Below, one piece after another: positions 1-32,676 of a stretch of DNA of 32,676 nt. Position 1 is the stretch's first letter. The number at the start of each line of letters is the position of its first letter. The position numbers and the translations under genes are program-made. Below the pieces are notes generated by a model, which did no database searches, was not told the origin of the DNA, and saw only the letters and a list, made by a program, of their open reading frames with translations. The stretch covers positions 1-32,676 of the forward strand of contig DRLC01000053.1 of NCBI GenBank assembly GCA_011053145.1, given 5' to 3'. Source of the DNA: Planctomycetota bacterium (GTDB lineage: Bacteria; Planctomycetota; UBA1135; GCA-002686595).

Positions 1-1
1 C

Positions 2-310
2 AGCTTCTTGGAGTCCCGAGTCCGCACCGCCGCCTGGCTGCGCTCGAAGCACGAAATCGAGGCCACCCTGAACGACCGCCAGCTCGCCCTCCTCGAGTAC
101 GCCCTCGCGCACCCCACAGCCGAGTTCTCCGTCCCCGAACACAGGCGCTTCCACGGCGTCTCCCAACCCACCGCCTACAAGGACATCACCTCCCTGATCC
201 GTGCCGGTCTCCTCCACGAACTCCGCCGCGAAGGCCGCCGGGTCATCTACGGCCCCACGGACCGCCTCGTAGCCCTCGCCAGGGAGTGCCCGGAACGTCA
301 CAGGAGATAG
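2..310 (+). CDS. C-terminal part of a Fic-like protein (5' end outside window)
   Basis: The reading frame is open from the first complete codon at 2, so the gene almost certainly begins upstream; the TTG at 8 is simply the first possible start inside the window. The visible ~100 residues look like a winged-helix tail: a segment with LNDRQLALLEYALAHP, then VSQPTAYKDITSLIRAGLL, then GRRVIYGP. This is the pattern of the DNA-binding C-terminus found in many Fic-family (AMP-transferase) proteins, where a TA-x-D-I-x-x-L-x-x-x-G-L-L helix pair is typical. The catalytic Fic motif (HPFxxGNGR) is not in the window, so the Fic assignment is an inference from the tail alone; another wHTH protein is possible. 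The stop is followed at once by transposase debris. Confidence 0.55.
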   Translation, partial: SFLESRVRTAAWLRSKHEIEATLNDRQLALLEYALAHPTAEFSVPEHRRFHGVSQPTAYKDITSLIRAGLLHELRREGRRVIYGPTDRLVALARECPERHRR

Positions 311-320
311 AAATCGGTAG

Positions 321-578
321 GAACGGAGTCCGTCCTGGCTCCATACCGGACCGGACTCGAGCTTCCTCGCGAACCAGGTGCGCGTCCTGTTGACGGCCGT
401 CGCCTACGTGCTCTACCAAGAGCTGCGAGCGGTCCCTGGGGGAACGGAACTCCACCGCGCCATGGTGGCGACGATCAGGCTGCGCCTGCTCAAGATCGGC
501 GCGACCATCACCGAGAGCGTCCGCCGGATCGTGATCTCGATGTCGTCGTCTCATCCCTGGAAGGACCTGTGGCCCTAG
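321..578 (+). pseudogene. C-terminal remnant of an IS1380-type DDE transposase
   Basis: An open frame begins after a stop at 318-320 and ends at 578. It translates to about 85 residues with ANQVRVLLTAVAYVLYQELR, then RLRLLKIGATITESVRRIVI, then HPWKDLWP. This matches the conserved C-terminal helix region I recall from IS1380-family (IS4 superfamily) transposases: NQ-x-R-x-L-x-x-x-x-AYVL-x-QELR, LL-KIGA and SVRRIV. The N-terminal half and the catalytic Asp/Asp region are absent, there is no start codon with a ribosome binding site, and no terminal inverted repeats were seen. It is a dead fragment of an old insertion beside the Fic-like gene. Codon use is less biased than in the flanking genes. 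Confidence 0.7.
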
Positions 579-596
579 GAAGCCGAGCACCCCTGA

Positions 597-952
597 ACCC
601 CTAACCAACCCAACCAAGACCTCGACTCGCATGCCCGACGGCACAACGAAAACCCCGGGTCAACTGGCGCCGCTTGTGGGCCCACCTCTGTCCCCGCCCA
701 CCTCCTCGACGAGGACCGCTACGACTTCCGTCCCCGCCTCGACCTCACTCTCCACCACCCCGACACCCCCTGGCCCCCGATCGACCCCGAGGCGGTGATC
801 GCGGAGGGCTCGCACCGAACTCAGTCCACAGAGCCACTCCTCAATGCGTTCCAGGACGAACGCGTCTCCTCCCTGCGCCACCTCGTCGGCCTGGAGCGTG
901 TGTGGTTGAGCGATCGCGGTACTCCGTACTCCAGCGAGTACGCGGGCGGGTA
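597..952 (+). pseudogene. Unidentified coding-like remnant
   Basis: The frame 597-952 has no stop and, from about 690 onward, nearly every third codon position is G or C, as in real genes of this genome. It reads like ordinary protein, for example LLDEDRYDFRPRLDLTLHH and SLRHLVGLERVWLSDRGTP. No usable start codon lies in its first half, so it is either the tail of a gene truncated by rearrangement or a frameshifted gene. The family was not recognised. The rest of the 579-1100 stretch (579-596 and 953-1100) shows nothing beyond a ribosome binding site for the gene at 1101. Confidence 0.35.
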
Positions 953-1100
953 GCGATGGGGCGAAGTCGCGGCTTCGGGCTTTCGTATCGACTCCCAGTT
1001 CGAGTTGGGCTCGAGAAACCGTAGAGTGCCGAAACAGCGCACGCCCGACTCGCGATAAGTCATCGGTAGGTCACCAGCCAGCTCGCACAGGAGAGCACCA

Positions 1101-2153
1101 ATGAACCGCATCAGGCCAGGCAGCGTCCCCGGCTGGGTACGTGACGTTTTGCTGAGTCCGGAGAGAGACAAGCCAGTTGTTGCCGTCACTACACCTCCGA
1201 AGAGACGGGATCCCTGGATGGATCCTGAGCTGTTGGAGGCGTCCCTCGAGGGGGCAGCCGATGTCGTCCTCCTCCAGACCGGCAAGGCCACCTGGGCGCT
1301 CGCCGAGGCTCTCCCCGATCGCCTCGATGTGTACGGAGGGGCACTGCGCATCTGGTGGCCGGGCCTCCATCGAGCGTCCGACCCCTACGAGCACGAGCTG
1401 ATCTTCGTCTACGGGGAGGGAGATGCGAAGCGCGCAGCTCGGAAGATCGTGAAGAGCATCCTGGGTGAGTCTGCGGAGCTCTCCGAGGAGCTCGTGAGCT
1501 CCCTCCAGGTCGCTACGGCCGCTCCTCTTGAGCCCAAGCGGCGGGACGGGCGCGAGGGTGGGCCTTCAGATCGAGCGGTCGAAGAACTCGAGGATGAGCT
1601 CAACAGCATGTCTGCCGATCGGAAGAGAGCTCTGGAGGAGAATGAGAAGCTGAGGAAGAAGGTTGCGGAGCTTCGGAAAAAGCTGAAAAGCGTGAAGGGC
1701 CGGCTCGAGAGCAGCAGCGGCCAGGAGGACGATCCCTTGCGGTCCGGGACGGACTTTCTCCTGGGGGTGCGCCTTGCCTATGCGCGCACCCATGATGAAG
1801 GCACGAGACACCAGTATCCCCTCGGAAGAATGCGAGTGGGGCACTCCTTCATGGAATGCCTCCGTGACCTCCAGGGAGTCGAGCTTTCGAAAGTGCTCGA
1901 GGTCTGCGCCCAGGTCGCGTCTGGTATCGCGCACACGATCGCTGGGAGAGAGGTCCACCAACTCCGCGCCGGGCCCGCTGGATCTCGGTCGAGAACGAGG
2001 AAGTCCGACGGCGCACAGGCCTGGCGGTGTGCTCTTCAGACGCACACCCCTGGGGCGCGGAGGCTGCACTGGTGGGCCACTTCTGGTTCACAGGAGCCTA
2101 CCGTCGAGTTCGCATCCGTCGGCCACCACGACGACTTTGACATTCCCGAGTAA
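1101..2153 (+). CDS. Coiled-coil protein of an unnamed family with C-terminal HDDF motif
   Basis: 350 residues, starting at an ATG preceded by GGAG seven bases upstream. Residues ~20-115 form a compact domain with DVVLLQTGKATWALAEALPD and VYGGALRIWWPG. Residues ~158-203 are a strongly charged coiled coil (ELRKKLKSVKGRL). The C-terminal ~130 residues contain an AHTIAGREVHQLR segment and end with WRCALQTHTPGARRLHWW and VGHHDDFDIPE. From memory, this R-R-L-H-x-W plus H-D-D-F ending recurs in uncharacterised proteins, mostly actinobacterial, so the reading frame is probably correct to the end although codon bias weakens there. There is no signal peptide, so it is probably cytoplasmic. Its codon use is less GC-biased than that of neighbours and it sits beside transposase debris, which suggests horizontal acquisition. 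Function is unknown; a nucleic-acid or defence role is possible but unproven. Confidence 0.8.
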   Translation: MNRIRPGSVPGWVRDVLLSPERDKPVVAVTTPPKRRDPWMDPELLEASLEGAADVVLLQTGKATWALAEALPDRLDVYGGALRIWWPGLHRASDPYEHELIFVYGEGDAKRAARKIVKSILGESAELSEELVSSLQVATAAPLEPKRRDGREGGPSDRAVEELEDELNSMSADRKRALEENEKLRKKVAELRKKLKSVKGRLESSSGQEDDPLRSGTDFLLGVRLAYARTHDEGTRHQYPLGRMRVGHSFMECLRDLQGVELSKVLEVCAQVASGIAHTIAGREVHQLRAGPAGSRSRTRKSDGAQAWRCALQTHTPGARRLHWWATSGSQEPTVEFASVGHHDDFDIPE

Positions 2154-2188
2154 CGGAGGTCGGGGCAGGGAAAGGGGTGGTGCGCTCC

Positions 2189-5100
2189 TCATGGTACGCG
2201 GATCGTGATCTCGGTGGTTTCGGCTCCCGTGACGTGGGGGTGGGCGAGTTCGAGGCCCTGAGGGTTTCGCGCGATGTAGTCTCCTTCGGGGAGGCGGTGG
2301 TAGGTCGCGGTGCCGCCGTTGTCGGTCTTGGGGCTCGCGTCCACGAGGCCGTTCGCGGCCCAGGTCGCCACGCTCTTGCCGGTCATCGTGTCGATGAGGT
2401 CGATCGGGACGCCGGAAAGGGGAAGGCCGGAGTCGTCGACGAAGTGAAGGGTGAGGTCGCCGAGGCGGCGCAGGGGAACGGGGAGTGGAGTGGGGTTTGG
2501 GGAGGCGCGGACCTCGAGGGTCTCGGGCCAGTGGGACGGCGCGCTGACGCGGACGCGGTAGGTTCCCGGGCTGAGCAGGGACCAGGTCAGGGTCCCGGTC
2601 GAGTCCGCGCGGCGCCGGGATGGCGTGTACCTGGTCTTCCCGTCCAGGAACACCGCCTCGGCGGAGGGGACTGGGCCCGCGGGGGAGGAGGCGACGAGCT
2701 GGATCGCCGCATTGGCTGCGAGGGTGAGCGTCGGATCGGGCCGGGAGGGATCCAGGTCGACCCCGAGCCGCATGCCGCGCGAATCATGGAAGAGCTCGAT
2801 GCGGACGGGATGGCTGGGGAGGCCGTAGAGTTCGGCGAAACCCTCGGCATCGGTGCGGTAGTGGGGGCCCAGGATCGTGCTCACCGGATCCAGAGCGCGG
2901 ACTTCGACTCCGGCTACGGGGTGCTTCTCGGGGTCGACGACCCGGAGCCGGAAGGGCTCCTCCGAGTCGTCCAGGTCGAGGACGAGTTCGCCGTCCCGGA
3001 AGACGCCCTGGGCCGCCGCCAGGATCGTCCCCTCCATCGAGACGAGGCGCACCCAGACGATCGGCGCGTCGAAGCAATCCGCTTCGAAGCGGCCGTCTTC
3101 GTCGAGCATGCCGAATCGGTACGCCTCCAGACCCTTGGAGGAGCGGTAGCGCACTTCGACTCCGACGCGCTTGTCCGCGGGGAGGACCGCCGGGTCTTTG
3201 GGTTCGAAGTGCACCAAGAGATGGTTGGCTCCCCCGATCGCGACGTCGAGATTGCGCCTCTTGCCGGGCGTCAGCTCGAAGACGACCAGGATCGACTCTT
3301 CATCCTCGTCGTCCCAGCCACCCGCGATCTTCAGAACGTGTCGCCCCGCGGCGACGCCCTCGAAATGCGCTCGTCCACCCGCATCGAAAGGCGTCAGTGG
3401 CAACTCCATCCCCGTCACCTGGCTGTACGCGTGGAACGAGGCGTAGTTCCCCGGGCCGTGAAGCGTCACGTCGAAGCTCTGCAGGGGGGAGAGGTCGATG
3501 CGGATCGGCGGTGCATCGTCCCGAAGGGAATCCGTCACGCGCACGAGGTCATCGGAGTAGTCGTCCGCCGAGACCCGCAGGAGCGTGACGCCGCGCTTCA
3601 TGCCGTCGATTTCGAACGCGCCGGTTTCATCGGTCACGACCGCGGGACCCCAGAAGGCGGCCGGGCCCAGTGCCGTCGAGACGCGCTGGCGGATCCGCGC
3701 ACCGACGATCGGCCTTCCGGTATCGGCGGCGAGGACGACACCGCCGCGCTTGCCGCCATCCGCGAGCTCGAGTTCGACAGGACTGTCCTCGCCTTCGCGG
3801 ACCGTGACGCTCGTGGGGTTTCCAGGCGGGTGCTCCGGGGAGGACGCGATCACGAGGGCCGCTCCCGGCGCGACCCCGTCCAATTCGAAGGAACCGTCCT
3901 CACGGCCCCAGAAATCCTCCGCCGCGTACACCCAGGGGTGTCCCTCGGAAATCGCCAGGACACGGAAGTCGGAGACGGGCTCACCGTGGGACGAAACGGT
4001 TCCCGTGATCCTGCCGGCCCGGTCGAGCGGAATGGTCAGACCCTCTTCGTTGACGCCGATCGAGAAGTCCTGGTCCGGATAGTCGTTGCTGATGTATCCG
4101 GGAGCCTCGATGTGCACGTCGATCGCGGACGACACCTCGTCGGGAAAGGACCAGATGTTGATGTTGCCGTCGGGGCGTGCTCCGCGCGTCACCGAGTGTT
4201 CGGTCCCGTCTTCCTCCCACCGCAAGGTCGCTTCGGAGCCGTGGATGATCTCGCCCTCACGGTTCACCGCGGTGATCCAGATGTTGCGCCCGCGCTCGGC
4301 TCGCAGCTCCAGGTAGATGTGAGCGCCGGTCGCGGGTGCGGCAAAGTCCTCCTGCACGGGAATGATCGGCGAGCCCTCGAGGTAGACGCGGTAGACGGCT
4401 CCTTCGACCCGCGGAAGCCGGATCGGACCCCAGTCTCCGGCCTCGATGTGGCGCAGGATGGTGAGGTTGCGCTCCATCGATCCCTGAAGGAGCGCGATGC
4501 GCATGCGCCGCTCTCCTTCGTAGTGGAGGTCGGACCAGTCGGGCAGGATCACGGTGCCGGAGAGCTCGAAGCTGTCGAGGAGTCGCAGCGTGATGCGTCC
4601 CTGTGGCCTCCCCCGCCAGGGAAGGGAGACAGCGTTCTCCAGGGTCGCGACCAGCGCCTGTTCGCCGTCGAAACGGGGGATGGTGGCGATGCCTACTTCG
4701 TCGGCGACAGCGGTTGCGTGGACGTGGCGGGCCGAGATGTCCTCGGGCCCGATCGCTTGCGGCGCGGATTCCCCCACGCGGGGCGCGATCCCGAACTGTT
4801 CGACCATCGCCCCGGGCGCAGGCGACCCGTCGGAGCGGACGACCGCGACGACGAGCGGATCGGAGTCCGGAAGCACCAGTCGGATCGCACCCTCTTCGCC
4901 GGGCGGATAGGAAAACGTTCCCGAGGCTCGTCCTCGCTCCACGTCGCTCGCCGAGAGCACGAACCGCCCGGTCTCCTCCTCTCCAAGCCAGCGCTCGAAG
5001 GAAAAGCGTCCATCCGAACCCGTCCAGGTCCGCTGCGAGGGGGAGTCCGTCGGCCCCCATTCTCCCTCTTTCCAGGCGGGCTCCCACTCGAGGTCTCGTC

Positions 5101-5413
5101 GCGTGAGAACCGTCATCTCGACCAGGCACCCCGCAACCGGATCGCCGGCGCTGTCCACGACCCAGCCCGTCACGACGGGGGAAGAAACCTCCTCTCTCCT
5201 GGTGGCGGAGTGGGCCTGCGCCTGCGCAGCGGGGGCAGCCTCTTCGATGACCCGGGAATCGGACCTGAGTTCAGGGGCATGCGCTTCTTGCGCGGGACCA
5301 GGCGTCTCGAGGACGGCGCGGCGTCCCCCGTTCGGGAACTTGTTTCGGGTCGTCCACAGGAGCGCGGCGATCAGGACGCCCACGACGAGGACGAGGATTC
5401 TCGACGGTCTCAT
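2189..5413 (-). CDS. Operon A gene 4: membrane-anchored CarboxypepD_reg-repeat protein
   Basis: 1,074 residues starting at ATG 5413. Residues ~5-22 form one hydrophobic N-terminal segment (ILVLVVGVLIAALLW) after two Arg, so the protein is probably anchored with its bulk outside the cytoplasmic membrane. A low-complexity linker (~25-75) is followed by many Ig-like carboxypeptidase-regulatory repeats of the form G-x-V-x-D-x-x-G-x-P-V-x-G and DG-x-F-x-L-x-G, for example GWVVDSAGDPVAGCLVEM and GREDGSFELDGVAPG. There is no peptidase or other catalytic domain. It is a full-length paralogue of the gene at 26146-29364, sharing LEWEP-W-EWG, SLPWRG, LPDWS, YEGERR-RI and LEGSPIIPV in the same order. It is the last gene of operon A, 33 bases after gene 3, and its own ribosome binding site is weak. 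A surface or adhesion role is inferred. Confidence 0.88.
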   Translation of the reverse strand: MRPSRILVLVVGVLIAALLWTTRNKFPNGGRRAVLETPGPAQEAHAPELRSDSRVIEEAAPAAQAQAHSATRREEVSSPVVTGWVVDSAGDPVAGCLVEMTVLTRRDLEWEPAWKEGEWGPTDSPSQRTWTGSDGRFSFERWLGEEETGRFVLSASDVERGRASGTFSYPPGEEGAIRLVLPDSDPLVVAVVRSDGSPAPGAMVEQFGIAPRVGESAPQAIGPEDISARHVHATAVADEVGIATIPRFDGEQALVATLENAVSLPWRGRPQGRITLRLLDSFELSGTVILPDWSDLHYEGERRMRIALLQGSMERNLTILRHIEAGDWGPIRLPRVEGAVYRVYLEGSPIIPVQEDFAAPATGAHIYLELRAERGRNIWITAVNREGEIIHGSEATLRWEEDGTEHSVTRGARPDGNINIWSFPDEVSSAIDVHIEAPGYISNDYPDQDFSIGVNEEGLTIPLDRAGRITGTVSSHGEPVSDFRVLAISEGHPWVYAAEDFWGREDGSFELDGVAPGAALVIASSPEHPPGNPTSVTVREGEDSPVELELADGGKRGGVVLAADTGRPIVGARIRQRVSTALGPAAFWGPAVVTDETGAFEIDGMKRGVTLLRVSADDYSDDLVRVTDSLRDDAPPIRIDLSPLQSFDVTLHGPGNYASFHAYSQVTGMELPLTPFDAGGRAHFEGVAAGRHVLKIAGGWDDEDEESILVVFELTPGKRRNLDVAIGGANHLLVHFEPKDPAVLPADKRVGVEVRYRSSKGLEAYRFGMLDEDGRFEADCFDAPIVWVRLVSMEGTILAAAQGVFRDGELVLDLDDSEEPFRLRVVDPEKHPVAGVEVRALDPVSTILGPHYRTDAEGFAELYGLPSHPVRIELFHDSRGMRLGVDLDPSRPDPTLTLAANAAIQLVASSPAGPVPSAEAVFLDGKTRYTPSRRRADSTGTLTWSLLSPGTYRVRVSAPSHWPETLEVRASPNPTPLPVPLRRLGDLTLHFVDDSGLPLSGVPIDLIDTMTGKSVATWAANGLVDASPKTDNGGTATYHRLPEGDYIARNPQGLELAHPHVTGAETTEITIRVP

Positions 5414-5446
5414 CCGGTGGCGTGCGTGCGCTCCCAGAGCGGAACG

Positions 5447-5620
5447 CTAGAGGCTGAAGAAAACGTTTCGGTCAACCGCGCGGCCCGGTGCGTGTGCGTG
5501 TGGGGGGCCGCCGATCACCTGGGCATGCGACGGCTCGATCACCAGAAAAGGAGCACAAAAGACAAGGACCGCAAGCACCATCCGGACCGAAATACCGCGG
5601 GGTCTTCTAAACCAATGCAT
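5447..5620 (-). CDS. Operon A gene 3: small secreted peptide
   Basis: 57 residues. The ATG at 5620 lies inside the end of gene 2 (14-base overlap) and has AGGAG eight bases upstream. The N-terminus is a clear signal peptide: basic n-region MHWFRRPRGISVR, hydrophobic core MVLAVLVFCAPFLVI, then a probable cleavage site at SHAQ. The mature part would be only about 23 residues, Gly/Pro/His-rich, ending RNVFFSL. The gene at 29381-29563 is its positional counterpart, with the same size, a signal peptide ending in AQ, a short polar mature part and a hydrophobic end (SVWRLL), although sequence identity is low. The shared position, coupling and architecture are the evidence that it is real. It could be an exported signalling peptide, a ligand of gene 4 or a small envelope component. 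Confidence 0.7.
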   Translation of the reverse strand: MHWFRRPRGISVRMVLAVLVFCAPFLVIEPSHAQVIGGPPHAHAPGRAVDRNVFFSL

Positions 5621-6482
5621 CGAATAGACTCCTGGCGACTGTTCCGAGACGTTCGTTCCTGACTCTTTCCTTCATGGGGTGCGGCAAGTTCCAGTGGGCC
5701 GCGTTGCGATCCGCCTGAATCGCCAGCAAGTACCGCTCACGAATCGGAGCGAGCGCCTCTTCGAGTTCGCTCAATTGTTCCGCTGCGGCAAGGGCCTGGT
5801 CGACGTTCCCGACGAGAAGCGACTGCAGGAACCAGTTCGCGGCGGCCGGTAGGACACGTTCGTCGATTCGCGCCGCCGTTCGGTTGTGCTCGAGGGACGA
5901 GGCGTGGTCGCCCACTATGTGGTGGCAGGTCCCGACGACGGTCCATGCCGCCGCGCGATGTCCCGGGCTCGGGCTCCGGTGGGCGAGTTCACCAGCAACG
6001 TCCAAGCTTTCCTGGATCTGCCCCTCGATGCAGCACAGGCTGGCAAGAACGTGCCGAACATCGTCCGAAGGCGACAGCCTCAACGCGATTCGCGCAGCCT
6101 CGGAACCTAGCCCTCCGCGTGGGGTGTCGAGAAGCCATTTTCGTTCCTCCGGCCAGTGCACTCCCCTGGCGGAAGCTGCCAGAGTGCTGCGCCGTCGCCA
6201 GTCCGTTTCCTCGACCGGCTCGCCCTGAAGGATCGTACGTGTCTTCTCCACGGGGCCCTGCAGGGTGAGGAGGCAGCCCTGGTAGAGGAGGAAGGCGACC
6301 TCTTCGCGGTGGTGGCGGAGGAGGTGACGCTCTTCCTTCGAGAGAAATGGGGCGCCGGCGGAGAGAGGCTCCTCGTAGGCGCGTCGGACGGGGAGGCTCG
6401 CGAGGTGATGCAGCGTCGTGGAGTCATCCGCGAGGGCGACCTCGAGCAACGCGCGGACCTCGGGAGCGATCGTGTAGGTCAT
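5607..6482 (-). CDS. Operon A gene 2: helical TPR-like protein with HREEVAF motif
   Basis: 291 residues with no signal peptide or membrane segment, so probably cytoplasmic. The start ATG overlaps the stop of gene 1 as ATGA and has GGAG eight bases upstream, indicating translational coupling. The N-terminal ~75 residues carry PFLSKEERHLLRHHREEVAF followed by LLYQGCLLTLQ; the paralogue at 29541-30431 has PFLSTRERYLVEWHREEVAF followed by VLHQGCRLALQ. The rest is a run of amphipathic helix pairs resembling degenerate tetratricopeptide repeats (for example AAAWTVVGTCHHIVGDHASS). No catalytic motif is visible, and the Cys pattern of zinc-binding anti-sigma factors is absent. A protein-protein interaction role, perhaps as partner of the sigma-like gene 1 product, is inferred from position only. 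Confidence 0.8.
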   Translation of the reverse strand: MTYTIAPEVRALLEVALADDSTTLHHLASLPVRRAYEEPLSAGAPFLSKEERHLLRHHREEVAFLLYQGCLLTLQGPVEKTRTILQGEPVEETDWRRRSTLAASARGVHWPEERKWLLDTPRGGLGSEAARIALRLSPSDDVRHVLASLCCIEGQIQESLDVAGELAHRSPSPGHRAAAWTVVGTCHHIVGDHASSLEHNRTAARIDERVLPAAANWFLQSLLVGNVDQALAAAEQLSELEEALAPIRERYLLAIQADRNAAHWNLPHPMKERVRNERLGTVARSLFDALV

Positions 6483-7210
6483 GGTTGGTTCTCCAAGGTA
6501 CTCTCGCGTCGGAGGAGTTCGTCCAGCATCCCCTCGCGATGTTCTTCACGGGCCAGGCCGAGGAGGAAGAGGGCCTCCCAGAGATCGTCCGCGATTTCGC
6601 GGGCGTCGCCGCCGAACCACTCGGCGGTCTTTGTGAGAGTCCAGCCGTCGAGAACGAGTGCGAAGAAACGGCGGCGGGTACGCTTCGAAAGGTTGTGGAA
6701 GCGCACGGTCGGCTCGTCCATCCGCGCAGGGTCGAGGCGAAGCGTGCGGGCGAGGAACGCTCCGGGGGCCTGGGCAGGGTCGTCTCCACCACCGTTGCGA
6801 ACCCATTCGGCGTCTCGATTGAGGATCCGTGCGAGCGTGCGTTCGAGGCGGCCTGCCAGCCAGCCGTCAACCTCCTCGGGCCGCGGGGCCCTGTCCTCGA
6901 GGCTCATTTCGCAGGCGACCTCGATGATCGCCCCCTCGTAGAGGCGCTGGGGGTCGACGAGCAGGCCTTCGCGGCGCAGAAGGGCGATCGAGCGGGGACC
7001 GAGAGCGAGCGGATCGCTGCTGGCGATGCGGTGCACGGCCTCTGCTTCGCTCAGGCCGAGCAGGGACTCGAGGAACGCGGCTGCCTTTGCCCCCTCCGAT
7101 TCGTCGGTCGGCGCGTGGGGGATGAGAACCCCAGGCCGTGCCCGGTCTGGCCGGTGCGCTGGGCCCTCTCTCGGGGGCGGCGGGGGGTCCTTGCGAGGCG
7201 TGGGGGCGAT
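6479..7210 (-). CDS. Operon A gene 1: divergent sigma-factor-like protein
   Basis: About 243 residues if translation starts at ATC 7210. The only canonical upstream start (TTG at 7270) coincides with a promoter -35 box and has no ribosome binding site, whereas GAAGGAG lies eight bases before the ATC. A Pro-rich N-terminus (~1-40) precedes a helical region with LLVDPQRLYEGAIIEVA. The C-terminus, VRFHNLSKRTRRRFFALVLD followed by AEWFGGDAREIADDLWEALF, resembles sigma-70 region 4 (L-P-x-x-R-x-x-F, then an IA-type helix-turn-helix). The paralogue at 30428-31114 has FNALPQSVR at the equivalent place. Canonical region-2 promoter-melting residues were not recognised, so it may be a degenerate sigma factor or another HTH regulator. 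It is the first gene of the operon. Confidence 0.72.
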   Translation of the reverse strand: MAPTPRKDPPPPPREGPAHRPDRARPGVLIPHAPTDESEGAKAAAFLESLLGLSEAEAVHRIASSDPLALGPRSIALLRREGLLVDPQRLYEGAIIEVACEMSLEDRAPRPEEVDGWLAGRLERTLARILNRDAEWVRNGGGDDPAQAPGAFLARTLRLDPARMDEPTVRFHNLSKRTRRRFFALVLDGWTLTKTAEWFGGDAREIADDLWEALFLLGLAREEHREGMLDELLRRESTLENQP

Positions 7211-7241
7211 GGCGGAGGCTCCTTCTCTCTCAGGGAAAGTG

Positions 7242-7270
7242 AGGATATTGAGGGGGCGGAATCCCGTCAA
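7242..7270 (-). promoter_or_regulatory. Promoter of operon A
   Basis: On the minus strand TTGACG (7270-7265) and TATCCT (7247-7242) are separated by exactly 17 bases, a good sigma-70-type promoter. Transcription would begin near 7235, followed by GAAGGAG and the in-frame ATC at 7210. The distance from the -10 box to the ATC is 31 bases, the same as in operon B, which supports both the promoter and the start assignment. Confidence 0.6.
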
Positions 7271-7587
7271 TGGAGCGGGGCGCGGGAGGGTGGGGCGGGG
7301 CCGGACGTGGAGCAGGGTCGTTCGGAGGAGGTGCGGGGGGCTGCGGGGCAGAAGTCGGGGAACTGCCTGGGCCGGCCCTACCCGGGGCCCCTTCCATGCC
7401 CGTTCCCGGGACTCCGAGAGCGAGATTGATCTGACTCAAGGGGGTCCTTAGTCGGGAAACCACAAGACCTTGGGGCTGGTGGATGGGGAGCCACCACAGG
7501 ATGTTGGATCGGTCGGTGGGGAGTACGCTTGCGGTGGTGGGGCGGTGGGGTTTACACTCGTCGATCCCGAGTCAGGCCCAAGACGGC
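7271..7587. other. Intergenic region between operon A and nrdJ
   Basis: A divergent intergenic stretch of about 400 bases runs from the operon A promoter to the nrdJ start at 7676. It is very G-rich on the plus strand and shows no convincing coding frame. GGGAA near 7452, AGCCACCACA near 7490 and GAGTCAGG near 7570 vaguely recall parts of a cobalamin riboswitch but do not form a convincing match. The only clear structure is the palindrome at 7588-7616, listed separately. Confidence 0.5.
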
Positions 7588-7616
7588 CCTAATTCCTTTG
7601 CCTGAAAGGAATTAGG
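7588..7616. promoter_or_regulatory. Perfect 12-bp inverted repeat in the nrdJ leader
   Basis: CCTAATTCCTTT (7588-7599) and AAAGGAATTAGG (7605-7616) are perfect inverted copies with a 5-base spacer. The element is AT-rich within a very GC-rich region and ends 59 bases before the nrdJ start. There is no T-run after it, so it is not a standard intrinsic terminator. An operator for a dimeric regulator or an mRNA hairpin controlling nrdJ is more likely. It does not match the NrdR box known from other bacteria. Confidence 0.55.
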
Positions 7617-7675
7617 TGTCCTGGTGGGGCTCGAGGGGACGACCAACCGCTGGAACCAAAGAGGAGCGAGACTTC

Positions 7676-10174
7676 GTGGCGACGATCAATCTGACGCGTG
7701 AGGGGATGGGACTGGGAGCGGGCCAAGTCGAAGGGGGCGAGGCCGTGGAAGGGGTCGAGACCGAGGCGGCAGCGGCCCTCGAGGCGCTCGATCCGCCCGC
7801 GCACCTTCCCGATCCCGATCTGAGTGAGAACGCGAAGGCGGTGCTCGAGCGTCGCTACCTGAAGAAGGACGGGGAGGGGAAGGTCGTCGAGACCCCGCGC
7901 CAGTGCTTCTGGCGTGTCGCGGCCCACATCGCGAAGGCGGAACTAGAGTTCGAAGGCGGGACGGGAGAGATGGCGCTCGCCGTCGCCGAGGAGTTCTACG
8001 GCCTGATGGCGCGCCGGGAGTTCATGCCGAACAGCCCCACGCTGATGAATGCCGGCCGCGAGATGGGGATGCTCTCGGCCTGCTTCGTGCTGCCGGTCGA
8101 GGATTCGATCGAAGGCATCTTCGACTCGATCAAGGCCACCGCGCTGATCCAGAAGGCGGGCGGGGGAACCGGCTTCAGCTTCTCGCGCCTGCGCCCGTCG
8201 GGCGACATCGTCCAGTCCTCGGGCGGCACGACCGAGGGACCGCTCTCGTTCATCCAGGTCTTCTCGAAGGCCACCGACGCGATCCAGCAGGGCGCGTTCC
8301 GACGCGGCGCGAACATGGGGATCCTGCGCGTGGATCACCCCGACATCGTCCGCTTCATCTCGTTCAAGGACGACCTCACGAAGATCCAGAACTACAACGT
8401 GTCGGTCGCGATCACCGACAAGTTCCTGGAGGAGCTCGAGGCCGACCGCGACACGCCGCACCAGGTGCAGAACCCGCGCACGCTCGCGTGGTCCACGACC
8501 CCGCACGTCGACGAGAACGGAGAGCCGACGGGGGAAGACTGGACCGTCGGCGAGCTGTGGGACCTGATCATCGAGCACGCCTGGCGCACCGGCGAACCGG
8601 GCCTCGTCTTCATCGACCGCATCAACGCGACGAACCCGATCAAGAACGTTGGCCTGATCGAGGCCACCAACCCCTGCGGCGAACAGCCGCTGCACCCCTA
8701 CGATTCGTGCAACCTCGGCTCGGTGAACCTGGGCCGCTTCGTGAAGGGGGAGGGTGCCGAGGCGTCCTTCGACTGGGATGAATTCAAGGCCGTCGTCCAC
8801 GCGTCGACGCGCTTCCTCGACAACGTGATCGAGGTCAACCGCTACCCGCTCCCGCAGATCGACCAGATGTCGAAGACGACGCGGCGGATCGGGCTCGGGG
8901 TGATGGGCTTCGCCGACGCGCTCTATGCGCTCGGGATCCCCTACGACTCCGAAGAGGGGTGCGAGTTCGGCGAGCGCATCATGCAGACGCTGAACGACGA
9001 GTCGCACCTCGCCTCCGAGGCGCTGGCCGAAGAGCGCGGGACCTTCCCCGCCTGGGACGGCTCCGACTGGCAGAAGCAGGGCCGGCGGATGCGCAACTCC
9101 TACACGACCACCGTCGCGCCGACGGGCACGATCTCGATCCTGGCGGGCTGCTCCGGCGGCATCGAGCCGATGTTCTCGCTGGCCTTCCTGCGCCAGGTGA
9201 TGAAGGACACGAACGGTGTCCCGACGATTCTCAAGGAGGTCAACCACGTCTTCGAGACGGAGGCGAGGCGCGCCGGGTACTGGAGCGACGAGCTCGTCGA
9301 CGACATCTGCGAGCAGGGCACTCTGCAGCACCGCGAGGACGTGCCCGAGGACGCAAAGCGCGTCTTCGTCACCGCCCACGACATCACGCCCCCCTGGCAC
9401 GTGCGTATGCAGGCCGCCTTCCAGCGCCACTGCGATGCGGCGATCTCCAAGACCATCAACTTCCCCCACGAAGCGACGGTCGGCGACGTGCGCAGCATCT
9501 ACGAGCTCGCAATCGAGAGCGGGGTGAAGGGCCTGACCGTCTACCGGGACGGATGCCGCGAGATGCAGCCGATGGCGCTCAAGAGTTCCACCGAAGCGGC
9601 CGCCGAGCCCGCAGCCGCGCCGCTCCCCGAGGGCGCGACCGTCAAACCGATTCGGCTCCCGGAGATCATGCCGTCCCTGCGCATCCGACAGATGACGCCC
9701 TTCGGCAACATGCACGTGAAGGTGTCCGTCGACCCGGTGGCGGGCCTCGAACGCGAGGTCTTCGCCCAGCTCGGCAAGGGCGGTGACGTGGCGAACTCCG
9801 ACCTCGAGGCGATCTGCCGCATGCTCTCGCTCTGGCTGCGCGTGAACGGCAGCCTCGAAGAAGCGCTGCGCCAGCTCAACGGCATCGGCTCCAGCCTGAC
9901 CGTCCCGACGCGCGACGGTCGCATCATGTCCCTCGCCGACGGGCTCGCGCGCGCGCTCCACCGCTACCTCGCGGTCAAGAAGGAGCACGGACTCGAGGCC
10001 CTCTTGCTCGGGCGCGTGAGCTCCGACCACGCCGACCCGACCAAGAAGGCGAACCTCCCGACGCGCGCGGCGACGGGATCGCGCTACAAGCTGAAGTGCC
10101 CGAGCTGCACCGGCACCCTCGCGTTCGAAGAGGGATGCGCGAAGTGCCACCAGTGCGGCTTCAGTCAGTGCTGA
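7676..10174 (+). CDS. nrdJ: Adenosylcobalamin-dependent (class II) ribonucleotide reductase
   Basis: 832 residues. It converts ribonucleotides to deoxyribonucleotides using a cobalamin-generated thiyl radical, independent of oxygen. The GTG at 7676 was chosen because GGAG lies nine bases upstream; an in-frame GTG at 7616 falls on the palindrome and has no such site. Diagnostic features are LSENAKAVLERRYLKKDGEG near the start, the first active-site Cys in MLSACFVLP, the finger-loop motif NPCGEQPL with Cys334, SCNLGSVNL, and PTGTISILAGCSGGIEP. The C-terminal tail carries a Cys-rich zinc-ribbon-like segment (CPSC, CAKCHQCGF) with a terminal Cys, as expected for the thioredoxin-reduced tail of NrdJ. 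Length and domain order are normal for the long NrdJ type. A small lipoprotein gene overlaps its stop. Confidence 0.96.
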   Translation: MATINLTREGMGLGAGQVEGGEAVEGVETEAAAALEALDPPAHLPDPDLSENAKAVLERRYLKKDGEGKVVETPRQCFWRVAAHIAKAELEFEGGTGEMALAVAEEFYGLMARREFMPNSPTLMNAGREMGMLSACFVLPVEDSIEGIFDSIKATALIQKAGGGTGFSFSRLRPSGDIVQSSGGTTEGPLSFIQVFSKATDAIQQGAFRRGANMGILRVDHPDIVRFISFKDDLTKIQNYNVSVAITDKFLEELEADRDTPHQVQNPRTLAWSTTPHVDENGEPTGEDWTVGELWDLIIEHAWRTGEPGLVFIDRINATNPIKNVGLIEATNPCGEQPLHPYDSCNLGSVNLGRFVKGEGAEASFDWDEFKAVVHASTRFLDNVIEVNRYPLPQIDQMSKTTRRIGLGVMGFADALYALGIPYDSEEGCEFGERIMQTLNDESHLASEALAEERGTFPAWDGSDWQKQGRRMRNSYTTTVAPTGTISILAGCSGGIEPMFSLAFLRQVMKDTNGVPTILKEVNHVFETEARRAGYWSDELVDDICEQGTLQHREDVPEDAKRVFVTAHDITPPWHVRMQAAFQRHCDAAISKTINFPHEATVGDVRSIYELAIESGVKGLTVYRDGCREMQPMALKSSTEAAAEPAAAPLPEGATVKPIRLPEIMPSLRIRQMTPFGNMHVKVSVDPVAGLEREVFAQLGKGGDVANSDLEAICRMLSLWLRVNGSLEEALRQLNGIGSSLTVPTRDGRIMSLADGLARALHRYLAVKKEHGLEALLLGRVSSDHADPTKKANLPTRAATGSRYKLKCPSCTGTLAFEEGCAKCHQCGFSQC

Positions 10175-10761
10175 GTCGACACGGCGGATCCGAGGGCTCC
10201 GCGCGCCGGTCCACCCGATGGACCGCGGGCGGGGCCCTCTTGGCGCTCAGCTTCCTCGCGGGGGGATGCGGCCCCCGGAAGGAGGCGAGCACGACCGCCA
10301 GCTTCATCGACTCCGACACGGGGACGGGCGTCACCCTCGCGGGACAGGGGATCACGATCGAGTTCGGCCCCGAGGTTTCCTATCGATCCCGGAGGATCTC
10401 GCGGACCGGGGAAGAAGATGTCCACGAGACGACCGTGAACGGCCTGGCGTTCGAGTTCATCGACGGCGAGATCCGCCTCGGCGAGGCACGCTTCGACGGC
10501 CTCGTCCCCGGCAACCACGTGCTGATCCAGAAAGGCGGCATCTGGGTGGATGGCGACAGGCGTTGGGACTTTCCGAGCCGCTGGACAGCCCGCCCTGACC
10601 GGAGCCTTACCGTGCCCGCCCACGGCCCTGGTTCTCTCCTGGGGTGCGCCCCCCTAGACTGGCCGGGGACCAGGACGTCGCGAACCCCAACGGAGGCGGT
10701 ATGGCTGGACGGAAGAGGTCACGCGATGTGGCCGAGGGCAGGGAAAGAGACGCCGGCCTGA
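10168..10761 (+). CDS. Small putative lipoprotein of unknown function
   Basis: 197 residues if started at GTG 10168, overlapping the nrdJ stop by seven bases. The N-terminus has a basic region (RRSTRW), a hydrophobic core (GGALLALSFLAGG) and Cys34 in a lipobox-like LAGGC, suggesting an exported, lipid-anchored protein. Residues ~40-130 look like a compact beta domain (GVTLAGQGITIEFGPEVSY, DGEIRLGEARFDGLVPGNHV). The last ~55 residues (from DRSLTVP) have low-complexity composition and run 61 bases into the next gene, so the real C-terminus may be shorter, with a sequence error or frameshift near 10590. No family was recognised and it need not be linked functionally to nrdJ. Confidence 0.6.
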   Translation: MLSRHGGSEGSARRSTRWTAGGALLALSFLAGGCGPRKEASTTASFIDSDTGTGVTLAGQGITIEFGPEVSYRSRRISRTGEEDVHETTVNGLAFEFIDGEIRLGEARFDGLVPGNHVLIQKGGIWVDGDRRWDFPSRWTARPDRSLTVPAHGPGSLLGCAPLDWPGTRTSRTPTEAVWLDGRGHAMWPRAGKETPA

Positions 10762-11348
10762 GTCGGCGGGCGTTTTTGAAGGGAGCCGGGTCGGTTGCGG
10801 CCGGCGGCGCGCTGATCCAGGAGGTCGCGGCCGAGGCGGCGAGCCCTAGCCGGACGATCGACGGGGCGACGACCATCGAGTTCACGCTCAACGGCGCGAA
10901 GACCGAAGTCGAGGTGGAGCCGCGGACGACGTTGCTCAGCGCGCTTCGCTCGCACCTCGCGATCCCACACACCGCCGCGAAGGAGGTCTGCGACCAGGGG
11001 AGCTGCGGCGCATGCACGGTGCTCCTCGACGACGAGCCGGTCTGCGCCTGCATGACCCTCGCGGTCCTCGTCCACGGACGCGCGGTCCGGACCGTGGAGG
11101 GCCTCGCCGTGAATGGGGAACTCACCCCCGTCCAGCGTGCCATCGCCGCCGAGGACGGCACGATGTGCGGCTTCTGCACGCCCGGCTTCGTGATGTCGAT
11201 GACCGCCTGCGTGGAGCGCAACCCGGCCGCGAGCGCCCAGGAGTTGCGCGAGGCCTGCCGCGGGAACCTTTGCCGCTGCGGGACCTATCCCCACCTGTTC
11301 CGCGCGGCCGAACGCGTGAGCCGCGAGTTGACGGAGGAGATCCGATGA
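10701..11348 (+). CDS. Tat-exported 2Fe-2S subunit of a molybdenum hydroxylase (PaoA-like)
   Basis: 215 residues. The ATG at 10701 has GGAGG six bases upstream. The N-terminus carries a twin-arginine signal (SRRAFLKGAG, residues 21-30), so the holoenzyme is probably exported folded. Two [2Fe-2S] sites are complete: the plant-type cluster at Cys97, Cys102, Cys105 and Cys117 (CDQGSCGACTV), and the second at Cys156, Cys159, Cys191 and Cys193 (CGFCTPG, CRGNLCRC). This is the electron-transfer subunit of the xanthine dehydrogenase/aldehyde oxidase family. A Tat signal together with separate Mo and FAD subunits recalls E. coli PaoABC, a periplasmic aldehyde oxidoreductase. Its stop overlaps the next start (ATGA), so the operon is translationally coupled. 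Confidence 0.92.
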   Translation: MAGRKRSRDVAEGRERDAGLSRRAFLKGAGSVAAGGALIQEVAAEAASPSRTIDGATTIEFTLNGAKTEVEVEPRTTLLSALRSHLAIPHTAAKEVCDQGSCGACTVLLDDEPVCACMTLAVLVHGRAVRTVEGLAVNGELTPVQRAIAAEDGTMCGFCTPGFVMSMTACVERNPAASAQELREACRGNLCRCGTYPHLFRAAERVSRELTEEIR

Positions 11349-13492
11349 AGGGCGCGCGAAGGACGGACGGCCCCGCCTGGCCGGAGAGAGATACGCTCCA
11401 GGTCCTCCACCACGACACGCCGAGACGCTCGGCGAAGGACAAGGTGCGTGGGGCCGCGCTCTACAGCCACGACCGGCGCGTGCCGGGGATGCTCTACGGG
11501 CGCCTCGTCTCGGTTCCGGTGCCGCGCGCCGAATTCGAAGTCGACCTCGCGCCCGCCCTCGCGATCGACGGCGTCGTCGCCGCGGTGAAGCTGCGCGAGG
11601 GGGAGACGCAGTTCCTCGGCCAGGCCGTCGCCGCGGTCGCCGCCGAGACGCCGGAGCTCGCCGAGGATGGGGCGCGTGCGGTGAAGCTCACCTTCCGAGA
11701 ACTCCCGTTCGCGATCACGCCCGACCAAGCCCTCGCCGAGGGCGCGCCGCAAGTGCGCCGCGGCGGCAACCACAGCAAGGTGCGCCCGAAGGGGGACGAA
11801 GCGGCGACCGAGGAGGCACTCGCCGCATCCGACGCGGTGATCGACGTCACCTATCGCGTTCCGGTCCAGCACCACGTCTGCCTCGAGACCCATGGGGTGC
11901 TCTGTGATTACCGCGGGGGCGACGAGGCCACGATCTACGCTTCGACCCAGATGGCCTTCGGCATCCCGGGCGCGGCCGCGGAGGTCTTGGGCCTCGACGA
12001 GAAGAACGTGCGCTGCATCGTCGAGCACATGGGCGGAGGGTTCGGGTCCAAGTTCTCGCTCGACACGCCGGGACGCGCGGCGTGCCTGCTCGCGAAGCAG
12101 GCCGGGCGTCCCGTGCAGCTCCTGAACACGCGCACCGACGAGTTCCGGGCCGCGGGCAATCGCTCCGGATCGATCCGGCGCGTGCGCGCGGGGGCGAACG
12201 AGGACGGTAAGCTCACCGCGCTCCGGATCGAGTGCGAGAAGCTCGGCGGCATCGGTCGCGGCGCGGGGGGACCGCGTCCGTACCACTACGAGCCGGGCGC
12301 GAGCTACTTCGAGGAGCGGGCGATTCACACCCACACCGATTCGAGCCGCGCGATGCGCGCGCCCGGCCATCCGCAGGCGGCGTTCGCGAGCGAGTCCGCG
12401 ATCGACGAGCTCGCCTACCGCGTCGGCGTGGACCTCGTCGCGTTCCGCAAGGCCAACCTCTCCGATCCGGTCTGGCACCGTCAGCTCGACCGCGTTGCGG
12501 CGGAGATCGGGTGGCACGACCATCCCCATCGCAGCGCGCCGGGGCGCGGCGACGGCTGGATCGCCGAGGGGATCGGCTTCGCGATCTCCGCGTGGGGCGG
12601 AGGCGGGCACCGGGGAGCCGAGGCGAGCGTGAGCATCCGCCCCGACGGCGGAGTCGCGGCGATGATCGGGATCCAGGACCTCGGGACCGGCGTGCGGACG
12701 CTCGTCGCGATGATCGCCGCGGAAGAGCTCGGGCTACGCGCGGAAGACGTGGAGCCGCGCATCGGCGACACGATCCTGCCGCCGGGTGTCGGCTCGGGCG
12801 GCAGCGTGACCACCGGCAGCATCTCTCCACCGGTCAAGATCGCGAGCTACAACGCGCGCAAGGCCTTCGCCGAGCACCTGGCCTCGATCCTCGATTGCCC
12901 GAGCGAGCGCGTGCGCTTCCAAGCGCGGCGGGTCTTCGATGCCGATACGCCGGGGCGCGGACTCACCTGGGAAGAGGCCTGTCGCACCCTGCCGAAGACC
13001 GGGATCGGCGGACACGGTGCGTGGGACGCGAAGCTCCAGGGGAGCGGCGTGCACGGGGCCCAGGCGGCGCGCGTGCGCGTCGATCTCATGACCGGGCGCG
13101 TCCGCGTCCTGAAGATGGTCTGTTGCCAGGACAGCGGCCTGGTCCTGAACCCGCTCACATGGAGGAGTCAGGTGAACGGCGCGATGATCCAGGGACTCGG
13201 CCAGGCGCTCTTCGAGGAGCGCGTGCTCGATGCCGACCTCGGTCTCGCGCTGAACGCTGGACTCGGCGACTACAAGATCCCGGGCACCGAGGAGATCCCC
13301 GAGCTCGTCGCGTTGATCGACGAGGAGGACACCCGCGAGTTCCCGATCGGGGTGGGGGAGCCGCCGGTGATTCCTGGGCCCGCGGCGATCGCGAACGCGG
13401 TCCACAACGCGTGTGGGGCGAGGGTGCGCAGCCTCCCGATCACACCGGACAAGGTCTTGGCGGCGCTCGCGAAGCTGGAGAAGGAGGGCTGA
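11345..13492 (+). CDS. Molybdopterin-binding large subunit of a xanthine dehydrogenase/aldehyde oxidase-type enzyme
   Basis: 715 residues, with ATG overlapping the previous stop (ATGA). It carries the molybdenum cofactor and the active site. The N-terminal domain includes KDKVRGAALYSHDRRVPGML, the usual entry of the family (K-V-x-G-x-A-x-Y). The cofactor-binding GGGFGSK is at residues 230-236. MRAPGHPQAAFASESAIDEL matches the next cofactor segment, and GVGEPPVIPGPAAIANAV near the end holds the expected catalytic Glu672. Length is close to PaoC (about 730). The substrate cannot be read from sequence; aldehydes or N-heterocycles are both possible. It probably works with the flanking 2Fe-2S and FAD subunits in the periplasm. 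Confidence 0.93.
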   Translation: MKGARRTDGPAWPERDTLQVLHHDTPRRSAKDKVRGAALYSHDRRVPGMLYGRLVSVPVPRAEFEVDLAPALAIDGVVAAVKLREGETQFLGQAVAAVAAETPELAEDGARAVKLTFRELPFAITPDQALAEGAPQVRRGGNHSKVRPKGDEAATEEALAASDAVIDVTYRVPVQHHVCLETHGVLCDYRGGDEATIYASTQMAFGIPGAAAEVLGLDEKNVRCIVEHMGGGFGSKFSLDTPGRAACLLAKQAGRPVQLLNTRTDEFRAAGNRSGSIRRVRAGANEDGKLTALRIECEKLGGIGRGAGGPRPYHYEPGASYFEERAIHTHTDSSRAMRAPGHPQAAFASESAIDELAYRVGVDLVAFRKANLSDPVWHRQLDRVAAEIGWHDHPHRSAPGRGDGWIAEGIGFAISAWGGGGHRGAEASVSIRPDGGVAAMIGIQDLGTGVRTLVAMIAAEELGLRAEDVEPRIGDTILPPGVGSGGSVTTGSISPPVKIASYNARKAFAEHLASILDCPSERVRFQARRVFDADTPGRGLTWEEACRTLPKTGIGGHGAWDAKLQGSGVHGAQAARVRVDLMTGRVRVLKMVCCQDSGLVLNPLTWRSQVNGAMIQGLGQALFEERVLDADLGLALNAGLGDYKIPGTEEIPELVALIDEEDTREFPIGVGEPPVIPGPAAIANAVHNACGARVRSLPITPDKVLAALAKLEKEG

Positions 13493-13496
13493 TCCG

Positions 13497-14486
13497 ATGC
13501 ATCGATTCAGGCTGGAATTCCCGAAGGACGTCGCTGCGGCGACGTCGCTCCTGCCGTCCCACCGCGGTCCGCTCACCCCCCGCGATGCGCGCGTGCTCGC
13601 CGGCGGCCAGGACCTCCTGGGCGAGTTGAAGGATCATCTCGTCGAGCCGGACACGCTCGTCTCGCTGCATCGGATCCCGGGCCTCGACGGCTTCGAATTG
13701 GGGGAGGACCTGAGACTCGGAGCCCTCGTGACGCTGGCCGTGATCGAGCGCGACACCGCTCTGCGCGAACGCTTCACGGTCCTCGCCGAGGCGGCCGAAT
13801 CGGTCGCAACCCCCCAGATCCGCACCCAAGCCACCCTCGGCGGAAACCTCTGCCAGCGCCCCCGCTGCTGGTACTACCGCAACGAAGAGGCGCCGTGCAT
13901 CAAGAAGGGCGGGGCCGAGTGCTTCGCGTTCGGTGGCAGGAACAAGTACAACGCCATCCTCGGCGGGGGCCCGTCGTACATCGTGCATCCTTCGGACCTC
14001 GCACCGGCCCTCGTGTGCCTCGACGCGACCGTCACGAAGACGGCACGTGAAGGGACGGAGACCATCGCGCTCGAATCCTTCTTCACCCTCCCCTCCGAGG
14101 GCAGCGTGCAGCGCGAGAACGTCCTGCGCGCGAATGAACTCCTGCTCGGCGTCCACGTCCCTGCCCTCGGTCCCGGTTGGAAGAGCACCTACCTCAAGTT
14201 TCGCGAGCGCGAATCGTTCGACTTCGCGCTCGCGGCGGTGGCGCTCGCGGTGCGGCTCGACGGAGAACGCATCGCCGAAGCGAAACTCGTCCTCGGCGGC
14301 GTCGCCCCGATCCCGTGGCGTGCGCGCGCGGCCGAAGACTTCGTCGCCGGCAAGCCGAACACCCGGTCCACCTGGAAGGCGGCGGCCGACCTTGCCCTCG
14401 CCGGCGCCGAGCCCCTCGAGCACAACGCCTACAAGATCCCCCTCACGAAGGGCCTCATCCAAAAGGCCTTCCGCAAGCTCGCCTAG
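13497..14486 (+). CDS. FAD-binding subunit with extra 4Fe-4S loop (PaoB-like)
   Basis: 329 residues, starting four bases after the Mo subunit. FAD-binding motifs of the CoxM/XdhB family are visible: LAGGQDLLGELKD (~35-47) and ATLGGNLCQRP (~113-122). An insertion with Cys119, Cys124, Cys134 and Cys142 (CQRPRC, PCIKKGGAEC) matches the loop that binds a [4Fe-4S] cluster in PaoB and in 4-hydroxybenzoyl-CoA reductase beta subunits. The C-terminal CO dehydrogenase flavoprotein domain is present (RESFDFALAAVALAV, LGGVAPIPWRA). It has no signal of its own; in PaoABC-type enzymes it is co-exported with the Tat-bearing subunit. It passes electrons from the 2Fe-2S centres to an unknown acceptor. Confidence 0.92.
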   Translation: MHRFRLEFPKDVAAATSLLPSHRGPLTPRDARVLAGGQDLLGELKDHLVEPDTLVSLHRIPGLDGFELGEDLRLGALVTLAVIERDTALRERFTVLAEAAESVATPQIRTQATLGGNLCQRPRCWYYRNEEAPCIKKGGAECFAFGGRNKYNAILGGGPSYIVHPSDLAPALVCLDATVTKTAREGTETIALESFFTLPSEGSVQRENVLRANELLLGVHVPALGPGWKSTYLKFRERESFDFALAAVALAVRLDGERIAEAKLVLGGVAPIPWRARAAEDFVAGKPNTRSTWKAAADLALAGAEPLEHNAYKIPLTKGLIQKAFRKLA

Positions 14487-14491
14487 ACCCC

Positions 14492-14713
14492 ATGTCCACC
14501 TTCGAGAGCATCCCCCTCAGTCCCTTCTGCGTGCGGCTTGCTTCCAAGAAGCTCCTGCTCGACGCGCGACCGCCACGCACCGAGTCCGACCTCCTCGACG
14601 CGAGCTGCCACACCTGGTGCACGAAGACCCAGGAATCGATCGGACCGGACGGCGCACCCACCGACCCCGAGGACTGCCGCGCCGGCCGCTCGTGCTTCGA
14701 ACCCTACAGTTAG
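14492..14713 (+). CDS. Small Cys-rich protein at the end of the molybdenum hydroxylase operon
   Basis: 73 residues, beginning five bases after the FAD subunit's stop. Five cysteines (13, 39, 43, 62 and 68) occur in SPFCVRLASKK, SCHTWCTKTQ, DPEDCRAGRSCFEPY. There is no signal peptide or membrane segment. The pattern looks like a small metal-binding or iron-sulfur-associated protein. From memory, short proteins with the C-W-C-x-K-T and DC-x-x-GRSC pattern are found as hypothetical genes in other bacteria, but no function is known to me. Tight spacing suggests a role with the enzyme, such as assembly or electron transfer. Confidence 0.75.
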   Translation: MSTFESIPLSPFCVRLASKKLLLDARPPRTESDLLDASCHTWCTKTQESIGPDGAPTDPEDCRAGRSCFEPYS

Positions 14714-14717
14714 ACTT

Positions 14718-16913
14718 TTGACGAGCCGGAGGCGTCTCGCTGTGTTCGGGGCCATCCTTCTCTTGGGAGGATGTGCCTGGCTCCTCTTCAGGGGCAGGGG
14801 TGGACTCGGCGATTCCCAGGTGCCGACCCTGAAGCCCAGTCGGCACGAGGAGGGCCCGCGCTCCGGAGTGGATGGTTTGGGGAGCGTCTACCGAGCACGC
14901 ACACCGGTCGAGCCTGGACGGAGCGAGTTGGTTTCGGGCATGGGGCGCGTGTACATCACTGTGGTCGACGCGGACGATGGCACCGCCTTGTCCGGGGTGT
15001 CCGTTCGAATCGATCAGCGCAAGGAGGGGGGTCGGGGGCAGGACGAGCCCCCTGCCCCTGAGAGGATGCGGCGGACCGGGAAGACGGACGAGGAGGGCGT
15101 CTGGGTTTCTCCATGGCCGAGCGGCATCCCCTTTGTCGTTGCGGCCTGGGGATTCGAGGAGGGCATGGGCGATGTTCGGAGCAGCCAGCCGGCCCTGGAC
15201 GTGGGGGAGGAACGTACGGTCGTTCTGGAGGTGCCCGTCGGGTCGGACTTCAGCTTCCACGGGGTCGTCGTCCGTGCGGAGGACGGATCTCCGGTAAGCA
15301 CTGCGGAGGTCTTCGTTCTCTCCGATGAACCGCGAGCCGACGCGACCGTTCCTGTCGTTCCCAGGAGTGCGCTTGCGGACAGTCCTCATGCCGAGTTCCT
15401 AACGGGTGTCGACGAAGGCGGCCTGTTCGAGGTGGACGCCCGTCCGTGGGAACGGCGTGGCATCCTGGAGGATGAGCGCCTGCTCGTGTACGCCGAAGGG
15501 TTCGCGCCAGTGGTCGTTGGGATGACGCCCGACCATCTGACCGTCGAGAGTGCGAGGCGGATCCCGCTCGTTCCCGGAAGCGAGGTCCTAGGACACGTGA
15601 TCGGGGCCGGATCCGCCGGTTTCGTGGAGTTGAGCTGTGAATCCACGACTCTAAGTCTGACCGAGCAGCTCGTGCTCAGAGAGCGACTCGTGTGGAGCGA
15701 TGCGTGGGGGGACGAAGGCGGGTTTTCGATCGGGAACCTTCCCGCGGAGGTCCGTCTCCGCGTGCGGGTGCTCTTCCGGGATGAGAGGGGTGCCCGTCCT
15801 CTTCCATCCATCACCCTGGAGCCAGGCGAGACTCGCATCGTGGAGTGGAACGTCGGAAGCGACACACTCATTCATGGCGTCGTCCTGGACGAGCATGGAG
15901 AGGCCGTTCCCAGTGTCGCGGTGATCGCGATTCCAGTTGCCGCGGGGTTCCCGGAACCCGCCAGCGGGTTCCTGCGGATGGGGCAGTTCTCCACCGAAGG
16001 GGCCCTCGGAACCCGGGCGGATGTGCAGGGCCGCTTCGAGCTTTCGGGGGTCGCACCCGGGTCATGGGTCGTTGGCGTGAGCGATGCGCCTTCTGAGGCT
16101 CAGGTCAGTGAGACCGGGACTGTCCTCGAAGTCCCGGAGGGTGTTTCCGAACTTGAGGTCCGCGTGCCGGTCTTCCGAGACCTCGGGATCTCGGGGGTCG
16201 TTCGGAGCGAGGACGAGGCAGTTCTCGGAGAGGTTCGCGTCTCCGCGATCCCGATTGAGGGGGAGGGGTTTGTGGAGAGTTTGATGGGGGATGACGGCCG
16301 GTTCGACCTCCGTCCCCTCGCTCCCGGACACTACCGTGTCTCCGCGTGGGCCCCAGGTGCGCTCGTTCACTTCGCGTCCACCGAGGTCGAGGCTGGGGAG
16401 CGAGACATCACACTGTGGGCACAGACCGCCGGAGGACTGAGGGGGCGCGTCCTGCTCCCGAGCGGTGAACCCGCTTCGATGGTTTCCGTTCGTCTGACCC
16501 TGGAAGGCTCCCTCGATTCCCTGCGGCTACCCGCCCTCGACGGACAGTTCACCCTTCTTCCAGTTCCACCGGGGACCTACGACCTGATCGTCAGCTCCCA
16601 GGGCCTAGGAGCACTGGCCATCCAGGCGCAGGTGGACGCGGGCCGGGTGAATCAGGTCCCCGACCTTCGACTGGAGCCTGCTGGGAGAGTCTCGCTCCCC
16701 GTCGGAGAGACCTGGCCGGCTACGCGGGCCGAACTCAGAGGTCCCCTAGCATCCTATCCCGTCGACCTCTGGCCGGGGACCACGGCGGTCCTCACCCTAC
16801 CGCCCGGTTCCTACGAGCTGACCATCCCAAGCTCGTCGAGGGAATCCCCGGGGAAGACGTTCACCTTCGTCGTGCACGCAGGAGAAGAGGATCAGCTCAC
16901 GCCAATCCGATGA
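14718..16913 (+). CDS. CarboxypepD_reg-repeat lipoprotein
   Basis: 731 residues from TTG 14718. That start gives a proper signal, MTSRRRLAVFGAILLLGGC, with a lipobox Cys at residue 19; the alternative GTG at 14742 has a better ribosome binding site (GGAGG, nine bases away) but loses the basic n-region. After a short linker the protein is a chain of Ig-like carboxypeptidase-regulatory repeats: VDADDGTALSGVSVRI, GVVVRAEDGSPVSTAEVFV, GVVLDEHGEAVPSVAVIAI, GRFELSGVAPG, GRFDLRPLAPGHYRVSA. No enzyme domain is visible. It resembles the large proteins ending operons A and B in repeat type but is shorter and lipid-anchored instead of TM-anchored. Outer-surface structural or adhesion roles are plausible. 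Confidence 0.82.
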   Translation: MTSRRRLAVFGAILLLGGCAWLLFRGRGGLGDSQVPTLKPSRHEEGPRSGVDGLGSVYRARTPVEPGRSELVSGMGRVYITVVDADDGTALSGVSVRIDQRKEGGRGQDEPPAPERMRRTGKTDEEGVWVSPWPSGIPFVVAAWGFEEGMGDVRSSQPALDVGEERTVVLEVPVGSDFSFHGVVVRAEDGSPVSTAEVFVLSDEPRADATVPVVPRSALADSPHAEFLTGVDEGGLFEVDARPWERRGILEDERLLVYAEGFAPVVVGMTPDHLTVESARRIPLVPGSEVLGHVIGAGSAGFVELSCESTTLSLTEQLVLRERLVWSDAWGDEGGFSIGNLPAEVRLRVRVLFRDERGARPLPSITLEPGETRIVEWNVGSDTLIHGVVLDEHGEAVPSVAVIAIPVAAGFPEPASGFLRMGQFSTEGALGTRADVQGRFELSGVAPGSWVVGVSDAPSEAQVSETGTVLEVPEGVSELEVRVPVFRDLGISGVVRSEDEAVLGEVRVSAIPIEGEGFVESLMGDDGRFDLRPLAPGHYRVSAWAPGALVHFASTEVEAGERDITLWAQTAGGLRGRVLLPSGEPASMVSVRLTLEGSLDSLRLPALDGQFTLLPVPPGTYDLIVSSQGLGALAIQAQVDAGRVNQVPDLRLEPAGRVSLPVGETWPATRAELRGPLASYPVDLWPGTTAVLTLPPGSYELTIPSSSRESPGKTFTFVVHAGEEDQLTPIR

Positions 16914-17031
16914 GGGGGACCTGCCCTGGGGGGTGTCCGGCTTGGCCTGTGAGCCTCCCCAGATTCGGTAGACGCTGGACTTGGGGGACAGATGGAGCCA
17001 GGCGCGAAGCGCCATCCGTCTCGGTTCACAT

Positions 17032-17529
17032 TCACGAGACCGTAAGAGGGTGGGGTGTCGTGGCGCTTCGGGGTGTTCCGTGGGGGAACCTGCGGTGCAG
17101 CCAGACCGCGTCGTTGCCGGATCCGAAGTACTCGGGGAGCACCGCGAGCCGTTCGTAGTCGAGGCGCTCGTAGAATCGGATTGCGCCCTCGTTCCAGAGG
17201 GCTGTTTGGACGCACACGCCGCGGAGTCCGGCGCGGACGAGTTCGGCCTCGACGGACTGAAGGAGTTCTCGGCCCACACCGCGCTTGCGATGCGACTCCT
17301 CCACGACGAGGTAGTCCACCATCGCGATCGCGTTCCAATAGGGGTGGGTTGCGGCGCAGAAGCCGACGATCCTGCCCTCGGCTCCCACGGCCACCTTGGC
17401 GACGAGGTCGTGGCGCGGATACCTGGAGAGCTCGCGACGCGCCCCGTCGAACGGAGGGACGTCGAGGAGGGCCCGCGCGAAGGAGAAGACCTCTTCGAGA
17501 TCGGCGGGGACAAAGTCGCGGAACTGCAT
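17032..17529 (-). CDS. GNAT-family N-acetyltransferase
   Basis: 165 residues. The GNAT fold is recognisable: an N-terminal MQFRDFVPADLEEVFSFARA, strand 4 plus motif A as MVDYLVVEESHRKRGVGREL (the R-x-x-G-V-G acetyl-CoA pyrophosphate loop), and motif B as NEGAIRFYERLDYERLAVLP. Length is typical for a single-domain enzyme that acetylates a small molecule or protein amine with acetyl-CoA; the substrate cannot be inferred. Its start codon sits at the very end of a long inverted repeat, and the sequence before it is CCTCCC instead of a Shine-Dalgarno. It is divergent from the hexosaminidase gene. Confidence 0.9.
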   Translation of the reverse strand: MQFRDFVPADLEEVFSFARALLDVPPFDGARRELSRYPRHDLVAKVAVGAEGRIVGFCAATHPYWNAIAMVDYLVVEESHRKRGVGRELLQSVEAELVRAGLRGVCVQTALWNEGAIRFYERLDYERLAVLPEYFGSGNDAVWLHRRFPHGTPRSATTPHPLTVS

Positions 17530-17654
17530 GGGAGGCTCGGTGGTGGGGGCGGTCGGTCGGATCTACCCTGGGGGATGCCTTGAAACCGGGCACGGAAATC
17601 GGGCATCCCCCAGGGTAGATCCGACCGACCGCCCCCACCACCGAACCTCCCATG
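17527..17654. repeat. 53-bp inverted repeat joining two divergent start codons
   Basis: Arms 17527-17579 and 17602-17654 are inverted copies with one mismatch (C at 17536 against A at 17645 on the plus strand, breaking one pair), separated by 22 bases. Each arm ends exactly in the ATG of the adjacent gene plus one base. Thus both genes have the same 5' leader, reading GGCATCCCCCAGGGTAGATC and ending AACCTCCC or GCCTCCC before ATG. Neither start has a Shine-Dalgarno. A weak TAGATC -10-like hexamer lies in each arm. Confidence 0.93.
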
Positions 17655-19976
17655 CGTGTTCGCATCCTCGCCCTTCTCTTCGTCCTCGAGGTCGTCCTCA
17701 GCATTCCGCGGACGGCACGTGCCCAGGAGCCTTCGCACCCGATCGTCGTTCCGCGCCCGGTGGAGGCACGAGTCTCCGGACGAAGCGACGGGTTCGTCTT
17801 CAAGAGCGGCGTCGAGGTGGTTTGGAGCGACGAGCGGGCGACCGGGGGCGAGCCGGCGGATCCCGGCATCGAGCAGGAAGCGCGACGCGTTCAGCGCCGA
17901 CTCGCCCGTGGAACGGGGTGGGACATTCCCCTGCGGCGAGGAAGGATCGAGGGTCCCGCGATCTACCTCGCGATCGATCCGGAGCGAGTCGATTCGCAGG
18001 ACGAGGAGGCTTACGCGCTCGAGGTGAGTCCCGGGGCCGTCGAGATTCTCGCGAACACGCCGACGGGGCTCGCGCGCGGAGCACAGACCCTGCGGCAACT
18101 CCTCCCGCCCCGGCTGGAGACGCCGCCGAACTCGGCACTCTCCGAGGAGATCACGCTTCCGGCGCTGACGATCCAGGATGCGCCGCGCTTTCGCTGGCGC
18201 GGCCTGCACCTCGACGTGGGCAGGCACATGTTCTCCGTCGCGGAGATCGAGAAGCTCCTCGATGCGATGGCACTCCTGAAGCTCAACGTCTTCCACTGGC
18301 ACCTGACCGAGGACCAGGGCTGGCGGATCGAAATCCGCTCGCACCCCCGACTCACCGAGGTGGGCGCGTGGCGTGCCGCATCTCCGGTCCGCGGCGACCG
18401 AGGCAGGCTCGACGGTACTCCGTACGGCGGGTTCTACACCCAGGAGGAAGTGCGCGAGGTTGTCGCCTACGCGGCGAATCTCCACATCGACGTCCTGCCG
18501 GAGATCGAGTTGCCGGGACACTCGACCGCGGCGATCGCGGCGTATCCCGAACTCGGCGTCCCCGAGTTCGTCGCGGATCCTCCGAAGGTCGGCACCCGCT
18601 GGGGCGTCTATCCCTACACCCTGAGCCCGAGCGAGGAGACCCTTCGCTTCTACGAAGACGTCTTCGACGAGGTGATGGAGCTCTTTCCGTTCGAGTTCCT
18701 CCACATCGGGGGAGACGAAGCGCCGAAGGGGCAGTGGAAGGAATCGGCGACGGTGCAGGCTCGCATGGCCGAACTCGGGCTCGAATCGGAAGAGGAGCTG
18801 CAGGCCTGGTTCGTGGCGCACTTCGCGCGCTACTTCGCCGAGCACGGGCGACGCCTCATCGGATGGGACGAGATCCAAGAGGGCGGCCTCCCCGCGGACA
18901 CGACGATGATGGTGTGGCGCGGCTGGCACCGCGGCGTCGAAGCGGTGCGCGCGGGTCACGACATCGTGATGGCGCCGACGAGCCACACCTACTTCGACTA
19001 CTACCAGGGGCCGCCCGAGCGAGAGCCGGAGGCGATCGGTGGGCTCCTGCCGCTCCGTCGCGTCTACGACTTCGAGCCGGTTTCCAGCGACCTGGACGCG
19101 GCGGAAGCGAAGCACGTCCTCGGCGGACAGGGGCAGCTCTGGACCGAGTACATCCCGGACGCAGAGCAACTCGAGTACATGGCCTTCCCGCGAGCGATCG
19201 CCCTCGCCGAGGTCCTCTGGTCCCCGAAGGACGCCCGCGACTGGGCTGGATTCCGGACCCGGCTTCCGATGCTCCTCGACCGCTTCGACGAGTTGGGAAT
19301 CGGTTATCGGATTCCCGAGCCCACCCTCGATGTCGATGCGATCGTCTTCGAGGAGAGTGTCCGCTATCCGTTCCCGCGCGGTCGCCTGGCCTTCCGCGCC
19401 GAGGGGGAAGAGAGCTTCGCAGACCTGCGGCTTCTTTCCACCGACGCGCTCTACGCGAAGACGACACGCCGCCTCGAGTTCGCCGAACTCCGCCCCGGCG
19501 GGCGCATCGGAGCCGTCGCCCAGCTCGTCCTGGTGCGCGCCGAGCCCCTCCCCGAGGATGAACTCGCCGCGCTGCGCCCGGGCGTCTTCGTTCGGATCCT
19601 CGACGGTGCGCGCCGCACGATGCCGACCGCGGAGGAGTTCGCCGCGGCGCCCGCGCAGCGTCTTCCAGGGGACTCCCTCCCGATCGAGAAGGAATCCGCC
19701 CGCCGCTTCGAGGGGGTGCTCCGGATCGAGACTCCCGGCACCTACACCATCACGCTGGGCAGCGACGACGGCAGTTTCCTCGAACTCTGCGGCGAGCTCC
19801 TCCTCGACAACGGCGGCTTGCACGGACATCTCGAACGCACGGCGCGCGTCGTGCTCCCCGCCGGCGCCTTTCCGTTCGCGATCTCCTGGTTCGATGCGGG
19901 CGGCGCCGCGAGCCTGACCTTCCAAGTCCTGGGTCCCGGACCGTGGAGGTTCGAAGCGCCGCCCGAGCCGCGCTGA
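17652..19976 (+). CDS. Secreted family GH20 beta-N-acetylhexosaminidase with C-terminal PA14-like domain
   Basis: 774 residues. A signal peptide (RILALLFVLEVVLSI, probable cleavage after TARA) directs export. A GH20 N-terminal domain (~30-160) precedes the catalytic barrel: FRWRGLHLDVGRHMFSV, LLKLNVFHWHLTEDQGWRIE, LPEIELPGHSTAA, and HIGGDEAPKGQW with the catalytic Asp355-Glu356 pair. QGQLWTEYI and AFPRAIALAEVLWSP complete the conserved substrate pocket. Residues ~675-760 (FEGVLRIETPGTYTITLGSD, DDGSFLELCGELLLDNGG) match a PA14-like carbohydrate-binding module. It removes terminal GlcNAc or GalNAc from glycans or chitin oligomers outside the cytoplasm. Start is ATG 17652, inside the inverted repeat and without a Shine-Dalgarno. 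Confidence 0.95.
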   Translation: MRVRILALLFVLEVVLSIPRTARAQEPSHPIVVPRPVEARVSGRSDGFVFKSGVEVVWSDERATGGEPADPGIEQEARRVQRRLARGTGWDIPLRRGRIEGPAIYLAIDPERVDSQDEEAYALEVSPGAVEILANTPTGLARGAQTLRQLLPPRLETPPNSALSEEITLPALTIQDAPRFRWRGLHLDVGRHMFSVAEIEKLLDAMALLKLNVFHWHLTEDQGWRIEIRSHPRLTEVGAWRAASPVRGDRGRLDGTPYGGFYTQEEVREVVAYAANLHIDVLPEIELPGHSTAAIAAYPELGVPEFVADPPKVGTRWGVYPYTLSPSEETLRFYEDVFDEVMELFPFEFLHIGGDEAPKGQWKESATVQARMAELGLESEEELQAWFVAHFARYFAEHGRRLIGWDEIQEGGLPADTTMMVWRGWHRGVEAVRAGHDIVMAPTSHTYFDYYQGPPEREPEAIGGLLPLRRVYDFEPVSSDLDAAEAKHVLGGQGQLWTEYIPDAEQLEYMAFPRAIALAEVLWSPKDARDWAGFRTRLPMLLDRFDELGIGYRIPEPTLDVDAIVFEESVRYPFPRGRLAFRAEGEESFADLRLLSTDALYAKTTRRLEFAELRPGGRIGAVAQLVLVRAEPLPEDELAALRPGVFVRILDGARRTMPTAEEFAAAPAQRLPGDSLPIEKESARRFEGVLRIETPGTYTITLGSDDGSFLELCGELLLDNGGLHGHLERTARVVLPAGAFPFAISWFDAGGAASLTFQVLGPGPWRFEAPPEPR

Positions 19977-19986
19977 GCGAGGTGGC

Positions 19987-21219
19987 TCAGAACGACATCG
20001 TCTGGGTGAGCCCGTTCGAGTAGTAGCACTGGGGCGTGTCGCCGCACAGGCCCTGCAGGTTCCAGCACATTCCGTAGAAGCTCAGGTCGAACGGGAGCGG
20101 GAAGCCGCCGAGCTGTACGACGCCTCCGCCGTGTGGCGCGAAGAAGACCCGGCCCATGCCCGTCGTCTCGATGAGCAGTTCCCCGATCCGCGGAGGATCC
20201 GCCTTGGGCATCGGCAACGGCGGGAGGAACGAGATGCGCCAATAGGCGAGCTTCGTCGGGTCCGCCCCCGCGCAGTCGAGGTCCACCGACCAAACCTGGC
20301 CGAGCCTCGGCGTCGTGGTCGCGGTCAGGATGAGCGGGTTCGTACCGGATCCGTTGAAGACGACGTTCGCGCTCGCGATGGCTTCCGCCTCACGCATATC
20401 CATGCTCACCGACGCGAAGTACGCGGACCCTCCCGCGCCGGTGCCGAAGGAATACCGACCGAGGAGCGAGCCCGCCGGGCAGTACACGTCGATCGCGTTC
20501 ACCATGTTTCCCGTGTTGTCGGGACCGTTTCCCGAGCAGGACTGCACGCAGCTCAGGAATGGGAAGGTCGCGGCGAGGACCCCGTCGGTCCCCACGTCCC
20601 GGAACTGCCAGGACCATCCCACGGGACCATCCTCCAACACGACCGGGGTCGTCCCCAGATCCACATCGAACATGTAGCACGTGAACCCGCCCAGGAAGCT
20701 GGAGTACGAGGTGTTCGCCGGAAGGCCCGAGAGGTTGAACGTGCCGACATCCGTTCCGTTCGGGGGAAGGCCGATGGGCGGGCCGGGACGCAGGGTGTAT
20801 CCGGTGCGGAACCCGATGCGCGTCTTGCCCCCGGGACCCCCGGAGAGGGTGTCGAGCGCGGCCGAGCAGTAGGCGAAGGCGAAGCCGGTCAGGAGGCCGG
20901 ACGCGCCCCCGGTGTGTCCCTGACCCTTGTCGGCGGCGTCGATCCATTCACAGGATCCCGCGGGGCCCGACCCCACACCGACGAACCCGCTGAAGTCGTT
21001 GTTGTTGAGCGTGCTCGTCGTCGAGTAGTTGGGAGCTCCCTTTTCAGCGACCATCGCGCCGCGCTGGATCGTGCCCGACTCCATGTCGAGCCGTGCGCGC
21101 CGCAGTGAGGTCGTGACCCGTCGGATGGGGGGCGAGTTTCGCTCCTGGCTCGAGGGCGTGGATGCGAGTGCGGACAGAGCCGTGGCGAGGAAGAGGAAGG
21201 TTGCGCTGCGAGCGGTCAT
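19987..21219 (-). CDS. Secreted protein of unknown function
   Basis: 410 residues from ATG 21219, chosen because it gives a signal peptide (ARSATFLFLATALSALAS) that longer starts would bury. The body is rich in Gly, Thr, Ser and Asn with aromatic strand patterns (NNDFSGFVGVGSGPAGSCEW, TPVVLEDGPVGWSWQFRDVG) and several Cys, suggesting a beta-rich exported protein with disulfides. The C-terminus (GGGVVQLGGFPLPFDLSFYG, then a Cys-containing tail ending LTQTMSF) resembles endings I have seen on secreted planctomycete proteins, but no named domain is recognised. It is convergent with the hexosaminidase gene, ten bases apart. Confidence 0.75.
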   Translation of the reverse strand: MTARSATFLFLATALSALASTPSSQERNSPPIRRVTTSLRRARLDMESGTIQRGAMVAEKGAPNYSTTSTLNNNDFSGFVGVGSGPAGSCEWIDAADKGQGHTGGASGLLTGFAFAYCSAALDTLSGGPGGKTRIGFRTGYTLRPGPPIGLPPNGTDVGTFNLSGLPANTSYSSFLGGFTCYMFDVDLGTTPVVLEDGPVGWSWQFRDVGTDGVLAATFPFLSCVQSCSGNGPDNTGNMVNAIDVYCPAGSLLGRYSFGTGAGGSAYFASVSMDMREAEAIASANVVFNGSGTNPLILTATTTPRLGQVWSVDLDCAGADPTKLAYWRISFLPPLPMPKADPPRIGELLIETTGMGRVFFAPHGGGVVQLGGFPLPFDLSFYGMCWNLQGLCGDTPQCYYSNGLTQTMSF

Positions 21220-21415
21220 GGGAGGCCCCTGGATTGGAAGTCGTGAGGAGAACAAGACGGACTGGAGGAGGGCCGATTCGCCGGTCCTCAGTCGCCTGGA
21301 AGTTCGGGGAAGCTCGAACCTCCTAGTGAGAAGAGACGACGGGGAGTCCAGGAAGGTTCCGCCCAAGACCCGAGCCAGCGGGAGGCGAGACCGTCCGGCC
21401 CCCTCCCCAGGGGGG

Positions 21416-22054
21416 TCAGTCCCGCGAAACCTCGAACCAGACCAGGCGCCCGTCCCGAAAATCGAGGTCCGCGCTGTCGGCAGAAGAGTCGTTTCCCACG
21501 AGCGTAACCTCTCCCGTCTGGGGGAGGCCATCGAGCGTGAGTTCTCGAGCAGCGGCCTCATCGGTCGTCCGCGCGCCCTTCATCACCGCGAAGACCTCCT
21601 CTCTGGTCATTCCGCGGCGCAGCATCCACGCCTTCCGCCAAAAACCGCCGCCGCGCTGGCTGTCCGCGGCGACCGCGAACGCTGTCACGAGGACGAGCCC
21701 GGCGAGCCAACCGGAACGACTCCTCGCTCCCCTCTTGCGACGGAGCACGAAGGCGGCGACCAGGATCACGAGGGACACGGCCGCGAAGCACACCCACCAC
21801 GGAAGGTCGCTCCAGCGTTCCAGGACCCCGAACCCCAGGGTCAGGGTGGCGATCGAGGTGGTGGCCGGCGTGGGGAGTTCAAAGGAGAAGACGAGCGCCA
21901 CGATGGGACCGAGGAGGAGGAACGCCCACCACACCCCGAGCAGGTACATGCCTATGGACCCCCGGTCCAGGAAGGAAAGGAGCGTGAAGAAGGTCACGCC
22001 CGCGACCACCCCCACGTCGGGGAGCACGGTTTCGCGGCGGGGGGACATCTGCAT
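21416..22054 (-). CDS. Membrane protein with C-terminal SmpA/BamE-like segment
   Basis: 212 residues from ATG 22054; a second in-frame ATG lies six bases downstream. There are four likely transmembrane helices: VVAGVTFFTLLSFL, MYLLGVWWAFLLLGPIVALV, WWVCFAAVSLVILVAAFVL and GWLAGLVLVTAFAVAA. A soluble tail follows: MLRRGMTREEVFAVMKGA, then a polar region ending DLDFRDGRLVWFEVSRD. The G-M-T-x-x-E-V start and the F-x-DGR-L end are what is seen in SmpA/BamE-like small domains, which usually occur in lipoproteins, so the combination is an inference. It is divergently placed 77 bases from the formiminotransferase gene. Function unknown. Confidence 0.72.
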   Translation of the reverse strand: MQMSPRRETVLPDVGVVAGVTFFTLLSFLDRGSIGMYLLGVWWAFLLLGPIVALVFSFELPTPATTSIATLTLGFGVLERWSDLPWWVCFAAVSLVILVAAFVLRRKRGARSRSGWLAGLVLVTAFAVAADSQRGGGFWRKAWMLRRGMTREEVFAVMKGARTTDEAAARELTLDGLPQTGEVTLVGNDSSADSADLDFRDGRLVWFEVSRD

Positions 22055-22131
22055 CTTCGTCTTTCGGGCGGGCGGGAGAGCGTTAGAGTACCGCCCTTCC
22101 TCCAGTAGACCCCCAGACCGCAAACCGTGCC

Positions 22132-23817
22132 ATGGCAACCTCCACGCGACTGATCGAGTGTGTCCCGAATTTCTCCGAAGGGAGCGACATGGCTCTCATC
22201 GCTCGGCTGACCGACGCCATCGAGGCGGTCGATGGAGTCAAGCTGCTCGATGTGGACCCCGGCAAGGCGACCAACCGCACGGTCGTGACCTTCGCGGGTG
22301 AGCCCGAAGCGGTGATCGAGGCGGCGGTGGCCTGCGTGACGCTCGCGGCCGAGCTGATCGACATGTCGAAGCACCACGGCGAGCACCCGCGCTTCGGCGC
22401 GACCGATGTGTGTCCGCTCGTGCCGATCCGAGGTGTGACGATGGAGGAGTGTGTCGCGTATGCGCACGAGCTCGGGCGGCGACTCGGTGAGGCGGGGATC
22501 ACCGGCTATTTCTACGAGAACGCCGCGACGAAGCCCGAACGACGCAACCTCGCGGTGGTGCGCGCGGGTGAGTACGAGGGCCTCGAGGCCAAGCTCGCCG
22601 ACCCCGAGTGGGCGCCCGACTTCGGACCGGCGTCCTTCAACCCTCGCGCCGGCGCCACCGCGGTCAGCGCGCGCGACTTCCTCGTCGCCTACAACGTCAA
22701 CCTGAACACCACCTCGACGCGGCGCGCGAACGCGATCGCCTTCGATGTGCGCGAGAAGGGACGCAAGAAGCGCGAGGGCGGACTGACCTCCCCGGTCGTG
22801 AAGGACGCCGACGGCAACGACGTTTGGGTACCCGGGAGCCTGAAGTGCGTGAAGGCGATCGGCTGGTACATCGAGGAGTACGGCGTCGCGCAGATCTCGA
22901 TGAACCTCACGAACATCTCCGTGACGCCGGTGCACGTCGCCTTCGATGAGGTGGACGCGCGCGCGAGGGCGCGCGGCGTGCGCGTGACCGGTTCCGAACT
23001 CGTCGGGCTGATCCCGCTCCAGGCGATGCTCGATGCAGCCGACCACTACCTCCGCAAGCAGAGCCGCAGCCTCGGCATCAGCGATGCCGAGAAGATCAAG
23101 GTCGCGGTCAAGTCGATGGGGCTCGACGACCTCGGTCCGTTCGTGCCCGAGGAAAAGATCATCGAGTACGTCCTCGAGAAGGACGCGCCGCGCAAGCTCG
23201 CGGATCTCACCGTGTCCGGTTTCGTGCACGAGACCCAGTCCGAATCGATGGCACCCGGCGGCGGGTCGGTTGCCGCGAACCTCGGCGCCCTCGGAGCGGC
23301 CCTCGGCGGCATGGTCGCGAACCTCTCGGCCCACAAGCCGGGTTGGGACGAGCGCTGGGAGTTCTTCAGCGACTGGGCGGTCCGGGCCAAGGACTGCGTC
23401 GATCGTCTGACCGCGCTCATCGATGCGGACACCGATGCCTTCAACGGAATCATGGACGCGATGCGCATGCCCCGCGGCACCGACGCCGAGAAGGCTGCCC
23501 GCGCCGAAGCGATCGAAGCCGCCACACGCTTCGCGATCGAGGTCCCGCTCGAGACGATGCGCGTCGCCACGAGGAGTTTCGAGGTCCTCCGCGCGATGAT
23601 CGACGAGGGCAACCCCGCCTCGATCACCGACGCCGGTGTCGGGGCCCTCTGCGCCCGCTCCGCGGTGATCGGTGCCGAGCTCAACGTCCGCGTCAATTCC
23701 CGCGACCTGAAGGACGAAGCGCAGCGCAGCGCCTACCTCACCGAAGCCGCTGAACTGCGCGCCCGTGCCGAGAGCCTCGAGAAGGAGCTGCTCGCCGCGG
23801 TCGAAGCGAAGCTCTGA
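22132..23817 (+). CDS. ftcD: Bifunctional glutamate formiminotransferase / formiminotetrahydrofolate cyclodeaminase
   Basis: 561 residues. It transfers the formimino group from N-formiminoglutamate (histidine breakdown) to tetrahydrofolate, then releases ammonia to give 5,10-methenyl-THF. The transferase half (~1-300) shows LIECVPNFSEGSD at the start, KATNRTVVTFAG, MSKHHGEHPRFGATDVCPLV with the conserved His pair, and MNLTNISVTPVHVAFDEV. The cyclodeaminase half (~355-561) shows SESMAPGGGSVAANLGALGA and a helical bundle ending in AELRARAESLEKELLAA. Length and domain order match the fused eukaryotic-type enzyme. No other histidine-utilisation gene is adjacent. Start ATG 22132 gives the canonical N-terminus. 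Confidence 0.96.
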   Translation: MATSTRLIECVPNFSEGSDMALIARLTDAIEAVDGVKLLDVDPGKATNRTVVTFAGEPEAVIEAAVACVTLAAELIDMSKHHGEHPRFGATDVCPLVPIRGVTMEECVAYAHELGRRLGEAGITGYFYENAATKPERRNLAVVRAGEYEGLEAKLADPEWAPDFGPASFNPRAGATAVSARDFLVAYNVNLNTTSTRRANAIAFDVREKGRKKREGGLTSPVVKDADGNDVWVPGSLKCVKAIGWYIEEYGVAQISMNLTNISVTPVHVAFDEVDARARARGVRVTGSELVGLIPLQAMLDAADHYLRKQSRSLGISDAEKIKVAVKSMGLDDLGPFVPEEKIIEYVLEKDAPRKLADLTVSGFVHETQSESMAPGGGSVAANLGALGAALGGMVANLSAHKPGWDERWEFFSDWAVRAKDCVDRLTALIDADTDAFNGIMDAMRMPRGTDAEKAARAEAIEAATRFAIEVPLETMRVATRSFEVLRAMIDEGNPASITDAGVGALCARSAVIGAELNVRVNSRDLKDEAQRSAYLTEAAELRARAESLEKELLAAVEAKL

Positions 23818-23819
23818 CA

Positions 23820-23847
23820 CCGCACACCCGCTTCGACACAGGTGCGG
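23820..23847. terminator. Possible bidirectional terminator hairpin
   Basis: CCGCAC (23820-23825) and GTGCGG (23842-23847) can pair across a 16-base loop in the 42-base gap between the convergent ftcD and BNR-repeat genes. The stem is short and no T-run follows, so this is only a weak candidate. Confidence 0.25.
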
Positions 23848-23859
23848 CGGAGGCGCTCG

Positions 23860-26046
23860 TCACTTCTTCGGGCTCGAGGGTTCGAGGATGTGGATTCCCG
23901 CGCCGGGGGAGGCGAGGAAGACACGGGAGGGGTCGGCCGGATCGAGGGCCAGATCGAGCGCGAATGGCCAGGCGAGGCCGCGGCGGAGCGGGTGCCAGCT
24001 CGCGCCCCGGTCGCTGGATTCCAGCACCCCCGGGGAGCCGGGCTCCCACCCGCCGGAATCGAACGCGCTCGATCCCCCGACGACCAGGTGGTTGGGATGG
24101 AGCGGATCGAGCGCCACCGTGCGGAGGAAGTCCCCCGAGAGCACCTTCGTCCAGGTGGTCCCGTGGTCCGCGCTTTGGAACAGGCCCTTGCCGGTGCCCA
24201 CCGCAGCCACCCAGAGGCCGCCCGGCACGCTGGGGTCGGGTTCGATGTCGAAGACACCCTCCCAGGAGCTGTCGGGCTCCCCGCCCTGCCCTCCGCGCAT
24301 CGCGGCGGTCCCCACCTCCGACCAGCTCCCCGGGTTCCCTCCGGCGAGGGACGCCCAAAGCCCGTCCTCCCCACCGGCGTAAACGATCCCGCTGTCGAAG
24401 CGATCCACCGCCGTGAACCGCAGCCCGCCCTCCACCAGCACCCGGGTCCACGTGTTCCCGTCGTCCGTGCTGCGCCAGACGTCCCCCCCGGCCGTGAGGA
24501 ACAGCGTGCGCATCCCGGGAGGAGATCCAGGGTCGAGGGAGAGGCCGAGGAGCGGAACCGCGGGAAGGCCCGCCCCGACCGCGCTCCAACTCGATCCGGC
24601 ATCTGAACTTCGGAGCAGGGTCATCGGACCGTAGGGATCGTCTCCCTGACCTGCCCACACCACGCCCCACTGCGCCGGGTCGCTCACCACGAACCAACTG
24701 TTGCCGCCGGCTCCCCCCCAGGCGCCGGAATGGATCGCGTCGTTGGCGGCCGACCAGGAGTGCCCCCCGTCGAAGCTGCGCCAGATCCCGAGGTCGAAGA
24801 ACGCGGCGGTGACGAGGTCAGGATCCGCGTCGCTCACATCGATGTCGACGACGACGACGTTGTCGATTCCGGTCGAGCGATAGCGGGGATTCGGGCCCGA
24901 GCCGAGCCGTCGCGTGTAGAGGGGTTCGACGCTCGCGCCGCCATCCCTCGTCCCGAACACGAATTGGGTCGTGACCCACACCATGCGGCTTGCGTCGAGC
25001 GGGTGCGGGGCCAGCGCCCCGTGCAACGACGTCGCGTTGAAGGCCCAAGGGGCTGTGCTCCAGCCGGAGTCCCATGTGGTGACGCTGCTCTTCTTCTGGA
25101 AGGTCCCCGCCGAGCCCCCCTGACTCGACTCGAAGATCCCCTCACGCGGATCCCAGGGATAGAGGTAGCGCGCCTCGATCATTCGGATCGTGCCCGGGGT
25201 CTCGACGTCGAGCCAGATCGCGCCGCCGCGTCGCGCGAGTTCGGTCCAGCTCCCTCCCCGATCGTCGCTCCTGTACAGGTGCCCGCGAGCATCGGGATTC
25301 GGATCGTCGACGGAGCACCAAAGACGCATCGGGTCGAAGGGGTCGAGGGCCACGTCGACGATGCGCCCGCCGAACGTCCCACCGATCGAAACCCAGTGGG
25401 CTCCCCCGTCGTCGCTCCGCAGCAGATCGACGGGACCGGCCCGAAACCTCGAGGAACCGCTGAACGCGAAGAGACGATCCGGGTTGCCGCGGTCCACGAG
25501 CAGCTTCAAGAGGCGCAGGTTCGAAGGCAGATCGATCGAGACGGGCGCCCACGTCACCCCGCCATCCCCGCTGCGTTGCACCGCCGGGTTCAGGGAGTCG
25601 AACCCCGGATGCCACGCCGCATAGACGACGCTCGAGTCCGTCGGGGCCACGGCGATCGATTCGACATATCCGCTCGCGAGGGTGCGGGCAAAGCTCCGAG
25701 CACCATCCGCGCTTCGGAAGACCCCTTGCTCGGTGCCCAGGAACACGATGGATGGATCCGCCGGGTCGAACGCGGCGCACCCCACATGCGTTTCCTCGAG
25801 CCCCCGAGCAGGACCAACGCAGGACCAGTGCGCCCCTCCATCGCGGCTCACGTAGGCCCCCGCCAGATCGCTGCACGCGACCATCGTCCCATCCGAGCCC
25901 ATCCTTATGCGCTCGAACCAACCGCCGCCGCCGACGTTCGCACGCACCCATCCCCTGGCCCTCCCCACCCGCTGGCCGGCCACCGAGGAAGCGAGCGAGG
26001 CGAGCGCCAAGAGACACCATCCAACCGCGCGGAGTCGTCGTTCCAT
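23860..26046 (-). CDS. Secreted BNR/Asp-box beta-propeller protein
   Basis: 728 residues with a signal peptide (VGWCLLALASLASSVAG, residues 8-24). The rest is a chain of about nine BNR/Asp-box repeats, S-x-D-x-G-x-x-W: SRDGGAHW, SGDGGVTW, SDDGGAHW, SDDRGGSW, SFDGGHSW, SSDAGSSW, STDDGNTW, SADHGTTW, SSDRGASW. The spacing suggests one or two seven-bladed propellers, as in GH74 xyloglucanases, sortilin-type and photosynthesis-assembly-like proteins. A GH74 catalytic Asp pair could not be assigned with confidence, so glycosidase activity is uncertain; a binding role is equally possible. There is no C-terminal sorting signal. It lies 99 bases downstream of operon B on the same strand, with no clear terminator between them. 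Confidence 0.85.
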   Translation of the reverse strand: MERRLRAVGWCLLALASLASSVAGQRVGRARGWVRANVGGGGWFERIRMGSDGTMVACSDLAGAYVSRDGGAHWSCVGPARGLEETHVGCAAFDPADPSIVFLGTEQGVFRSADGARSFARTLASGYVESIAVAPTDSSVVYAAWHPGFDSLNPAVQRSGDGGVTWAPVSIDLPSNLRLLKLLVDRGNPDRLFAFSGSSRFRAGPVDLLRSDDGGAHWVSIGGTFGGRIVDVALDPFDPMRLWCSVDDPNPDARGHLYRSDDRGGSWTELARRGGAIWLDVETPGTIRMIEARYLYPWDPREGIFESSQGGSAGTFQKKSSVTTWDSGWSTAPWAFNATSLHGALAPHPLDASRMVWVTTQFVFGTRDGGASVEPLYTRRLGSGPNPRYRSTGIDNVVVVDIDVSDADPDLVTAAFFDLGIWRSFDGGHSWSAANDAIHSGAWGGAGGNSWFVVSDPAQWGVVWAGQGDDPYGPMTLLRSSDAGSSWSAVGAGLPAVPLLGLSLDPGSPPGMRTLFLTAGGDVWRSTDDGNTWTRVLVEGGLRFTAVDRFDSGIVYAGGEDGLWASLAGGNPGSWSEVGTAAMRGGQGGEPDSSWEGVFDIEPDPSVPGGLWVAAVGTGKGLFQSADHGTTWTKVLSGDFLRTVALDPLHPNHLVVGGSSAFDSGGWEPGSPGVLESSDRGASWHPLRRGLAWPFALDLALDPADPSRVFLASPGAGIHILEPSSPKK

Positions 26047-26145
26047 CTTCAGCGTCCGGAGTCGAGCAGCTCCATTCTGCCGCGAGCCGCTCGGACCCCA
26101 GAAAGGACGTGGCCCGCGTCCGCGAGGTTCCCTGTTCGGGGCGAC

Positions 26146-29100
26146 TCAGTCGGTCTGGATTCGGAGTTCGACTTCACTCCGTGCGCTCCCCACCACGCGC
26201 GCTTCGCCGAGTTCCTCGCCACCCGCCGCGAAAACCCGGTATTGCCCCTCGGGGAGTCCGTTCAGCTCGCACTCTCCCCGCTCGTCGGTGACGAGGGAAG
26301 CGTCGATTCCTCGGTCTCCCGAAATCCACTCCTGCACCGATTCACCGCTCGCGCCGTCGACGAGCTCCATGCGGAGTCCCGCCACGGCTACGCCTTCGGA
26401 AGAGACGACCCGCAGGCTCAAATCGCCCAGGGCTCGCATCGCGATCTCGATGGGACGGGGGTCGACGGTTGCGGAAACCTCGCGTTCCACCTGCCAGTAG
26501 GAGGGATGCATGATGCGGACCCGGTAGGTGCCGGGGTGGAGCTTGCTCCACGTGACGACGCCCTGCGCGTCCGACGTCTGGCCGGAGTAGTACACCTCGT
26601 TCCCCGCGGTGAGGAGGCGCGCGTTCACGCCGGAGATCGGAGTGCCGTCATGCTGCACGTCGAGTTCGAGCGACGCGGTTGCGGAGAGGACGAGCTCGGC
26701 GCCGTCGTCCTTGCCCGAAATCGGAGCAGCGGTTCGGAACCCGTGGGTCTTGCTGTAGAGGTTGACCTCGACCTCGCGCCGCGGGAGGCCCCGGAGATCG
26801 ATGGTGCCGTCGGCTCCGGTGCTGCCGGAGGCGCCGTAGGCTCCGGTCCTCGGGTCGATGACCATCACGTAGACCGCGGGAAGCGGTTCTCCGTGGTCAT
26901 CCACGACGCGCAGGTGGAAGGGGGTGTCCTCGGCGCTGAGTTCCAGGCTCAGAGTTCCGTCCGCGAAGGATCCCTGGGAAGCTGCGAGGGATTCTCCGCT
27001 GCGCCGGATGGCTTCGACCCAAACCGAAGGCGCGTCGATCCCGTCCACCTCGAAGACACCCTCGGGAGAGAAGGGTCCGACGAGGAGCATGTCCTTGCCA
27101 CCGGGGGTGCGGTAGCGGAGTTGGGCCCACAGTTCGTCGTCGGACCCGGCTATGGAGTCGAGGTCGAGGTGGACCGAGAGTCGGTTCGGGCCGCCGACCC
27201 GAACCGGGACGAGGATGTTCCTGCGGGGCTTCGCGTGGATGTCGACCGAGGCGGAGATGCGATCTCGCGCATTGGGATCTCCGCGTACTTGGATGCGGTA
27301 GTAGCCAGGGCTCGCATCCGGGTATTCGGCAACGCCGTCCGGGCTGAACCACTTCATCGGGAGGGAGCCGGTGGGGCCCTGGCCGGTCGCGTCGAAGCCT
27401 CCGTAGCTTCCGGGGGAGAGACCGGTCAGTTGGATCCGAATGGAGACCGTGCGTTCCAGTGCGACATGGATGGGGCTCTCCGTGAAGCGATCGCCGCCGT
27501 CGACGAGCGTGAGGAAGGTCGCGTAGCCGGGAGCGCTCACTTCGATCGCCGACCTGCCTTCCGGCAGGGCTTCGAGTCGGAACCCGCCGTCGACTCCGGT
27601 CAGGACGTCCGTTCCCCACCAGTTCTCCGCCAGGAGCTGCGCGACCATGCTCCTGCGGATCCGCGCGTGGGGAATCGGCTTTCCGGTCTCGCCGTCCACG
27701 ACCACCCCGCTCCGGGGCCAGCCTTCGCGGAGTTCGATGCGAACCTCGGCTTCCTCTCCTTCCCGGACCTCCACCGCGACGGGATCCGATGGCGGGAGGT
27801 CTTCGGTGGATGCGATCACGAACGCCCTTCCCGCCGGAGCATCGTCGAGTTCGAAGGAGCCGTCCTCCCTCGCGGTGAACTGCTTCGTCGTCCAGCGAGC
27901 CGGGCCGTCGGCGTAGGCGGTCACGGAGAAGTCCGTGACGGGCTCTCCTCGAAAGAAGCACTTGCCCCGGACTCGGGCCGCGGGAACGAGGCGGACCGGG
28001 ATGTGCCCGCCGTCCTCGGGGAGTTCGAACCCGGTGAACTCCTCTGTTGCGTAGCCGGGCGCGCTCGCGACGATGCTGAACGTGACCGGCGGGAGTGACC
28101 ACATGTTCGCATAGCCGTCCGCGTCCGAGTGGCGCGTGACGTGGTTCGGCCGGCCCTCGTACGTCCATCTCAGCGTGACGCGGCTGTCCTCGATCGGCTC
28201 ATTCTCCATGTCCGTCACTAAGACCCAGAGCGGCGTGCCGAGTTCCGCTTCGAGATCCACCCTCGTTTCGTCGTCCGCCGAGGGGACGTCGAAGGAGCGA
28301 CGAACGGGGATGATCGGTGAGCCTTCGAGGTGGACCGTGTAGGTCGCGCCGGGAAGAACGGGAAGCTCCACCGGGCCATAGGGACCGGCATCGACCCCGC
28401 GGAGCGCCGCGAGCTGGCGTTCGATGCCCCCGCGCTTCGCGGTGATCCGAATCCGGCGTTCCCCTTCGTATCCGAGAGAGCTCCAGTCCGGAAGCGAGAC
28501 GAGACCGCTGAGTCTGAAGGTGGGGAGGAGTCGCAGGACCACGCGCCCCCGGGGAACGCCGCGCCAGGGGAGGGACCGGCGAGACCCTTCGCGGGCGACG
28601 AGCACCTGTTCCCCCCCCAATCTCGGGAGCGTGGCGAGGCCATTGCCGTCCGCGATGGTCACGTGCTCGAGATAGCGCCTCCAGGTGCCGGGTCCGCGGG
28701 CGCGGGTTCGGGCTTCTTCCTCCGAGGCGACGCCAAACTGCGAGACCTCCGCGCCGGCGACCGGGACGCCCTGGGCATCGACGACCTGCACCCGCACGGG
28801 CTCAGCAGGCGTGAGCACGAGTCGGATCGGCTCGGCAGCCGCGGCGGCGTCGAACTGGGTCGCCGACGTGGCGTATCCCTGCGCCGCAGCGTCGAGAAGG
28901 CACGGATCTCCCCCCTCTCGCGCATCCGTCGCCGCGAACTGAAAGCCCCCTTCGGAGTCGGTTCGGGTCTCCTGCACCTGCCGATCCACCCGCCCCCACT
29001 CGTCCACCTTCCAGGAGGGCTCCCATTCGAGATCCGCGCCCTCCAGGTGGGTGAGTCTCACCACCGCACCGGCGATCCCCCGTCCATCGGGATCCAGCAC

Positions 29101-29364
29101 CCACCCGCGGAGCGCTGCTTCCGTCTCGAGCGGAGCCCTCGCATCCGCTTTCTGCCCGGGCGTGGAAGCCACGGCCACTGTCTCCTCCGCCGGGGCTCCC
29201 TCGGTCCGTTCACCTTCGACCTCCCGCCCCGCGGAGGGGGTCGCTGGGCGGTTCGGCTCCCTCTCTTGGTTCTTTGGTCGTGTGACGAGGAAGAGGGTGA
29301 GTCCGAGGAGGGCGAGCAGAATCGACAGGAGGAGGGGACCTCTTCCGTGGTCGGTGCGTGCCAC
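26146..29364 (-). CDS. Operon B gene 4: membrane-anchored CarboxypepD_reg-repeat protein
   Basis: 1,072 residues from GTG 29364, which has AGGAG nine bases upstream and lies 16 bases after gene 3. One hydrophobic N-terminal helix (LLLSILLALLGLTLFLV, ~11-27) is followed by a charged linker (~30-85) and then CarboxypepD_reg Ig-like repeats: GWVLDPDGRGIAGAVVRL, VVDAQGVPVAGAEVSQFGV, TAREDGSFELDDAPAGRAF, GVVVDGETGKPIPHARI. It aligns end to end with the gene at 2189-5413 (LEWEPSWK, SLPWRGVPRGR, LPDWSSLGYEGERRIRI, LEGSPIIPV), almost identical in length but clearly diverged. No catalytic domain is visible. It probably projects from the cytoplasmic membrane into the periplasm. Role inferred as structural or ligand-binding. 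Confidence 0.88.
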   Translation of the reverse strand: MARTDHGRGPLLLSILLALLGLTLFLVTRPKNQEREPNRPATPSAGREVEGERTEGAPAEETVAVASTPGQKADARAPLETEAALRGWVLDPDGRGIAGAVVRLTHLEGADLEWEPSWKVDEWGRVDRQVQETRTDSEGGFQFAATDAREGGDPCLLDAAAQGYATSATQFDAAAAAEPIRLVLTPAEPVRVQVVDAQGVPVAGAEVSQFGVASEEEARTRARGPGTWRRYLEHVTIADGNGLATLPRLGGEQVLVAREGSRRSLPWRGVPRGRVVLRLLPTFRLSGLVSLPDWSSLGYEGERRIRITAKRGGIERQLAALRGVDAGPYGPVELPVLPGATYTVHLEGSPIIPVRRSFDVPSADDETRVDLEAELGTPLWVLVTDMENEPIEDSRVTLRWTYEGRPNHVTRHSDADGYANMWSLPPVTFSIVASAPGYATEEFTGFELPEDGGHIPVRLVPAARVRGKCFFRGEPVTDFSVTAYADGPARWTTKQFTAREDGSFELDDAPAGRAFVIASTEDLPPSDPVAVEVREGEEAEVRIELREGWPRSGVVVDGETGKPIPHARIRRSMVAQLLAENWWGTDVLTGVDGGFRLEALPEGRSAIEVSAPGYATFLTLVDGGDRFTESPIHVALERTVSIRIQLTGLSPGSYGGFDATGQGPTGSLPMKWFSPDGVAEYPDASPGYYRIQVRGDPNARDRISASVDIHAKPRRNILVPVRVGGPNRLSVHLDLDSIAGSDDELWAQLRYRTPGGKDMLLVGPFSPEGVFEVDGIDAPSVWVEAIRRSGESLAASQGSFADGTLSLELSAEDTPFHLRVVDDHGEPLPAVYVMVIDPRTGAYGASGSTGADGTIDLRGLPRREVEVNLYSKTHGFRTAAPISGKDDGAELVLSATASLELDVQHDGTPISGVNARLLTAGNEVYYSGQTSDAQGVVTWSKLHPGTYRVRIMHPSYWQVEREVSATVDPRPIEIAMRALGDLSLRVVSSEGVAVAGLRMELVDGASGESVQEWISGDRGIDASLVTDERGECELNGLPEGQYRVFAAGGEELGEARVVGSARSEVELRIQTD

Positions 29365-29380
29365 GTCGACGAACTCCTGC

Positions 29381-29563
29381 TCAGAGTAGTCGCCAGACCG
29401 AGTGTGAGGGGGAGTTCCCCATGCTCTTGGGCAGCCTCATCGGATTGCCCTTCGAGCCGGACTGACCCTGCGCCATCGACGGACCGCACCACCACAGGAG
29501 CACAGCGACCAGTCCCAGGACCCCGGCCAGACGCAGGGGGTTATTCTTGGATCGTGATTGCAT
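29381..29563 (-). CDS. Operon B gene 3: small secreted peptide
   Basis: 60 residues, starting inside the end of gene 2 (23-base overlap). The signal peptide is clear: basic MQSRSKNNPLR, core LAGVLGLVAVLLWW, probable cleavage at SMAQ. The mature part is about 28 residues, Ser/Gly/Pro-rich, with GQSGSKGNPMRLP and an end of SVWRLL. It corresponds in position, size and design to the peptide at 5447-5620, though their mature sequences share little beyond a hydrophobic C-terminus. Retention after duplication argues for a function; signalling peptide, surface ligand or precursor of a modified peptide are all open. Confidence 0.75.
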   Translation of the reverse strand: MQSRSKNNPLRLAGVLGLVAVLLWWCGPSMAQGQSGSKGNPMRLPKSMGNSPSHSVWRLL

Positions 29564-30431
29564 CGATCATCTCTCGAACGGGCTTCCTCAGGTGTTTCCC
29601 TAGGGTCGCAGGAACCTGGATGGGCGTGGCAAGCCAGCGCCCGGACTCCACTTCGGACCTCAGAATCTCAGTGAACGAGATCACGACTTCCATCGGGATC
29701 TCATCCAGAGCGAGGATCCGTTGGGCAGCGGTTTGGATCATCGCGGTGTCCGCTGCGCGGATTGCATGTGCGAGCCAGAACAGGGGGCCGGCAGGTGCTG
29801 GGTCGGCTTCCAGTGCAGACTGGCGATAGGCTTGAAGCGCGTAGTCAGGCCTACCCTGCTGGTAGGCGCAGTTGCCGAGCACACTGAATGCCGCGGAGCG
29901 AAGGTAGGCGGATCGACAGGTGTCGAGAATCCCGTTTGCCGAGGTTTCCGCTTCTTCCCACCGCTCCTCCGCTGCGAGTGCACAGGCGAGGTCCACCCGA
30001 ATCTCGTCTCGGGGTGCGAGGGCGAGAGCGAGGCGGGCCCAGTCGGAACGGAATGAACCCGGTCGGTGATCGGATCGCAGCGCTTGTCTGGCCCTGGCCG
30101 TGTCCTCATGGGGTACAGCGAGGGCACGAGCTCGCTCCCGTTCCCACATCCTTCGGTCGACGGGGGGATCCTCGAACGTCGTTCGTGATTCGACGGGGCA
30201 GCTCTCTTGCAATGCCAGACGGCATCCCTGGTGAAGAACAAACGCCACCTCCTCACGGTGCCATTCCACGAGATACCGCTCCCGCGTGGACAGAAAAGGC
30301 GTGCCGACGCTGACCCTCTCGGGAAATGCCCTCCGGGGCCGCATTCGAGAGATCCGGGTCAGAGTCGCCTCGTCATCCCCGAGGATTTCGGCGAACAGTT
30401 GGAGGACTTCAGGGTGGATGCCTTCTCTCAT
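29541..30431 (-). CDS. Operon B gene 2: helical TPR-like protein with HREEVAF motif
   Basis: 296 residues from ATG 30431, which overlaps the stop of gene 1 as ATGA and has AAAGGAG seven bases upstream; the longer frame to 30530 is a shadow of gene 1. The conserved N-terminal block is PFLSTRERYLVEWHREEVAF with VLHQGCRLALQ, as in the operon A counterpart. Helix-turn-helix repeats follow (LRSAAFSVLGNCAYQQG, DYALQAYRQSALEADPA), typical of TPR folds. There is no signal peptide, membrane segment or catalytic motif. It probably acts in the cytoplasm as an interaction partner of gene 1. Confidence 0.8.
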   Translation of the reverse strand: MREGIHPEVLQLFAEILGDDEATLTRISRMRPRRAFPERVSVGTPFLSTRERYLVEWHREEVAFVLHQGCRLALQESCPVESRTTFEDPPVDRRMWERERARALAVPHEDTARARQALRSDHRPGSFRSDWARLALALAPRDEIRVDLACALAAEERWEEAETSANGILDTCRSAYLRSAAFSVLGNCAYQQGRPDYALQAYRQSALEADPAPAGPLFWLAHAIRAADTAMIQTAAQRILALDEIPMEVVISFTEILRSEVESGRWLATPIQVPATLGKHLRKPVREMIDAITIQE

Positions 30432-31114
30432 CGCCGATCTCCTTTCGAATCGTTTCCACCGAGCAGCTCGGCGACGACGAACTCCTTGTCGACCTCTTGG
30501 ACGATTCCGAGGGCCATCATTCCCTCCCATGCGTCTTCTACGATCTCCTCCGGGCGGCGTCCCGTCCGTCCTGCCAGGACCCTCGGGGGATGGTCCTCGA
30601 CGACGACGTCGAAGTAGGTGGTGCGCACGGATTGAGGGAGCGCATTGAAGCGAACCGAGGCGAGAAGCTCCGTTCCGGGGGTGACGCCGAAGTATTCGAC
30701 GAGGAACGCATGCGGATTGTCCTCACCAGGAGGTGTGCCGTTCCTTTCCGCTTCGGCGTCCCTCCTCAGGAGCCGTGTCGCGGCTCTTTGCAATCGTTGC
30801 TCGAGCCAGGCCCGTCCGTCGGCGGGAAGGTCGCCGAGGGAGGCTTCGGCCGCGACCTCGATCAGGCTCTCGCCGAAGAGACGGGAGGGGTCGAGCAAGA
30901 GTGCGTGCTCCCGGAGCCAGGCCGAGCAGCGACGGCCCAGGTCGAGGGGATCTCGGGCGACGATTCGGTCGAGGATCACCAGCGGATCTTCCCCCTCGAA
31001 GGCGCGCAAGAGCGCCATGCCGGGCGTGCCATCTCCACGCGCGGCGGGAATCAGCTCGTCGTGAGCTTCGGACCCATCCAAGGGGCCGCCCTCGGGGTCC
31101 AGTGGGCTAGGGAT
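30428..31114 (-). CDS. Operon B gene 1: divergent sigma-factor-like protein
   Basis: About 228 residues if started at ATC 31114 (AAGGAG seven bases upstream); the canonical alternatives are TTG 31081 (217 residues) or ATG 31018, neither with a good ribosome binding site. Homologous to operon A gene 1: DPLDLGRR, LLLDPSRLFGESLIEVAAEA, then VRFNALPQSVRTTYFDVVVE and a helix pair ending EEIVEDAWEGMMALG. The F-N-A-L-P-x-x-V-R segment with the following helices resembles sigma-70 region 4. Sigma region 2 was not recognised. There is no Pro-rich N-terminus as in copy A. It is the first gene of operon B and has a TTGACC promoter upstream. Confidence 0.72.
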   Translation of the reverse strand: MPSPLDPEGGPLDGSEAHDELIPAARGDGTPGMALLRAFEGEDPLVILDRIVARDPLDLGRRCSAWLREHALLLDPSRLFGESLIEVAAEASLGDLPADGRAWLEQRLQRAATRLLRRDAEAERNGTPPGEDNPHAFLVEYFGVTPGTELLASVRFNALPQSVRTTYFDVVVEDHPPRVLAGRTGRRPEEIVEDAWEGMMALGIVQEVDKEFVVAELLGGNDSKGDRR

Positions 31115-31145
31115 TGCGAGCCTCCTTCTTCATGCGAGGAGGGAA

Positions 31146-31175
31146 AGGCTAGGGGAAAACCCTGGGAACGGTCAA
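31146..31175 (-). promoter_or_regulatory. Promoter of operon B
   Basis: On the minus strand TTGACC (31175-31170) and TAGCCT (31151-31146) are 18 bases apart. The leader then contains an 8-codon open frame (31133-31107) and GAAGGAGG before the in-frame ATC at 31114. The -10-to-ATC distance of 31 bases equals that of operon A. Confidence 0.5.
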
Positions 31176-31324
31176 GCACGGGTAGCCAAGCGCCCGAGCC
31201 GCCGGACTCGATCCTCCGCGAAGAAGGCTCTGGCAGGTGTCTACCGAATCGGCGGAGGGTCATTTCCGGTACCTGGGGCCGGACCCTCTACGCGAGAAGA
31301 AGCGAGTCGATCCTGGATGGCAGC

Positions 31325-31363
31325 GCCTTGCAATTCAGCGTTCAGGCTTCTAAACTGCAAGGC
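31325..31363 (+). promoter_or_regulatory. Palindromic, apparently leaderless promoter of the DUF4143 ATPase
   Basis: GCCTTGCAATTCAG (31325-31338) and CTAAACTGCAAGGC (31350-31363) form an imperfect inverted repeat (12 of 14 pairs). The same bases contain TTGCAA (31328-31333) and TAAACT (31351-31356) separated by 17, a good sigma-70 promoter. Only seven bases separate the -10 box from the ATG, so transcription would start at the initiation codon and the mRNA would have no leader. The overlapping palindrome suggests autoregulation or control by a dimeric repressor. Confidence 0.6.
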
Positions 31364-32536
31364 ATGTGGCGGCGGAAAGCGGAGCGGAGGCTGGGGGCGC
31401 TCTGGCGCCAGTTCCCCGCGGTCCTGATCCTGGGTGCCCGTCAGGTGGGCAAGACCACACTGGCCAAGCAGTGCTTTCCGGATCTTCCCTACTGCGACCT
31501 GGAGGAGCCCAGCCTCCGAGAACGCTTCCAGTCGGACCCGACCTTTCAAATCGAGGCGCGCGAAGAGGGGGGGCTCATCCTCGACGAGGCTCAGGCCGTG
31601 CCGGAACTCTTCGCCTCGCTGCGGGGAATCATCGACCGGCGACGGAAGAAGAACGGGCGCTTCCTCCTGCTCGGATCCGCCCAGCCCACCCTGCTGCGGG
31701 ACGTATCCGAGACCCTGGCCGGCCGGGTCGGAATCCTGGACCTCGACCCGCTCACGGTCGTGGAAGCGCGGACCGGTACGTCGCGCCGTTCCTGGCGTGA
31801 CGTCTGGCTCCATGGCGGGTTTCCCGACGCACTCGGCGGCTCCCACCGCGAGTGGTGGGAGGCCTACCTGCGCACCTACGTAGAGCGCGATCTGCCGAGC
31901 CTGGGGCTGCGCATCGATGCGCTTCTCCTACGCCGGTTGCTCACGATGCTGGCCCACTCCCAGGGCGGCCTCCTGAACGCCTCTCGCCTGGGGAGCGCTC
32001 TCGGGATCTCTTATCACACGGTCCAGCGCTACATCGCCATCCTCGAGCAGACCTTCCTCGTGCGGCGGCTCCCCCCGTACTTCCGTAACATCGGCAAGCG
32101 CCTCACGAAGTCACCGAAGATCTACCTGCGCGACACGGGCCTCCTGCACCACCTGCTCAACATCGACACGCTCGGGGACCTCGACTCACACCCCGCCCGC
32201 GGCGCGAGCTGGGAAACCTTCTTGGTCGAGGACCTGATTCGCCGCGAACGCCTCGAGCACCCCCACACCCAGTTCTACTTCTGGCGCACCGCGACCGGCA
32301 TCGAGGTCGATCTCGTCCTCGAACGCGGCCGCGAGTTCCTCCCCCTCGAAATCAAGACCGGCCGCGGCCTCCGCGACCGCGCCGTGGCTCGCCTCACCCA
32401 GGCCGCCACTGACCTCGGCGCCCCCCGCGCCTGGATCCTCGACCAAGCTCCCGGCACCGAGCCCGTCACAAAGACCATCGAGCGCCGCGGCATCGCACAG
32501 GTCGTCGACTGGCTACCGGAGTCCTCAAAGTCCTAG
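31364..32536 (+). CDS. AAA-type ATP-binding protein with DUF4143 C-terminal domain
   Basis: 390 residues. The N-terminal half is a P-loop ATPase: Walker A GARQVGKT (24-31), Walker B LILDEAQ (~70), and the sensor-like RFLLLGSAQPTLLRDVSETL. The middle has YVERDLPSLG and a winged-helix-like region (LGSALGISYHTVQRYIAILE). The C-terminal DUF4143 domain contains FYFWRTATGIEVDLVLE and LPLEIKTG, a D-x-E-x-K arrangement resembling the PD-(D/E)xK nuclease fold. These proteins are widespread, variably inherited and of uncertain function; links to defence or toxin-antitoxin behaviour are speculative. ATG 31364 was chosen because the upstream promoter abuts it. Its stop lies about ten bases before the IS110-type end. 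Confidence 0.9.
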   Translation: MWRRKAERRLGALWRQFPAVLILGARQVGKTTLAKQCFPDLPYCDLEEPSLRERFQSDPTFQIEAREEGGLILDEAQAVPELFASLRGIIDRRRKKNGRFLLLGSAQPTLLRDVSETLAGRVGILDLDPLTVVEARTGTSRRSWRDVWLHGGFPDALGGSHREWWEAYLRTYVERDLPSLGLRIDALLLRRLLTMLAHSQGGLLNASRLGSALGISYHTVQRYIAILEQTFLVRRLPPYFRNIGKRLTKSPKIYLRDTGLLHHLLNIDTLGDLDSHPARGASWETFLVEDLIRRERLEHPHTQFYFWRTATGIEVDLVLERGREFLPLEIKTGRGLRDRAVARLTQAATDLGAPRAWILDQAPGTEPVTKTIERRGIAQVVDWLPESSKS

Positions 32537-32546
32537 ACAGAATGGG

Positions 32547-32676
32547 TGGAGCGGCCTCTTCAAGGCCGTGGATTACAGTTCTGCGTCGTTTCGTCCCAGA
32601 ACCGCAGAGCCACATTGAGGAGCCGCTCCATGGTCCATTCTACTCGTTTCATCGGCCTCGACGTCCACGCCAAGAG
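32547..32676 (+). mobile_element. Left end of an IS110-family insertion sequence (cut by window edge)
   Basis: The transposase start at 32630 is preceded by a compact structured leader. TGGAGCGGC (32547-32555) and GCCGCTCCA (32622-32630) pair perfectly; CGGCCT/AGGCCG (32552-32557/32563-32568) and GTTCTG/CAGAAC (32578-32583/32597-32602) form inner stems. The exact outer boundary cannot be seen. It may begin anywhere between the ATPase stop at 32536 and 32547. Confidence 0.6.
32630..32676 (+). CDS. IS110-family transposase, N-terminal fragment
   Basis: Fifteen codons remain in the window. They encode MVHSTRFIGLDVHAK, the classic N-terminus of IS110-family DEDD transposases; the Asp in F-I-G-L-D-V-H is the first catalytic acidic residue of the RuvC-like fold. 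GAGGAG lies seven bases before the ATG, inside the leader hairpin. Whether the gene is intact cannot be judged here. Confidence 0.8.
   Translation, partial: MVHSTRFIGLDVHAK

Follow-up and report, generated by a model that had tools for sequence, protein, structure and literature searches.

A recurring four-gene operon of Planctomycetota joins a charge-reversed sigma-factor homologue to a TPR protein, a predicted secreted peptide and a membrane-anchored repeat protein

Planctomycetota are rich in sigma factors and in large surface proteins, and to our knowledge the connection between the two is mostly unknown. In the stretch of Planctomycetota DNA analysed here (32,676 nt, hereafter the window), a sigma-like gene stands twice at the head of an operon that continues with a putative partner protein, a tiny secreted peptide and a large membrane-anchored protein, which raises the question of what such an operon does and whether its first gene is a sigma factor in the ordinary sense. 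By combining genome comparison, profile alignment and structure prediction, we arrive at a reading to which we assign a probability of about 0.48: that a pseudo-sigma factor and its TPR partner run the operon as a module for envelope sensing or adhesion. The four-gene module, found in a group of uncultured Planctomycetota and frequently present as multiple diverged copies in a genome, seems to be a previously undescribed link between cell surface and gene control. Its features in the window are the following.

Operon A: 7210 to 2189, with a promoter-like site from 7270, minus strand; gene order 1-2-3-4.
Sigma-70-like promoter of operon A: 7242..7270, minus strand; TTGACG at 7270-7265, 17-nt spacer, TATCCT at 7247-7242.
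Gene A1: 6479..7210, minus strand; sigma-fold protein with ECF sigma homology; probable ATC start at 7210-7208, AAGGAG at 7224-7219.
Gene A2: 5607..6482, minus strand; TPR protein with an N-terminal ERHLL..HREEVA helix; ATGA overlap with A1.
Gene A3: 5447..5620, minus strand; predicted secreted peptide of 57 aa, starting 14 nt inside A2; predicted mature part QVIGGPPHAHAPGR...
Gene A4: 2189..5413, minus strand; 1,074 aa, single N-terminal membrane helix and CarboxypepD_reg repeats.
Operon B: 31114 to 26146, minus strand; gene order the same as in operon A.
Promoter-like site of operon B, weaker: 31146..31175, minus strand; TTGACC at 31175-31170, 18-nt spacer, TAGCCT at 31151-31146.
Gene B1: 30428..31114, minus strand; sigma-fold protein; probable ATC start at 31114-31112, AAGGAGG at 31127-31121, alternative TTG at 31081.
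Gene B2: 29541..30431, minus strand; TPR protein; ATGA overlap with B1.
Gene B3: 29381..29563, minus strand; predicted secreted peptide of 60 aa, starting 23 nt inside B2.
Gene B4: 26146..29364, minus strand; 1,072 aa, GTG start, single N-terminal membrane helix and CarboxypepD_reg repeats.

The two minus-strand operons with identical gene order had been described in a first-pass annotation, and both are present in the sequence, with the junctions as claimed: ATGA between genes 1 and 2, gene 3 starting inside gene 2, and short gaps (33 nt in A, 16 nt in B) before gene 4. Genes 1 and 2 are separate genes, overlapping by 4 nt in each of the four copies that the home genome proved to contain. That the proteins are homologous yet strongly diverged holds for gene 1 (pairwise phmmer of A against B, E 1.3e-29; 33% identity), gene 2 (E 7.9e-33; 27%) and gene 4 (E 8.6e-195; 35%); for gene 3 taken alone phmmer gave a non-significant E of 0.1.

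The operon had been counted as two copies; the home genome (4.05 Mb in 400 contigs) has four complete ones, A and B in the window, C on contig C4 and D on contig C179. Pairwise identity among them is 27-50% for gene 1, 27-38% for gene 2 and 35-45% for gene 4, and they form one clade in trees of gene 1 (SH-aLRT 99) and of genes 1, 2 and 4 together (SH-aLRT 100). Copies also cluster by genome in G016 (three copies), G026 (two) and G032 (two, with near relatives); from these four clusters, found in quick trees with long end branches, it therefore seems that the whole operon was amplified several times, independently, within the family.

Where gene 1 begins was read anew from the four home copies. 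The starts given earlier, at 7270 and 31175, are both the TTG of TTGAC -35 hexamers, and the frame from 31175 meets stops. In 4/4 copies an in-frame ATC lies 58-62 nt downstream of TTGAC and 7-9 nt behind a good Shine-Dalgarno sequence, AAGGA or GAGGA. Other early candidates are few: in copy A solely the TTG of the promoter hexamer; in copy B the TTG at 31081, with a weaker GAGG; in copy C a GTG 7 residues ahead of the DPL motif, the conserved domain being otherwise preceded by no ATG, GTG or TTG; and in copy D two GTGs further in. Gene 1 therefore probably starts at ATC, at 7210 in A, at 31114 in B and likewise in C and D, a proposal confined to these four related copies of one genome. An AUC start codon would probably keep gene 1 scarce relative to gene 2, much as the GTC start of Streptomyces sigR keeps that sigma factor below its partner (PMC5472188). 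The promoter of operon A is the only promoter-like match between 1900 and 7600 in a sigma-70-type scan; the same consensus scan found no promoter for operon B, and a motif shared across operons, sought upstream as gapped dyads, gave nothing above shuffles.

Gene 1 is a family trait. Its profile matched 79/81 genomes of one Planctomycetota family, and in a sample of the phylum it reached E<=1e-8 in 22/22 genomes of the family versus 0/370 other Planctomycetota. Weak matches (E 8e-4 to 3e-10) occur in nine genomes outside the family, several of them being ordinary ECF sigma factors, and a contig scan with a narrower gene-1 alignment gave 11 loci, nine labelled Planctomycetota and two labelled 'bacterium' only. 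The order that recurs in the family is gene 1, the TPR gene 2, the tiny secreted peptide and a membrane-anchored CarboxypepD_reg protein of about 1,070-1,160 aa, and the expected co-localisation was borne out: genes 1, 2 and 4 stand together in 26/40 fetched gene-1 neighbourhoods (27/40 with a better gene-4 profile), and 79 of the 85 gene-2 matches in the family at E<=3.2e-11 lie directly downstream of a listed gene-1 match. Two of the remaining six abut contig ends and four are in genomes G080 and G093, where pairing was judged only against the gene-1 matches listed there.

Seen from gene 1 the association is looser. Had its homologues occurred mostly apart from genes 2-4, the idea of a module would have suffered, and among the gene-1 matches listed about half (73/152) do lack gene 2 downstream, against 79/152 that have it. 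This does not hold for the operon clade, however, and most of the examined copies without gene 2 belong to a separate clade at a fabI locus. Nine of the 13 fetched neighbourhoods without a complete operon have an opposite-strand ORF matching the FabI signature, and 11 of the 12 gene-1 copies to which we gave the label 'core' group together in the tree; the home genome has one such fabI neighbour, a fifth gene-1 copy on contig C317. At the fabI locus gene 1 is followed by a protein of about 900 aa, which in both examples scanned has weak TPR and degenerate sigma-54-activator matches and in one a GAF match too. An anti-phage defence system was considered as well and rejected, as no PADLOC model matched the operon.

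The homology of gene 1 to ECF sigma factors is well supported by sequence comparison, as the label sigma-like had anticipated. Pfam, NCBIfam and PDB sequence searches leave gene 1 unnamed, and the members of the gene-1 alignment do not score convincingly against the Pfam or NCBIfam sigma models. Profile-profile alignment by hhalign of 44 gene-1 proteins with 31 ECF sigma factors (28 of the home genome, three of sister families, collected iteratively starting with sigma-domain matches) nevertheless gave a probability of 95.9% over 137 columns spanning regions 2.2 to 4, with an E of 6e-9 that is the value for a single comparison; the controls, a gene-2 profile and three column-shuffled profiles, gave 0.1-0.3%. 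An AlphaFold2 model of B1 from a 13-sequence alignment (pLDDT 86, pTM 0.80) is consistent with this homology: among its best 38 Foldseek matches in the PDB, 37 are sigma-factor or sigma-like structures, including SigH, SigW, RpoE and the sigma-like domain of PhyR. None of these PDB matches falls below E 0.001 (best E 0.05), and TM-scores over the whole chain are low, which is unsurprising for two domains whose relative placement varies. In predicted fold and in sequence homology, then, gene 1 has the collinear, helical sigma2-sigma4 architecture of ECF sigma factors.

The faces by which such proteins work are another matter. In ECF sigma factors the D..Q(E/D) motif of region 2.2 contacts the beta-prime clamp helices, and the basic region 2.3-2.4 and the sigma4 recognition helix contact promoter DNA. 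The ECF set has the motif D..QE (D in 25/31, Q in 28/31, E or D in 25/31), whereas at the same positions gene 1 has R in 39/44, Q in 2/44 and R or K in 34/44, with R for E in 31/44; the core-binding motif reads R..LR, and the region 2.2 signature of ECF sigma factors is absent. Mean net charge of region 2.3-2.4 is -4.0 in gene 1 versus +4.2 in the ECF set. The region is acidic in both the operon and the fabI-locus groups of gene 1. Region 4 has changed more weakly (mean net charge 0.7 versus 2.4), with three mostly basic positions going from 0.77 to 0.41, from 0.84 to 0.39 and from 0.71 to 0 between the ECF set and gene 1; the departure from basic DNA contacts is thus clear in region 2.3-2.4 and weaker in sigma4. 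All these figures depend on the alignment, in which region 2.2-2.4 contains no gaps and a shared W-L serves as the anchor. That gene 1 has given up ordinary sigma function is an inference well supported by these sequences, and the picture of an ordinary sigma factor gives way to that of a protein whose core- and DNA-contact positions are reversed in charge. A literature search on degenerate or pseudo-sigma factors brought up nothing relevant. On this reading a whole family keeps a recognisable sigma fold with its polymerase and DNA faces reversed, joined in its operon form with a TPR protein, a predicted secreted peptide and a repeat protein of the surface.

Gene 2, first described as HREEVAF/TPR-like, is indeed a TPR protein by profile and by Foldseek fold matches (model pLDDT 76), with a conserved N-terminal ERHLL..HREEVA helix. 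The suggestion that it might be recognisable as an anti-sigma factor found no backing: Pfam gives essentially TPR only and no recognised anti-sigma domain, and the gene-2 alignment has no conserved HxxxCxxC zinc motif. A known anti-sigma factor was rejected on these grounds, Foldseek too returning TPR proteins. As a separate observation, the gene-2 profile matches the TPR part of a further TPR protein, encoded in genome G027 immediately after a canonical ECF gene and carrying an HxxxCxxC anti-sigma-like motif; we record this as a lead of its own rather than as evidence on gene 2.

The tiny secreted peptide gene is conserved and coupled to gene 2. A short ORF with a signal-peptide-like start, detected by a simple rule of our own, lies at the gene 2 stop in 28/30 operons versus 1.6% of random positions in the same loci, with the start most often 13 nt ahead of the final base of gene 2, and export is predicted from its sequence. 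The mature peptide is predicted to be Gly/Pro-rich and to begin with Gln. Behind the signal, 19 of the 28 peptides show an [AP]Q..[GS] motif; from residue 31 on they contain 16% Pro and 14% Gly, and 15/28 end in Pro. Three operons (L063, L066, L071) have two or three such ORFs in tandem.

Gene 4 answers to its first description as a membrane-anchored CarboxypepD_reg protein, with a hydrophobic helix near the N-terminus in 30/30 proteins (the N-terminal boundary is uncertain for ORFs delimited only by stop codons), an additional weak hydrophobic segment in three, and CarboxypepD_reg repeats recognised by Pfam in A4 and B4. Only a few of its residues are cytoplasmic, which counts against our best explanation: because this tail is short, the step by which a state would cross the membrane is left unexplained. 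Chains running in one frame from an ECF sigma domain through a membrane helix to carboxypeptidase-regulatory-like repeats occur in sister families (L125, L127, L129, L130, L134) and in the home genome (L140, L141, L143, L150, L152), with the canonical D..Q motif where it could be read; the repeats, judged by eye and with the gene-4 profile rather than by a Pfam scan, are seen only where the fetched stretch is long enough, L140 ending at a contig edge and L152 beginning inside the sigma domain. The gene-4 profile matches 3/10 of these fragments (L150, L134, L130; E 5e-26 to 5e-19). It also matches another CarboxypepD_reg protein of the window (E 8e-14), and a specific origin of gene 4 from the sigma fusions was set aside, descent beyond domain type not being established. 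The fusions suggest a single-chain counterpart of genes 1 and 4, with sigma domain and exposed repeats in one pathway, a link that rests on domain types which also occur elsewhere in the genome.

How the parts might work together can be put as follows. The translationally coupled cytoplasmic pair, genes 1 and 2, would be made together with an exported pair, the Gly/Pro-rich peptide and the membrane-anchored Ig-like repeat protein. Gene 1 would no longer bind core RNA polymerase in the usual way and would act through contact with gene 2, assumed here from the coupling and the TPR fold; the secreted peptide would bind the gene 4 surface protein as a ligand or belong to it as a subunit; and the state of genes 1 and 2 would be set by the exported pair, a role that the exposed part may also play in the single-chain proteins of the home genome. 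This builds on features read from the sequences themselves, namely the conserved order, the lineage-wise amplification, the gene-1 homology, the TPR fold, the export signal and the membrane anchor. Most likely, the pseudo-sigma factor and TPR partner would respond to, or control, the peptide and the surface repeat protein. The first-pass proposal of such control thus keeps its parts and its neighbourhood, while neither an ordinary sigma factor nor a recognisable anti-sigma factor is supported. Doubtful as a whole is the fullest version, in which charge-inverted pseudo-sigmas across the family would no longer read promoters and would form, with the TPR protein, a protein-contact switch that a secreted peptide of the cell's own making and its surface receptor control from outside; duplication of whole operons would have multiplied it, and each pseudo-sigma of the home genome would be kept scarce by its AUC start.

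Known systems offer partial parallels and, with them, other readings. In ECF42 a sigma factor has a C-terminal TPR extension thought to act by protein contact (PMC8999054), and the operon likewise pairs a sigma part with a TPR part, except that its TPR protein is a separate gene, its sigma part is degenerate and exported genes follow downstream. This precedent, the full sigma2-sigma4 architecture and a non-ATG start resembling that of sigR (PMC5472188) would fit a gene 1 that still functions as an ECF sigma factor, though an unusual one that meets core polymerase and promoter through another interface, gene 2 being a TPR regulator as in ECF42 and the pair controlling surface genes. We consider this unlikely, given that D..QE is charge-reversed in nearly all 44 proteins, that region 2.3-2.4 is acidic and some basic sigma4 positions are depleted, that the promoters of the four home copies look housekeeping and that a common upstream dyad was not found. 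The likeness to sigR-rsrA of Streptomyces, where a sigma gene with a start other than ATG, GTG or TTG also lies upstream of a coupled partner (PMC5472188), is itself limited, the codon in the operon being an ATC inferred from sequence and the partner a TPR protein instead of a zinc anti-sigma factor.

A sigma fold stripped of its core-binding residues is what a mimic would need, and PhyR sets a precedent for a sigma fold without promoter activity of its own, the same principle if mimicry by gene 1, for now a candidate, is real. Genes 1 and 2 would then be a PhyR-like partner switch in which gene 1 vies with the canonical sigma-membrane helix-repeat proteins of the home genome, its candidate clients, for their partners or regulators. 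Genes 1 and 2 show no receiver domain in a domain-model scan and no NepR-like gene was found, and we place this lower, as improbable; PhyR also belongs to a different phylum. Lowest we put an operon that mainly builds a surface structure from peptide and Ig-repeat protein, genes 1 and 2 being assembly or expression helpers outside any signalling: the exported products make up the larger part of the operon, repeat proteins of such type are often structural and the tandem extra peptide genes would suit it, yet gene 1 has its origin among transcription factors, and further copies of it stand at a second locus next to a degenerate sigma-54-activator-like regulator. A further parallel comes from ECF48, ECF52 and ECF53, in which sigma is fused to a membrane helix and a periplasmic domain (PMC8999054): sigma is again linked to an extracytoplasmic domain, with single-chain relatives in the home genome and sister families, but the operon is split over genes 1 and 4, with TPR and peptide genes between, and exposes a CarboxypepD_reg array. 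Such a module, if real, would show a sigma factor rebuilt into a different regulator and give a route from surface to gene control that can be put to the test.

Given the apparent ATC starts, gene 1 of the home genome would escape standard gene callers or be truncated by them.

The ATC codon, which from the sequence is the probable start of gene 1 (the sigma-fold gene), lies at a near-constant distance of 58-62 nt from a TTGAC hexamer in all four home copies of the four-gene operon, A to D. For operons A and B, the gene-1 starts of the first-pass annotation were the TTGs of these hexamers. Features of the window around operons A and B are as follows.

7270-7265, minus strand: TTGAC hexamer, operon A
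31175-31170, minus strand: TTGAC hexamer, operon B
14538-16913, plus strand: further CarboxypepD_reg protein with a membrane helix, between operons A and B on the opposite strand
23860-26046, minus strand: gene for a BNR/sortilin-like protein, encoded in the direction of B4 (the membrane-anchored protein gene of operon B) and lying 100 nt beyond its end

The BNR/sortilin-like gene is possibly co-transcribed with B4; A4 has no such gene after it.

Among 28 predicted secreted peptides of gene 3 (A3, B3, C3, D3 and 24 others), the signal is followed by [AP]Q..[GS] in 19, so that the peptide would begin with Gln once the signal is removed, and 15 end in Pro. Two or three tandem gene-3-like ORFs occupy the interval between genes 2 and 4 at L063 (3038-4109), and likewise at L066 and L071.

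Gene 1 also occurs at another locus, where it is transcribed divergently to fabI, in the home genome (G000, contig C317, L090) and at L080, L084, L086-L089 and L091. Downstream of gene 1, where the fetched stretch extends that far, lies a protein of ~900 aa, with weak TPR and degenerate sigma-54-activator matches in the two scanned; queA is near some of these loci.

Canonical ECF sigma factors whose reading frame continues through a membrane helix into carboxypeptidase-regulatory-like repeats occur in the home genome, at L140, L141, L143, L150 and L152, and the same fusion type at L125, L127, L129, L130 and L134. At L019 (188-2412) a canonical ECF gene is followed by a TPR protein bearing an N-terminal HxxxCxxC motif, the TPR part of which is matched by the gene-2 profile.
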